Positions 1-64,000 of a stretch of 64,000 nt of DNA are shown here, in pieces. Source of the stretch: an uncultured Candidatus Thioglobus sp. (GTDB lineage Bacteria; Pseudomonadota; Gammaproteobacteria; PS1; Pseudothioglobaceae); the NCBI GenBank assembly GCA_905182815.1, contig CAJJCX010000004.1, positions 372,001-436,000 on the forward strand, read 5' to 3'. The notes below the pieces were generated by a model. The model ran no database searches and had not been told where the DNA came from. It worked only from the letters and a program-made list of their open reading frames with translations. The position numbers and the translations under genes were made by a program. The first letter of the stretch is position 1, and each line of letters begins with the position of its first letter.

Positions 1-600
1 CAATTATCTGGTGGGCAGCGACAACGAGTTGCTATTGGTAGGGCAATTATTAGGGAGCCTAAGGTTTTTTTATTTGATGAGCCTCTATCTAACTTAGATG
101 CAGCTTTAAGGTCTGATATGAGAGTTGAGCTTGCAGAGCTTCATGAAAAGCTTAGTGCTACAATAATTTATGTAACGCATGATCAAATTGAAGCTATGAC
201 TCTTGCTGATAAAATTGTTGTTCTGAATAATGGGTTGGTTGAGCAAATTGATACTCCCACTGAACTCTACAATAATCCAAAAACTGAATTTGTTGCAGGC
301 TTTATTGGGTCTCCAACTATGAATTTTTTAAGAGGTGATATAGTTGATAAAAGTGGTGCAGAGGTTTATGGAGTAAGACCAGAACACATTTCACTTTCTC
401 CTAATAAGGGCAAAATAAAGTGTACTTTGAAGCATCTAGAGAATCTAGGTGCAGATACCTTATATTATATGCAGTCAGAAGATTATCAGCAAATTACAGT
501 TAGAGTCGAAGGTATGGGCTCCCATAAAAAAGGTGAAATATTGTTTTTAGATTATGATGAAGCCAATGTGCATATGTTTAAAGATGGAAAACGAGTTTAA
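1..600 (+). CDS. Sugar ABC transporter ATPase, MalK/UgpC/MsmK family (5' end outside window)
   Basis: ATP-hydrolysing subunit of a carbohydrate importer, acting on the cytoplasmic face of the inner membrane. The reading frame is open from base 1. It begins inside the ABC signature (QLSGGQRQR), followed by Walker B and its glutamate (VFLFDEPLSNLDA) and the switch histidine (IYVTHDQIEA). The C-terminal part (PTELYNNP..FIGSPTMNFL, then YGVRPEHISL) is the TOBE-type regulatory region that marks the MalK/UgpC group. Walker A and the start lie upstream of the window. The sugar kinase about 100 bases downstream suggests uptake followed by phosphorylation. The substrate cannot be read from this fragment. 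Confidence 0.9.
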   Translation, partial: QLSGGQRQRVAIGRAIIREPKVFLFDEPLSNLDAALRSDMRVELAELHEKLSATIIYVTHDQIEAMTLADKIVVLNNGLVEQIDTPTELYNNPKTEFVAGFIGSPTMNFLRGDIVDKSGAEVYGVRPEHISLSPNKGKIKCTLKHLENLGADTLYYMQSEDYQQITVRVEGMGSHKKGEILFLDYDEANVHMFKDGKRV

Positions 601-706
601 TTTAACTAATTAAAACCATCTAGATTGTTTGTATAAAATTAGTTGACTTACTTGTTGCTATATTTAGTATTCAATTTTTATAATGTAACCTTTAAATAAG
701 TTTCTC

Positions 707-1630
707 ATGATAATTTGTGCTGGTGAATCTTTAATTGATATGGTGTCTTTTTTAGGTGAGGTTGAATATACTCCTCATGTCGGTGGAAGTAACTTTAATT
801 CTGCAATTGCTCTTGGTCGTTTAGGTGCCAATAGTTATTATTTTGGCGCTGTGTCAAATGATAACTATGGAAAGCTAATAGAAGACTCCCTTAAAAACTC
901 TAATGTCAGAGAAGAATTCATTATAAAAACTAACCGGCCAACCACTCTTGCCTATGCAGATGTGGTTAATGGTATTGCAGAATATACATTTGTTGATGAA
1001 CATTCAGCTGGACGAATGCTAGATAAGGCTAGTTTAAAGCCTTTTTTGAGTAGAGTGATGAAGGCAAAAGCATTATTGGTTGGAGGGATTAGTCTTCAAG
1101 CGGAGCCTTGTGGATCAAGCTGGCAGTGGTTAGTTGAGCAAATCTCTGGCCATTTACCAATTTATTTTGATGCAAATATCAGGCCTGATTTTATTGAGGT
1201 TAAAAATGATTACGTAAACCGTTTCAAAAAACTTACTTCAAAAGTTGACATAATAAAAATTTCTGAAGACGATTATCGTTACCTTTTTGGTGCACAGGAT
1301 TTTAAAGAAGTTAGCAAAGAGTGGCTCAAGAATGGCGTTAAATTAGTTATCTTGACATTAGGTGGAGATGGATCAAAGGTAATTTTTAATGGTGGCAAAG
1401 AAGTATATGTCAAGAGTAACCAAGTTGAAGTTGTCGATACAATTGCTGCGGGCGATAGTTTTAATGGAGGTTTTCTGTTTAGTCTTGAACAACAAGGGCT
1501 TCTTAGTAGAGATAAATTGAGTTTGATGGAAGAAGCTTCTCTTAAAAAAACACTCACTTTTGCAAATCAAGTTGCAAGCTTAACTGTTATGAAGAAAGGT
1601 GCAAATCCGCCTTGGCTTAATGAGATTTAA
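707..1630 (+). CDS. PfkB-family carbohydrate kinase (fructokinase-like)
   Basis: Probably phosphorylates a sugar such as fructose with ATP in the cytoplasm. The 307-residue length is normal for the ribokinase/PfkB family. Near the N-terminus GESLIDMV is followed by the glycine pair in HVGGSNFNSAIALGRLG. Near the C-terminus the family signature DTIAAGDSFNGGFL carries the anion hole (AAGD) and the catalytic Asp. The ATG has no strong ribosome site, but the open frame and N-terminal motif spacing support it. The adjoining sugar ABC ATPase suggests one uptake-and-use operon. Substrate specificity (fructose, 2-keto-3-deoxygluconate or other) is not determinable by eye. Confidence 0.85.
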   Translation: MIICAGESLIDMVSFLGEVEYTPHVGGSNFNSAIALGRLGANSYYFGAVSNDNYGKLIEDSLKNSNVREEFIIKTNRPTTLAYADVVNGIAEYTFVDEHSAGRMLDKASLKPFLSRVMKAKALLVGGISLQAEPCGSSWQWLVEQISGHLPIYFDANIRPDFIEVKNDYVNRFKKLTSKVDIIKISEDDYRYLFGAQDFKEVSKEWLKNGVKLVILTLGGDGSKVIFNGGKEVYVKSNQVEVVDTIAAGDSFNGGFLFSLEQQGLLSRDKLSLMEEASLKKTLTFANQVASLTVMKKGANPPWLNEI

Positions 1631-1751
1631 ATAGCCTTGTAGATTAGATCTATTTATGACAATTTATCAAGAGTCTGTTTTCAATATTTAAGACAATACA
1701 TTCTTAGTGAAAGGTTAAAATACTTTTTTCGATTCCCCCGATTAGATATCA

Positions 1752-2675
1752 ATGCAAACAATTATTTCAATTAAGAATTTATCAAAAGTTTATGATTCTG
1801 GCTTTAATGCTTTGAAAAGTATTAATCTAGACATTAATACAGGCGAAATATTGGGACTCTTGGGTCCAAATGGAGCTGGCAAAACAACTTTAATTTCAAC
1901 AATATGTGGAATTGTTTCTCCAACCTCTGGTGAAGTCACTGTTGATGGCTTTGATATTATTAAGGATTTTAGAAAAACACGATCAATAATTGGCCTTGTG
2001 CCACAGGAGCTAACTCTTGGATCATTTGATACAGTTTGGGGGACAGTTCGTTTTAGTAGGGGTTTGTTTGGAGCCAAGAGAGATGATGCTTATCTTGAAG
2101 AGCTCTTAAAAGACTTATCTCTTTTTGATAAAAAAGACTCTGAAATTAGAATGCTTTCTGGAGGAATGAAGAGGCGAGTTCTGATTGCTAAAGCACTCTC
2201 TCACAACCCTAAAATACTGTTTCTTGATGAGCCTACTGCGGGCGTTGATGTTGAGCTACGTAAGGATTTATGGAAGATTGTTAATGTATTGAAATCTAAA
2301 GGCGTTACCATAATTTTGACGACTCACTATATTGAGGAAGCTGAAGAGTTAGCTGATAGGATTGGAGTTATTAGTAATGGCGAACTTTTACTCGTTGAGA
2401 AAAAAGCGCATTTGATGGAAACTCTTGGAAAGAAGCAGTTAATTGTTGAGCTAAAAGAGTCACTTTCCAAAGTACCTTCTTCTCTTGATAAGCACAATAT
2501 TGAGATTTCTGAAGATGGTATGCATATTTCATACACGTATATTGTTAAAGATGAAGAAACTGATATGTCTGAAGTACTCCAGGAAATTACAAATTCTGGA
2601 TTGCATATAAAAGACCTTAAAATTGTTCAGAGCTCACTTGAAGATATATTTGTAGACTTAGTTAAGGAAAAATAA
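1752..2675 (+). CDS. ABC-2 type transporter ATP-binding protein (YadG/CcmA-like)
   Basis: ATPase of an efflux-type ABC transporter, 307 residues. Walker A is GPNGAGKTT near residue 38, the signature is LSGGMKRRV, Walker B is [12 protein letters not shown], and the switch region is [16 protein letters not shown]. The C-terminal 80 residues form the extension typical of drug/antibiotic-type ABC-2 ATPases. Its stop overlaps the ATG of the permease gene by one base (TAATG), so the two are translationally coupled. YadGH-like pairs export unknown substrates; the cargo cannot be inferred here. Confidence 0.9.
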
Positions 2676-3436
2676 TGAATTTAATGGCAATCAAAGTAAT
2701 TTATTTAAACGAGATGATGCGTTTCTGGAATACACTTTTTCAGAGTGTCGCCTCTCCAGTAATATCAACAGCTCTATATTTTGTAGTCTTTGGCTCAGCA
2801 ATTGGTTCAAGGATTGAAAATATTGATGGCATTTCTTATGGGCTTTTTATTGTTCCGGGCCTGACAATGCTCTCTGTATTAACCCAAAGTATCTCAAATG
2901 CATCTTTTGGTATCTTTTTTCCAAAATTTACAGGCACGATTTATGAGCTTTTATCTGCCCCTGTCTCATTCTATGAGACTTTAATTGGTTATGTTGGAGC
3001 CGCTGCAACTAAGTCATTAATTTTGGCAACTATCATTTTACTTACGGCTAACCTCTTTGTTGATTTGAATATTGCGCATCCAATCTGGATGCTGAGTTTT
3101 TTAGTTTTGACCTGTGTGGCATTTAGCTTATTTGGCTTTATCATTGGTCTATGGGCTGATAACTTTGAAAAGCTACAAATAATCCCACTTTTAATTATTA
3201 CTCCATTAGTATTTTTAGGTGGAAGTTTTTATTCAATCAGTATGCTCCCACCGGTATGGCAGAAGGTCACTTTATTTAACCCTGTTCTTTATTTGGTGAG
3301 TGGTTTCCGTTGGAGTTTCTTTGAAATTTCAGATGTTGGAGTCGGAGTGAGTCTACTAATGGTTTTACTTTTCTTAAGTATTTGTATTGCTATAATAGCC
3401 TGGATGTTCAACACTGGTTATAAGTTAAAACAGTAA
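2675..3436 (+). CDS. ABC-2 type transporter permease (YadH-like)
   Basis: Inner-membrane channel partner of the preceding ATPase. The 253-residue protein has about six hydrophobic segments, including ones around residues 22-45, 60-80, 105-130, 137-160 and 228-248. The loop motif [20 protein letters not shown], then [12 protein letters not shown] and [13 protein letters not shown], is characteristic of the ABC-2 membrane family. It overlaps the ATPase gene by one base and is followed 18 bases later by the MOSC gene in the same direction. The exported substrate is unknown. Confidence 0.9.
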
Positions 3437-3454
3437 GCTAAATTCAGGGGCTTT

Positions 3455-4297
3455 ATGGTTCAAATTACTGATCTATTTATCTATCCTGTTAAATCACTCA
3501 AAGGTATTGCCCTTGAAGAGTCAATGACTGCGCTTCGTGGTCTTGAGTATGATCGTGAATGGATGGTGACTACTATTGATTACGAATTTATTACTCAGCG
3601 CGAAATCGAGTCGATGTCAACAATTGAAGTGAGTATTGATTCAGGCGCTTTAACACTTAGCTCAAAGAATAACACTAAACATAATATTCCTTTGGATTCA
3701 ATTAAATCTGAGCCAATTAAGGCATCTGTTTGGGGTGATATTTGTGATGCCTATGACGAGGGTGATGATGTTTCATTGTGGCTAACTAGCGTCTTAGGTC
3801 AGTATAAAGGTAAGTCCCTGAGGCTTGTGAGGTTTGCCAGTCAAGGACTCCGCCCAGTGCCCTCTAAGTATCTTGAAGGTATGGAGGCTCAGAGTGCATT
3901 TTCGGATCAATTTCCCTATCTAATAACGTCATGGGAGTCTCTAGATAAGCTGAATAAAGGCCTCATTAAAAATGGCTCTCAAGTAGCTAAAATGGATCGC
4001 TTTAGGCCTAATATTGTTGTCAAAGGTATTGAAGATCTTGAGAAAAAAACATCTCAAAATTTTTTATGCCAGCAAAGTGGGTATAGCTTTGGACTAAGAA
4101 AGCCCTGCAAGCGCTGCAAAATTATTACGATTAACCAAGATGATGGGAAAATTGATAACCCAAAAGAGCCTTTAGCAACGCTAACTTCTCTGAGGTTTAG
4201 TGATGAGATAAATGGTGCATTTTTTGGACAAAATGCGATTTTGTTATCGACGAAAAATTACATTCTTAAAGTGGGTGATGAGCTTTCAATTGGCTAG
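3455..4297 (+). CDS. MOSC domain protein (YcbX/mARC-like N-terminal barrel plus MOSC)
   Basis: Likely a molybdenum-cofactor-binding reductase or sulfur carrier. Residues 1-110 (LFIYPVKSLKGIAL, LEYDREWMV, FITQRE) match the MOSC N-terminal beta-barrel. The C-terminal part (FRPNIVV, then KPCKRCKIITINQDDG) carries the MOSC core with its conserved cysteine. YcbX-type proteins use Moco to reduce N-hydroxylated compounds. YcbX also carries a C-terminal 2Fe-2S ferredoxin domain, which is absent in this 280-residue form. It is preceded by a clear purine run (ggggcttt) and lies just downstream of the ABC-2 pair. The electron donor is not visible. Confidence 0.8.
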   Translation: MVQITDLFIYPVKSLKGIALEESMTALRGLEYDREWMVTTIDYEFITQREIESMSTIEVSIDSGALTLSSKNNTKHNIPLDSIKSEPIKASVWGDICDAYDEGDDVSLWLTSVLGQYKGKSLRLVRFASQGLRPVPSKYLEGMEAQSAFSDQFPYLITSWESLDKLNKGLIKNGSQVAKMDRFRPNIVVKGIEDLEKKTSQNFLCQQSGYSFGLRKPCKRCKIITINQDDGKIDNPKEPLATLTSLRFSDEINGAFFGQNAILLSTKNYILKVGDELSIG

Positions 4298-4318
4298 TTT
4301 AGATAGCGCTATTCTGGT

Positions 4319-5104
4319 TTAATTCTCCAGTGAAATAGCGCCAAGCTTGTTTTCGTTTTTCCAGGCATGTCCATAAATTACTTCGTAGGTTGCTGGCAGT
4401 TTTCCATCAGAGCGATAGCTTTCGTACATCTCTATCATTTTTTTAAATTTAGTTTTCCCTGTGAGCGCTTTTGATCGGCTACCTACATTTTGTGCACCAA
4501 TTGATTTCAGGTCATGCATTAAGTCGAGCACTTTTTCGTAGGTGAGGGTTATGTTCTCCATTTCCATTATTGGGCTTTGAAAGCCTGATTGAAGCATCTG
4601 GTCGCCTATATCATGCATGTCAATAAAATTATTAACGTGCGCGCTGCTATCAACTGCTGACCAACTCCGCTTAAGTTCCTTTAGAGTATCTGGCCCAAAG
4701 GTAGTGAAAAGAATTAAGCCCTCAGGCTTGAGAACTCTAAAGCATTCATTAAAAAGTGCTTTTAAATCAGGACACCACTGCATCATTAAGTTAGAAACAA
4801 TAAAGTCAACGCTGTTGGATGCAAATGGAAGCTCGTAGGCATTTGCGCAAACCTTTAAGTTTTGAGGATTTTCTAAAAGTGATTGTTGCGCAAAATCTAC
4901 ACAAATTAGATTTGCATTTGGAAATATTTCAGCTGTTTTATTACTAAGAAGTCCAGTGCCAGAGCCAAGATCAATTATTGTTTGAGGCTTAATTGAAATG
5001 ACTTTCAATTTTTCAGCCAGTCTATTTGCTATTTCACTTTGAAGAAATGCATTATCATCATAATTGCTAGCAGCGCCATTAAAAGTGCTTCTTATTTTAG
5101 ACAT
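4319..5104 (-). CDS. bioC: Malonyl-ACP O-methyltransferase
   Basis: Methylates the free carboxyl of malonyl-ACP with SAM, which starts pimelate synthesis for biotin. The 261 residues begin with the BioC-typical FNGAASNYDDNAFLQ and carry a class I methyltransferase core: motif I IIDLGSGTGLLS, then VDFAQQSL, ANAYELPF, and FIVSNLMMQWC. The last motif (NLxxQWC) is diagnostic of BioC against other small methyltransferases. The gene overlaps the 3' end of the upstream zinc-binding protein gene by 13 bases, so the two are probably co-transcribed. No other bio genes are in the window. Confidence 0.9.
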   Translation of the reverse strand: MSKIRSTFNGAASNYDDNAFLQSEIANRLAEKLKVISIKPQTIIDLGSGTGLLSNKTAEIFPNANLICVDFAQQSLLENPQNLKVCANAYELPFASNSVDFIVSNLMMQWCPDLKALFNECFRVLKPEGLILFTTFGPDTLKELKRSWSAVDSSAHVNNFIDMHDIGDQMLQSGFQSPIMEMENITLTYEKVLDLMHDLKSIGAQNVGSRSKALTGKTKFKKMIEMYESYRSDGKLPATYEVIYGHAWKNENKLGAISLEN

Positions 5105-6000
5105 GAGGCCAATTGACTTGAAATTCTTTTCATTAAGTTAAAGTATTGATCGGGCCCTGCTGGATATTTGGTTCCCAAAATATCAATTTCGAATGTTTTT
5201 AAGCTGAGACCTTCCGACAAGACGCTTATTTGATTTGGCTTGGCCTCTTGTCCATAGAGTAGACACGAAACACTTAAATCACTCATAGCTTCCTTGGCCA
5301 TAAGAGTTCTAATGATGCTCAATCTTGCTCCGTGATATGGGGTTATTATGATAGGCCTTATAAGTTTCATGCTCTTTTCAAAGTACTGCGTAGTGTCTGA
5401 AAATACTGCAAACTGTGAAGCTAGAAAAGGATCAATCTCTTTTTCTAAATCTATTTTTAGTTCCTCAAGATCAAGCATTAATTCTAGAAAATTGTTGTTA
5501 TATTTATCTTCGTTGACTGGATCTATTTTAATGAGCAGATTATTAATATGTTTGGCTATAAGCTTCATGTTGTTAATATCTAGCCATAGATGTAAATCAT
5601 AAATATTCTCTTCATGCTCATCAGCGTCATCATGTTCCTTTGACTTAAGTATTTCAGACCTCGATTTATGGATACTGAGATTATTCAAACTAATAATTTG
5701 AAATAGCGAATCATCTTCTATGTTTTTAATTGCTTTTCTTAATCCAGATTCAAAGTCTCCACTAATGATTATTACTAAGTCAGCATTTGCAAGCATCTGG
5801 ACTTGTGAGGGCTTCAAGTGAAATGTGTGTGCTGAGTTACTCGACTTAAGTAATAGCTGTGGCTCTGCAATGCCGCTCATAAGGCTCGTCACGATACTAT
5901 GAATAGGCTTAATACTGACGACGACAGACGGCGTTGATTGTGCAGCAACATTTTTGATAGCTAAAAGAAAAATAAAACTTAGGAGGAGACGATATTTCAT
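5092..6000 (-). CDS. znuA: Zinc/manganese ABC transporter substrate-binding protein (ZnuA-like)
   Basis: Periplasmic metal-binding protein of a cluster A-I importer. Residues 1-20 are a signal peptide ending NVAAQ. The mature part has SIKPIHSIVTSLM, the metal histidine in AHTFHLKPSQVQML, a short acidic/His loop (EHDDADEHEEN) followed by DLHLWLD, and a C-terminal SVLSEGLSLKTFEIDILG region. The His-rich loop points to zinc. No ZnuB or ZnuC gene adjoins it, so its transporter must be encoded elsewhere. It precedes and overlaps bioC. The zinc assignment is from family resemblance; manganese cannot be excluded. Confidence 0.82.
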   Translation of the reverse strand: MKYRLLLSFIFLLAIKNVAAQSTPSVVVSIKPIHSIVTSLMSGIAEPQLLLKSSNSAHTFHLKPSQVQMLANADLVIIISGDFESGLRKAIKNIEDDSLFQIISLNNLSIHKSRSEILKSKEHDDADEHEENIYDLHLWLDINNMKLIAKHINNLLIKIDPVNEDKYNNNFLELMLDLEELKIDLEKEIDPFLASQFAVFSDTTQYFEKSMKLIRPIIITPYHGARLSIIRTLMAKEAMSDLSVSCLLYGQEAKPNQISVLSEGLSLKTFEIDILGTKYPAGPDQYFNLMKRISSQLASCLK

Positions 6001-6061
6001 AATAAGACTAAAATTGAAATTGAAGATAAATTATACGTTAATCGATGAATTCAACTTTGAA

Positions 6062-7027
6062 TTAGTTGTTGCAAATAATGATTACTCGAGTAGGTGCAGG
6101 GTGACCTTCTTTTGTGAGAGATGAGTCAGATGGGTCAAGGAAATCCTCTAATGAAGCCGCATTATCTCCTATCCATTCAGTTCTCCTTTGCTCTTCAGGG
6201 GAAGTTTTGCTAATATCAATAACTTTAATATTTTTGAATTTGGCATCAACAAGCCATGATTTCAGAGTCTCAACACTAGGCAGGCAATGAACATTCCGCA
6301 TTTGAGCATAGCGACCATCTGGGATAAGTGAGTACCCATTTGGACCTTCAACTACTAAGGTCTCTAATATTAGCTCTGCGCCTGGCACCATCATATCTTT
6401 TAACTGAAGCAAATGTTCCATATGACTTCTTTGGTGATATAGAACACCCATTGAGAAGACAGTGTCAAAGATTGATAATTTAGGCATTTCTTCAAGTCTA
6501 ATAGGAAGAAGCATCACATTAATGTCTTTATTGACTAACGATTTAATTGCAGCATACTGGTAATTAAATAAAAGGAAAGGCTCAATTCCTAGTGCTTTCT
6601 TGGCACCTTCCATCGCCATTCTTAATGTGAAATAGCCATTTCCAGCACCTACATCAAGAACTTTTCTATTTTTTAATGGAGTAATGTGCTTTTGCAGACG
6701 TTTCCATTTAAGATCACCTTGCCATTCGCTCTCAAGTTTTAAATTATTGAATATGAATGGGCCTTTCCTCCATGGCAGAAGTCTTTTGAGCGCCCTTTCG
6801 AGTAATATAGGGTCAGCACTATTTTGATCTATTCTAATGTAGGGTTCATTTAGCTCTATTTCGCCTTTAGGTATAGCTTTTAACTCATCCAATGCTATAG
6901 TCCATTTAGGAATATTTCCGTTGTTAACGTTGAAAGCATCTAGGCTTATTCTGAGGCATTTATCTGCAATTTTTTGGAGTGATGAATCATTGAAAAATAG
7001 CTTAAATTCATCCGTAAATAAAATCAT
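6062..7027 (-). CDS. cmoB: tRNA U34 carboxymethyltransferase
   Basis: Transfers a carboxymethyl group from carboxy-SAM to 5-hydroxyuridine at tRNA position 34, giving cmo5U. The 321-residue protein matches CmoB throughout: the lead WRKGPFIFNNLKLESEWQ, SAM motif VLDVGAGNGYFTLRMA, GIEPFLLFNYQ, FDTVFSMGVLYHQRSH, and LETLVVEG. The C-terminus includes RTEWIGDNAASLEDFLDP. CmoA, which makes carboxy-SAM, is not in the window. It stands alone on the minus strand, divergent from the repeat-protein locus; the 88-base spacer is very AT-rich. Confidence 0.93.
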   Translation of the reverse strand: MILFTDEFKLFFNDSSLQKIADKCLRISLDAFNVNNGNIPKWTIALDELKAIPKGEIELNEPYIRIDQNSADPILLERALKRLLPWRKGPFIFNNLKLESEWQGDLKWKRLQKHITPLKNRKVLDVGAGNGYFTLRMAMEGAKKALGIEPFLLFNYQYAAIKSLVNKDINVMLLPIRLEEMPKLSIFDTVFSMGVLYHQRSHMEHLLQLKDMMVPGAELILETLVVEGPNGYSLIPDGRYAQMRNVHCLPSVETLKSWLVDAKFKNIKVIDISKTSPEEQRRTEWIGDNAASLEDFLDPSDSSLTKEGHPAPTRVIIICNN

Positions 7028-7115
7028 AAATTAAATATGTTCATAAAATATATCTAGTATAAAATAAAGTTACATATATATACATATATTACTTTTAACT
7101 CTTTTGGAGATTAGC

Positions 7116-8123
7116 GTGATAAACAAATCAATTAAATTTTTTATAATCTTTTTCCTTTCATTTAATGTTTTCGCTGGTGGTGACGATCGTGATGATGCCT
7201 ACTATGCAAATTTAGATGAAGAGTTGGCTGCATTTGAAGCTCAAATCGCTGCTGATGTATTGGCTGATGAGCTTGCTGCATTCGAGGCTGAAATGGCAAG
7301 GCAGGCTTCTGAGCTTGCTCTTGAGCAAGAATTGGCTAACTTTGAAGCACAACTTGAGGCTAATCTAACTGCCCAAGAAATGATGGCTGAAATAGAAGCA
7401 GAGATGGCAAGACAAGCTGCCCTTGATGCCTTCCAGGCAAAACTAGCTGCGGATAAAGCTGCTGCTGCGAAGTCTACAGCTGCTTATCAATCTAAACGTG
7501 CAAATGACGCAAGGATTGCTGCGCTTATGGACCAGCTCAATACCGAAAAAGAATTGGCTAACTTTGAAGCACAACTTGAGGCTGAATTAGCTGCTCAAGA
7601 AATGATGGCTGAAATAGAAGCAGAGATGGCAAGACAAGCTGCTCTTGATGCCTTCCAAGCAAAACTAGCTGCGGATAAAGCTGCTGCTGCAGCGTCAACT
7701 GCTGCTTACCAAGATAGTCTTTTAGATGCAGAGTTTGCAGCGCTTGAAGCTCAAATTAAAGCTGAAGCGGATGCTGCTGAAATGATGGCTGAAATTGAGA
7801 GAGAAATGGCACTTGCTGATTTCCTGCAAAAACTAGCGGATGAAAAAGCTGCTGCTGCAGCGTCAACTGCTGCTTACCAAGCCTCACTTGCTGATGAAGA
7901 AGTTATAGGTGTCATTGAAGAGGTAGTTGTTACAGAAGCTGCGCATGAGGCATGTAAATATGCATTAAATTTATCTGAAAGTAACATTGCGCTCTTCAAA
8001 TCTGCATTGGCTGATGGAACTTTATTTAATGTAGGCCCTCAAGTTTCTTCTGGAACTGAATTCACAGCAAATAGATGGGATGCATATGCAAACTGTGTCA
8101 GTAACTATGTCAACCCTTTCTAA
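7116..8123 (+). CDS. Secreted Ala/Glu-rich helical repeat protein A
   Basis: I recognise no family. I place the start at GTG 7116, which has GGAGA five bases upstream; a TTG at 7104 would add four residues and lose this site. Of 335 residues, 1-20 form a signal peptide (hydrophobic run ending NVFA). Residues 21-270 are almost all Ala, Glu, Gln, Leu, Met, Lys and Asp. They include two copies of a 74-residue unit (ELANFEAQ..EMMAEIEAEMARQ..LDAFQAKLAADKAAAA..TAAYQ) plus degenerate shorter copies. The hydrophobic spacing suits long helices or coiled coil, resembling TolA domain II in composition only. The last 60 residues are a separate domain with the protein's only two Cys, shared with protein B. 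A strong terminator follows. Confidence 0.8.
   Translation: MINKSIKFFIIFFLSFNVFAGGDDRDDAYYANLDEELAAFEAQIAADVLADELAAFEAEMARQASELALEQELANFEAQLEANLTAQEMMAEIEAEMARQAALDAFQAKLAADKAAAAKSTAAYQSKRANDARIAALMDQLNTEKELANFEAQLEAELAAQEMMAEIEAEMARQAALDAFQAKLAADKAAAAASTAAYQDSLLDAEFAALEAQIKAEADAAEMMAEIEREMALADFLQKLADEKAAAAASTAAYQASLADEEVIGVIEEVVVTEAAHEACKYALNLSESNIALFKSALADGTLFNVGPQVSSGTEFTANRWDAYANCVSNYVNPF
7329..7772 (+). repeat. 222-bp coding repeat, two copies in gene A
   Basis: Two consecutive 222-bp (74-codon) units begin at 7329 and 7551, taking the GAATTGGCTAAC motif as the first base of each. They are almost identical at DNA level, including synonymous positions, and match the units in the downstream gene equally well. 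The third period of gene A (from about 7710) diverges into a shorter variant. High identity at silent sites implies recent duplication or ongoing gene conversion between the two genes. Confidence 0.85.
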
Positions 8124-8181
8124 GGTTTAAGATAATTAGTCATTTTGCTTACTTAATGTAAATGCAGAATGTGTCAGAAAT

Positions 8182-8211
8182 AAAAACCCAGGGCTTGCTC
8201 TGGGTTTTTTT
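8182..8211 (+). terminator. Rho-independent terminator after repeat gene A
   Basis: A seven-base-pair stem (CCCAGGG pairing with CTCTGGG, with one G-U pair) with a CTTG loop is flanked by A5 on the left and T7 on the right. It lies 60 bases after the stop of gene A and 15 bases before gene B. The two paralogues are therefore likely separate transcription units. Confidence 0.9.
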
Positions 8212-8226
8212 ATTTATAATGAATTT

Positions 8227-10055
8227 ATGAAAAGTAATTTAATAAGTATTCTTATAAAATTAGTATGTATTTTATTACTATCATTTAATGTCCACTCAAG
8301 TGATGATGTAAATGACTCACTCCTGCAGGATGATAACGATATTATGCTGATAGATGAATTTAGTTCATGCACAGATCAATATGAAATTAATGATTTAGAA
8401 TCTAATAACATCACTTCCTCACTTTTATTATCTGGAGATGCCTTCTTTGCTCCAGGTGATTTGGTTATTAGTTCAAAAAATGCAAGAGCCATTGTTGATT
8501 CATATGATTCTTCGACAAATAAATTGATATATTATCAAACTGCTGAAACTGGCTTTAAATCATTTTCCCTAGGCGAAAAACTTGTTGGTAAGGGTGAAAA
8601 TGTTTCTATTATTGAAGAGTTTATTCTTGATTTTGGAGTTCCTTGCTCTGATCTTGTTGTCTCTATTGAAGAAAGTCCTGAGCAAATGATATTTATTTTT
8701 GCTGACTCTGATGAAGCAATTAAAGCTAAATTAGCCGCTCAAGAAATGATGGCTGAAATAGAAGCAGAGATGGCAAGACAAGCTGCCCTTGATGCCTTCC
8801 AGGCAAAACTAGCTGCGGATAAAGCTGCTGCTGCAAAATCAACAGCTGCTTATCAATCTAAACGTGCAAATGACGCAAGGATTGCTGCGCTTATGGACCA
8901 GCTCAATACTGAAAAAGAATTGGCTAACTTTGAAGCACAACTTGAGGCTGAATTAGCTGCTCAAGAAATGATGGCTGAAATAGAAGCAGAGATGGCAAGA
9001 CAAGCTGCTCTTGATGCCTTCCAAGCAAAACTAGCTGCGGATAAAGCTGCTGCTGCAAGTCAACTGCTGCTTATCAATCTAAACGTGCAAATGACGCAAG
9101 GATTGCTGCGCTTATGGACAGCTAATACTGAAAAAGAATTGCTAACTTTGAAGCACAACTTGAGGCTGAATTAGCTGCTCAAGAAATGATGGCTGAAATA
9201 GAAGCAGAGATGGCAAGACAAGCTGCTCTTGATGCCTTCCAAGCAAAACTAGCTGCTGATAAAGCTGCTGCTGCAAGTCAACAGCTGCTTATCAATCTAA
9301 ACGTGCAAATGATGCAAGGATTGCTGCGCTTATGGACAGCTAATACTGAAAAAGAATTGGCTAACTTTGAAGCACAACTTGAGGCTGAATTAGCTGCTCA
9401 AGAAATGATGGCTGAAATAGAAGCAGAGATGGCAAGACAAGCTGCCCTTGATGCCTTCCAAGCAAAACTAGCTGCGGATAAAGCTGCTGCTGCAGCGTCA
9501 ACTGCTGCTTACCAAGATAGTCTTTTAGATGCAGAGTTTGCAGCACTTGAAGCTCAAATTAAAGCTGAAGCGGATGCTGCTGAAATGATGGCTGAAATTA
9601 AGAGAGATGGCAAGACTGCTGCTCTTGCTATCTTCCAAGCAAAACTAGCGGATGAAAAAGCTGCTGCTGCAGCATCAACTGCTGCCTATCAGGCTAAGCT
9701 TGCTTATGATATGAGGGTTACTAAAATTATGGATGATTTAATTGTTCAATTAGATGAGCTAGGTATTGTTGATGATTATAAATCGACTATCAAAGATGAG
9801 CTTATAAAAGAAGCGACAGAGAAGCTAGAAGATGAGAAATTTATTGGCACAATTTCTGGAGAAATAGTAACGGTTGCGATACATGATTTTTGCAAGGTAA
9901 ATTTAGGGCTATCAGATAGCAATATTGAACTTTTCAAGAAGGCATTAGAGGGTGGTTATTTAGGAAATGTTGGCCCTCAGGTAACAAATGGAACTGAATT
10001 TTCATCGAATCGATGGGATGACTATATAGAGTGTGTTGGCTCTAAGAGAATATAA
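8227..10055 (+). CDS. Secreted Ala/Glu-rich helical repeat protein B (one net frameshift near 9141)
   Basis: Paralogue of protein A, about 609 residues after repair of one missing G near 9141 (GAATTGCTAAC where sister copies have GAATTGGCTAAC). Residues 1-24 are a signal peptide. Residues 25-165 form a domain absent from A, with two Cys and a beta-looking stretch (APGDLVISSKNARAIVDSY..TNKLIYY..GEKLVGKG). From about residue 169 come four near-identical 74-residue units, then shorter variants. The last 60 residues repeat the domain of A (FCK, GPQV, GTEF, NRWD.Y..CV). In two central units paired deletions of one and two bases put about 23 codons in another frame. Function unknown. As it stands, the sequence stops at 9174. 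Confidence 0.7.
8734..9575 (+). repeat. 222-bp coding repeat array in gene B
   Basis: A partial unit near 8734 is followed by units starting at 8917, 9136 and 9354. The spacings are 219 and 218 bases instead of 222. The shortfall comes from a missing base near GCTGCTGCAAGTC, two missing bases at TATGGACAGCTAATAC (sisters have GGACCAGCTCAATAC), and in one unit a further missing G. The same 1+2 deletion pattern occurs in two neighbouring units, so it was copied with the repeat or arose from the same consensus error. Confidence 0.85.
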
Positions 10056-10077
10056 AAAATTGTTTAATAAGTAACTA

Positions 10078-10635
10078 TTATATTTCTAATAATGAATTCT
10101 CTTTGTCAGTCAAAGACCTTTCAATTAAAGAGATATGTTGATCTGTAATTTTTTGTATATTATCTTCAGCTCTATGTGACTCATCTTCTGATATTTCTTT
10201 TTCTTTAAGGAGCTCTCTAAAGTCAGATATAGCATCTCTTCGAATATTTCTTATTGCCACGCGCGCATTTTCAGCTTCATCACGAACAACTTTTACTAAT
10301 TCTTTTCTGCGCTCTTCAGTTAGAAGGGGCAAAGGAATTCGCAAAACCTGTCCTTGAGTGTTTGGGTTTAAACCTAAATCAGACGTCATAATTGCTTTTT
10401 CAATTGGTCCAACCATATCTTTTTCCCAGGGTGAAACCTTAAGAGTTCTTGAGTCTTCAGCGCTTACATTAGAAACTTGTGAAAGAGGAACCATGCTGCC
10501 ATAGTATTCAACTGTAATTTGATCAAGTAGTGAGGGGTGAGCCCTTCCAGCACGAATCTTACTAAAGTCAGTCTCAAGAGAAGCGAGTGATTTACTCATT
10601 CGGCTATTTGCATCACTGTGAATTTCATTAATCAT
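10078..10635 (-). CDS. frr: Ribosome recycling factor
   Basis: Splits post-termination ribosomes together with EF-G. The 185-residue length is standard. Recognisable stretches are [62 protein letters not shown] and [21 protein letters not shown]. It lies three bases after pyrH, the usual gammaproteobacterial pyrH-frr order; tsf is not adjacent here. It converges on repeat gene B with a 22-base gap. Confidence 0.97.
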
Positions 10636-10638
10636 TAT

Positions 10639-11361
10639 TTATTCTCCATTTTGACTAACAATCGTGCCAATTGATTGGCCATTTAAAATATTAGCTAAAG
10701 CATAATTATCATCAAACATACTAAAAACACAAATTCTTATATTATTTTCTCGACATAATGCAAATGCAGCAGTGTCCATCACCTCAATATTCTTTTCAAT
10801 AGCCGAATCAAAACTAAGCGCGTCAAACTTTATAGCATTTGAATCTTTCAATGGGTCACTTGAATAAATACCGTCGACCTTAGTAGCTTTAAAGACAATA
10901 TCAGCCTCAATTTCAACTGCTCTTAATGCAGCAGCAGTATCGGTTGTAAAGCAAGGACTTCCAGTACCAGCAGAAAAAATAACTACCTTACCTTCTGATA
11001 GCGCATTTTTAGCTTTAGTATGATTAAAAGGATCACAAACACCACCACCAATCGAAAAGCCAGACATGACAATTGAAGGAATATTATTTCTTTTAAAAGC
11101 GTCTGATATTGCTAATGCATTCATCACTGTAGCAAGCATTCCAATATGATCTCCAGTGATTTTGTTCATTCCATCACTTGCAAGGGCAGCGCCTCGATAG
11201 ATATTTCCACCACCAATTACTATGGCGATTTCAACGCCAAGATCCAGGGCAGATTGAACAATAGTGACTACTTTTTTTAGCATTTCAGGATCAATATTAT
11301 TATTGTCACTTTTTAGTGCTTCACCACTAAGTTTGAGTAAGATTCGACGATAAGAAACCAT
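10639..11361 (-). CDS. pyrH: UMP kinase
   Basis: Phosphorylates UMP to UDP in the cytoplasm (amino-acid-kinase fold, hexameric in bacteria). The 240 residues show YRRILLKLSGEAL at the start, VIGGGNIYRG, DHIGMLATVMNALA, FSAGTGSPCFTTDTAAALRA, and KATKVDGIYSSDP. It is transcribed away from uvrA and is followed after three bases by frr. Length and motifs are normal and there is nothing anomalous. Confidence 0.97.
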   Translation of the reverse strand: MVSYRRILLKLSGEALKSDNNNIDPEMLKKVVTIVQSALDLGVEIAIVIGGGNIYRGAALASDGMNKITGDHIGMLATVMNALAISDAFKRNNIPSIVMSGFSIGGGVCDPFNHTKAKNALSEGKVVIFSAGTGSPCFTTDTAAALRAVEIEADIVFKATKVDGIYSSDPLKDSNAIKFDALSFDSAIEKNIEVMDTAAFALCRENNIRICVFSMFDDNYALANILNGQSIGTIVSQNGE

Positions 11362-11445
11362 GTGCTAAGAATTGAATACAAAATTAAGATTTTACACAAC
11401 GCATGAGTATAATGAACCCTTTGTCCACCATAAAATAACTAACCT

Positions 11446-14262
11446 ATGGATTCAATAAACATACGTGGCGCTAGAGTCCATAATTTAAAAAACATTGATG
11501 TTAGCATTCCAAGAAATAAGCTTGTAGTTATTACTGGGCTATCGGGTTCTGGCAAGTCATCATTAGCCTTTGATACAATTTATGCTGAAGGCCAAAGAAG
11601 GTATGTTGAGTCATTATCAGCATATGCAAGGCAGTTCTTATCATTAATGGAAAAGCCAGATGTTGATCATATTGAAGGACTATCTCCTGCAATATCAATC
11701 GAACAAAAAGCTACCTCTCATAATCCTCGCTCTACAGTAGGAACCATAACTGAGATTTATGATTATTTGAGACTACTTTTTGCCAGAGTTGGCTCACCTA
11801 GATGTCCTGAACATGGAGATGATTTACAGGCACAAACAATTTCTCAAATGGTAGATGCAATATTAGACCTTCCAGAAGATGCAAAGATTATGATACTTGC
11901 ACCAATTGTAAAAAATAGAAAGGGTAGCCATCTAAAATTATTACAAGAACTTTCTCATCAAGGCTTCCTTCGTGCAAGAGTTGATGGTGAGGTTATGCTT
12001 CTTGAAGAAATTGATGAGCTTGATGGTAATAAAAATCATACCATCGAGATCGTAATTGACCGATTAAAAGTTAGGCAAGATATAACGTCAAGGTTATCTG
12101 AGTCTCTTGAAACTGGCCTTAATATGAGCTCGGGTATTGCTATAGCTTGCCCTATGGATATTGACTCTGGTTTTAAGGAGCTAACATTTTCAGCAAAGTT
12201 TTCTTGTGTTCATTGTGGTTACTCTTTGGAAGAGTTAGAGCCTAGACTCTTTTCATTTAATAATCCTGTGGGGGCATGTGAAACATGCGATGGTTTAGGT
12301 ATCAAAGATATATTTGACGAAGAAAGAGTTGTAGCTAATCCTGAGCTTAGCCTGGAAGATGGTGCAATTTATGGCTGGAGTAAAAGTAATGCCTATTTTT
12401 ATCAAATGCTTTCTTTAGTTGGTAATTATTATAAATTTGATATTGCCACACCATTTAATGAGCTCTCAGAAGAGAATAAAAAAATTGTTCTTTATGGAAG
12501 TGGAAGCCAGGTTATTGATTTTTCGAAAATTAAAGGAAGAAGAGGTTGGACAAGTAAGAAAAAACCTTTTGAGGGCGTAATTCCAAGAATGATGCGTCGT
12601 TATGCAGATAGTGATATCCGCTCAATTAGGGAAGAATTATCTAGATATGTAATAAGCAAGCCCTGCTCAAGTTGCAATGGAGATAGACTTAATGCATCTG
12701 CAAGAAATGTCTTTATAGATAATAGAAATATTTCAGATCTAACAAAGTTAACGATAGACCAAGTATTTGATTTTTTTGAATCTCTTGAGCTAGAAGGTCA
12801 GCGTGGGGAAATTGCAAGTAAGATTCTTAGTGAAATTTCACAGCGTTTGCATTTCTTAATTAATGTTGGGCTCGATTATCTTAATTTAGAGAGAAAAGCC
12901 AACTCTCTATCTGGCGGGGAAGCTCAGCGAATAAGATTAGCCTCTCAAATAGGTGCGGGCTTGATTGGGGTACTCTATGTTTTAGACGAGCCATCAATTG
13001 GACTTCATCAGCGCGATAATCAAAAGTTACTTGATACATTGACTTATCTAAGAGATTTAGGTAACACAGTTATTGTTGTTGAGCATGATGAAGACGCAAT
13101 AAGACAGGCTGATTATGTTGTGGATATTGGACCTGGTGCAGGTATTCATGGCGGTGAAATTGTTGCGATAGGATCACCTGATGAAGTTATAGCTAATACA
13201 AAATCCCTTACTGGAGATTATTTAAGTGGTCGATTAGAAATCAGCACTCCTAAAACTAGAAAGAAATCAAATGGCTGGCTTAATATTACTGGAGCAAGTG
13301 GAAATAACTTAAAGCATGTTGACTTAAAAATTCCTGTTGGCGTTTTAACCTGTATTACAGGTGTTTCTGGCTCTGGAAAGTCAACATTAATCAACAATAC
13401 ACTTTATGAGTTAGCTGCAAAAACACTTAATGGAGCTCAAACTGATGTTGCTCCATTTAAAGAAGTTAAGGGTATGGACCTGTTTGATAAAGTAGTTAAT
13501 ATTAATCAAAGTCCAATTGGAAGAACTCCTCGATCTAACCCAGCTACTTATACGGGCGTCTTTACGTTAGTTCGTGACCTTTTTGCATTGACGCTTGAGT
13601 CTAGGACGCGAGGATATAAATCTGGACGTTTTAGTTTTAATGTTAAAGGAGGCAGATGTGAAGCCTGTAAAGGAGATGGCTTAATTAAGGTAGAGATGCA
13701 CTTTTTGCCTGATGTTTACGTCTCATGTGATATCTGTCATGGCCATAGATATAACCGAGAAACCTTAGAAATTAAATATAAAGGAAAGTCAATTGCAGAG
13801 GTTTTAGAGATGACTGTCGAAGATGCGCTTGATTTTTTTAAAGCGATTCCAAAGATTAATCAAAAAATGCAAACTTTAATGGATGTTGGGCTTTCGTATA
13901 TTACGCTTGGCCAAAATGCAACCACCCTTTCTGGTGGAGAAGCTCAGCGTATAAAGCTTGCTAAAGAACTTTCTAAAACAGATACGGGACAAACTTTATA
14001 TATATTAGATGAGCCAACAAGTGGGCTACATTTTCATGATATTAAACAATTGCTATCAGTAATTTTTAGACTTCGAGATCGAAATAATACAATTGTTATA
14101 ATCGAGCATAATCTAGACGTTATTAAGACTGCTGATTGGGTTGTTGATCTTGGGCCAGAAGGAGGGAACAAAGGCGGCGAAATAATTGCATTTGGGACTC
14201 CAGAAGAGGTGTCCAAGAATCCAAGATCATATACTGGGCAGTTCCTTAAGGAGCATCTTTAG
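11446..14262 (+). CDS. uvrA: UvrABC excision nuclease subunit A
   Basis: DNA damage recognition ATPase of nucleotide excision repair. The 938-residue protein has both ABC modules: Walker [10 protein letters not shown] near residue 30 and GVSGSGKST near 643, with signatures [14 protein letters not shown] near 488 and [14 protein letters not shown] near 826. Zinc-binding pairs CVHCGYS..CETC and [15 protein letters not shown] are intact. It ends normally and has no frameshift over 2.8 kb, unlike many genes downstream. It is divergent from pyrH with an 84-base spacer. Confidence 0.98.
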
Positions 14263-14278
14263 ATTTAAGTTTCAAAGC

Positions 14279-14956
14279 CTATAAGGTCATTGTGAAAGCA
14301 GTTTTTCCATTAATCTTGTGAATTTTTATAGGCTGAAAATTCTCTTCAACAGACAGATTTAGAGTTAATTGTAAGTTCATCACAAATTACCTTCACAGTT
14401 TCAATTTCACGCTCATTAATTAGAAATTTTTTCAGATCCATCTAACTTGAATTGAAGATAATTAACGCCAACTTCATCAACAACTTGATAGGTAAATTCT
14501 GATTCATTAGGCTTATTATTCATATCATTGGATAATGCTAGATAAACACTTAAGGTATCAACTAGAAGGCCAGGTTTTATTTCAAACTCTTCACCACTAC
14601 TTGATACGGCATAATTTTTATCAGTTTCAATGGTATTTCATAGTTCTTTTTAACTTCACCTTTGATTTTTTCTATGACTCTAAAGGAAGTATTAATGATC
14701 TGCCCATCAATTTCATTACCTATACTTTTTTCAGATCTTGAGTAATCATATAAGAGCTTTCCATACTGATGCTGTGCTGGCTTCAGTTGTGAATTCAAAC
14801 TGATTATCATTGACCTCTAAATTTAATATTGCAGTTCCAACTTTTAGGTTGCCCATTACAGTTTCAGCATAAAGCTCATAACTTCCCTTATAGGGGTTAG
14901 TGACAAAGATTGGGCTGAAAAAGAAGTGCTAAAAATAAGAAAATTACTTTATTCAT
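14279..14956 (-). pseudogene. DUF3108-like periplasmic protein, broken by several frameshifts
   Basis: After joining frames the protein reads: a hydrophobic N-terminal signal, NPYKGSYELYAETVMGNLKVG, NLEVNDNQFEFTTEAS, WKALYDYSRSEKSIGNEID, a central PGLLVDTLSVYLALSND, then INEREIETVKV and a C-terminal NFQPIKIHKINGK. This layout matches the DUF3108 family of uncharacterised envelope proteins, which I recall next to purMN in related bacteria. Its ATG overlaps the purN stop (ATGA), so it is the third gene of a purM-purN-DUF3108 operon. At least five single-base shifts break it, near T5, A6 and G/T runs. No intact frame exceeds 77 residues. Given the error pattern elsewhere it may be intact in the cell. 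Confidence 0.65.
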
Positions 14957-15561
14957 ATTATTTTTCCATCAAGTGTTGCAGTTTTATCATCAATTAGTTT
15001 CAGTCTTCTTTGAGTATACCAATGAATCACTTTAGGGTAGATGACATGTTCTTTTTTTAAAACTTTCATAGAGAGTGTTTCCTTAGTATCTAGATTGTCA
15101 ATAATAACTGACTCTTGACAAATTAAAGGACCACCATCCAATTCTTTAGTAACAAAGTGAACACTTACACCATGAACTTTCTCAGAAGCATCAATAGCTC
15201 TTTGGTGTGTGTTGAGTCCTGGAAATTTTGGGAGTAAGGAGGGATGAATATTAAGAATTTTCCCAAAATAATGTGACACAAATAATGGAGTAAGAACTCT
15301 CATATAACCAGCTAAAACAATTAACTCTACCCCATGCTGTTGAATAATTGAAATGAGCTCTCTATCAAAAGCTTCCTTGGAGTTATATAATTCAGGATCA
15401 ATAATGGCGGTCTGAAGTTTTGCAGATTCAGCTCGTTTCAAGCCAAAAGCATTTTTGTTATTACTAATGACGCAGCTAATTTGCAAGTCAATTCTATCTG
15501 CATTATCAATTATTGATTGTAAATTAGAGCCATTACCTGAAATTAAAATAACAGCTTTCAT
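14953..15561 (-). CDS. purN: Phosphoribosylglycinamide formyltransferase 1
   Basis: Transfers a formyl group from 10-formyl-THF to GAR in purine synthesis. The 202 residues show the N-terminal VLISGNGSNLQSIID, the catalytic region LAGYMRVLTP and ILNIHPSLLPKFPGLNTHQRAI, then VHGVSVHFVTKELDGGPLICQ. It starts four bases after purM and overlaps the next gene by four bases (ATGA), so the operon order is purM, purN, DUF3108-like. Typical length. Confidence 0.97.
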   Translation of the reverse strand: MKAVILISGNGSNLQSIIDNADRIDLQISCVISNNKNAFGLKRAESAKLQTAIIDPELYNSKEAFDRELISIIQQHGVELIVLAGYMRVLTPLFVSHYFGKILNIHPSLLPKFPGLNTHQRAIDASEKVHGVSVHFVTKELDGGPLICQESVIIDNLDTKETLSMKVLKKEHVIYPKVIHWYTQRRLKLIDDKTATLDGKII

Positions 15562-15565
15562 AGTA

Positions 15566-16567
15566 TCAAATTATTACTTGCTCACCTTTAGAGTCAACAA
15601 CTTCTCCAATTAACCAGGCTTTTTCACCTTTAGAATTTAATAGCTTAATAGCATCATTTGAGGATTCTTTTGGAACAATAACGACCATGCCAACGCCGCA
15701 GTTAAGAACTCTATGCATTTCACTTGTATCTATATTTCCTTCAGCCTGCAGCCACTGAAATATTTCTGGAAGCTCCCAAGAGTTTGCATCCAATTTTGCA
15801 GCTAAATGCTCTGGCATTACTCTGGGAATATTTTCAAGAAGGCCACCGCCTGTAATATGCGATATTGCATGTACGGGTAAATTTTGAACTAATGACAAGA
15901 TTGATTTAACATAAATTTTAGTTGGCTCAATAAGTTCCTTGAGCTGGCTTGATGTTGGCTTTGTTTTTTCCAAAACTTTTCTGATGAGTGAGTATCCATT
16001 TGAGTGAGGACCGGATGAACCAAGTGCTATTATGTGATTACCTGATGAAACTTTAGAGCCATCTATAATATTATCTTTTTCAACAATGCCTACGCAAAAC
16101 CCAGCAAGATCATACTCTTCGCCTTTATACATTCCGGGCATTTCAGCAGTTTCCCCTCCAATTAACGAGCATCCAGATTGACGACAGCCTTCACCAATTC
16201 CAGAAATAACAGAAATCGCAACATCTGGATTAAGAGAGCCCGTTGCGTAATAATCTAAAAAAAACAAAGGCTCAGCGCCCTGAACTATAAGATCATTGAC
16301 GCACATTGCAACTAAATCAATACCAATAGTATCATGCTTATTAAGCATCTCAGCAACCATCAATTTTGTTCCAACGCCGTCAGTTCCTGAAATTAAAACT
16401 GGTTTTTTATATTTATCTAAAGGAATTTCAAACATTGCACCAAAGCCACCTAGACCAGCAAGAACACCAGGTCTTAACGTTGATTTTGCAATTGGTTTAA
16501 TTTTTTCAATAAGCTGATTACCTTTGGTAATATCAACTCCAGAGTCCTTATAAGTCAATGATGACAT
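15566..16567 (-). CDS. purM: Phosphoribosylformylglycinamidine cyclo-ligase (AIR synthetase)
   Basis: Closes the imidazole ring of AIR using ATP. The 333 residues show [77 protein letters not shown] and [12 protein letters not shown]. All are standard for PurM. It leads the minus-strand purMN operon and is divergent from the phosphatidyltransferase gene by about 50 bases, the arrangement also seen around hda in many gammaproteobacteria. Confidence 0.98.
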
Positions 16568-16619
16568 CTTGTTTTCCGTATAATTAAGGTCTAAAAAATG
16601 AATTTAATTAAGCAAAATA

Positions 16620-17180
16620 ATGAGCTACTCAATGCTACCCAATGCGCTTTCAATAATACGCATTATTTTAACAGTTCCAATAGTTATAGCGCTACTAAAA
16701 GAGCAGTATCTTTTGACGCTTCTATTATTTCTATTGGCTGGAATTACTGACGCATTAGATGGTTGGATAGCTAAACAGTTTTCTTTTCAGTCCCGTCTTG
16801 GTTCTATTCTTGATCCAATGGCAGACAAGATATTATTGACCTGCTCTTTTATTGCTTTATATTGGGTTGGGATTATGCCCTTATGGCTACTCATGATAAT
16901 TTTTGTTCGTGATGTTATTATTGTAGCGGGCGCATTGGGATATTTTCTAGGTGAAATATCTAGGGATAGCGACTTGCTAGAGCCTTCTTTAATTAGTAAA
17001 TTTAATACAGTATTACAAATTGCCTTGGTTATATTTTTACTATTAATTCAAATATATACTGAATTAAATGGCCTTAGAGATATGGTTTTCATAGTGGTTG
17101 CCACTTCGACCGGTTTAAGTGGTGCGGACTATGTGTTACTTTGGGTTAAAAAGTTTATCTTGCAAGAGTCTAAAAAATGA
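16620..17180 (+). CDS. CDP-alcohol phosphatidyltransferase family protein (PgsA-like)
   Basis: Integral membrane enzyme that swaps CMP of CDP-diacylglycerol for an alcohol. The 186 residues have several membrane helices. The family motif D-G-x2-A-R/K-x8-G-x3-D-x3-D is seen as ITDALDGWIAKQFSFQSRLGSILDPMADK, shown here with its Asp residues at about 41, 44, 62 and 66. N-terminal LPNALSIIRIILTVPIV matches PgsA-like proteins. The alcohol is probably glycerol 3-phosphate, but this shorter subgroup near hda is not the assured housekeeping PgsA. It overlaps hda by four bases (ATGA). Confidence 0.85.
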   Translation: MSYSMLPNALSIIRIILTVPIVIALLKEQYLLTLLLFLLAGITDALDGWIAKQFSFQSRLGSILDPMADKILLTCSFIALYWVGIMPLWLLMIIFVRDVIIVAGALGYFLGEISRDSDLLEPSLISKFNTVLQIALVIFLLLIQIYTELNGLRDMVFIVVATSTGLSGADYVLLWVKKFILQESKK

Positions 17181-17845
17181 ATCAATTAGGCCTTCCAATC
17201 TCACTGAACTCCAAAATGCTTTTAGATAACTTTATTGCTAATAGTGAGCTTGTTAATTTAATACACCAACTTTTTCAGAAAAAAAAGGCTTCTGAAATTT
17301 ACGTATATGGATTAACAGGCCAAGGCAAAACGCATGTCCTTCAAGGAGTAGTATTAAAGGCCCTAGAAATGGATAAGAATGCAATTTATATCGATTGTAT
17401 TGATTCTTTTCCAGAGCATTTATTTGACTTTATAGGCCAATTAAATTTTATTAGCTTTGATAATGTTGATCTTATTAGTAGCGATAACCAAGAGACATTT
17501 TTCGATTTATATAATCGAGCAAGACAGGCTGGAGTTGTTATTTTAGTCAGTGGCTCTAGTTTGCCCAGTGATTTAACCGTTATGAAGGATCTTAAGACTC
17601 GCCTAAGTTTAGCAGCTGTTTATAAATTAGAAGAGCTTAATGACGAGTTAACAATGGACGTACTTAATAAACAGATGAGTGATAGAAATTTAACTATTGA
17701 CTCAAAAATTTACGAATATTTATTTAAGAATTATTCTCGAGATTTAAATACTTTAGTATCTGCGATGAATGAGTTAGATAAAGCATCACTCCAATCAAAA
17801 AAGGCAATTTCAATTCCTTTTGTTAAAACAGTACTTCAACTTTAG
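17177..17845 (+). CDS. hda: DnaA regulatory inactivator
   Basis: Binds the DNA-loaded sliding clamp and triggers hydrolysis of DnaA-ATP after initiation. It has 222 residues of the DnaA-type AAA+ fold. The N-terminal clamp-binding motif is present (QLGLPI at residues 3-8), followed by the P-loop-like YGLTGQGKTHVLQG near residue 48, LNFISFDNVDLI (Walker B region), and a sensor segment LTVMKDLKTRLS. There is no C-terminal DNA-binding domain, which separates it from DnaA. It overlaps the upstream membrane gene by four bases. The following 171 bases before cysG are very AT-rich and hold no gene. Confidence 0.93.
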   Translation: MNQLGLPISLNSKMLLDNFIANSELVNLIHQLFQKKKASEIYVYGLTGQGKTHVLQGVVLKALEMDKNAIYIDCIDSFPEHLFDFIGQLNFISFDNVDLISSDNQETFFDLYNRARQAGVVILVSGSSLPSDLTVMKDLKTRLSLAAVYKLEELNDELTMDVLNKQMSDRNLTIDSKIYEYLFKNYSRDLNTLVSAMNELDKASLQSKKAISIPFVKTVLQL

Positions 17846-18016
17846 TAGCTACTAAATATCAATTTATTAAGAAATATAAAATATTTTTCTAAATTATGTT
17901 TTTTTAAGAAATATTTATATCTTTTAACTCAATAATAATAAAAATATAGAATTTTTTACTATACTTCGTAAAATATTTAAAACAACGCTCTAATCTTAAG
18001 AGCTTAATATATTTTT

Positions 18017-19399
18017 ATGGACCATCTGCCTATCTTTATTAATTTAAGACAAAAGCCAGCCCTAGTTGTTGGAGGTGGAGATATTGCATTAAGAAAAATA
18101 AACTTGTTATTAAAAGCTCAGGCTAAGGTTACATGCGTTTCTCCCCATTTTTGTGAAGGCATAAAAACCTTATCTTTAGATAGCAATGTAAGTTTAGTTA
18201 ATAAGCGCTTTGAGGCATCTGATATTTCAAATTATTCAGTAATTATTTCTGCTACAGATGACTCAAAAGTAAATGAATCTGTCTCTAAGATAGCTCACGA
18301 AAGTCGTATACCGGTAAATGTGGTTGACTCGCCTGAGCTATCAAGCTTCATCATGCCCTCAATAGTTGATAGGTCTCCAGTGGTAATTGCTGTCTCTTCA
18401 TCCGGTAAGGCGCCAGTCCTAGCTAGATTAATTCGTGCAAAGCTTGAAACAGTTATTCCAAGCTCTTATGGCATACTTGCTGAAATTGCTGGTGAGTATA
18501 GACAGAAAGTTAAAGACAGGTTTTCAAAAATTAAAGATAGAAGGGCATTTTGGGAAGCTACTTTTTCTGGCGTTATAGCTGAAAAAGTTTTTTCAGGGCG
18601 TATTCAAGAAGCAAAGGCTGATATTGAAAAGCAGCTTATTGACGCAGTTGAGATGAACTTGGGAGAGGTCTATTTAGTTGGCGCTGGTCCTGGCGATCCT
18701 GACCTATTAACGTTTAAAGCTTTGAGGCTTATCCAGCAAGCTGATGTTGTGCTTTATGATAGGCTGGTCTCTAAAGGTGTTATGGAGCTTGTTAGGAGAG
18801 ACTCAGAGCTCATATATGTCGGTAAAAAAGGTGGCAGTGATAAATCTACTAGGCAAATAGATATTAATGCTCTTTTGGTTGATCTGGCAAAATCAGGCAA
18901 GAGAGTTTGCAGGTTAAAGGGCGGTGATCCTTTTATTTTTGGCCGAGGAGGTGAAGAAATCGAGTCTCTTTCTGAGCACGGCATCCCTTTTCAGGTTGTG
19001 CCCGGAATAACTGCAGCATCAGGGTGCTCTTCTTATGCAGGCATTCCGTTAACCCATAGAGACTTCTCTCAATCCTGCCGTTTTGTGACCGCCCATTTAA
19101 AAGATGGTACGACTAACCTTCCATGGGAAGAGTTTATTGTTGAGCAGCAGACGATTGTTTTTTATATGGCATTGAGTGGGGCAAGTTACATTTGTGAGCA
19201 GTTAATTGCTCACGGCATGAGAGAGGAGATGCCAATTGCGATTATTGAAAAAGGAACAATGCCTGAGCAAAAAGTTTATATTACCTCTCTAAAAGACTTA
19301 CCTGATTTGTTAAGTAAAGAAGATATTAATGCACCTACTTTGATGATTGTAGGAGAGGTCGTCAGTCTAAATGAGAAGTTAAGCTGGTACGGCAATTAA
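18017..19399 (+). CDS. cysG: Siroheme synthase (multifunctional)
   Basis: Makes siroheme from uroporphyrinogen III for sulfite/nitrite reductase. The N-terminal half (residues 1-210) is the precorrin-2 dehydrogenase/ferrochelatase with nucleotide loop VVGGGDIALRKINLLL and VIAVSSSGKAPVLARLIRA. The C-terminal half is the SAM-dependent methyltransferase: VYLVGAGPGDPDLLTFKALR, VLYDRLVS, RLKGGDPFIFGRGGEE, VVPGITAASGCSSYAGIPLTHR. Its 460 residues match E. coli CysG. No sulfate or nitrite reductase gene adjoins it; a tRNA-Leu gene follows. Confidence 0.97.
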   Translation: MDHLPIFINLRQKPALVVGGGDIALRKINLLLKAQAKVTCVSPHFCEGIKTLSLDSNVSLVNKRFEASDISNYSVIISATDDSKVNESVSKIAHESRIPVNVVDSPELSSFIMPSIVDRSPVVIAVSSSGKAPVLARLIRAKLETVIPSSYGILAEIAGEYRQKVKDRFSKIKDRRAFWEATFSGVIAEKVFSGRIQEAKADIEKQLIDAVEMNLGEVYLVGAGPGDPDLLTFKALRLIQQADVVLYDRLVSKGVMELVRRDSELIYVGKKGGSDKSTRQIDINALLVDLAKSGKRVCRLKGGDPFIFGRGGEEIESLSEHGIPFQVVPGITAASGCSSYAGIPLTHRDFSQSCRFVTAHLKDGTTNLPWEEFIVEQQTIVFYMALSGASYICEQLIAHGMREEMPIAIIEKGTMPEQKVYITSLKDLPDLLSKEDINAPTLMIVGEVVSLNEKLSWYGN

Positions 19400-19445
19400 A
19401 TAAGAAAATCTATTTCTTAAATAAGAAATGTTTGATTTAATTCGG

Positions 19446-19451
19446 TATAAT
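19446..19451 (+). promoter_or_regulatory. Probable -10 element for tRNA-Leu
   Basis: A consensus TATAAT, preceded by CGG, lies 12 bases before the tRNA 5' end, as expected for a short leader. No good -35 is seen at 17 bases. Confidence 0.5.
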
Positions 19452-19463
19452 TTCAAAATCTTC

Positions 19464-19548
19464 GCGGGGGTGGTGGAATTGGTAGACACGCTGGATTTAG
19501 GTTCCAGTGTCGCAAGACGTGAGAGTTCGAGTCTCTCTCTCCGCACCA
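19464..19548 (+). tRNA. tRNA-Leu (UAG)
   Basis: An 85-base class II tRNA with encoded CCA. The acceptor pairs GCGGGGG with the 3' arm ending CTCCGC before A and CCA. The anticodon stem CTGGA/TCCAG closes a TTTAGGT loop with anticodon TAG. A variable arm (TCGCAAGACGT region) and the T arm AGAGTTCGAGTCTCT are present. Confidence 0.96.
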
Positions 19549-19557
19549 TATATTTTT

Positions 19558-19584
19558 AAAAAAGAGCTCTTAGGAGCTCTTTTT
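19558..19584 (+). terminator. Bidirectional terminator between tRNA-Leu and tetR
   Basis: A perfect GAGCTC/GAGCTC stem with loop TTAG is flanked by A6 and T5, so it works on both strands. The tetR stop codon (minus strand) is formed by the loop bases 19570-19572, so the last codons of tetR are part of the stem. Confidence 0.85.
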
Positions 19585-20127
19585 CATAATATCCCAGATT
19601 ACATTCAGTTCACTCTCACTTGGCTTGGAAAGATTTCTTAATTTTAAGTTTTTAATAATCGTTTCAGTTGCTGACCAACTTATTTGAAAGAGTAGGTCAA
19701 AATCAATATCTCTAAAATAACCTTCTTTAAAAAATAGTTTCATATCAGTCATTGATTTTTCAAAATTTTTGAAGCCTATTGCCCTTGCTTCTTCAGATAC
19801 CATGGGATCGATATCAACTAAACCTAAAAAGATAAATTCATTGTAGTTAGTTAAAAAATACTCAATAATTTTTCGGGAAGCTTCTTTGAACTGAAGTTCA
19901 ACACTTGAATTATCAGGCATATTTTCATTTAAGTCAGAAAAAGCATTTTTTTTAATGCTTATGTATATTGTGTCAATAAGCTCTTGCTTTGATTTAAAGT
20001 GTACAAAAAGCGTTCCAGAGGCAACCCCTGCTTTTTTGCTAATTTGAGCAGTTGAAGTTGACTGAATACCCTGACTGGCAAATAGCTCTAGAGCGCTTTG
20101 ATAGATTTTATCTTTAGTTGAGAGCAT
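19570..20127 (-). CDS. TetR-family transcriptional regulator
   Basis: A 185-residue repressor-type protein. Residues 8-55 are the helix-turn-helix domain (IYQSALELFASQGIQSTSTAQISKKAGVASGTLFVHFKSKQELID), and the rest is a helical ligand domain without a recognisable pocket. It follows the SDR gene by six bases and is the last gene of a three-gene minus-strand operon. It probably controls that operon through the palindrome at 22257-22278. The ligand is unknown; the SDR and hydrolase suggest a small organic compound or lipid. Confidence 0.9.
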   Translation of the reverse strand: MLSTKDKIYQSALELFASQGIQSTSTAQISKKAGVASGTLFVHFKSKQELIDTIYISIKKNAFSDLNENMPDNSSVELQFKEASRKIIEYFLTNYNEFIFLGLVDIDPMVSEEARAIGFKNFEKSMTDMKLFFKEGYFRDIDFDLLFQISWSATETIIKNLKLRNLSKPSESELNVIWDIMKKSS

Positions 20128-20133
20128 TATTTT

Positions 20134-21042
20134 TTAGTCAATGGAGTAACTCACTCCAGTTAGTTCTTCAGATAGCTTCCAAAGTTTTTTTGCATTATCT
20201 ACATTATACGATAAATCATTTGATTTAACTAATGCAGGGTGACCTTTCATACCGCCCATTGATGGAGAGCCAAAATAATTATCTGACTGGGCAGTTGGAT
20301 CGGTAGCCGCTCTAAGACCTCCAAGAGCACCTACCTTAACTTTCTGTCCAAGAAAAATATTCATAAAATTTGCCATACCAGAATGCTTCTGAAGATCTGT
20401 AGCAGTCCACCCTGGATGTGAAGCTAATACCATTGGACTTCCTTTATCCTGACCAAGTTTACGAGATAATTCATAGGTGAAATATAAATTTGCTAGCTTA
20501 GTGTCACTGTAGGCGCTCCAAGTTTTATATTTTCTTTTTTCCCAATTAAGATCATCAAAATCAATATTTCCAGAGGTGTGAGCAATACTAGCTACATTTA
20601 CAACTCTTGAATTTGGCGTCTTTTTGAGTAGAGATATTAGTTGACCTGTTAAAGCAAAATGACCTAAATGATTCGTGCCCATCTGTATCTCAAAGCCATC
20701 TTTTGTTTTTGAATAAGGGCAGGCCATTATGCCAGCGTTATTGATAAGGCAGTCTAGTGCTTTGTATTTTTTGTTTATAGATGTTGAGAAATTATTGACT
20801 GATTCGAGGCTTGATAAATCTAGCTCTTGAATATCTATCTTCGCACTGTTATTTTCAGCAAGAATTTCTTTTTTTACAGAATCAGCTTTTTTAATATTTC
20901 TAGCAGCCATAATAACGGTTGCGTTTTTTCGAACAAGAACTTTAACCGATTCTTTACCAAGACCACTCGTTGGTCCAGTTACTATAAAAATTTTCCCTGA
21001 TTGATCAGGGATATTTGATTCGTTCCAATTTTCTTTTTTCAT
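20134..21042 (-). CDS. Short-chain dehydrogenase/reductase (retinol-dehydrogenase-like)
   Basis: NAD(P)-dependent oxidoreductase of 302 residues. The Rossmann motif is TGPTSGLGKE near residue 22, followed by the NNAGIM motif, the catalytic Ser in NVASIAHTSG, and YSDTKLAN giving the Tyr and Lys of YxxxK. The long insert and the C-terminal half resemble the retinol dehydrogenase/protochlorophyllide reductase-like subgroup. It sits between the metallo-hydrolase and tetR genes with gaps of 23 and 6 bases. The substrate is unknown. Confidence 0.88.
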   Translation of the reverse strand: MKKENWNESNIPDQSGKIFIVTGPTSGLGKESVKVLVRKNATVIMAARNIKKADSVKKEILAENNSAKIDIQELDLSSLESVNNFSTSINKKYKALDCLINNAGIMACPYSKTKDGFEIQMGTNHLGHFALTGQLISLLKKTPNSRVVNVASIAHTSGNIDFDDLNWEKRKYKTWSAYSDTKLANLYFTYELSRKLGQDKGSPMVLASHPGWTATDLQKHSGMANFMNIFLGQKVKVGALGGLRAATDPTAQSDNYFGSPSMGGMKGHPALVKSNDLSYNVDNAKKLWKLSEELTGVSYSID

Positions 21043-21065
21043 TTTTTTCCTTAAATAATATTAGT

Positions 21066-22211
21066 TTAATTTCTAAGCTTTTCCCACCAAGGATTTTTTG
21101 GTAAGTTGGTTAGCTCAAATACTTCACCAATCATTGGGGTTGCAATGTTGACATTCCTTTTCGCAGCTTCCTTAGTAATTCGAATGATTGGCTCATCCCA
21201 TGGATGAATCGATAAATCAAATTTAGACCAATGGATTGGAAAAAGGACTTCAGCTTTTAAGTCGATACTGGCTTGAACAGATTCATCAGGAAACATATGA
21301 ACATTTGACCAGTCTATGTTGTAAGCACCATTTTCGATAAAGGCAATGTCAAAAGGGCCATATTCATTACCTAATTTTTTAAATGTCTCTGAGTATCCTC
21401 CATCGCCACTGAAATATGCACTTAATGATTTTGATTTAACAATCCAAGAGCCCCATAACGTCGAGTTGCCATTGGTTATGCCTCTTCCACTAAAGTGAAG
21501 AGCTGGCGCAAAGATAAACTCAACATCTTTATAGATCTTGCTTTCATACCAGTCAAGCTCAGTAATTTTATTTTTATCTACGCCCCATCTTTCTAAATGT
21601 GCTCCGACCCCTAAAGGCACAATAAAATGATCTACTAGATTTGATAAGTCTTTAATTGCTTTAGAGTCAAGGTGATCATAGTGATCATGTGAAATGATAA
21701 CAACGTCGACCTTTGGAAGATCCTCTATCAATATTGGGTTTTCAAATACAAATGGTTTCCCATTAAAAAAACTACTTTTACTTTTTGAGCTGAACGACGG
21801 TAATGGTGATGCTCTATTAAAGACTGGATCAGTCATAACAACCAAATCTTCAGTTTTCATAAGAAGCGTGGAGTGACCAAACCAAACAAATTTACCCTCT
21901 GTTAAATCTTGACCTTGAAATTTTATTGTTGGAAGAGGGCCCAAAGGGTTTTTATCTTTTGGCGGAAAGAACCATTCCTTTAGGGTCGACTTTCTTTCTA
22001 AAGTTCGAAAGTTTGTGTATGTTGTTTTAATGTTGCGAAATTTACCCTCAAAAAAGTTTTCTGAATTAACAATTATTTCCTTGGTATTTTTGTCAGGAGA
22101 GGCGCCAAAGACAGGGGAGACATTAAGAAAAATAAAAATAACAAAAGCAATGATAAGTAGCGCATAGATTAAATATTTGATTACATTTAATATATTAAAA
22201 AGAATTTCCAT
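21066..22211 (-). CDS. MBL-fold metallo-hydrolase (UlaG/NAPE-PLD-like), membrane anchored
   Basis: A metal-dependent hydrolase. The frame runs to a TTG at 22235, but ATG 22211 with CAGG ten bases upstream is the better start (381 residues). Residues 1-35 form one hydrophobic segment ending in VFG. The catalytic HxHxDH is seen as SHDHYDHLDSK, after VWFGHSTLLMKTEDLVVMTDPVF. Later ligands are in FSGDGGYSETF and LFPIHWSKFDL. This set matches the NAPE-PLD/RomA-like branch, suggesting an ester or phosphodiester of a lipid, but activity is not predictable. First gene of the TetR operon. Confidence 0.85.
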   Translation of the reverse strand: MEILFNILNVIKYLIYALLIIAFVIFIFLNVSPVFGASPDKNTKEIIVNSENFFEGKFRNIKTTYTNFRTLERKSTLKEWFFPPKDKNPLGPLPTIKFQGQDLTEGKFVWFGHSTLLMKTEDLVVMTDPVFNRASPLPSFSSKSKSSFFNGKPFVFENPILIEDLPKVDVVIISHDHYDHLDSKAIKDLSNLVDHFIVPLGVGAHLERWGVDKNKITELDWYESKIYKDVEFIFAPALHFSGRGITNGNSTLWGSWIVKSKSLSAYFSGDGGYSETFKKLGNEYGPFDIAFIENGAYNIDWSNVHMFPDESVQASIDLKAEVLFPIHWSKFDLSIHPWDEPIIRITKEAAKRNVNIATPMIGEVFELTNLPKNPWWEKLRN

Positions 22212-22256
22212 AATTAAGTGCCTGTATTTTTTCAAAAAATAAATTATATACTACTA

Positions 22257-22278
22257 AATGAGTGACCAGTCAGTCATT
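22257..22278 (-). promoter_or_regulatory. Palindromic operator upstream of the hydrolase-SDR-tetR operon
   Basis: Half-sites AATGAGTGAC and GTCAGTCATT are separated by CA. The second is the inverse of the first apart from one central base. Length, symmetry and position 46 bases upstream of the first start codon fit a TetR-family operator that the operon's own regulator would bind. It also lies 110 bases before ccmF on the other strand. Confidence 0.7.
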
Positions 22279-22387
22279 ATGTAATCTTATTTCTTAGTTA
22301 CTTTAATTTAAGTGATGTCTATTAAGAATAAACATAAGAAATACTGTAAAATATTAGCTCTTAAAAACATAATAAAAACTTGGACTT

Positions 22388-24296
22388 ATGTTGATTGAAA
22401 TTGGACACTTTTCCCTCGTTCTTGCATTGATATTTTCTGTGCTATTGATGGTATTGCCATCAATAGGTCTTTATCAGAATAAATCTAGTCTTGCTCAACT
22501 TGCAAAGCCATTAGTTTGGGCGCAAGGTTTTTGGATTGTTATTGCTTTTATTATTCTAATGAGTGCATTTCTAACGAATGACTTTTCAGTGAAGTATGTA
22601 GCTGATAATTCAAATACTCAGCTCCCAGTTTTATTCAAGGCATCTGCAGTCTGGGGAGCTCATGAAGGCTCATTACTTTTATGGGTCTTTGTGCTTTCAA
22701 TATGGACTATCTCGGTTAGTATTTTTTCTAAGCGTATTCCATCGGATTTATTAAATCAAATTCTCATAATTCTGGGTGCTATAAGTTTTGGATTTCTACT
22801 TTTTCTACTTTTTACATCGAATCCATTTGAGCGTTTACTGAGTTCCTCCATTAGAAGGCCGAGAGCTAAACCCGCTCCTCCAAGATTTTGGTTTGGCAGT
22901 TCATCCGCCAATGTTATATATGGGGTATGTTGGATTAGCAGTTCCGTTTGCCTTTGTATTGGCTGCATTAATAAGAGGCCAGTTAGACAGTACTTGGCTA
23001 AGATGGACAAGGCCTTGGGCATTAATTTCATGGGCTTTTTTAACGGTTGGAATAACGCTTGGAAGTTGGTGGGCGTATTACGAACTCGGCTGGGGAGGAT
23101 GGTGGTTCTGGGATCCTGTAGAGAATGCATCGTTTATGCCTTGGCTTGTTGCGACCGCGCTTGTGCACTCATTAAGTGTTAGTGAAAAACGCGGCGCATT
23201 TAGGCAGTGGACAGTTCTTTTAGCTATTGGCGGCTTCTCATTAAGTTTGTTAGGAACCTTTTTAGTTCGCTCTGGAGTTTTAACTTCTGTTCATGCTTTT
23301 GCAACAGACCCAACAAGAGGGCTGTTTATTTTGCTATTTTTATTTATTGTTATTGGCGGCTCTTTGGTTCTATTTACATGGCGCTCTCATTTACTACAAA
23401 AAAGTAATCAATTTGCACTACTTTCAAGAGAAACTGGACTGTTAATAAATAATATACTACTTATTACGGCAATGTTTACAGTTCTTTTGGGGACGCTTTA
23501 TCCATTAATTCTTGATACATTAAATCTTGGAAAAATATCAGTGGGTGCCCCTTATTTCAATGCAGTTTTTGTGCCAATTATGCTCCCAGGAGTTTTAGCA
23601 TTAGCTATCTTCCCTTTTGTACGCTGGAAGAAAGATAGCATATCTAGATTAACTTCATTACTGCGCCTAAACTGGATTGGCATCGCTTTATTAATCTTGC
23701 TTGCAAGGGTTGTAATTACCGACAATATTTATGTGTTAATTGCAATTGGCCTGTTTATCTGGGTGACTTTTCATGTCATTATCTTATTAACGAAAAGAAT
23801 AAGGACAAAATCAAAATTTTCATTTGCATTTATAGGGATGATAATTGCCCATCTTGGAATTGCAGTATTTGTTCTTGGGGCTACAGTAACAACACAACTA
23901 GGAATTGAAAAAGATATAAAAATGAATGTTGGAGAGTCTCAAAATATTGCAGGATATGACTTTGTCTTTAATGGGGTAAGTCCTCATATGAAAGATAATT
24001 ATTCAGGCTTTATTGGTGACATTAGTGTTTATAGTGAAGGAGAAAAAATTGCACAGCTTGCTCCTGAGAAAAGATATTACCAAAGCGGCATGCCGATGAC
24101 TGAAGCATCAATTGATCCATCAATAACTAGAGATCTTTATGTAGCTTTAGGTGAAGGTTTGCAAGGCGGCGCCTGGAGCGTAAGAATTTATTATAAGCCA
24201 CTGGTGAGGTGGATATGGTTAGGCGGACTGATGATTGCGCTTGGAGCTCTCTTTGCAGCAATTGACCGGCGGTATTTTGTGAGAGCTAAGTCATGA
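22388..24296 (+). CDS. ccmF: Cytochrome c heme lyase subunit CcmF (one frameshift near 22845)
   Basis: Membrane core of System I cytochrome c maturation; it holds heme b and ligates heme to apocytochrome c. One extra base in AGTTCCTCC moves the frame; the family sequence then continues as LEGRELNPLLQDFGLAVHPPMLYMGYVG. Joined, it has 635 residues. The WWD heme domain is clear (WAYYELGWGGWWFWDPVENASFMPWL), as is AVWGAHEGSLLLWVFVLS near residue 90, with many membrane helices. It overlaps ccmI by four bases. ccmABCDE and the ccmG/ccmH genes usually found after ccmF are not here. Confidence 0.93.
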
Positions 24297-25106
24297 TATT
24301 AAGCTGGCAATTTATTTTGATGATTGTTTTATCTAGCTTATTTTTAGCATGGTTTCTGTATCGGCCAGTGAAGTCAAGCCTTAGTGATGATGATTCAAAT
24401 ATAGCTATTAATAAACAGAGGCAGGCTGAGCTTGAAATAGATTTTAACCAAGGACATATTGAGAGCGCTCAATATCAACAAGCTGAGTCAGAAATTATTA
24501 GCACTTTAGCATCAGAGCTAAAAACCAGTCCTACAAAAAATATAACCATTGAGCCATTAAAATGGCTAGCTCTGATAGTTTTATCCATTGGAATTTTATC
24601 TTTATTAGTTTATTCTCAGCTGGCTCCAAAAATAATTCCAAATTCTGATGCTGCTTTAACTGAGCCTTTGACTATGAGTGAAAGTATTGAAAAATTACAG
24701 GATTATTTAATTGAAAATCCAAATGATTTTCAAGCATTAAAAATGCTAGGTCTGGCGCAAGTTGGTATTGGTAATGTTGATGATTCAATTGAGGACTTTT
24801 GAGAGTGCGTTTGAATTGAATCCAAATGATATTGATTTACTTCTTCAGTATGCTAGTGCTATAGCTGCCAATCAAGATGGCATGTTTTATGGCAAGTCTA
24901 AAACTTTAATTGAAAAGGCTTTAAGTCTTGATCCTCAATCAATTCAGGTGCTGTATTTTTCAGGCATTGTTTCAGCTCATCAATCTGACCTAGATGGGGC
25001 AATAGGTTACTGGCAAAAAGCTTTATATCTTATGCCAGACAATCATCCTGACAGAAATATTATCGAAGAGGCTCTTAATACGGTATTAAATTTACAAGTA
25101 AAATAG
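24293..25106 (+). CDS. ccmI: Cytochrome c biogenesis protein CcmI (one frameshift near 24793)
   Basis: Holds the apocytochrome c C-terminus for heme ligation. An extra G in ATTGAGGACTTTT splits it; joined length is about 270 residues. The N-terminus has a membrane helix (residues 3-22) and the CcmI-typical INKQRQAELEIDFNQGHIESAQYQQAESEI. A second membrane helix (LKWLALIVLSIGILSLLVYS) precedes a periplasmic TPR region (NPNDFQALKMLGLAQVG, ESAFELNPNDIDLLLQYA, ALSLDPQSIQVLYFSGI). It directly follows ccmF and ends six bases before dapE. Confidence 0.88.
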
Positions 25107-25111
25107 CTATC

Positions 25112-26239
25112 ATGAGTCAAACATTAGAATTAGCAAAATCACTTATAAGTAGGCCTTCTGTAACTCCTTATGATAAGGGCTGTCAAGCCATTATGATTGA
25201 TCGTCTTGAAAAAATTGGATTTAAGATTCACCCTCTTAAATTTGGAGATGTTGATAATTTTTGGGCTACTCATGGAAATGCTAGTCCAATCTTTTCTTTT
25301 GCGGGCCATACTGATGTCGTTCCTGCTGGAGATGATGAGGCATGGAAAACACCTCCTTTCGAGCCAACAGTAAAAGATGGACTCTTATTTGGTAGGGGCG
25401 CAGCTGACATGAAAGGGGGTTTGGCTTCGATGCTTGTGGCAACAGAAAACTTTATTGAAAAAAACCCTAATCACAAAGGGACTCTTGCATTTTTAATTAC
25501 CTCTGATGAGGAGGGAGTGGCTGTTAATGGAACGGTTAAAGTGATGGATTATCTTAAAAGCCTTGATCAGAAGATAGATTATTGTTTGCTTGGTGAGCCA
25601 TCATCTACTTCAGTGCTTGGAGATGTTATAAAAAATGGAAGAAGGGGCTCACTAAATGGCCTTTTAACTATAAAAGGAAAGCAAGGGCATATTGCATATC
25701 CACATCTTGCAGAGAATCCTAATCATCTTATGACTTCAGCGCTGAATGATTTATGTCAGCAGCAATGGGACAATGGTAATGATTACTTCCCAGCCACTTC
25801 ATTTCAAATTTCAAATATCCATTCTGGCTCGAGAGTAACAAATGTAATACCTGGTGAAGTAGAAATAATGTTTAACTTTAGGTATTCAACAGAAACTACA
25901 AAAGAAGAGCTTCAGAAAAAAGTAAATGATATTTTAGATAGTCATAAACTTAATTATTCTATTGATTGGTCACATTCAGGCTACCCATTTTTAACTCCAC
26001 AAGGAGTCTTAGTCTCTGCATGTATTGATGCAATTGAAAAAATAAAGTCGATTAAGCCAGAACTTTCAACATCTGGAGGCACTTCTGATGGTCGATTTAT
26101 TGCACAAGAAGGAACCCAGGTGGTTGAACTTGGTCCTATTAACGCAACAATTCATCAGATTAATGAATCAGTTTTGGTTCAAGACTTAGATGATCTGACT
26201 AAAATTTACTCACAAATTTTAACTAATCTATTGGTCTAG
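25112..26239 (+). CDS. dapE: Succinyl-diaminopimelate desuccinylase
   Basis: Zn-dependent M20-family hydrolase of the lysine/diaminopimelate pathway. The 375 residues show LAKSLISRPSVTPYDKGCQ, metal ligands in FAGHTDVVPAGD and GRGAADMKGGLA, the catalytic glutamates in ITSDEEGVAVNGT, and YCLLGEPSST. The C-terminus has STSGGTSDGRF and ELGPINATIHQINE. It is intact. dapA, another gene of the same pathway, lies 800 bases downstream beyond trmD. Confidence 0.97.
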   Translation: MSQTLELAKSLISRPSVTPYDKGCQAIMIDRLEKIGFKIHPLKFGDVDNFWATHGNASPIFSFAGHTDVVPAGDDEAWKTPPFEPTVKDGLLFGRGAADMKGGLASMLVATENFIEKNPNHKGTLAFLITSDEEGVAVNGTVKVMDYLKSLDQKIDYCLLGEPSSTSVLGDVIKNGRRGSLNGLLTIKGKQGHIAYPHLAENPNHLMTSALNDLCQQQWDNGNDYFPATSFQISNIHSGSRVTNVIPGEVEIMFNFRYSTETTKEELQKKVNDILDSHKLNYSIDWSHSGYPFLTPQGVLVSACIDAIEKIKSIKPELSTSGGTSDGRFIAQEGTQVVELGPINATIHQINESVLVQDLDDLTKIYSQILTNLLV

Positions 26240-26270
26240 GCTTGTTATTAATAACGCTACAGGTTAATAA

Positions 26271-26946
26271 ATGAAATTCGAAATTATCACTCTTTTCCCT
26301 GAAATGTTTTCTGCGATTAAAGAGGAGGGCGTTGTTGCAAGAGCAATAAAGAAGTCGATTATCTCAATTAGCGAATGGCAGCTTAGAGACTTCAGCTCTA
26401 ATAAATACAAAAATATTGATGATAAGCCTTATGGTGGTGGTGGTGGAATGGTAATGCAAGTAAAGCCAATCAGGGATTGTATTGCAAAGATTAAAGAGCA
26501 GACTCCAGAAACCAAAGTTATTTATCTGTCACCTCAAGGCCAAGCATTAAACCAGAGTTTAGTTGAAAAATTAGTCATCCTTTGATTCATTAACTTTGCT
26601 TTGTGGTCGTTATGAGGGGGTGGATGAGAGAATTATAGAAAATGATATTGACTATGAGGTTTCTATTGGAGACTACGTTATTAGTGGCGGTGAATTAGCG
26701 GCTATGGTATTAATTGATTCTGTGAGTCGTCGTTTGCCTAATGTTTTAGGAAATGAGGATTCATTAAAGGACTCATTTACTGATAATTTGCTTGATTATC
26801 CTCACTATACAAGGCCAGAGACTATTGATGGCCAAACTGTTCCAGAGGTTTTATTAAGTGGAAATCAAGCTAAAATAGATGCGTGGCGTAATGAACAATC
26901 AAATGAAAAAACTAAGCAAAAAAGACCTGACCTTTTAACAAAGTAA
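26271..26946 (+). CDS. trmD: tRNA (guanine-37-N1)-methyltransferase (one frameshift near 26574)
   Basis: Methylates G37 of tRNAs and so prevents +1 frameshifting. An extra base in AATTAGTCATCC interrupts the frame between LVEKL and [14 protein letters not shown]. The joined protein has about 224 residues and the trefoil-knot SAM site: [55 protein letters not shown]. The catalytic region [23 protein letters not shown] is intact. rimM, rpsP and rplS, its usual neighbours, are absent. Confidence 0.93.
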
Positions 26947-27031
26947 ATCTATTGTTATAAAGTCTTCAGTAGAATTGTTATTACAAGGCCAATCGTATAT
27001 AATTTCAGCTATATTTTGAATCAATCTCTTC

Positions 27032-27922
27032 ATGAATAAAAATCACTCTTTTATAGGCTCAAATGTTGCATTAATTACTCCAATGTTTACTGATGGAGCT
27101 GTTGACTATGAGGCTCTTAATCATTTAATTGATTTCCATATTGATTCAGGAACAAGTTCAATTGTTTCAGTTGGAACTACTGGTGAGTCTGCAACTGTGG
27201 GCGTAAAGGAGCATCTAAAGATAATTGACCATACAGTTAAATATGCTGCGAAAAGAATTCCAATTATTGCAGGTACAGGAGCTAATTCAACATCTGAGGC
27301 TATTGAGCTTACTCAAGAAGCAATAAATTTAGGTGCTGATGCTTGTTTGCTTGTTACGCCATATTATAATAAGCCAACTCAAGAAGGACTATTTCAGCAC
27401 TTTAAATTAATAGCAGAAAGTGTTAATATTGATCAAATTCTTTACAATGTTCCTGGAAGAACTGCAGTTGATATGTCTGTGGATGTAACTTGCTAGGCTA
27501 TCTGAAATTCCTAATATTATTGGAATTAAAGATGCAACTGGTGACCTTTCAGTCATAAAGCAGTTAGTTGCAAAGTGTCCCAAGATTTTTTGTTATTAAC
27601 TGGAGATGATGCTACAGCAGTTGATTTTCTTATTGCAGGTGGACATGGCGGTATTTCAGTAACTGCTAATATTGTTCCAAAAGAGCTTCAGAAAGTTTAT
27701 TTATCAGCAATTGCTGGAAATATAGAACTTGCTAAAAATTTAAACTCTAAGTTAGAAAGTTTTCATAAAAACTTATTTTTAGAGGCTAACCCAATCCCTG
27801 TTAAATGGGCTCTTCATAAGATGGGAAAATGTGAAAAAGGTATTAGATTCCTTTACTGGAGCTTATCTAATGAATTCAAATCAATTATTGAGAATGATTT
27901 AAAGGAAATTAATTTATTATGA
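27032..27922 (+). CDS. dapA: 4-hydroxy-tetrahydrodipicolinate synthase (two frameshifts)
   Basis: Condenses pyruvate and aspartate semialdehyde, the first committed step to lysine and diaminopimelate. The joined product has 296 residues. Family motifs are [37 protein letters not shown], then after the break [20 protein letters not shown] with the Schiff-base lysine, and [16 protein letters not shown] gained T near 27490 and a lost base near 27583 cancel each other. It overlaps bamC by four bases, the same dapA-bamC coupling as in E. coli. Confidence 0.93.
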
Positions 27923-28984
27923 AAATTATCAATTATTTAACTATTATTTTTATTAGCTTATTGGTTGTAAGTTGTTCAAAGATTACAGATCCAGTAAAAA
28001 AAATAGGCTTAGGGAATCGTGTCGTTAATTATCAAGCTGATGAAAAAGTTGATTCATTAATAATTCCTCCAGATCTTACTGCTCCAAGTTCTCAAGGTGC
28101 ATTTACTGAAGTTATTGAAGTTAAGTGATGATGATAATGTTGTAAAAAGAGTTCAAAATGTTGAAGTTATGCGTGATAAATATCGCCGCTGGCTAGTTGT
28201 AGATTTACCTCCAAGTGAAGTATGGAAGCTCTCTAAAGAATTTTTTAGGTCTTATAATTTTAAATTAGAAAAAGAAAATCAAAAAATTGGTATTTTAGAA
28301 ACTGATTATCTTGAGATAGAAACAATAGTTCCTGATAAATCCCTTGGTGCTATTCGCTGCTAGTTTAGCAAAAGTTTTAAAAACTCAGTATGGACTTCCA
28401 ATTGCTGATAAGTATCGAGTTCGAATAGAGCCAGTTGAAGGTCAAAATAAATCTGAAGTTTATCTTAACTCTTGCATCAATTGGTGAAGTTGTAAGTGGT
28501 GCAACAAGAGTTTGGCAGCCAAGAGATAAAGATGTTGAGCTTGAGACAGAGATGCTTTTAAGCTCTATGGTTTTTCTAGGTAATGATAGAGTCGAGGCTA
28601 TTAGTAAGATTCAATCTAATGACTATAATAGAGCAACTGCTTTAGTTGATTGCATCTGAATCTGGTTATGCAACTCTAACTTTTCCTTATGATAAAAAAC
28701 AAGTCATGGAGTTATCTAGGGTGGGCTCTTGATGAGATTAGGGTTGATGTAGATGATCGAGACGTCATTGAGGGAAGTTTCTTTGATTAAAGCTAATCCT
28801 AATAAAGGTTTTTTCTCTAAGATATTAGGCTCTATGGATAAAGATACGACTTATCAATTAATTATCAAAGAGGTTGGGAGCATCTCAATCCACTGTGATT
28901 TTTGTAGACTTGAGTGAAGAGAATGAACAAGATATAATTAACTATAGTGTCGAACTTTTTAATCAAATTGCATCGAAGTTTTAA
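27919..28984 (+). CDS. bamC: Outer membrane assembly lipoprotein BamC (seven frameshifts)
   Basis: Accessory lipoprotein of the BAM complex. A signal peptide ends in a lipobox (LLVVSC, Cys 20), then PVKKIGLGNRVVNYQ and SLIIPPDLTAPSSQG as in BamC. After joining, the two C-terminal repeats appear (RYRRWLVVDLPPSEVW-like, and WALDEIRVDVDDRDVIEGSFF). Reading it needs removal of seven single bases, near 28116, 28358, 28464, 28644, 28717, 28784 and 28876. The repaired frame is 353 codons and ends NQIASKF. All seven changes are gains, none losses. Overlap with dapA supports co-expression. Confidence 0.75.
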
Positions 28985-29018
28985 ATATTTTTTAACTCTA
29001 GCTAGATTTTATTAAATC

Positions 29019-30925
29019 ATGCTTTCTAATATCAAATAATCAAAGATATCGCTATCAAAGTTCTTTGGTTAGTGATTTATCAGATGACGATTTGATAGAG
29101 TTTTGCATATTGCAAATCAAAGATATCGAGATTGGAAGTCCAATTATTAGTGATGAAGATTATGATTTTATTTTTCTTCATGAGCTTGCTAAGAGACTTC
29201 CAAATCACCCATTTTTCAAAAAAGTTGAAGCTGAGAATGAGGGTTTCTCAGAAGAGAAAATTAAACTTCCTCAAAAAATGTTATCAACAGACAAAGCTTA
29301 TAGTTGGGAAGAAGATAAATAAATGGCTTGAAAGAATTACTAAATTTTCAAGTGAAATTAATTATTCACTCGCAGATATTCAAATAAAAGGAACAGCTAA
29401 GTTGGACGGTTTTGCAGGCTATGATGATGGTAATAAGCTTTATACAAGAGGTGATGGCAATAAAGGAAGTGATATAAGTAGAGTTTTTGAAAGAGGGCTT
29501 GGAGTTTTTAATAATAGTGAAAGAGGACAAGGGCCTGGAGAAATAGTTGTTAAGCGTAGCTATTTTGAAAAATACCTTAGTAATCATTTTGAATATCCAA
29601 GAAACTTTCAGGCTAGCCTGATTAAAGAAAAAGAATTAGACAACTTGCTATCGATGCAATTAGAGCTAAAGCTGCTTTATTTGTTCCATTTAATCAATTA
29701 CCTCATTGGCTTGGAGTCATTGAATGAATTCAGGAAGCAATTTCTTAGATATTGTTAGTCAGCTTGAAGGTGGAGTTGATTTTGATATAGATGGAGTGGT
29801 ATTTGAAATAGTAAATCCAGAGCTTAAAAAGCATATGGGTTCAAACCGTAAAGTTTCACCGCTGGCAAATTGCCTTTAAAGAAAATAAAGAAAAAGCCCA
29901 AGTTAAGGTTATATCAGTAACTGCTCAAGTTGGGAGAACTGGAAAGATAACACCTGTTGCTGAATTAGAGCCAACTCAACTTAGTGGTGCAACAATTTAT
30001 CGTGCTACTGGCCATCATTATGGCCTTGTAAAAGACCAAGGTTTAGGTGCTGGAAGTGTTATTGAATTGACTCGAAGTGGGTTAGTAATTCCTAAAATTA
30101 ATAAAGTTTTGAAAACTGCTGAAGTAGATATTCCAACTAACTGCCCTAGTTGTGGAGCATAAATTAAGCTGGGATTCAGATTTTTTAATGTGCTTCAACC
30201 ATGAAAAATGTCCAGAACAAATTACTGGAAAAATAATATATTTTTTTCGGATTCTTGCAAATAATGATGGGTTTGGACAAGCTACAATTCAAAAACTATA
30301 CGCTGAAGGCATTCGTCAAGTAAGTGATATTTATCTTCTAAATGAAGCTAAATTAATGTCTATGGGTTTTGGTGAAAAAACCTCTCATAATCTAATTAAT
30401 CAGCTCATTAGATCAAGAAAAGAAAGTATTGAAGACTGGAGGTTTTTGGCTGCTTTTGGGGTACAAAGACTTGGAATGGGAAACTGTGAAAATTTACTAA
30501 GAAATTATTCAGTCGAAAAAATTTTTGATTTGTCCGTAGAAGATATTTCAAATATTGATGGCTTTGCTGAAATAACTGCAGAGTTAATTTTTGATGGCTT
30601 AACTTTAATTAAGCCTCAATATGAGGTTTTGATTTCAGGAGGTTTTGAATTAGAGCAAACACTTCTAAAGACTGAAATTAATCAAAGTATTAGTCCTTTT
30701 AATAGTAAAAAAATTGTTTTTACTGGAACAATGAGTGAATCTAGGGCTGAGCTTCAAAAACAAGCCAAAGCTTTCGGTGCGAATGTTGGAAAGAGTGTTA
30801 GTTCAAAAACTGATTTTTTAATTATTGGTGAAAATGTTGGCCAATCAAAAATTAAAGATGCCAAAACTCATCAGGTTGAAATTCTTACGGAAGCAGAATA
30901 TTTAAAACTACTAAACTCTAATTAA
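29019..30925 (+). CDS. ligA: NAD-dependent DNA ligase (about six frameshifts), divergent
   Basis: Seals nicks in replication and repair using NAD+. The repaired length is about 634 residues. Domains in order: an Ia-like N-terminus (SPIISDEDYDFIFLHELAKR), the adenylation motif KLDG within GTAKLDGFAGYDDG followed by TRGDGNKGSDI, IDGVVFEIVNPEL, the OB-fold region (KVISVTAQVGRTGKITPVAEL), a zinc finger CPSC..C..C near 30145-30215, helix-hairpin-helix repeats, and a C-terminal BRCT domain (KKIVFTGTMSESRAEL). Shifts include gains near 29310, 29848 and 30161 and losses near 29648 and 29725. Sequence around KxDG departs from the usual LigA pattern. Start at 29019 is uncertain. Confidence 0.82.
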
Positions 30926-30986
30926 ATATGAAAGATGAGTTCAATGAGGTATATTACCAGCCAATCAAAATAAATTTAAAATTATA

Positions 30987-31574
30987 ATGAAACAAACAGC
31001 GTTAAAAATTATATTAGTTGATGAGAATATGGGGCGATCTGCGATTCTTAGACGTGCACTTCAAGACAAAGGTCATGAAGTTATCTCTCGTTTAGAGGGG
31101 AGTGTTAATCTTGCAACGAGTAACGAAATTACCCATGCTGATGTTGTCATTGTCAATGCAGATATTCCAGATGAGGCTGTTTTTGCTAACTTGAGGGATG
31201 TTAATAAAACTAAACCTAAGCCTATTGTAATGTTTACAGAAAGCTCAGAAGATCATATGGCTGGAACTGCTATTAAGTCAGGAGTTAATGCATATATTGT
31301 TGATGGTCTTGAGGAAAAACGAGTTCAGCCGATTATTGATGTTGCAATTGCCCGTTTTAGAGAGTTTCAAGCACTCAAAGATGAGTTAGATGCTACTAGA
31401 AATCAGTTAGCTGAGAGAAAAGCAGTTGAAAAAGCTAAAGGCTTACTGATGAAGCATAAAAAAATAACTGAAGATGAAGCCTATCAATCTATTCGGAAGA
31501 TGGCTATGGACAAAAATAAAAGAATTACTGACGTAGCTGATGGAATTATAAGTGCTTTTGAGTTAATACAATAA
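30987..31574 (+). CDS. nasT: ANTAR-domain response regulator (NasT-like)
   Basis: RNA-binding antiterminator. The 195 residues comprise a receiver-like domain (residues 6-120: KIILVDENMGRSAILRRALQ, VIVNADIPDE, PIVMFTESSE) and a C-terminal ANTAR domain (residues 135-190: RKAVEKAKGLLMKHKKITEDEAYQSIRKMAMDKNKRITDVA). This is the NasT/AmiR architecture, which in nitrate-using bacteria is held by NasS until nitrate is sensed. There is no nasS or nitrogen gene beside it, so its input and RNA targets are unknown. Confidence 0.88.
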   Translation: MKQTALKIILVDENMGRSAILRRALQDKGHEVISRLEGSVNLATSNEITHADVVIVNADIPDEAVFANLRDVNKTKPKPIVMFTESSEDHMAGTAIKSGVNAYIVDGLEEKRVQPIIDVAIARFREFQALKDELDATRNQLAERKAVEKAKGLLMKHKKITEDEAYQSIRKMAMDKNKRITDVADGIISAFELIQ

Positions 31575-31585
31575 TCTATTTATTT

Positions 31586-31895
31586 CTAGAAGCCTTTCTC
31601 TTGATGACCAGATATGCCAAAACGAGAGGCTAATTCTAATTCAACCTCTTCAAGTGAAATATTTTCATGACGCAGTAAAACTAACAAGTGAAACCAAAGG
31701 TCTGCTACCTCATGAATAACTTCTTCCCTTCCCTCTTCTTTGGTAGCTTTAATAACTTCATCTGATTCTTCGCTAATCTTTTCTAGGATTTTATTTGTTC
31801 CTTGACGATATAAAGAGGAAACATAAGATTTATCTTCTGAGGATGATTTTCGTCTCTTCAAGTATTTTTTCTAAAGCTAAAAGCATGTTATCCAT
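31586..31895 (-). CDS. hisE: Phosphoribosyl-ATP pyrophosphatase (one frameshift near 31857)
   Basis: Second step of histidine synthesis. The conserved body (YVSSLYRQGTNKILEKISEESDEVIKATK, HEVADLWFHLLVLL) lies in one frame, but the natural ATG is at 31895 in another: MDNMLLALEKILEE, then an extra A, then RKSSSEDKS. Repaired length is 102 residues, normal for stand-alone HisE. The start overlaps the hisI stop by eight bases, so the pair is translationally coupled. It is separate from hisI, unlike the fused HisIE of E. coli. Confidence 0.92.
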
Positions 31896-32268
31896 AGATT
31901 TCCTTTGGATCCTTTATGACCTCTGAAATGCTTTGCCATTCATTATTTTCAAGTTTATTAAAAAAACAATTAGCACGGCCTGTATGACAAGCAATACCAC
32001 CTTGTTGACTGACCTTAAGCAAAATAACATCTTGATCACAGTCTGTATAAATCTCAACTATATCTTGACTATGGCCAGACTCTTCGCCTTTAAACCAAAG
32101 TTTTTTTCTAGACCTTGAAAAATAGACTGCTTTTTTCGTTTTTACAGTTAAAGATAGTGCTTCTTTATTCATCCACGCCATCATTAAAATTTCAGAAGAT
32201 GAAAAGTCCTGAGTAATTACGGGAACTAGTCCGTTTTCATTAAACTGAATTTTATCTAGGGCTTTCAT
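31888..32268 (-). CDS. hisI: Phosphoribosyl-AMP cyclohydrolase
   Basis: Third step of histidine synthesis, opening the purine ring. In 126 residues it shows VTQDFSSSEILMMAWMNKEALSLT, VYFSRSRKKLWFKGEESGH, the metal site DCDQDVILLKVSQQGGIACHTGRANCFF with its conserved Cys and Asp residues. It overlaps hisE by eight bases. No other his genes are in the window. Confidence 0.96.
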   Translation of the reverse strand: MKALDKIQFNENGLVPVITQDFSSSEILMMAWMNKEALSLTVKTKKAVYFSRSRKKLWFKGEESGHSQDIVEIYTDCDQDVILLKVSQQGGIACHTGRANCFFNKLENNEWQSISEVIKDPKEIYG

Positions 32269-32333
32269 TGTTTAGCATTAAATTGTTTAATTACAATTTT
32301 ACCAATGCAATGTAAATCGATGAAGGTTTATTT

Positions 32334-33432
32334 TTATAGGCCTGCTTTTAGGCTTGCTACTATAAATTGATCTAAATTACCATCGAGTACATCCTGAGTA
32401 TTACTACTTTCAACCCCTGTTCTTAAATCCTTAATACGTGACTGGTCAAGAACGTATGAGCGTATTTGATGTCCCCAGCCAATATCTGACTTTAAATCTT
32501 CAACATCCTGCTTCTCACTGTTTCTTTTTTGCATTTCAAGCTCGTATAGTTTAGATTTTAATTGTTTCATTGCCTGATCTTTATTAGCATGTTGAGATCT
32601 CCCGTCTTGACATTGAACAACTGTTGAAGTTGGTAAATGTGTAATTCTAACAGCAGATTCAGTTTTATTAACATGCTGACCACCTGCTCCAGAGGCGCGG
32701 TAAGTATCAATTCGAAGGTCAGAAGGGTTTATATCTATTTCAATATTGTCATCAATTTCTGGGGACACAAAAACTGAAGAAAATGAGGTATGCCTTTTTC
32801 CATTTGCATTATATGGAGATTTTCTAACTAGCCTATGGATGCCTATTTCACTTCTTAGCCAGCCAAATGCATAGTCACCATCAAAGTGAATAGTTGCAGA
32901 TTTAATTCCAGCAACTTCTCCAGCTGAAACCTCCATTAACTTAACTTTAAAATTATGTTTATCACCCCATCTTAAATACATTCTTAAAATCATTTCAGCC
33001 CAGTCTTGGGCCTCTGTTCCTCCAGATCCAGATTGAATATCTAGATATGCAGAATTTTGATCCATATTGCCACTAAACATTCTTCTAAATTCATATGATG
33101 CTATTGATTCTTCTATTTCATTTAAATCTGAAACGAGTCCATTAACTGTGTTTGAGTCATTTTCAGCTTCAGCCATCTCAAGGAGCTCTTTAGCATCATT
33201 TAAAATACTTGATGAGTGAGAAAATGCTTCGCAAAGGCTTTCAAGGTCGACTTTTTCTTTACCCAATGACTTGTGCCTTTTCAGGATCTGACCATATTTC
33301 AGGGTTTCTCTAGTTCCAATTTAACTTCTTCCAAGCGTTCAATCTTTTCGTCAATCAGCCAGATGCTTCTGCTAAAGCACTTGACCGCTCAATTAGTTCA
33401 GATATTTTTTGATAATTTGCAGAAAGTTCCAT
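32334..33432 (-). CDS. prfB: Peptide chain release factor 2 (frame interrupted; UGA at codon 26)
   Basis: Releases polypeptides at UGA and UAA. The body carries the GGQ loop ([21 protein letters not shown]) and the SPF-region equivalent ([20 protein letters not shown]), ending SLKAGL. I place the start at ATG 33432, giving [25 protein letters not shown] and then UGA as codon 26 (33357-33355). That is the position of the recoded UGA in E. coli prfB. The usual CTT slip codon and upstream SD-like stretch are missing, and the next good frame ([11 protein letters not shown]) is two bases on. Two further gained bases occur near 33305 and 33270. Repaired length is close to 365 residues. Confidence 0.88.
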
Positions 33433-33457
33433 AGCGTTATTTTACTGCTACAAATAA

Positions 33458-33482
33458 TAAAAAAGCCCCAAAATAGGGGCTT
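33458..33482 (-). terminator. Rho-independent terminator after rpsO
   Basis: On the minus strand AAGCCCC pairs with GGGGCTT around a TATTTT loop and runs into T6. It lies 22 bases after the rpsO stop and 26 bases before the prfB start, so prfB probably has its own promoter or depends on read-through. Confidence 0.88.
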
Positions 33483-33503
33483 GAATTTATTTCACGCTAA
33501 TAT

Positions 33504-33764
33504 TTATTTTCTAAGGCCTAGTCGCGAAATTAAATTTGAGTACGTAGTGACATCATTAGTCCTAGCATAAGCTAGTAGTTTTTTACGCTGAGAGACTAAA
33601 CGCAAAAGCCCTCTTCTTGAGTGGTGGTCTTTCTTATGTGTTTTAAAATGCTCAGTTAAATGCTTAATTCTTGCTGTTAGAAGAGCAACTTGGACATTGA
33701 CAGACCCAGTATCAGTTGAGTCGTTTTGGTATTCTTTAATAATAGCTTGTGTATCGATTGACAT
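33504..33764 (-). CDS. rpsO: 30S ribosomal protein S15
   Basis: Primary binder of the 16S rRNA central domain. The start at 33764 ([13 protein letters not shown]) gives 86 residues, close to the usual 89; an upstream in-frame start would add seven residues not found in S15. Conserved [45 protein letters not shown] is intact. Followed by its own terminator. pnp, a common neighbour, is absent. Confidence 0.97.
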
Positions 33765-33845
33765 AATTAACGTTGTATGTGACAAAATTTAAGAACGGAA
33801 TTATACTCTATTTTTTTTAATTGTTGTATTTCTAATGAAATATTA

Positions 33846-34756
33846 TTAATTACTTTTATAGAAGTTTTTTGCACCCTCTGGCCTTGTTTTAAATCGGCGA
33901 TGAATCCATAAGTATTGCTCAGGTGTTTTTTTTATTTGTTTTTCAAGAATCATATTTGTAGTTGTCGCATCATCAACTGGATCATTAGATGGAAAGTTTT
34001 GTAGCGGCTCTTCAAATGACATTTCATATCCCTTTCTTGGTTCTTATAAAACTGTATGGGATGACCCTAGTATTATTGTTTTTAGCAAGCCTTGCCGTTG
34101 CAGAGGCAGTTGCTGTTGGAATTCCAAATAATAGGAGCAAATACACTATTATTTTTCGCCTAAGATCCTGATCAGGCGCATACCAAATTGGAAGGCTATT
34201 ATTTATGGCTTTTACGATTGACCTTGTATCCGTACTTTTAATCATTACAGCACCATGGTTTTTATATCCTTTGACCATAGCCTGATCAAACAGTTTATTG
34301 TTTTGAGGTCTATAAATATTGGCAATTGTGTGATTAATAAGAAGGGCGCGGCTGCCTAACATAAGGGGCATAAAATGAGCACAAAGTAGGATAATCCCCA
34401 CCTTCTTGTTTAAGTGCATCTTTAAAAAAATGCTCATTTTTAGTTGTTAATAGTTTAATAATTTTTTTATCACTAGCATAATATGCATTTGCAGTTTCAA
34501 ATAGACTTATGCCTATTGCTTCAAAGTGGCTTTTAACTAAAGCATTAACTTGTGATTGTTTTTTTTCAGGAAAGCAATGAGATATGTTGGAATAAGCAGT
34601 TGAGCGTAATTTTGACATTAATGGGTACATTACTTTACCAATTGTCCTGCCAATAATTACTTGGGTACTAAAAGGAATAAACACTCCAATTCGCATTAGC
34701 AAAATTAAAATCCAAGTTGGAAAAAATTTAGGGTGAATAAATTTGATGTTTAACAT
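33846..34756 (-). CDS. Lipid A acyltransferase, LpxL/LpxM (HtrB) family (two frameshifts)
   Basis: Adds a secondary acyl chain to lipid A at the inner membrane. The repaired length is 302 residues. An N-terminal membrane helix is followed by AYSNISHCFPEKKQSQV, ISLFETANAYY, then after the first break the catalytic HxxxxD/E-like stretch beginning ILLCAHFMPLM, and YAPDQDL. The C-terminus reads YEMSFEEPLQNFPSNDPVDDA, ..NMILEKQIKKTPEQYLWIHRRFK, typical of the family. Gained G bases near 34400 (GGGG) and 34034 (GGG) break it. Whether it is the lauroyl (LpxL) or myristoyl (LpxM) type cannot be decided. Confidence 0.85.
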
Positions 34757-34798
34757 TAAAATAAAAATAAAATGAAACTAAAGATTAACATATAAATT

Positions 34799-36619
34799 AT
34801 GCCTTTTATTGACAGAGATTTTATCAATGATTTGCCCAATAGGGTAGATATTGTCGGCCTAATTAATAAGAGAGTCGCTTTAAAAAAGGCTGGAAAGGAT
34901 TTCAAGGCATGCTGTCCCTTCCATGAAGAAAAGACTCCATCATTCACGGTCGTTCCAAATAAACAAATATACCACTGTTTTGGCTGTGGAGAAAGTGGTG
35001 GTGTAATAGATTTTATAATGAAGTATGATCATTTAGCCTTTGTTGAGGCCATTGAAACAGTGGCAGGAGAGTCTGGAGTTTCAGTTGTATATGACCAGAC
35101 TGCTAAACCTGTTGATAAGAGGTTTGAGCGATACAATAAATTGATGTCAGAGCTTAGCGAATTTTATCAAAATCAATTAAAACAATCTGCAGCTAAAAAG
35201 AAGGTGGTTGATTATGCCAAAAATAGAGGCATTAGCGGCACTATAGCTAAAAGATTTGAGCTTGGCTTTGCACCTCCTGGCTGGACTAATCTTTACGATG
35301 CGTTTAAAGATAATGATGAAGCAATTCAGGATCTCCTGACAATGGGGATGTTAGTTCCAAAAAAAGATAAGAAAGATGATTTCTATGATCGGTTTCGCGA
35401 TCGATTAATGTTTCCAATACATAACACCAAAGGTAATGTTATAGGTTTTGGTGGAAGGGTCCTTATCAAGCAAGGATAATCCAAAGTATCTTAATTCACC
35501 TGAAACCCCTTTATTCTCAAAATCAAAAGAACTCTATGGCCTCTATCACTGCAGAAAGCATAGCAGGCGTATTGATTATATTATAGTTGTAGAGGGTTAC
35601 ATGGACGTGATTGCTCTTCATCAACAAGGCATAACGAACGTTGTTGCTACTCTTGGAACTGCTACTACCCCGGCTCATTTGCAAGTTTTATCTCGCTCAG
35701 CGGAGACAATTATTTTTTGTTTTGATGGCGATAAAGCTGGAAGAGATGCAGCTTGGAAAGCGTTAAAAACCTCTTTGCCAGTAATAACTTCAGGACTCCT
35801 TATTAAGTTTTTATTGTTGCCTGATGGAGAGGATCCAGATACATTAATAAAAAGTGAGTCAGTAAAATCTTTTACCAAAAGGGTAGAGGAGTCTCAGACT
35901 TTATCTAGTTTTTTATTTGATCATATAAAATCAGAAGTTCCCTTTAATACAATTGAAGGCAAAACCTTGTTTTTAGAAAAATCTGCAGCTTTAATTAACT
36001 TAGTGACTTATCCAATATACCGCCAGCAATTAATTGAAGGTGTCGCCCAAACCATTGGGCAGAATGTTGTTCAGGTTGAAAAGGCTATTGAGCAAAGTGT
36101 TGTTGATGAGATGCCATCGTTTAATGCAGATGATTATGATGAAATTGAGCCACCATATAGGCCAATTCAAAACAATATAGTTGCGTTCGCTCTTCGAGCA
36201 TGAAAAGCCTTATGTCAAGAATGATTTCGTGCGTCATTAATTATCCAACAATTGTAAATGATCTTGAATCCTCAAGTGTTATTGAAGAGAGAGTAAGAAA
36301 TCTACCTAAGTCAGAAGTATTGGTTGAATTGATAAGATATGCTCAGGTTGAGTCTGACCTTTCAAAGGACGGTTTATTGGCTCCCTTCAAGTCCAAAGAA
36401 AGAGTGTATTCTCGGCTTCAAGAGCTAAGTGTAATGGAGCCATTTTTAAGTGAATATGAAGCCAAGGAAGAATTTGGCTACACTTTGACGGCAGCAGAAA
36501 AATACTACGAAAGAAAATCAACAAAAGCCTCTATTCTCTCAGCTAAAACTCATGACGATGAAAAGCTTGTTATGGAAAATATTATGAAAGGCAAGGCTAA
36601 CCCAGTATCTAAAAAGTAA
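34799..36619 (+). CDS. dnaG: DNA primase (two frameshifts)
   Basis: Makes RNA primers at the replication fork. The repaired product is 606 residues. The N-terminal zinc finger is CPFHEEKTPSF..YHCFGCGESGG (residues 40-70). Next come the RNAP-like basic region (GFAPPGW..FRDRLMFPIHNTKGNVIGFGGRV), the TOPRIM motif VVEGYMDVIALHQQG with VATLGTATT and FCFDGDKAGRDAAWKAL, then the helicase-binding C-terminus. A gained C near 35461 and a lost A near 36199 cancel. rpoD and rpsU do not flank it; it converges on ftsI with only two bases between stops. Confidence 0.94.
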
Positions 36620-36621
36620 AC

Positions 36622-38472
36622 TTAGCCTTCAAACTTTGATTTAATATCTGGATCATTAATCAGTATTCTTTTCATCGCTTTTTGAAATGCCATAGAGGCT
36701 GAATTAGAGCCTTCACATCGATTTCTCATAGTTGGATCCCAAGATACAAAGCATTTTTTAGGGTAATCAAGCCTAACTGCCATAATATATTTTGGATTTT
36801 CAGCAGGAGAGAACCCAATGAAATAAGTTCTTTTAGCGCCATCTTTGCTGTACTTTCCATCAATAACCATTTCTGCTGTGCCTGTTTTTCCGGCAACTGA
36901 GTAACCATCAATTACCGCTCGATAACCTGATCCATTATCTGAAGCAACAGAGTCGAGTATTTCAGCTATTCTTTTAGTCGATTCTGGAGAAAAGACTTGC
37001 TCTAAATTATCAGGAGCACTGTTGTTTTTAAAAAGTTTTAATGAAGGTATTGCGCCTTCATTGGCAAACACAAGATAAGCTCTTGCTAATTGTGCAAGAT
37101 TTGTATTCATAGGGCCATGTCCAAATGAAAGTGAGCGTTTGTCAGCTAAGCCCCAATTACTATAATGTCTTAAAACTCCAGGATTTTCAGTTCCAGGCAT
37201 TAATCCAAGTGAACTTCCAAAACCTAGCATTTTCCATGTGTTGTAGAACTCTTCATTTTCAATATTTTCAGCAACCATTACTGTGCCTAAATTATGTGAT
37301 TTTTCAAGAATTCTTTGAATCGTCATCTCTGTATATTTTTTGTCAGGCAGTATGTTTCCAACACGAGTTGTGACATCAATTAATTCATCTTCTGTTGCAG
37401 TTATTACGCCTTTATCTAAAGCAAGAAGCATTGTAAAGGGCTTCATGGTAGATCCTGGCTCAGTTTTATCAGAGAAAACACGATTACGATAATCATCAGC
37501 ACTATAGTTTTGATGATTGTTTGGATCTGTTGATGGGTAGTTTGTAAGGGCTAATATTTCACCATTAGGTGATAGCACAATCGCAGCGGCAGAGTCTGCC
37601 TCATGGAATTCAGCCTGCTCTTTGATTGCATTGTAGACGTGAAATTGAATATCTGAGTCAATAGTTAAATTTAAATCAGCACCTTCTTTAAATTTTTTAA
37701 TTAACTCTGCATCATAGTAGATATTAGAACCATTTTTGTTATCTGCTAATCGCTTAACACCATCAAATCCAGCTAAATATTGGTCATATTCTGATTCAAT
37801 GCCAAATACCCCAATATTATTAATATTAGTTTTTCCAATTAATGGCGCTACAGAGTCTTTTTTAGGATAGTAGCGAAAACCACTAGATTCGATTGCTACC
37901 CCAGCTATTGATTGCCTAGTGCAATTTTCATCTTCTATTTTTTCTTTTGCTTCTAGCTTTAAGCCAACAAGTAATTTAACTTTATCTGCCAAGTTATTGG
38001 ATGGTAATTTAAATTCTTTCAAGCAAATGTTAACGCGTTTATTTTTGAGTTCAGCAATATTACTTAGAATAGGGTCATTTACTCTTAATTTTTCTTTAAC
38101 AATAAAGTACTTTCTTTTATTTTCTCTCTTTTTACTTATTTTTTCCCTAAATTCATCTGTTGGAATATTCAAGGCTTCAGCCAAAAGATCAATATATTCA
38201 TCTTGAAGAATCATTGGGTCAAGATTAATTTTTTTATGTATGAGGTTTATAGCAAGAAGATTATTATTCCTGTCCAGAATATTACCCCTTATGGATTTTT
38301 CAATAATTGTAAACTCAGAATTATTTGAGGCCTTAAGTTTTAATGACAAGTCATTTGCAATAATATCGGTAATACTAAAAGCCCTATAAATAAAAAAGAA
38401 CACAATGATAATGAAACTAATTTTAATTAATGCTTGTCTGTTTCTGTAACCCTGTACCCTTGCAATCTTCAT
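36622..38472 (-). CDS. ftsI: Peptidoglycan transpeptidase FtsI (PBP3)
   Basis: Septal cross-linking enzyme, a class B PBP of 616 residues. One membrane helix lies at residues 18-36, followed by the pedestal domain. The transpeptidase motifs are SxxK in PGSTMKPFTM, SxN in EKSHNLGTVM, and KTG in AGKTGTAEM. Also typical are GNILDRNNNLLAIN near the start and RTYFIGFSPAENPKYIMAVRLDYPK near the end. It overlaps ftsL by four bases. It is the last gene of this dcw fragment here; murE and the following genes are not present next to it. Confidence 0.96.
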   Translation of the reverse strand: MKIARVQGYRNRQALIKISFIIIVFFFIYRAFSITDIIANDLSLKLKASNNSEFTIIEKSIRGNILDRNNNLLAINLIHKKINLDPMILQDEYIDLLAEALNIPTDEFREKISKKRENKRKYFIVKEKLRVNDPILSNIAELKNKRVNICLKEFKLPSNNLADKVKLLVGLKLEAKEKIEDENCTRQSIAGVAIESSGFRYYPKKDSVAPLIGKTNINNIGVFGIESEYDQYLAGFDGVKRLADNKNGSNIYYDAELIKKFKEGADLNLTIDSDIQFHVYNAIKEQAEFHEADSAAAIVLSPNGEILALTNYPSTDPNNHQNYSADDYRNRVFSDKTEPGSTMKPFTMLLALDKGVITATEDELIDVTTRVGNILPDKKYTEMTIQRILEKSHNLGTVMVAENIENEEFYNTWKMLGFGSSLGLMPGTENPGVLRHYSNWGLADKRSLSFGHGPMNTNLAQLARAYLVFANEGAIPSLKLFKNNSAPDNLEQVFSPESTKRIAEILDSVASDNGSGYRAVIDGYSVAGKTGTAEMVIDGKYSKDGAKRTYFIGFSPAENPKYIMAVRLDYPKKCFVSWDPTMRNRCEGSNSASMAFQKAMKRILINDPDIKSKFEG

Positions 38473-38744
38473 ATAGAAATCTCTTCAGTTTCAATTGGGA
38501 CGAACATCAATAATTCTTCTTTTGATTTTTGATAAATCGTTATGCCACTTTCAAGCTCTGAATATTCCATCATTAGCTGCCTGTTTAGAGCATTTATGCG
38601 CTCATGATTAGACTTAACAACTTTTTCGTTTTGATGTAGCAAATACATTTGATGATGCCAATGAATGCTTAATATTGAAATTGAAACGATCGAAATTATT
38701 AATAAAATATTAATAATGAATTTTTTTTTAATTATCGCTAGCAC
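38469..38744 (-). CDS. ftsL: Cell division protein FtsL
   Basis: Small bitopic divisome protein, 91 residues. The hydrophobic segment at residues 8-26 (FIINILLIISIVSISILSI) is followed by a coiled-coil-like periplasmic tail with NERINALNRQLMMEYSELESGITIYQ-type spacing. Assignment rests on size, one membrane helix and position between rsmH (seven-base overlap) and ftsI (four-base overlap); FtsL sequences are poorly conserved. Confidence 0.88.
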   Translation of the reverse strand: MLAIIKKKFIINILLIISIVSISILSIHWHHQMYLLHQNEKVVKSNHERINALNRQLMMEYSELESGITIYQKSKEELLMFVPIETEEISI

Positions 38745-39664
38745 TTTTCAACCAAACGGAGGATTGCACTTCGTGATCTTCTATTCACTTTGATCTCTTC
38801 ATCAGAAGGCTTAATTTTTCCTAAATCTTTCAGTAAGCATTCAGACTCATCATTGGCAATGACTGGTAATCCTTTTGGGAGTTGCTTAGGTCGAGAATGT
38901 TTACGAATGAATTGTTTAACTATTCTGTCTTCAATTGAGTGAAAAGTAATAATTACAAGTCTTCCTTTGGGAGATAATGCGTCAATAGTTTGCTCAAGAG
39001 CTTCTGAAAGTTTTTTTAATTCATCATTAATTGCAATTCTAATAGCTTGAAATGAGCGAGTCGCTGGGTGCTTTTTTTTGCCAGGTCTTACAACACTAGA
39101 GATAATATTTGCTAGCTCAAGCGTTGAGTTCAGATCGTTATTTTTTTGATATTCTTTAATGGTTGAGGCAATAATTCTACTTCTTTTTTCTTCGCCATAC
39201 TGAAAAAGAGTATTAGCAATTTCGGTTTCGCTACTATCTCTTAACCAGCTTGCTGCAGTAGTAGTTTGGGTTTGATCCATCCTCATGTCAAGAGCGCCAT
39301 CTTTCATAAAGCTAAACCCTCTTTCAGCATTGTCAATTTGAGGTGAAGAGATGCCAAGATCCATTAATATGCCATCTACTTTTCCTAATAAATTCAATTG
39401 ACTAAGAGTATCTTGAAGGTTTGAAAAATTACAATGAATTGGGGTTAGGCGTGAGTCTGGAAAATTTATTTGTGCATAATTGATTGCCTCCATATCTTGA
39501 TCAAGGCCAATAACCTTTCCAGAATTTCCAAGATTATTTAGTATTCCCTTGGTATGTCCACACCTACCTAGAGTGGCATCAACATAGACACCATTAGGCT
39601 TAATATTAAGGCCTTTAATAGACTCATTGAAAAGGACTGATTCATGATGATTTGATTCTATCAT
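38738..39664 (-). CDS. rsmH: 16S rRNA (cytosine-1402-N4)-methyltransferase
   Basis: Methylates C1402 in the ribosomal P site. The 308 residues include the N-terminal HESVLFNESIKGL, the SAM motif VDATLGRCGHTKGIL, GKVDGILMDLGISSPQID, AERGFSFMKDGALDMRMDQ, KKHPATRSFQAIRIAINDEL and the C-terminal VNRRSRSAILRLVEK. All are standard for RsmH. The gene is intact and follows mraZ by about 30 bases as in the canonical dcw cluster. Confidence 0.97.
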   Translation of the reverse strand: MIESNHHESVLFNESIKGLNIKPNGVYVDATLGRCGHTKGILNNLGNSGKVIGLDQDMEAINYAQINFPDSRLTPIHCNFSNLQDTLSQLNLLGKVDGILMDLGISSPQIDNAERGFSFMKDGALDMRMDQTQTTTAASWLRDSSETEIANTLFQYGEEKRSRIIASTIKEYQKNNDLNSTLELANIISSVVRPGKKKHPATRSFQAIRIAINDELKKLSEALEQTIDALSPKGRLVIITFHSIEDRIVKQFIRKHSRPKQLPKGLPVIANDESECLLKDLGKIKPSDEEIKVNRRSRSAILRLVEKC

Positions 39665-39694
39665 TGAGTTATTACACTTAATTGATTCATCGCT

Positions 39695-40150
39695 TTAAAG
39701 TGAAAGTTTTGAAATCTCTTCAGGAACATCATCTTGAGAACTTAATCTTTCAAGTTTTTCAATTTGTTCTGATGCCATGCCTTTTCATCCCAAATTTCAA
39801 AACTTGTACCTTGGCCACTTAGAATCGCTTTATCTGTTAAATTTGCATAACTCTTGTGAGAGCTTGGTAATAAAATTCTGCCAATTTTATCCAAGTCACA
39901 ATCACATGCATGACCTATAAGTTTTCTGGATATTTTCTTAGAGTGAACATTCAGCGAAGGGAGTTCAGCAATCTTCTCGTTCAAGTTGTTGCCAATTAGG
40001 AAGTGGGTATAAAACTAAACAAGGGTCATCAGGATGAATACTAAGGACCATTTCCCCAGAGCAGATTTTGGCTACTTGATGTTGATGGCGAACAGGTATC
40101 TTTACCCTTCCTTTCGAATCAATTGATAATAGGTGAATTCCACGAAACAT
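39695..40150 (-). CDS. mraZ: Transcriptional regulator MraZ (two frameshifts)
   Basis: AbrB-fold DNA-binding repressor of the division cluster. The repaired product is about 151 residues. The first swapped-hairpin repeat is MFRGIHLLSIDSKGRVKIPVRHQ, the second HACDCDLDKIGRILLPSSHKSYANLTDKAILSGQGTSFEIWDEKAW. The C-terminus reads SEQIEKLERLSSQDDVPEEISKLSL. A gained base near 39988 and a lost G near 39775 (TGGG read as TGG) cancel. Four phased boxes lie directly upstream of its start. It is the first gene of the dcw operon on this strand. Confidence 0.92.
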
Positions 40151-40153
40151 AAA

Positions 40154-40187
40154 ACCATTTTATACCATTAAATACCATTTATTACCA
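40154..40187 (-). promoter_or_regulatory. Four direct TGGT boxes at exactly 10-bp spacing, candidate MraZ-binding site
   Basis: On the minus strand TGGT occurs at 40187, 40177, 40167 and 40157 (ACCA at 40184, 40174, 40164 and 40154 on the plus strand), with six AT-rich bases between copies. E. coli MraZ binds TGGGN direct repeats spaced by five bases, so this looks like a TGGT version of the same site. The last box ends three bases before the mraZ ATG, and a TATAAA lies between two boxes. There is no Shine-Dalgarno site, suggesting a very short leader. Confidence 0.7.
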
Positions 40188-40274
40188 CAAATATTTAAGA
40201 TTAAATTGATATTTATGTGTGTAACATAATAAATAATATTTAAAATTTTTTTTACAAAAAATTAACTAATTTAG

Positions 40275-41623
<1,349 letters not shown>

Positions 41624-41785
41624 TTTAAATGAGCTAGTAAATATTACTTTTGTATAATGATGTGTAATTAACTAAAAAATTTAAATTACCATATAAAAAA
41701 CACCTTTACATAGATTAATTAAGACTAAAATTCCTTCTTTTTTAAAATATAATAAATAGCTGTTAATTAGCTAAATTGCTGTTAG

Positions 41786-42392
41786 ATGAATTCTACTAAA
41801 AATAACACTGTACGACAGAAGAAAATTGATGGCATTAGCTGGATTATTCTGGTTTTTTTTCCTAATATTTTATCTTTTAGGAGCTTTGACTTTTCATGCT
41901 GGTGAGCAAGCCTTTACAGCACTTTATGTTTGGTTCAATAGCTCAATCTTCTCTCCAATATTAATCGCCTTATTGAGCATAACAATTGTCTTTCATGTTG
42001 TGACTGCAGTTACTAGGCAATTATCAAATAATGTTAGTTCTGGTGATAGATATAAGAAGCCTTATCCTAAAGCCATACCAAGACTAGTTGCATGGTCTGG
42101 CGCATCTATTATTCTTATTTTTATAGTTACCCATAGTGTTCAAATGTTTTCAATCGACTCTACTGATTTATATTCAGAAATCCAGTTAATTTTTCAAAGA
42201 CCAATGATGTGGGCTATTTATGGTCTTGGAATGATTGCAATATCAACACACTTGCATCATGGGTTGACAAACGTACTTCAAACATTCGGTATTTCCAGTA
42301 AACAACCCAAGGGTTTAGCATTTGGGATTGTCTTTGTAATCATGGCAGGCTATGCTTCAATTCCACTAGGTATTTTGTATGCAAAAATTTAA
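41786..42392 (+). CDS. sdhC: Succinate dehydrogenase/fumarate reductase cytochrome b subunit (type B, one frameshift near 41825)
   Basis: Membrane anchor that passes electrons between the iron-sulfur subunit and quinone. I take the start as ATG 41786 ([13 protein letters not shown]); one extra A then leads into [19 protein letters not shown], the usual entry into helix 1. The joined 201 residues hold five membrane helices, with histidines in four of them (TFHAG, VFHVV, VTHSV, THLHHG). That fits a single large di-heme cytochrome b as in Wolinella and Bacillus, not the SdhC plus SdhD pair of E. coli. It overlaps sdhA by 14 bases. Confidence 0.88.
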
Positions 42393-44307
42393 TCCAAACG
42401 TGCCGACTGGGCCCTTAGAGGGTAGATGGGAGAAACATAAATTTGATTTAGCTCTTATCGCGCCGCAAAATAGAAAAAAATATAATATTATTGTTATTGG
42501 AACTGGTCTTGCAGGCGCATCTTTATGCGCAACACTAGGAGAGGCGGGCTACAATGTCCAGTCTTTTTGTTACAACGACAGCCCAAGAAGAGCGCATTCA
42601 ATCGCTGCTCAGGGCGGCGTCAATGCTAGTAAAAATTATCAAAATGATGGTGATAGTACCTGGAGGCTCTTCTATGACACAATCAAGGGTGGTGATTTCC
42701 GCGCAAGGGAGTCCAATATATATCGCTTAGCTCAATTAAGTTGCAATATTATTGATCAGGCAGTTTCCCAAGGTGTTCCTTTTGCAAGAGAATATAGTGG
42801 TTATTTGGCAAATAGGTCATTTGGTGGTACTCAGGTCTCTCGAACTTTTTATGCTCGTGGACAAACTGGACAGCAACTCTTGTTAGGGGCATATAGCTCA
42901 ATGAGCAAAGAAATAGCATCTGGAAAAGTAAAACATACTTCTAGATCTGAAATGTTAGAAATAATAATAATTGATGGAAAGGCCCGAGGAGTTGTAGTGC
43001 GAGATTTAATCACGGGTGAAATTTCTTCACACGTTGCTGATTGTGTTGTAATGTGCACTGGTGGTTATAGTAATGCCTATTTCCTGTCAACTAATGCGAA
43101 GGGTTGTAATACTTCTGCAACATGGAGAGCACATAAAAATGGTGCTTATTTTGCAAATCCAAGTTTCACTCAGATTCACCCAACTTGTGTTCCACCAACT
43201 GGTGACAGTCAGTCCAAATTAACACTAATGAGTGAATCTTTAAGAAATGATGGTCGAATATGGGCCCCAAAAAATATTGAAGATTGCGATAAAAATCCAA
43301 ATGAGATTTTAGAAGAAAATAGAGATTATTTTCTGGAGCGAATGTACCCTGCATTTGCAAACTTAGTGCCAAGAGATATTGCATCAAGAGCTCTTAAAGG
43401 TATATGCGATGAAGGGCGAGGTGTTGGTTCAATCATTAATGATCAAAGGCTTGGCGTTTATCTTGATTTTTCTTCGGTCATTGAAAAAATGGGCATTGAT
43501 AAAGTTAAAGAGAAATACGGTAACTTGTTTGATATGTATAAAAGTATTACAGGTGAAAATCCTTATGAAGTGCCAATGAAGATTTATCCTGCGCCGCATT
43601 ACACAATGGGTGGATTATGGGTTGATTACAACCTAATGACAACGATTGATGGGTTGTTTGCTTGTGGTGAAGCTAATTTTTCTGATCATGGGGCAAATCG
43701 ATTAGGTGCCTCTGCATTGATGCAAGGATTAGCCGATGGCTATTTCATTGCGCCACAAACTGTTGCTAACTATCTAGCGCGCGGAACATTTGAAAAGGTA
43801 AGTAATGATCACCCTGAGGTCATAGCCTCTATCGATGCAGTTAAAAGTCGTATAGATAAGCTAATGAATGCGCCAATGCCAGAACATTCTCCCGACTATT
43901 TTCATAGAAAAGTAGGTGGTATCTTATGGGCTGCATGCGGAATGGCAAGAGATAAGAATGCGCTTGAAGAGGCGGTGAAATCAATTGAAAAACTAAAGTC
44001 TGATTTCTGGAAAAGTATTAAAGTAACTGGCTCAGATACTGACTTTAATCAAACCCTAGAAAAGGCTGGTAGGGTTGCAGATTTTATTGAGCTTGGCCAT
44101 CTAATGTGTGTTGATGCTCTTGATCGTGAAGAGTCTTGTGGCGCACATGCGCGCCTTGAGTATCTCGCTGAAAGTGGTGATGCTATGAGAGATGATGAGA
44201 ACTATGGTTATGTAGCTGCATGGGAATTTAACGAGAATGGCCCGGAGCTTCATAAAGAAGAGCTTAATTATGAATTTATTAAGCCAACATATAGGGACTA
44301 TAAATGA
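42379..44307 (+). CDS. sdhA: Succinate dehydrogenase/fumarate reductase flavoprotein subunit
   Basis: Catalytic subunit that interconverts succinate and fumarate. The 642 residues show the FAD loop [21 protein letters not shown], the covalent-FAD histidine in [14 protein letters not shown], the [13 protein letters not shown] block, active-site [11 protein letters not shown] with its Arg, and [13 protein letters not shown] with [22 protein letters not shown]. The C-terminus [11 protein letters not shown] is typical. Length and the [10 protein letters not shown] pattern place it with the type B/Bacteroidetes-like flavoproteins. Intact, and overlaps sdhB by four bases. Confidence 0.94.
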
Positions 44308-45032
44308 ATTTCACACTGCATATCTGGCGACAAAAAAATACGAGTAGTGACGGAAGCTTTGTAACTTACCATGTTGAAAATATTGATAGCGACACCTCAT
44401 TTTTAGAGATGCTAGATCACTTAAATGAGAAGCTTATTGACAAAGGTGAAGATTGTGTAGTATTCGATTATGATTGTAGAGAAGGAATTTGCGGCACCTG
44501 CTCATTGGTAATTAATGGCCACCCTCATGGCGAAAAGAAAGCAACGACTACTTGCCAGCTTTATATGAGGGATTATGCTAATCAGAGAGAGCTTTGGATC
44601 GAGCCATGGCGTGCTCAAAGTTTCCCAATTATGAAAGATTTGGCTGTTAAGCGAGAAGCGTTTGACCGAATTATTCAGTCTGGAGGGTTTATCTCTGTTT
44701 CTGTTGGCTCTGCCCCTGAAGCTAACTCTCAACTGATTAATAAAGACGATGCAGATTGTGCATTTGACTCAGCAACTTGTATTGGATGCGGTGCATGTGT
44801 TGCAGTTTGTCCAAATGCTTCAGCAAGTTTATTTGTGGCTGCAAAGATTAATCATTTTGAGCAGTTGCCCCAAGGCAAAATTGAAAGCAAGAAGCGTGCA
44901 GAAAGAATGATAAATCAAATGGAAGAAGAAGGCTTTGGAAGTTGTTCAAATCATCGGCATTGTGAGACTGTTTGTCCAAAAGAAATTTCAGTTAGTAATA
45001 TTGCTACAATGAATAATTTGCTATTAGCATAA
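44304..45032 (+). CDS. sdhB: Succinate dehydrogenase/fumarate reductase iron-sulfur subunit
   Basis: Carries three Fe-S clusters between flavin and heme. In 242 residues the 2Fe-2S ligands are in [16 protein letters not shown] and TTCQLYM. The 4Fe-4S and 3Fe-4S ligands are in [15 protein letters not shown] and [21 protein letters not shown]. The third Cys region (CSNHRHC) is a form found in type B enzymes. It ends the sdhCAB operon; mdh follows 36 bases later with its own ribosome site (AGGGAGATG). Confidence 0.94.
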
Positions 45033-45068
45033 TTGCATAGCTATTTTTTATATTTTTAGGGAGATGTT

Positions 45069-46006
45069 ATGAAAGTTGTTGTTTTAGGTGCTGCTGGTGG
45101 AATTGGTCAGGCGTTAGGATTATTATTGAAAACACAGTTACCAAATGGAACTGAATTGTCATTGTATGACATTGCTCCTGTGACACCAGGTGTCGCGGCA
45201 GATTTGAGTCATATACCAACGGCAGTTAAAGTTTCTGGTTTTGCAGGCGAAGACCCTTCACCTGCTCTAGTAAATGCAGATATTGTATTAATTTCAGCTG
45301 GCGTTGCTCGTAAGCCAGGAATGGATCGGTCCGATCTTTTTAATATTAATGCAGGTATTGTTAAAAACCTCGTTTCAGTATGTGCAGATACTTGTCCAAA
45401 GGCTTTAATTGGAATTATTACAAATCCTGTAAACACAACGGTTGCAATTGCAGCAGATGTTCTAAAGAAAAAAGGAGTTTACGATCCAGCACGCTTATTT
45501 GGCATTACGACTTTAGATATTATTCGTTCTAGTACATTTGTTGCTGAAGTTAATGGGGTTAATCCTGAAGATGTAAGTGTTCCTGTAATTGGTGGCCACT
45601 CAGGAATTACTATCCTTCCGTTGCTTTCACAGTCAGGTTTTGACTTTGATGAGGCTAGTGCATCTGCAATGACAAACGTATTCAGAATGCAGGAACTGAA
45701 GTTGTTGAGGCAAAAGCTGGTGGTGGCTCAGCTACTTTATCAATGGGTCAGGCAGCAGCAAAATTTGGTTTGTCTCTAGTTCGCGCTCTTAATGGTGAAG
45801 AAGGCGTAATAGAGTGTACTTATGTTGAAGGCTCTGGAGATAGGGCTCGCTTTTTTGCACAACCAGTCCTGTTGGGTAAAAATGGTGTTGATAAAATATT
45901 AGGTTTTGGAGATCTTTCAGCATTTGAAGAAAAAACACTTAATGCAGCACTTGAAACCCTTAGATCTGATATCAAAATTGGTGAAGAGTTTGTTTCACAA
46001 ACTTAA
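45069..46006 (+). CDS. mdh: Malate dehydrogenase, NAD-dependent (one frameshift near 45676)
   Basis: Interconverts malate and oxaloacetate. Repaired length is 312 residues, the same as E. coli Mdh. The NAD site is [18 protein letters not shown], the mobile loop is [21 protein letters not shown], then [35 protein letters not shown], and the catalytic histidine in [16 protein letters not shown]. One base is lost in ATGACAAACG, after which [27 protein letters not shown] resumes. It sits between sdhB and the malic enzyme gene, forming a C4-acid cluster. Confidence 0.95.
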
Positions 46007-46027
46007 AAATCATTAAATAAGGCGAAA

Positions 46028-47252
46028 ATGTCACAAACTCTGCATGATAAGGCTTTAGCTTATCACCAGGAAGGAAGACCTGGAAAGATTAATGTTACTT
46101 CTCACAAGAAATTAGATAACGATCAAGATCTGAGTTTAGCTTATAGTCCAGGCGTTGCAGCTCCTGTAAGAGAAATTGTAAAAGATCCTGGTGCGGTTAA
46201 TAAATATACTATTAAAGGTAATTTGGTGGCAGTAATTACTGATGGTTCAGCTGTCCTAGGCTTAGGAAATGTTGGGCCTTTGGCGGCAAAACCAGTGATG
46301 GAAGGTAAGGCTGTATTATTCAAGCGTTTTGCAGGTATCGATGTTTTTAATATAGAGCTTGATACTCAAGATGTTGAAGAAATTATCAGTACAATTAAAA
46401 ACATTGCGCCAACATTTGGTGGGATTAATTTAGAGGATATTTCTGCGCCGCGCTGCTTTGAAATTGAAAAGAGATTAATTGATGAGTTAGATATACCTGT
46501 TTTTCATGATGATCAACATGGGACTGCTATTATTGTCGCAGCAGGACTTTTAAATGCGCTCGAAATCCAAGAAAAAAACTTCAAGGAAGCCAAAATTGTA
46601 TGCGCTGGTGCTGGATCTGCTGGAATTGCAACATTAAATTTATTGCTCGAACTTGGCTTTAGTAAAGACAATATTCTTGCTGGTTGATCGTAATGGAGTA
46701 GTTTCAACAAAAAGTGAAAACTTAAGTAAGGAAAAACTAGCTTTTGCAGTAGATACTGATAAAAAAACTTTAAGTGATGCTATTGATGGCTCTGACGTTT
46801 TTATAGGTGTTGCTAGAGGAAATCTTGTAACTCAAGAGATGGTGAAATCGATGGCTAAAAGACCAATAATTTTTGCATTATCTAATCCTGATCCAGAAAT
46901 CTCACCAGTAGATGTTTATGCCTGCAGAGATGACGTGTTAATGGCTACAGGAAGAAGTGATTATCCAAATCAGGTAAATAATGTTCTTGGCTTTCCTTAT
47001 ATTTTTAGAGGAGCACTTGATGCCAACTCTAAAATTATTAATACTGAAATGAAGGTTGCAGCAGTTCATGCACTTAAAGACTTGGTTAAGCTTCCAGCTC
47101 CTAAAGAATTAATAGAGATTTATAAAGATACTAGTTTGACTTTTGGAAAAGACTATTTTATTCCTAAACCGTTTGATCCTAGGCTAATCAAAGTTGTTCC
47201 AAAAGCAATATTTGAAGCAGCAGTTGCTAGTGGCGCTTCAAGGCAAAAATAA
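46028..47252 (+). CDS. Malic enzyme, NAD(P)-dependent, short form (one frameshift near 46679)
   Basis: Oxidatively decarboxylates malate to pyruvate. The repaired product is about 407 residues. Motifs: [87 protein letters not shown], and the NAD site [21 protein letters not shown]. There is no phosphotransacetylase-like C-terminal domain, unlike E. coli MaeB (about 760 residues). An extra G in ATTCTTGCTGG moves the frame before LVDRNGVV. It follows mdh by 21 bases. Cofactor preference is not readable. Confidence 0.92.
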
Positions 47253-47287
47253 TCAACGAATAACCTTTTAATTACTACATTTAAACC

Positions 47288-47316
47288 TTGCTAAGCTAAA
47301 TTAGTTATGGGATAAT
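47288..47316 (+). promoter_or_regulatory. Sigma-70 promoter of the tRNA-tuf operon
   Basis: TTGCTA (47288-47293) and GATAAT (47311-47316) are separated by exactly 17 bases. The -10 ends 16 bases before the tRNA-Tyr 5' end, leaving room for a short leader. Confidence 0.7.
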
Positions 47317-47332
47317 GTCCGATTGTTTTTTT

Positions 47333-47417
47333 GGAGGGGTGGCCGAGTGGTTAAAGGCGACGGACTGTAAATCCGTTCTCTCTGAGTACGTTGGTTCGAA
47401 TCCAACTCCCTCCACCA
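47333..47417 (+). tRNA. tRNA-Tyr (GUA)
   Basis: An 85-base class II tRNA with encoded CCA. The acceptor GGAGGGG pairs with CTCCCTCC. The anticodon loop in CGGACTGTAAATCCG carries GTA. The variable arm and GGTTCGAATCC T loop are present. First gene of the tRNA-tuf operon. Confidence 0.96.
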
Positions 47418-47440
47418 GAAGAACATGAGAATAAGAAATT

Positions 47441-47514
47441 GCGGGTGTCGTATATTGGTATTACCTTAGCCTTCCAAGCTAATGAGGTGGGTTCGATTCC
47501 CATCACCCGCTCCA
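47441..47514 (+). tRNA. tRNA-Gly (UCC)
   Basis: A 74-base tRNA with encoded CCA. The acceptor GCGGGTG pairs with CACCCGC. The anticodon loop CTTCCAA within AGC..GCT carries TCC, and the T arm is GGTTCGATTCC. It lies 23 bases after tRNA-Tyr. Confidence 0.96.
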
Positions 47515-47529
47515 TGTGGTTAGGGCTGT

Positions 47530-47605
<76 letters not shown>

Positions 47606-47635
47606 TGTAAATTGAATGAATATAGGGGATTAGAA

Positions 47636-48826
47636 ATGGCAAAAGAGAAATTTGAAAGAACCAAACCACACGTAAATGTGGGAACAATTGGTCACGTTGA
47701 CCATGGAAAAACTACTTTAACTGCAGCCCTTACTAAGGTTATGGCTGAGATGAACGGTGGTGAATTCAAGGATTATGCAAATATTGATAATGCTCCTGAA
47801 GAAAGAGAGCGTGGTATCACGATTTCAACAGCGCACGTAGAGTATGAGTCAGCGGCTCGTCACTACGCTCACGTTGATTGTCCAGGACACGCCGACTACG
47901 TTAAGAACATGATTACAGGTGCTGCTCAAATGGACGGCGCTATTATTGTAATCGCTGCAACTGATGGACCAATGGCTCAAACGCGTGAGCACATTCTATT
48001 GTCTCGTCAAGTTGGTGTTCCTTACATCGTTGTTTACATGAACAAAGCCGATATGGTTGATGATGAAGAATTAGTAGAGCTTGTTGAAATGGAAATCCGT
48101 GAACTTTTGACAGAATACGAATTCCCAGGTGATGACACTCCAGTAATCTTTGGTTCAGCTTTGAAAGCATTAGAAGGTGATACATCAGATATTGGTGTCC
48201 CTTCAATTATGAAGTTAGTTGAAGCATTAGATACATACATCCCAACTCCAGAGCGTGATACAGATAAGACATTCCTAATGCCAATTGAGGACGTGTTCTC
48301 AATCTCAGGTCGTGGAACGGTTGTAACAGGTCGTATCGAACGTGGTGTTGTTAATGTTGGTGATGAAATTGAAATCGTTGGTATTAAAGATACGCAGCTG
48401 ACTACTTGTACAGGTGTTGAAATGTTTAGAAAATTGCTTGACTCAGGTGAAGCAGGTGATAACGTTGGTGTTCTTCTTCGTGGTACGAAGCGTGAAGATG
48501 TTGAGCGTGGTCAAGTACTTGCTAAGAAAGGTACGATTAACCCGCACACTAAGTTTGAAGCAGAGATATATGTTTTAAGTAAAGAAGAAGGTGGACGTCA
48601 TACTCCATTCTTTAACAATTATCGTCCTCAGTTCTACTTCAGAACAACAGACGTTACTGGTGCATGCGAACTGCCAAAAGGCGTTGAAATGGTTATGCCA
48701 GGTGACAATGTGAAGATGACAATTGAGTTACTAGCTCCGATTGCAATGGAAGAAGGATTAAGATTTGCAATTAGAGAAGGTGGACGCACAGTAGGTGCTG
48801 GAGTCGTCTCGAAAATTACGAGTTAA
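47636..48826 (+). CDS. tuf: Elongation factor Tu
   Basis: GTPase that delivers aminoacyl-tRNA to the ribosome. The start at 47636 ([27 protein letters not shown]) has AGGGGAT nearby and gives the usual 396 residues. Conserved blocks are the P-loop GHVDHGKT, the switch [24 protein letters not shown] and the C-terminal [13 protein letters not shown]. Codons lean to those ending in T or C more than neighbours (CGT, GGT), as expected for a highly expressed gene. It is intact, whereas surrounding genes have indels. Confidence 0.99.
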
Positions 48827-48840
48827 AAGTTAGATTTAGT

Positions 48841-48873
48841 AAGTGGTTGCTTTTTATGAGTAGCCACTTTTTT
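48841..48873 (+). terminator. Terminator or attenuator after tuf
   Basis: A ten-base-pair stem (AAGTGGTTGC with GTAGCCACTT, two G-U pairs) with a nine-base loop runs into T6. It lies 14 bases after the tuf stop and before tRNA-Trp. Confidence 0.82.
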
Positions 48874-48887
48874 AGGGTTTGATATTT

Positions 48888-48963
48888 AGGCAAGTGGCTC
48901 AATTGGTAGAGTAGTGGTCTCCAAAACCATTGGTTGGGGGTTCGAGTCCCTCCTTGCCTGCCA
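48888..48963 (+). tRNA. tRNA-Trp (CCA)
   Basis: A 76-base tRNA with encoded CCA. The acceptor AGGCAAG pairs with CTTGCCT. The anticodon loop CTCCAAA within TGGT..ACCA carries CCA. The T arm is GGGGTTCGAGTCCCT. It lies 15 bases before secE, the common tufB-trpT-secE order. Confidence 0.96.
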
Positions 48964-48978
48964 AATTAAAGGATATGT

Positions 48979-49362
48979 GTGGCTAAACAAATAGAAAATT
49001 TAAAGAGTGGTTCTGATCAGTGGAAAACTATCTTAGCAATTTTAATTGTAGTTGCTGGACTTGCTTTATATTATGTCAATCCTTTAGGATTTAATGCGCT
49101 TACAAAAGTTTTAGTAACGCTTGTAGTTTTTGCTATAGCGGTTACTGTTTTTGTAAAATCTGATCAAGGTGATCGATTTGTTCATTTTTTGAAAGAAACA
49201 CGAATTGAATTACGAAAGGTTGTTTGGCCAACTCGTCAAGAAACAATAAAAACAACTGGAATCATTATGGTTGCAGTAGTTATAGTTGCAATTTTCCTTT
49301 GGATTGTTGATGCATTCTTTACTTGGGGTGTTCAATCAATTTCGTCAATTAATATTTTTTAA
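48979..49362 (+). CDS. secE: Preprotein translocase subunit SecE
   Basis: Clamp subunit of the SecYEG channel. The start is GTG 48979 with AAAGGA about six bases upstream. The 127 residues have three membrane helices (about 18-35, 40-58, 93-115) as in enterobacterial SecE. The conserved amphipathic stretch is FLKETRIELRKVVWPTRQETIKTT. It is followed 13 bases later by nusG in the standard pair. Confidence 0.96.
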   Translation: MAKQIENLKSGSDQWKTILAILIVVAGLALYYVNPLGFNALTKVLVTLVVFAIAVTVFVKSDQGDRFVHFLKETRIELRKVVWPTRQETIKTTGIIMVAVVIVAIFLWIVDAFFTWGVQSISSINIF

Positions 49363-49375
49363 GTAAAGGATTATC

Positions 49376-49909
49376 ATGTCTAAGAATTGGTTTGTAATCC
49401 ATGCTAGAAGCGGCTATGAAGCGAAAGTTAAAATAGCTATTGAAGAAGCTGTGACTAGAGAAGGTATTGAAGATTTAGTTGATGAGATTCTTATTCCAAC
49501 TGAACAAGTAGTTGAGCTAAAAGCTGGAAAGAAAAAAGAAACTGAGCGTAAATTTTTCCCAGGCTATATGCTGATTAAGATGGAGCTTACTGAGCCTAGC
49601 TGGTTACTAGTTAAAAACACTAATAACGTTATAGGATTTATAGGTGGTTCATCTGGAAAACCTTCTCCAATAACTCAGAGAGAAGTAGATAGAATTTTTG
49701 CACGCGTTCAAGAAGGTGCTGACAAACCTAAGCCTAAGGTTGCATTTCAACCAGGTGAAGAAGTTTTGGTTACTGAAGGTCCATTTAATGAATTTAATGG
49801 AACTGTTGAAAGTGTTAATTATGAAAAGAGTTTGCTGACAGTGGAGGTTTTAATTTTTGGACGAACTACTGCAGTTGAATTAGAGTTTTCTCAAGTAGAG
49901 AAGACATAA
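49376..49909 (+). CDS. nusG: Transcription termination/antitermination factor NusG
   Basis: Binds RNA polymerase and links it to Rho or the ribosome. The 177 residues have the NGN domain (NWFVIHARSGYEAKVKIAIEEAV, ERKFFPGYMLIKMELT, WLLVKNTNNVIGFIGG) and the C-terminal KOW domain (PGEEVLVTEGPFNEFNGTVESVNYEKSLLTVEVLIFGR). Intact, typical length. A small hairpin and the L1 leader site follow. Confidence 0.98.
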   Translation: MSKNWFVIHARSGYEAKVKIAIEEAVTREGIEDLVDEILIPTEQVVELKAGKKKETERKFFPGYMLIKMELTEPSWLLVKNTNNVIGFIGGSSGKPSPITQREVDRIFARVQEGADKPKPKVAFQPGEEVLVTEGPFNEFNGTVESVNYEKSLLTVEVLIFGRTTAVELEFSQVEKT

Positions 49910-49910
49910 G

Positions 49911-49962
49911 TCAGTCGCAAGCGACTGAATTGTTAACGGGGAGCTTAAAAGCGTTTGAACCC
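49911..49962 (+). promoter_or_regulatory. nusG-rplK spacer: small hairpin and candidate L1-binding leader
   Basis: TCAGTCG/CGACTGA forms a seven-pair hairpin with CAAG loop directly after the nusG stop (49911-49928). Next, GGGGAGCTTAAAAGCGTTTG followed by AACCC (49938-49962) folds as GGG/CCC around an asymmetric loop and a GCTT/AAGC hairpin. That resembles the L1 site on 23S rRNA and in the E. coli L11 operon leader, by which L1 represses rplKA translation. Assignment is from memory of that motif. Confidence 0.6.
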
Positions 49963-49975
49963 ATAGGAGATAAAA

Positions 49976-50404
49976 ATGGCAAAAAAAATTGAGTCATATA
50001 TTAAGTTGCAGGTTCCTGCAGCAGAGGCAAATCCTTCACCACCAGTTGGTCCAGCATTGGGTCAACATGGTGTAAATATTATGGATTTTTGTAAGGCGTT
50101 TAATGCTCAAACACAAGAGCTTGATAAGGGTATGCCAGTTCCAGTAATTATTACTGTTTACAGTGATCGTAGTTTTACATTTATAACTAAAACTCCTCCT
50201 GCAGCAGTTTTACTTCTAAAAGTGACAGGTATTGAAAAAGGAAGTGGTGAGCCACATCTTAATAAGGTTGGTAAAGTTACTCGTGCTCAATTAGAAGAAG
50301 TTGCGAATATAAAAATGAAAGACTTAAATGCAAATGATTTAGATGCAGCGGTTCAAATTGTTGCGGGTACTGCTCGCTCAATGGGCATTGTGGTGGAGGG
50401 TTAA
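49976..50404 (+). CDS. rplK: 50S ribosomal protein L11
   Basis: Binds the GTPase-associated region of 23S rRNA. The 142 residues show [63 protein letters not shown]-like [11 protein letters not shown], and [19 protein letters not shown]. The gene has AGGAGAT as ribosome site and ends two bases before rplA. Intact. Confidence 0.98.
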
Positions 50405-50406
50405 TA

Positions 50407-51103
50407 ATGGCTAATTTATCAAAAAATCAAAAAGCAAGTGCTTTAAAAATTAAAGAAGGCTCTAAATACGCAATTACTGAGGCTTTAGCATTAGTCAAGG
50501 ATTGTGCTTCAGCTAAGTTTGATGAGTCGGTTGATGTAAGTATTAACTTAGGTATTGATACAAAAAAATCAGACCAAAATGTTCGTGGTGCAGTTGTCCT
50601 TCCTAATGGAACTGGAAAAGTTGTTCGTGTTGCTGTTTTTACTCAAGGTGATAATGCTCAAAAAGCAACTGATGCAGGCGCAGATATTGTTGGTATGGAT
50701 GATCTAATGAAAAGCATGCAAGATGGAGATTTAAATTATGATGTTGTTATTGCATCTCCAGATGCAATGGGTGTTGTTGGTAGATTAGGTCAAGTTCTTG
50801 GACCTCGTGGATTGATGCCAAATCCAAAAGTTGGAACTGTAACACCTGACGTTGCTACTGCTGTTAAAGAATGCAAAAGCGGGTCAAGTACGTTACCGTG
50901 CTGATAAAGCTGGAATTGTTCATGCTGGTATTGGAAAAGCTTCTTTTGACGTGAAAGCGTTAGAAGAAAATATTGTTGCACTTATTGATGCGATTAAAAA
51001 AGCTAAACCAAGTTCAACAAAAGGTATTTATATCAAAAAAGTAAGTGTTTCATCAACTATGGGCCCAGGCCTTAGTGTTGATGGTGCAAGTGTAGATATT
51101 TAA
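50407..51103 (+). CDS. rplA: 50S ribosomal protein L1 (one frameshift near 50869)
   Basis: Forms the L1 stalk and represses its own operon. The repaired length is 231 residues. Conserved parts are [71 protein letters not shown], then after an extra G the run [23 protein letters not shown] and [11 protein letters not shown]. As written the protein stops 65 residues early, which would be lethal or severely harmful; the base gain in TTAAAGAATGC is the likely error. Confidence 0.95.
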
Positions 51104-51114
51104 ATAGATTTAAA

Positions 51115-51324
51115 TAGCTGATAATTTAATAATTATCAGCTAAGAAATTCTTTGGGCGACAAGGTAACTTGTTCTGCCTCAAAGACCATAGGTGCGACAG
51201 ATTGATTATAATTTGTTGCTTAATAAATTGATCCTTCAATTTGCCTATGTAGAGGGTATGGAAATACCTTGTGGCGAAAGTTGTAATTTTATAGCTTTCA
51301 TTTTTTAATTGTTCAGGAGAGATT
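51115..51324 (+). promoter_or_regulatory. rplJ leader: perfect hairpin plus L10-type autoregulatory leader
   Basis: TAGCTGATAATT (51115-51126) pairs perfectly with AATTATCAGCTA (51131-51142) over a TAAT loop, 11 bases after the rplA stop; it lacks a T tract. Then CTTTGGGCGACAAG (51150 on) pairs with CTTGTTCTGCCTCAAAG, and GGGTAT/ATACC forms a further hairpin before AGGAGA and the rplJ ATG. A long structured leader here fits the L10(L12)4 autoregulatory leader known in bacteria. Confidence 0.65.
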
Positions 51325-51847
51325 ATGGCTCTAAGTCTTGAAGCAAAAAAAGCAGTCGTCGAACAGGTAAATGCAGTAGCTAATGGTGCTGTGTCTGTTG
51401 GTGTTGCTGAGTATCGTGGATTGAATGTTGGACAAATGACTAATTTGCGAAATGCTGCTATGGACGCAGATGTTTCTTTGCGTGTTGTTAAAAATACGCT
51501 TGCAAAGAGAGCATTAGCTGAGACAGGATGTGAATGTATTACTCCCAGTCTTAAGTGGACCGGTTATCTTGGGTTTTTCTCAAGAAGATCCGGGCGCTGT
51601 AGCTCGTGTTTTCCGTGACTTCATTAAAGATAATGAAGCATTAGTTGTTAAAGGTTTGGGAGTATCCGGTGAATTTATTGATGCAGATCAATTAAAGAGA
51701 ATCGCGAGCTTACCAACTAAAGATCAAGCAATCAGTATGTTGATGGCGTTGATGCTTGCACCAACTGAGAAGTTAGTTAGAACTTTAAACGAAGTTCCAA
51801 CTAAGTTAACTCGTGTTGTAGCAGCTATTCGTGATCAAAAACAATAA
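51325..51847 (+). CDS. rplJ: 50S ribosomal protein L10 (one frameshift near 51535)
   Basis: Base of the L7/L12 stalk. The repaired product has 173 residues. The N-terminal globular domain shows [38 protein letters not shown] and [16 protein letters not shown]; after an extra T the frame resumes with [29 protein letters not shown]. The C-terminal L7/L12-binding helix is [38 protein letters not shown]. It is followed 24 bases later by rplL. Confidence 0.95.
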
Positions 51848-51871
51848 TAATTATATAGAGGAGTAAATATC

Positions 51872-52252
51872 ATGGCGAAATTAAGCAATGAAGATATTTT
51901 AGGTGCAATTGCAGATATGTCTGTAATGGATGTTGTTGAACTAGTATCAGCAATGGAAGAGAAGTTTGGAGTTTCTGCAGCAGCGGTTGCAGCGGCACCA
52001 GTAGCAGCAGCAGCAGATGCTGGTGCAGCAGCTGAAGAAAAGACTGAGTTTAATGTAATGCTAACAAGTTTTGGTGATAAGAAAGTTGCAGTTATTAAAG
52101 CTGTTCGTACTATTACAGGATTGGGTCTTAAAGAGGCTAAAGATCTTGTTGAAAGTGCTCCTGCAGCAATTAAAGAAGGTGCATCAAAAGCGGAAGCTGA
52201 TGATATTCAAAAGCAGCTTGAAGAAGCTGGCGCTAGCGTAGAACTTAAGTAA
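51872..52252 (+). CDS. rplL: 50S ribosomal protein L7/L12
   Basis: Flexible stalk protein that recruits translation factors. The 126 residues have the N-terminal dimer domain ([29 protein letters not shown]), the Ala-rich hinge ([19 protein letters not shown]), and the C-terminal domain ([45 protein letters not shown]). Intact. AGAGGAG is the ribosome site. Confidence 0.98.
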
Positions 52253-52270
52253 TTTGTTCAATGCTACAAA

Positions 52271-52304
52271 CCAAAATCCCCAAAGGGGATTTTGGTGTTT
52301 TTTT
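52271..52304 (+). terminator. rplL-rpoB terminator/attenuator
   Basis: An 11-base-pair perfect stem (CCAAAATCCCC with GGGGATTTTGG) with an AAA loop is followed by TGTTTTTTT. It lies 18 bases after rplL and 44 bases before rpoB. In E. coli a partial terminator at the same place sets the ratio of ribosomal protein to polymerase transcripts. Confidence 0.92.
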
Positions 52305-52348
52305 AGAAGTAATTTTGAAAACCATTTATTGATTATTACGAGGCATCC

Positions 52349-55300
52349 ATGACTTATTCATTTACAGAAAAAAAACGTATCAGAAATAATTTTGGAACAA
52401 GAGAGTCGATTCTTAAAGAGCCAGATTTATTATCTATTCAGATTAATTCATTTAATAGCTTTATTCAAAAAGGAGCTACTGAAAAGGAAAATATTGGTCT
52501 TCACTCTGTTTTTCAATCTGTATTTCCAATTACAGCCTTAAATGGTTATGCCGAAATTGAATATTTGGATTATGAGCTTCAAGAGCCTAAATATAATGTT
52601 AAAGAATGTAAGCTTCGTGGAGTAACGTATGCTGCAACCTTGCAAGTTAAACTTAACTTGGTCCTTTTTGACAAAAATGGTTCTAATTTAAAGAAGAAGC
52701 GTCGCGTTAAGCAAATTATCGAAGAAAGTGTCTATTTAGGGCAGCTTCCATTGATGACTGATACTGGAACCTTTGTAATTAATGGAACTGAGCGTGTTGT
52801 GGTTTCTCAGCTTCATCGTTCTCCAGGAGTTATTTTTGAGCATGATAAGGGGAAAACTCACTCTTCTGGGAAAATATTATTCTCATCACGTATTATTCCT
52901 TACCGTGGTTCATGGTTAGACTTTGAGTTTGATCATCACGAGCACTTATTTGTTCGAATAGATAGAAGAAGAAAATTACCTGTGACTGCCTTGCTACGAG
53001 CTATGGGACAGTCTACAAATGACATTATTGATACTTTCTTTGATCATATTGTTGTTAAATTAAAATCTAAATCATGTGATCTAGTCATTAAACCTGAACG
53101 TTTGAAAGGAATTATTGCAGAGTTTGATATTAAGGTTGGAAAGGATATTGTTGTTGAGCAAGGACGTCGAATTACTGCTAAGCACGCAAAAATTCTTCAG
53201 GACGCAAAAGTAGACTCAATTAATGCTCCACTTGAATATCTTATTGGAAAAGTCATTTCTGCAGATATAGTTGATACTGATACTGGTGAAATCTTATTAG
53301 CTGCAAACTCATTAATAACTGAAGAGTCTATTGAGGTATTAACTGCGACTAAGATTAAGAAGATTAATATTATCTATCTTAATGATGCTGAAAATGGTAT
53401 CTATATTTCTGACACTTTACGTCTAGATGAGTTGCAAACAGAAATTGAAGCTCGCATGTCAATCTACCATGTAATGAGACCGGGTGAGCCTGCTACTGAA
53501 GATGCAGTTAACACACTTTTTTCTAATCTATTTTTTAATAATGATCGTTATGACCTTTCTCGTGTTGGTCGAATGAAGCTAAATAGAAGGTTAGGTGTTG
53601 CTAGTGAGACTGGTGAGCATGTTCTAACTCATGATGATATTATTAATGTAATTAAACAGTTAATTGATATTAAAAATGGACATGATGTTGTAGATGATGT
53701 TGATACTTTAGCTAATAGAAGAGTAAGAGCTATTGGTGAAATGATTGAAAACCAATTTAGAATCGGCCTAATTCGTGTAGAAAAAGCTGTGAAAGAAGGA
53801 TTGAACCTTGCTGAAACAGACGAACTAACTCCGCAAGATCTTATTAACTCTAAGCCAGTTTCGGCGGCAGTGAGGGAGTTTTTTGGCTCCTCACAGTTAT
53901 CTCAATTTATGGATCAAGTAAATCCATTGTCTGGAGTGACTCATAAGCGACGCATATCAGCACTTAGGGCCTGGTGGCTTGACAAGAGAACGTGCTGGTT
54001 TTGAAGTTCGTGATGTTCATCCATCTCATTATGGTCGATTGTGTCCAATTGAAACACCTGAAGGTCCGAATATTGGATTAATTAATACTTTAGCAGTTTA
54101 TGCAAGAACGAATGATTATGGTTTTTTAGAGACTCCTTATCAAATAGTTAAGAAAGGACAAGTCACTAAAGAAATTGTGTATGTGTCAGCAATTGATGAG
54201 ATTGACCACACTATTGCTCAAGCAAACTCTAAAGTAGATAGCAAGGGTTATTTGGTAGACGACCTTGTTTCAGGACGCCATAAAAATGAATTTGTACTTG
54301 TAGGTAAGTCAGAAGTAACACTTATTGATATTGACTCAAAACAAATATCATCTGTAGCTGCATCACTTATACCTTTTCTAGAACATGATGATGCTAACCG
54401 CGCATTAATGGGATCAAATATGCAGCGTCAAGCAGTACCTGTGCTTAGAGCTGAAAAGCCTCTTGTTGGAACTGGGATTGAGCGAGTTGTTGCAACTGAT
54501 TCACGTGTCTGTGTTGTTGCAAATCATGATGGAGTTGTTGAAACAGTAGATGCTTCAAGAATCGTAATTCGTGTTGATGCTAAGCAAGCAAAGGCTGGAG
54601 AGCTTGGTGTTGATATTTATAGTTTAGTGAAATATTCTCGTTCAAATCAAAATACTTGTATCAATCAAAAACCACTTGTTCAGCCAGGTGATAAGGTTGT
54701 TGCTGGCGATGTCTTGGCAGATGGCCCATCAACTGACTTAGGTGAGCTTAGCATTAGGTCAAAATATGATGATTGCCTTTATGCCTTGGAATGGATATAA
54801 CTTTGAAGATTCAATACTCATATCAGAAAAAGTAGTCCAGGAAGACCGCTATACTTCAATTCATATTGAAGAATTGACAGCTTATGCTAGAGATACAAAA
54901 CTTGGCGCTGAAGAAGTTACTGCAGATATACCTAATGTAAGTGAGTCTGCACTATCAAAACTTGATGATGTCGGTATTGTATATGTTGGTGCTCGAGTAA
55001 AAGGCGGTGATATTCTTGTTGGAAAGGTAACCCCTAAAAGCGAAACAGTTCTTTCTCCAGAAGAGAAATTATTGCGTGCTATCTTTGGAGAAAAAGCTAA
55101 CAATGTTAAAGATACCTCTTTAAGAATGGGAGCCTCAAAATCTGGTGTTGTCATTGATGTTCAGATATTTACTAAAGATCGAGTGGCAAAAGATTCTCGT
55201 GCACTGGTTATTGATGAAGAGCGTTTAGAGAATATTAAAAAAGATATTGATGATGAGTTTGGAATAATTGATGGGGACATCTTTCGCCGAATTCGTTTAA

Positions 55301-56433
55301 AACTCTCTGGAAACCTCTCAACTAGTAATATTGGTAATATTAAGAGTGGAGATAAACTAGCCTCTAAGGATTTAAAGTCTCTAGAAAATAGTGAATTAGC
55401 AAAATTAAAAGTTAAAGATGCAGCTGTAAATAAAGAAGTTGCTTCACTTGTTAAGCAGTCAAAAGCTAAACAAGAGGAGTTTGAACTTTTTTATGAGCAA
55501 GAGAGTGCAAAAATTAAAGAAGGTGCAGAATTACCTCCAGGTGTTCAGAAGATGGTCAAGGTTTATGTGGCAACACGTAAAACACTTCAGGTTGGTGACA
55601 AGATGGCTGGACGACATGGAAACAAAGGTGTCATCTCTCGTGTATCCCCAGTTGAAGATATGCCCCATTTGGCAGATGGTACTCCAGTAGATGTTGTCCT
55701 TAATCCACTTGGTGTTCCGTCACGTATGAATGTTGGTCAGGTACTTGAGGTTCACTTAGGTTGGGCTGCTAAAGGCCTAGGTTATAAGATTGGTAATTTG
55801 CTAGATGAGCATCGTAAAGATACAATTAAGCAAATCCGCTCAATGCTAGATTCTATTTACAATAGTTATGGAAAAACTGAAGATTTAAAGTCATTTAGTG
55901 ATGATGAGATACTTGAGTTAGCTAATAATTTACGATCTGGCGTCCCAATGGCAACCCCAGTATTTGATGGAATTAAAGAAGAGGATATTAAATCTTTACT
56001 TAAGATGGCTGATTTACCAGAAAGTGGTCAAATTCAATTATTTGATGGACGAACTGGCGATTCATTTGACCGTGATATAACGGTTGGTTATATGCACATG
56101 CTTAAGCTTAACCACTTAGTTGACGATAAGATGCATGCTCGCTCAACAGGTCCATACTCTTTAGTTACTCAACAACCACTTAGTGGTAAAGCTCAATTTG
56201 GTGGTCAAAGGTTTGGTGAAATGGAAGTTTGGGCGTTAGAAGCATATGGCGCAGCATATACTCTTCGAGAAATGTTAACGGTTAAGTCTGATGATGTTAC
56301 TGGAAGGGCAAAAATGTATAAAAATATAGTAGATGGTGAAAATCGTACTGAGTCAGTAATGCCAGAGTCGTTTAATGTTCTTGTAAAAGAAATTCGATCT
56401 CTAGGTATTGATACTGAACTTGAACAACATTAA
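52349..56433 (+). CDS. rpoB: DNA-directed RNA polymerase beta subunit (two frameshifts)
   Basis: Catalytic subunit of RNA polymerase. The repaired length is 1360 residues. The rifampicin region reads [62 protein letters not shown] once an extra A near 53966 is removed. A second extra base near 54746 precedes [27 protein letters not shown]. Also present are [15 protein letters not shown] and the C-terminal [32 protein letters not shown]. Rifampicin-contact residues seen (Q, D, H, R, S) are the sensitive type. An early stop at either site would be lethal. Confidence 0.97.
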
Positions 56434-56447
56434 ATTAGGAGAATCAC

Positions 56448-59400
56448 TTGAAAGATTTATTACAAATTTTAAAACAGCAAAATAAAGAACAAGATTTTGA
56501 TGCAATAAGAGTTGGTTTAGCTTCTCCTGAGAAAATTCGTTCATGGTCATTTGGTGAAGTAAAAAAACCTGAAACTATTAACTATAGAACTTTCAAACCT
56601 GAAAGAGAAGGGTTATTTTGTGCTAAGATTTTTGGCCCAATGAAAGACTTTGAGTGCTTATGTGGTAAATATAAGCGCATGAAATTTAGAAATGTGGTTT
56701 GTGAAAAATGTGGCGTTGAAGTTACTCTTTCTAAAGTAAGACGTGAAAGAATGGGCCATATAGAGCTTGCTGCTCCTGTAGCACATATTTGGTATTTGAA
56801 GTCACTCCCATCTAGATTAGGGTTGCTTATGGATATGACCTTAAAAGATATTGAAAGAGTTCTTTATTTTGAAGCATTTTTAGTTACTGATCCTGGTAGT
56901 ACGCCTTTAATCAAAAAGCAACTCCTTACGGAAGAGATGTATTTTGATGCTTTAGACCAGTATGGAGATGATGAGTTTGTTGCTAAGATGGGCGCAGAAG
57001 CTATGCAGGATGTTCTTGCAGAGATGCAACTTGAAAAAGAAGCTGCAAATTTGAGAGAAGATGCTCTAAATACTAAATCACAAACTAAACTTAAGAAAAT
57101 CAATAAACGACTTAAGCTAGTTGATTCATTAATAAAGTCTGGAAATAAACCTGAGTGGATGGTTTTAAATGTGCTTCCTATTCTGCCGCCAGATTTAAGG
57201 CCTTTGGTTCCTCTAGATGGAGGCCGGTTTGCAACATCTGATTTAAATGACTTATATCGCCGAGTAATTAATAGAAATAATCGTCTTGGAAGGTTATTAG
57301 AGCTTGATGCACCAGAAATTATTGTTAGAAATGAAAAACGTATGCTTCAAGAAGCTGTCGACTCACTAATTGATAATGGGCGTCGTGGACGTGCTGTTAT
57401 GGGCAATAATAGACGCCCTCTTAAGTCAATTGCGGATATGATAAAAGGTAAGCAAGGACGATTCCGTCAAAACTTACTTGGAAAACGAGTTGACTATTCT
57501 GGGCGTTCAGTTATTGTTTGTGGTCCATATTTAAAGCTTCATCAGTGTGGATTGCCTAAAAAAATGGCATTAGAGCTTTTTAAGCCCTTTATTTATAATC
57601 GCCTTCAAGCAAATGGATTAGCTTCTACTATAAAAGCAGCAAAAAAAATGGTTGAAAGTGAAATTCCTGAAGTTTGGGATATTTTGGAAAGAGTTGTTCA
57701 TCAGCATCCAGTTTTATTAAACCGTGCACCTACTCTTCATAGACTTGGCATTCAAGCATTTGAGCCGCTTCTAATTGAAGGCAAGGCAATTCAACTTCAT
57801 CCTCTAGTATGTACTGCATTTAATGCAGACTTTGATGGTGATCAGATGGCTGTGCACGTTCCTCTCTCTGAGGAAGCTCAATTAGAGGCAAGAACTCTAA
57901 TGTTGGCATCAAACAATATTCTTCATTTGGCTAGTGGCGACCCAATTATTATTCCATCTCAAGATGTAATCTTAGGTCTTTACTATATGACTAGAGAAAT
58001 GGTTAATCAACAGGGTGAAGGGATGATCTTTGCCAATACCAATGAGGCGCTTTCTGCCTATGATGCTAAACTTGTAAGTCTGCATGCAAAAATTAAATTA
58101 AGAGTGCAGGATTATGAAAAAGCAGAGTCTGGCTTTAAATCTACAAATACTCGTATAGTTGATACTACAATCGGTAGAGCTATTTTTTCTAGAATTCTAC
58201 CTAAAGGCTTGTCATTTGATTTAATTAATGAGGCATTAACTAAAAAAGTAGTTTCTAATTTAATTCATGTCTGTTACAGATCTCAGGAGCTTAAGGAGAC
58301 TGTAATTTTTGCTGATCAGATGATGTATATGGGTTTTGAATATTCAACTAAATCTGGTATATCATTTTGTTCAAATGACATGATTATTCCTAGTGAAAAA
58401 GCTGAGATGATTGAAAAGGCTTCTGCTCAAGTAAAGATGTTCAGCAGCAATTTGCTTCTGGTGTTGTTACAAATGGTGAGCGCTATAACAAGGTTATTGA
58501 TATTTGGTCAAGAACTTCAGAAGAAGTTGCTAAAGCAATGATGGACAAAGTAGGTTATGAAGATATAACTGATGCTGAAGGAAATACAGAAAAGAAACCA
58601 TCATTTAATTCAATCTATATGATGGCAGATTCAGGTGCTCGAGGCTCTCCTGCACAAATACGTCAGTTAGCAGGAATGCGTGGTCTAATGGCAAAGCCAG
58701 ATGGATCAATTATTGAGACTCCAATTACAAGTAATTTCCGTGAAGGTCTTAATAATATGCAGTACTTTATTTCTACTCATGGAGCAAGAAAAGGTTTGGC
58801 TGATACGGCACTAAAAACTGCTAACTCAGGCTATTTAACTCGAAGACTTGTTGATGTAGGCCAAGATTTAGTGGTAACTGAAGAAGATTGTGGAACTAAA
58901 AATGGTTTGGTAATGAAATCCGTTATTGATGGGGGAAATGTTGTTCAAACTCTAGGAACTGCAGTACTTGGTCGGGTTGTCTCTGATGACATATTGCTGC
59001 CAAATACAAAAGACGTATTTTTAAAGAAAGATCATTTAATTACACTAGATGATTCAGATAAGATCAATGAACTGGGTATTGAGTTCATTAAAGTACGTTC
59101 GGCAATTACATGTGAATTATCATATGGTGTTTGTGCATCTTGTTATGGAAATGATATGGCAAGAGGTCATAAGATTGGAGTGGGTGAAGCTGTTGGTGTT
59201 ATTGCTGCTCAATCAATTGGTGAGCCAGGAACTCAGCTAACAATGCGTACTTTCCATATTGGTGGAGCTGCAAGCTCATCTACGGCTGTTAATAGTATTA
59301 ATATTAATACTGATGGTATTGTTCATTTTGAAAATATGAAGTCTATTAAAAATGCTAATGGTGATTTTGTTGTTGTATCAAGATCTTCTGAAGCCTCAAT

Positions 59401-60634
59401 TAGAAATGAATTAGGCCAAGTAAAAGAGCGCTATAAGTTGCCTTATGGTGCTATAGTTCACTTTAAAGATGGTGGTAAGGTTAAAGCTAAAGATAAGATT
59501 GCTGATTGGGATCCACATACACATCCAATCATAGCTGAAAATTCTGGAAGAGTTTCATTCATCGATTTTGTTGAAGGATTAACAGTTATAAAAAATTCAG
59601 ATCCATTGACTGGTTTAATCTTCTTTGAAATAATTGAAGAGGCAGAAAGAACTTCGGCAGCAAAAGATATGAAGCCAATGCTTCAATTAGTTGATAAAAA
59701 GGATAAAAAATCTATATTGTCGACGCATTATTTACCATCAGGAGTCAAAATAAATTTAGAGGACGGTCAGCTTATTACAGCAGGTGAAATACTCGCTAAG
59801 ATTCCTAAAGCTGTTTCAAAGACAAGTGATATTACTGGTGGGTTACCGCGAGTTGCTGATTTATTTGAAGCTCGTAAAGCTAAAGATCATGCTATTCTAG
59901 CTGAAACTTTGGGTGTTATCAGTTTTGGAAGCCCTACAAAATCAAAGGTTCGTATGCTTATTACGGGTCCTGAAGGTGAGGTAACTGAAATGATGATTCA
60001 TCATTGGAGGTCAATAAATGTGTTTGATGGCGAAACTGTTGAAAAAGGTGATGTGATATCAGATGGACCTTATAATCCTCATGATATTCTTCGCTTGTTA
60101 GGTGTTGAAGCTTTGGCTAACTATATGGTTAGAGAGGTTCAAAACGTTTATAGGCTTCAGGGAGTTAAGATTTCTGACAAGCATATTGAAGTAGTTGTTA
60201 AGCAAATGCTTAGAAAAGTTGAAATTATTGATAATGGAGACTCTCATTATGTGAATGGTGAAACTGCTGAGTTTGTTCATGTTGTAGAGAAAAATAAACA
60301 GTTAAAGGCTCAAAAGAAAGATGAGATTGTATTCCAAAGATTATTAATGGGTATTACAAAAGCATCATTGTCTACAGAGTCGTTTATCTCTGCTGCTTCT
60401 TTCCAAGAGACTACAAGGGTTCTTACTGAAGCTTCAATAACAGGAAGAGTAGATGATCTTAGAGGGCTTAAAGAAAATGTAATTGTAGGCCGACTTATTC
60501 CTGCAGGAACAGGCTTTAAGCACCATCAGGAAAAGAGAAGGAAACGCATAGATGCTTCTTTTATGCAAACCAATGAAGCTGAGCAAGAGCTATCTACTCA
60601 GTTGAGTGAAGTTGAAGCTGAAGCTGAAGAGTAA
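56448..60634 (+). CDS. rpoC: DNA-directed RNA polymerase beta' subunit (one frameshift near 58434)
   Basis: Holds the catalytic Mg site. The start is TTG 56448, chosen because TAGGAGA lies six bases upstream and [13 protein letters not shown] matches RpoC. The repaired length is 1395 residues. The N-terminal zinc site is [23 protein letters not shown], the active site [16 protein letters not shown], the trigger region [13 protein letters not shown], and the second zinc site [16 protein letters not shown]. One A is lost in GTAAAGATG; after it the frame gives [24 protein letters not shown]. The spacer to rpoB is 14 bases. Confidence 0.97.
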
Positions 60635-60652
60635 TAAGGCTTAGTTTAAAAT

Positions 60653-60696
60653 AAAGGCATTTCAATTTAGTTTACTAAAATGGAATGCCTTTTTTA
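60653..60696 (+). terminator. Terminator after rpoC
   Basis: AAAGGCATT pairs with AATGCCTTT; an inner TTTAG/CTAAA stem closes a TTTA loop, and the 3' arm ends in T6. It is 18 bases after the rpoC stop. Transcription of trpE would then need its own promoter in the 96 bases that follow. Confidence 0.85.
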
Positions 60697-60792
60697 TTTA
60701 TAAAAATAGTGCTACATCTCATGATTCTAGAAGTCACCTGAAGGATAAATAATCTTAAGGATTAACAATCTGGGTAATGATAAAATATACCC

Positions 60793-62249
60793 ATGCAAAA
60801 GTCACATTTCAATCGTCTTATTAAGGAAGGCTTTAATCACATCCCTCTTTCTAGGGAAGTTGTTGTTGATACATTAACGCCTTTAGCTTTATATCTTAAG
60901 CTTGCCAATAATCCCTATAGCTATTTTTTAGAATCTGTTCAAGGTGGAGAAAAGTGGGGGCGATATTCTTTTATTGGGTTGGCTGCTGAAACAGTAATTA
61001 AAGTAAATAACTATCGAGGTTCGAGTTGAAAAAAATGGAAAGTTAGCTGAAGAGATCTCAGTAGAGGATCCACTAGCGTGGATTGAAGAATACCAAAAGC
61101 AATTTAAAGTTCCACAGTTAGCCAGCCTTCCAGATTTTAATGGTGGTTTAGTTGGTTACTTTGGGTATGAAATAGTTCGTTACATAGAGCCAAAGCTGGC
61201 GCATATAGATAAAACTGACGAACTAAATGTTCCAGATATTTTATTAATGGTTTCAAATGATCTTCTTGTAGTTGATAATTTAAGTAGTAAGGTGCACATA
61301 ATTACTCATGTCAATCCTAATGAAGAAAAATTTGAAGATGGGCTTAGCAAGGCTTAGCTTAATTGAAGCAAATATTAACAAATCATTTGAACAGTCATCT
61401 ATTCCTTCTGAAAATATAAAGTCAGAAGATTTTGTGTCAAGTTTTGGAAGGGAAAATTACATAAGTGCAGTTGAAAAAGTTCAAAAATACATTAAAGCTG
61501 GTGATGTTATGCAAGTTGTACCTTCACAGCGATTAAGCTGTTCTTTTAAATCAAATCCTGTTGAATTATATCGACAATTAAGAATACTTAATCCTTCTCC
61601 ATATATGTATTTTCTCAATTTAAATGACTTTGCAATAGTCGGCTCATCTCCTGAAATATTAACTCGAGTCGATAACAATAATATTGCAACTATAAGGCCT
61701 ATAGCAGGAACTCGGTCAAGAGGAAAAACAGAGCAAGAGGACCTTGATCTAGAGAAAGATCTCTTGTCAGATGAAAAAGAAATTGCCGAGCATTTAATGC
61801 TAATTGATCTTGGCAGGAATGATTTAGGCAGAATTGCTAAAACAGGAAGCGTTACTCTTACAGATAAAATGTTTATAGAGCGCTATTCACACGTTATGCA
61901 TATTGTTTCAAATGTGGAGTGTGAGTTAAAAGAAAATATGAGTTCTATTGATGTATTGAAGGCTACTTTTCCAGCAGGTACATTAAGCGGTGCACCAAAA
62001 GTAAGAGCAATGGAGATTATTGATGAAGTTGAAGATTTAAAGCGTAATATTTATTCTGGCGCTATTGGCAATTTATCCTGGCATGGTGGAATGGACCTAG
62101 CAATTGCTATTCGGACTGCTGTTGTTAAAAACCAGAGACTATATATCCAAGCTGGAGCAGGAATTGTTTATGATTCTTTACCTGAAATGGAGTGGCAAGA
62201 AACTATGGATAAAGCACAAGCTCTAATTAAGGCTGCTCAAAATATCTAA
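60793..62249 (+). CDS. trpE: Anthranilate synthase component I (two frameshifts)
   Basis: Converts chorismate to anthranilate for tryptophan. The repaired length is 484 residues. The N-terminal half includes the feedback region ([21 protein letters not shown], with the LLES-like Ser). The C-terminal chorismate domain has [79 protein letters not shown] and [20 protein letters not shown]. Gained bases lie near 61018 and 61341. Lysine in PIAGT marks it as TrpE/PabB-type; length and N-terminus favour TrpE. trpG is not adjacent. Confidence 0.9.
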
Positions 62250-62278
62250 CCTTTAAATTAGTTTATTTTTTATAGTTA

Positions 62279-62324
62279 AATTTCAATACTAATTTTTAAA
62301 AAGCTAAAAGTTAGTATTGAAATT
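62279..62324 (+). other. Perfect 14-bp inverted repeat between trpE and dnaE
   Basis: AATTTCAATACTAA (62279-62292) pairs with TTAGTATTGAAATT (62311-62324). The stem extends inward with one G-U pair to about 19 base pairs. There is no following T tract, so it is not a clear terminator; it may end trpE transcription, act as an RNA processing site, or be an operator for dnaE, whose start is 45 bases on. Confidence 0.6.
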
Positions 62325-62368
62325 GTTTGTAAAATAGATCAGTAAATTTCATATTTTTTTTCGGATCA

Positions 62369-64000
62369 ATGAGTTCTGTGGATTTTGTTCATCTTCAATG
62401 TCAAAGTGAGTATTCTGTAAAGAATAGCTTAGTTCGCGTTTCAAAACTTATAGAAAGTGTTAAAGAAGCGGGTATGAATAGCATTGCTCTGACTGATGAT
62501 ATGAGTCTTTTTTCTGCGATTAAATTTTATCAAAAAGCAACTAGTGCTGGTATAAAGCCTATTATTGGTGCAAAAGTATCTATAGATTTTGATTTAGGCC
62601 ATTATGATGTTCTCTTACTTTGTCAAAACCATGAGGGCTATTTAAATCTTTCAGAGCTTATTTCAAAGGCTTACTTAAATGAGCAAGGAATTTCAATTGT
62701 TAGTGTTACAGAAGAACAATTAATTTCTCACCAAGAGGGCTTGCTTATGATTGCAACTCCAATCAGCTCAGACATATCTCAATTTCTTTTGACAAATGAG
62801 TTGGAACTTGCTCATTCTAAAGCTAAACACTGGCAAGCTATTTTTAAAGACCGATATTATATATCGGCACAAAGAACTGATAGACATTCAGATGAAAATC
62901 TTCTTAATCTTACTATTGAATTAGGATTGAAGTTAGATATTCCAGTGGTTGCTACTAATGATGTGCAGTTTATTAGTAAAACTGATTTTGATGCCCACGA
63001 AGCTAGAATCTGCATAGCTGAGGGAGGGCTGCTTGATGATTCCAGGCGTTTAAAATTTTTTAGTGATAGTCAATATCTAAAGACTCCTGATGAAATGTCT
63101 GAATTATTTAAAGACTATCCTCAGTTAATAGAAAATGCTTCTGAAGTAGCCAAAAGATGCAACTTACACTTTAAATTATTCGAAAAGAATTACCTTCCAG
63201 CTTTTCCAACACCAAAAGGAAAGTCTATAGCTGAATTTTTTAGTGAAGAATCAAATAAAGGCCTCCAAGTAAGACTTAAAGACCTTAATGTAAATCAAAA
63301 GAGTTATTTTGAAAGGCTTAATTTTGAATTATCAGTAATTCTTGAAATGGATTTTCCAGGCTATTTTTTAATTGTCTCCGATTTCATAAGGTGGGCAAAA
63401 GAAAATGGAATTCCAGTTGGCCCAGGTAGAGGTTCAGGTGCTGGTTCTCTTGTCGCCTGGGCACTTTCTATTACAAATGTTGATCCTATTCAGCATGATC
63501 TTTTATTTGAGCGTTTTTTGAATCCAGAGCGAATCTCTATGCCAGATTTTGATATTGATTTTTGTACAGATCGTCGTGATGAAGTTATTGCCTATGTTTC
63601 TAACAAGTATGGCTCAGAGAAAGTGTCACAGATCATTACTTATGGAACCATGGCGGCTAAGGGTGTAGTAAGAGACGTAGGGAGGGTGTTAGGGCATCCT
63701 TATGGTTTTAGTGACCAGATCTCTAAAATGATACCAAATGAATTAAAAATGACATTAGGTAAGGCTTTAGAAGACTCTAATGAATTGAAAGCAAGATATG
63801 ATTCTGAAGAAAGTGTTTCAACGCTGATTGATTTATCTCAGGATCTAGAGGGACTTATTAGAAATGTCGGCACCCATGCTGGTGGAGTGGTTATTGCGCC
63901 AAGTAAAATTAGTGATTTCTGCCCAATTTATAAAGGATCTGATGAATCAGATGTTGTTGTGTCACAGTTTGATAAAGATGATGTTGAGGCTGTAGGACTT
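62369..64000 (+). CDS. dnaE: DNA polymerase III alpha subunit (3' end outside window)
   Basis: Replicative polymerase. The frame is open for 544 codons from ATG 62369 to the window end, with no indel. The N-terminal PHP domain is present (FVHLQCQSEYSVKNSLVRVSKLIESVKEAGMNSIALTDD). The polymerase core begins with VGPGRGSGAGSLVAWAL, the first catalytic aspartates are in SMPDFDIDFCTDRRDEV, followed by ITYGTMAAKGVVRDVGR and VGTHAGGVVIAP. The PHP metal ligands are partly replaced (Gln in place of a His in HLQCQSEYS), as in E. coli where the site is inactive. Confidence 0.97.
   Translation, partial: MSSVDFVHLQCQSEYSVKNSLVRVSKLIESVKEAGMNSIALTDDMSLFSAIKFYQKATSAGIKPIIGAKVSIDFDLGHYDVLLLCQNHEGYLNLSELISKAYLNEQGISIVSVTEEQLISHQEGLLMIATPISSDISQFLLTNELELAHSKAKHWQAIFKDRYYISAQRTDRHSDENLLNLTIELGLKLDIPVVATNDVQFISKTDFDAHEARICIAEGGLLDDSRRLKFFSDSQYLKTPDEMSELFKDYPQLIENASEVAKRCNLHFKLFEKNYLPAFPTPKGKSIAEFFSEESNKGLQVRLKDLNVNQKSYFERLNFELSVILEMDFPGYFLIVSDFIRWAKENGIPVGPGRGSGAGSLVAWALSITNVDPIQHDLLFERFLNPERISMPDFDIDFCTDRRDEVIAYVSNKYGSEKVSQIITYGTMAAKGVVRDVGRVLGHPYGFSDQISKMIPNELKMTLGKALEDSNELKARYDSEESVSTLIDLSQDLEGLIRNVGTHAGGVVIAPSKISDFCPIYKGSDESDVVVSQFDKDDVEAVGL

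Follow-up and report, generated by a model that had tools for sequence, protein, structure and literature searches.

The window analysed here is a stretch of 64,000 nucleotides from a contig of an uncultured Candidatus Thioglobus sp. (G000; 1.32 Mb in 4 contigs, 76.8% complete), in which two adjoining plus-strand genes, A and B, lie between cmoB and frr (Table 1). The neighbouring BioC, CmoB, Frr, PyrH and UvrA scored above curated cut-offs, and a ZnuA-like protein scored below. The tandem pair of the original prediction was borne out together with its anatomy: a signal-peptide-like start was recognized by eye in A and in B, B contains an extra N-terminal domain relative to A, and the two end in the same C-terminal domain of ~60 amino acids (57% identical). 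The Ala/Glu-rich repeats are far beyond chance in both genes, with a Tandem Repeats Finder score of 1455 for the array in B and of no more than 54 anywhere else in the 64,000 nucleotides; furthermore, a 218-nt reference was found in six copies across A and B at 60% identity or more. Separate transcription units had also been proposed; the 12-pair hairpin and T-tract between the genes are consistent with this arrangement, although, taken as classes, terminator-like sites were not clearly in excess (5 found; shuffle mean 3.1, s.d. 2.0) and promoter-like sites showed no excess (8 found; shuffle mean 9.2).

Table 1 Features of the A/B locus and its conserved neighbours, in window positions
Feature	Position	Strand	Basis
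cmoB, conserved left neighbour	6062..7027	-	TIGR00452, 360.7 bits, cut-off 275; synteny
Gene A, 335 aa, GTG start, intact	7116..8123	+	Open frame; same-slot orthologs in relatives
A signal-peptide-like segment (7116-7175), then GGDDRD (7176-7193)	7116..7193	+	By eye; GGDDRD pattern match G000:C4:379176-379193
A stalk, Ala/Glu-rich helical repeats, residues 26-257	7191..7886	+	AlphaFold2 model; direct repeats
A C-terminal domain, two invariant Cys	7932..8111	+	Profile match G000:C4:379932-380111, E 3.6e-31; invariant columns
Terminator-like hairpin separating A from B	8182..8209	+	12 pairs, 5 G-C, T-tract
Gene B, whole extent, own signal-peptide-like start	8227..10055	+	Two open frames in this assembly
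B open piece 1: signal-peptide-like segment, N-terminal domain, repeats, stop	8227..9174	+	Open frame
B N-terminal domain, phage baseplate-wedge/neck type	8365..8733	+	Profile-profile core 8470-8607; Foldseek; PHROG matches
B repeat array, period 218, frame break near middle	8725..9515	+	Tandem Repeats Finder score 1455; unit spacing 222, 218, 219
B open piece 2: repeats, B-specific linker, C-terminal domain	9186..10055	+	Open frame
B C-terminal domain	9870..10046	+	Profile match G000:C4:381870-382046, E 3.9e-32
frr, conserved right neighbour	10078..10635	-	TIGR00496, 228.3 bits, cut-off 149.1; synteny

The C-terminal domain has two invariant cysteines in all 19 aligned rows, and in the AlphaFold2 model of A it forms three short helices of low confidence (block pLDDT 31-71). 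Searches with this domain yielded sub-threshold matches in Pfam (19 domains; best E 0.032) and in PHROGs (best E 0.039) and no credible match among PDB sequences (best E 0.98); it has no confirmed viral relative, and gene A has no relative among annotated phages. A match of the Pfam domain Phage_int_SAM_1 in the repeats of A (18 bits; cut-off 22.3) was taken as chance. Whole A and B gave weak matches only against NCBIfam, and membership of the Antigen I/II adhesins (NF033804) was rejected, the Ala-rich repeats matching at 10.9 and 17.1 bits, far under the curated cut-off of 1500 bits, as helical repeats only. The C-terminal domain and the stalk, for which all matches were sub-threshold, thus bear out the expectation that the proteins belong to no recognized family, but the N-terminal domain of B does not, having recognizable phage relatives.

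A conserved slot in the Thioglobaceae

Twenty related loci were compared, with titles that include SUP05-cluster, Candidatus Thioglobus, Candidatus Pseudothioglobus, gammaproteobacterium and Thiotrichales; these titles place G000 in Pseudothioglobus (Thioglobaceae) and are the basis of the family and genus names used here. Thirteen of these stretches contained both flanks, 5 ended with their contig and 2 represented a third paralog located elsewhere. The gene was present between cmoB and frr in all 13 stretches with both flanks, which come from nine genera, with uvrA following in 13 and pyrH in 11 of them (no pyrH is listed beside the locus in G021 and G014); the five stretches that end with their contig each contained the one expected flank. 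A profile search detected the C-terminal domain in 75 of the 83 family genomes, representing 11 of 11 genera, and in 46 of the 49 high-quality family genomes, compared with none of the 365 genomes of other families in a class sample of 369, in which the four matches were the four family members drawn. These data contradict the earlier description of the pair as the one clearly accessory locus, and an accessory-island reading was rejected on the strength of the synteny and the family-wide C-terminal domain; the locus is core to the family Thioglobaceae.

Within the genus Pseudothioglobus the C-terminal domain was found in 22 of 29 genomes, compared with 53 of 54 family genomes outside the genus. 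Among the seven Pseudothioglobus genomes with no match, G011 has contigs ending 66 nt beyond the frr match and 50 nt beyond the cmoB match, which points to an assembly break; four others (G007, G008, G012 and G013) contained no frr and no convincing cmoB, so that the locus is absent from those assemblies; and the remaining two (G001 and G019) carry a single slot gene that combines GGDDRD and the phage-type domain described below with a different C-terminus and without a stalk. In G084, which belongs to another genus, the sequence from frr to the end of the contig contained no C-terminal-domain frame, and a cmoB was likewise not found. A stop lies inside the matched domain span in two genomes, G034 and G058, and in the former it ends the frame close to the domain end. 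The domain is also retained in complete genomes of ~1.0 Mb (G061, G062, G065 and G069), which are presumably those of clam symbionts, and the copy in G061 is an intact protein of 127 amino acids. Even complete genomes of this size thus keep the gene, which codes for an exported protein found throughout the family and belonging to no named protein family, and this retention suggests that its product is likely to be an important envelope component.

Repeat stalk and frame break

In most other genera the slot is occupied by a single small protein of about 120-150 amino acids that has a post-signal GGDDRD and the same C-terminal domain as A and B and contains neither a stalk nor a phage-type domain. 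Outside Pseudothioglobus 53 genomes had a match, and in 51 of them the open frame there spans 101-170 amino acids; in the proteins that were read, GGDDRD follows a signal-peptide-like segment and a linker leads to the C-terminal domain, with no repeat stalk. One short Glu/Ala insert was seen by eye in G036, while G032 has a 295-amino-acid frame with several Pseudothioglobus-like units and its congener G073 a long frame of 261 amino acids. In Pseudothioglobus there are two genes at the slot with several repeat units in each, and a third paralog, with an N-terminus that by eye resembles a membrane anchor, lies elsewhere in G000 and in G015. Judged from these comparisons, A and B appear to be enlarged, duplicated forms of the small exported Thioglobaceae protein, with a repeat stalk apparently assembled stage by stage at one fixed site.

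The repeat copy number had been expected to vary, and comparison of relatives confirmed this: full-length copies of A range from 294 to 433 amino acids (8 genomes) and those of B from 325 to 521 amino acids (7 genomes), with four cut or broken rows and the cut A rows of G009 and G010 left out. In the 10 genomes with both genes (4 of the 20 genes are cut by contig ends), the longest stretch of identical DNA common to A and B measured 147, 225, 527, 38, 21, 54, 14, 125, 23 and 23 nt. The within-genome median (upper middle value) of 54 nt compares with a median of 18 nt and a maximum of 71 nt for 90 A-B pairs drawn between genomes, only one of which reaches 54 nt; runs of at least 54 nt occur in five of the ten genomes and the other five show no marked excess. 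G006 and G028, in which this sharing is most extreme, are each assembled as a single contig, and the distant third paralog has 150 and 147 identical nt in common with A and B, respectively. Because the C-termini of A and B have diverged to the extent given above and yet long stretches of their repeat DNA are identical, we read the two genes as old paralogs with re-copied stalks.

AlphaFold2 modelled the A stalk as one helix (block pLDDT mostly 82-95) from 8 sequences and with a pTM of 0.26; the program often renders such repeats as a single helix. The export and helical spacer predicted at the outset are supported. The apolar period of A peaked at 3.34 with a power of 0.071 (99th percentile of 500 shuffles, 0.035), compared with 0.004 at a period of 3.5 and 0.005 at 11/3, and a canonical coiled-coil rod was rejected, the stalk period matching neither heptads nor hendecads.

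The position and anatomy foreseen for B were right, apart from a break in the frame that had been missed: inside the repeats, the first frame stops at 9174 and the second piece reopens at 9186 in another frame. The repeat units around the break follow one another at 218-219 nt instead of the 222 nt (74 codons) that keeps the frame. The third paralog of G000 is also broken within its repeats, and both genes may be decaying pseudogenes in this population, with a real frame break; we regard this as possible, if doubtful. The break is present in the assembled sequence, and adjacent repeat units have deletion sites in common, which is unexpected from independent read errors. Against decay, B is open in all seven other genomes with a full-length copy (G006, G028, G020, G021, G014, G010 and G009) and in an eighth, G004; furthermore, the breaks are confined to near-identical repeats, as expected where reads lack unique placement, since relatives carry full-length counterparts, similar in length, of the remaining genes in the stretch. 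A consensus error in the repeats is somewhat more likely than decay as the origin of the break in B. In many assemblies contigs end at these repeats, and in the present one the frame breaks fall there, so that A and B are easily missed or called pseudogenes.

The phage-type domain of B

In a model of the full-length B from L055 (Candidatus Thioglobus sp. REDSEA-S12_B1), residues ~60-130 form a small beta domain with a block pLDDT of 78-90, confidence being low elsewhere (mean 56.5). A Foldseek search of this model against viral models returned 12 hits at E≤1e-3 (best 5.2e-5, 1.8 Å over 72 columns), and the search against solved structures (PDB) returned none at that threshold. The named hits among the 50 listed were mostly cyanophage or uncultured tailed-phage proteins, and those listed include baseplate wedge, tail sheath and structural proteins; judged from length and r.m.s.d., the hits probably fall on the beta domain of B.

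Profile searches pointed to the same proteins. All ten domain members matched phrog_438 (baseplate wedge subunit) at E≤1 (best 1.9e-4; 0.082 for the window's own domain), and three of the ten matched phrog_460 (head closure Hc2; best 0.0012). A viral contig scan found seven loci related to the B domain, 38-53% identical over the best segments, and the three viral proteins scanned were all full-length phrog_438 (positions 1-477, E 2.7e-74 to 1.2e-82). Run against 12 phage records, the domain profile found a match at E≤0.1 in every one (S-ShM2 only at 0.019), seven of these records being there through the viral scan hits and five having been picked after the Foldseek hits; the annotations under the matches were baseplate wedge subunit, head closure Hc2 and baseplate wedge tail fiber connector. 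Profile-profile comparison of the B domain gave 98.5% with the wedge domain (E 1.9e-15) and 96% with a mixed set (E 4e-9); the C-terminal domain, run as a control, gave 0.1%. A tblastn search of annotated phages with a relative's phage-type domain gave only E 7 or worse. Sequence profiles and predicted structure together indicate that the N-terminal domain of B is homologous to one that occurs in phage baseplate-wedge and neck proteins.

The likeness to PHROG 438, the baseplate wedge subunit of marine T4-like phages, extends to one domain, which lies near residues 337-410 of phage proteins of 449-456 amino acids and has in common with B a stretch around TGFxSF. In B this domain is combined instead with a signal-peptide-like start, a repeat stalk and the bacterial C-terminal domain, and full membership was rejected with only positions ~349-436 of 478 in the profile matched. 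PHROG 460 (T4-like neck, head closure Hc2), for which there were annotated matches in two cyanophages, is more distant from the B domain than phrog_438 and has no other part in common with B. The recurrence of such domains in several virion proteins of phages suggests a general binding or packing module. Within the family, the domain was found at E<1e-30 in 14 of 29 Pseudothioglobus genomes and in none of the 54 others; two further Pseudothioglobus matches were weak (0.003 and 0.009), and in eight of the Pseudothioglobus genomes lacking it (G002, G003, G005, G017, G022, G023, G025 and G027) B leaves the contig before the phage-type domain. In the class sample G000 alone had the domain (1 of 369).

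Possible roles of A and B

The most economical reading of the C-terminal domain is that of a docking module for an envelope partner common to the family, since this domain, with its two invariant cysteines, is the family-wide part. The explanation we favour, tentatively and at somewhat less than an even chance, joins this family docking module to a recombining stalk and, in B, to a captured phage-type binding head. A and B would be carried across the inner membrane by Sec, after which the C-terminal domain, probably disulfide-closed, would dock to a family-wide envelope component. The Ala/Glu stalk would set the reach of the protein, its length kept changing by recombination between paralogs, and the captured beta domain of B would serve as a distal binding head on the stalk, with a glycan or surface protein as putative ligand. 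The stalk would be a changeable spacer of later date, and the beta domain a head that was likewise added later and is confined to the genus. Neither A nor B has a visible outer-membrane anchor, and surface display is therefore no more than putative.

That missing anchor, together with the signal-peptide-like starts, also fits a periplasmic spacer like TolA or Lpp, in which the C-terminal domain would be a contact end and the phage-type domain an extra packing module; we consider this unlikely, and it nevertheless keeps substantial weight. It is favoured by the long Ala/Glu-rich helix of the model, by the third paralog with its membrane-anchor-like N-terminus instead and by the finding of no TolA domain in G000, which is incomplete, but the ancestral form has no stalk, which argues that spacing is not the core role, and a phage-type head would be unexpected there. 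Furthermore, the A helix of 232 residues would reach ~35 nm at 0.15 nm per residue, which exceeds the usual periplasm. A TolA-like spacer had been suggested at the outset; the helical spacer is supported, whereas TolA itself stands as an analogy. The likeness is in architecture alone, a long Ala-rich helix with a small C-terminal domain, and the TolA C-terminal domain (PF06519) was absent from A, B and the 19 C-terminal domains, so that membership was rejected. TolA has an uncleaved N-terminal membrane anchor; by eye, A and B begin with a signal-peptide-like segment that may be cleavable, and the third paralog may be anchored.

In a further reading, the N-terminal domain of B is a common small beta fold of cells, taken by phages from bacteria or shared by chance. 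The domain tree, with long branches and 1 of 16 inner branches well supported, leaves the direction of transfer undecided and so allows for this origin, but we hold it to be improbable, given that phages have the domain in virion proteins of several kinds and that G000 was the only genome of the class sample to contain it. Interference with phages, in which the B domain would mimic a baseplate or neck part and block or misdirect infecting phages, has the least probability: the domain is related to baseplate-wedge proteins and is restricted to one genus within the family, but none of the three pieces of A/B matched PADLOC-DB models at E≤0.1, the related phage domains belong to wedge and neck proteins, and nothing else at the locus indicates defence. 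The original guess was of phage selection; the finding is a different one, a phage-virion-type domain inside B, which does not establish a decoy role.

SUP05-related bacteria are abundant in the ocean. A literature search gave no mention of the locus among the matches listed, which speaks only weakly for its novelty. Each part belongs to a known kind; joined at a fixed core locus they are, as far as those matches show, undescribed. More speculatively, and in our estimation rather unlikely, Pseudothioglobus may have domesticated a phage baseplate/neck domain as the head of an exported, length-shuffling stalk protein, docked by a C-terminal module peculiar to the lineage, for surface contact with phages or other cells. 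If so, one slot would preserve the stages of this history, from the bare module through one proto-unit and a few units to duplicated genes with a head, and the reuse of a phage virion domain in an exported cellular protein would offer a testable case of virus-to-host domain capture.

A second protein with the GGDDRD start

A second exported-looking orphan protein shares the start GGDDRDQxLPLNSLN behind its signal-peptide-like segment; the chain then continues through an acidic linker to a membrane helix at the C-terminal side, and its tail is charged. Searching for the GGDDRD pattern revealed this protein in all three Pseudothioglobus genomes searched; each of the five genomes from other genera in that search yielded one match, the small C-terminal-domain gene. 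A Pfam scan of two copies of the orphan protein returned nothing convincing. The start common to both proteins is possibly a targeting or interaction tag.

Coordinates of the features described
Feature	Locus and position	Strand	Location
Second orphan protein	L187:3461-3838	-	outside window
Second orphan protein	L186:3194-3604	+	outside window
Second orphan protein	L188:3094-3483	-	outside window
Single slot gene, G001/G019	L107:2122-2730	-	
Single slot gene, G001/G019	L108:2122-2730	-	
Third repeat paralog	L046:8150-9344	-	distant site, outside window
Third repeat paralog	L047:1996-2769	-	distant site, outside window
Adjacent T4-like baseplate genes phrog_261, phrog_219, phrog_438	L118:446-5294		marine virus contig

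The cmoB-frr slot

In genomes G001 and G019, one gene fills the slot of A/B; its product combines a signal-peptide-like segment, GGDDRD, the phage-type domain and an unrelated C-terminus, and lacks the stalk. Next to the slot, pyrH lies between frr and uvrA in 11 of the 13 loci compared, the interval being without a listed pyrH in L038 (G021) and L039 (G014).

Relatives of A and B elsewhere

The third repeat paralog, whose N-terminus is membrane-anchor-like, shares 150 identical nt with A; the G015 copy is intact and the own-genome copy is broken inside the repeats. A relative of B's head domain is borne by one of the adjoining viral baseplate genes.
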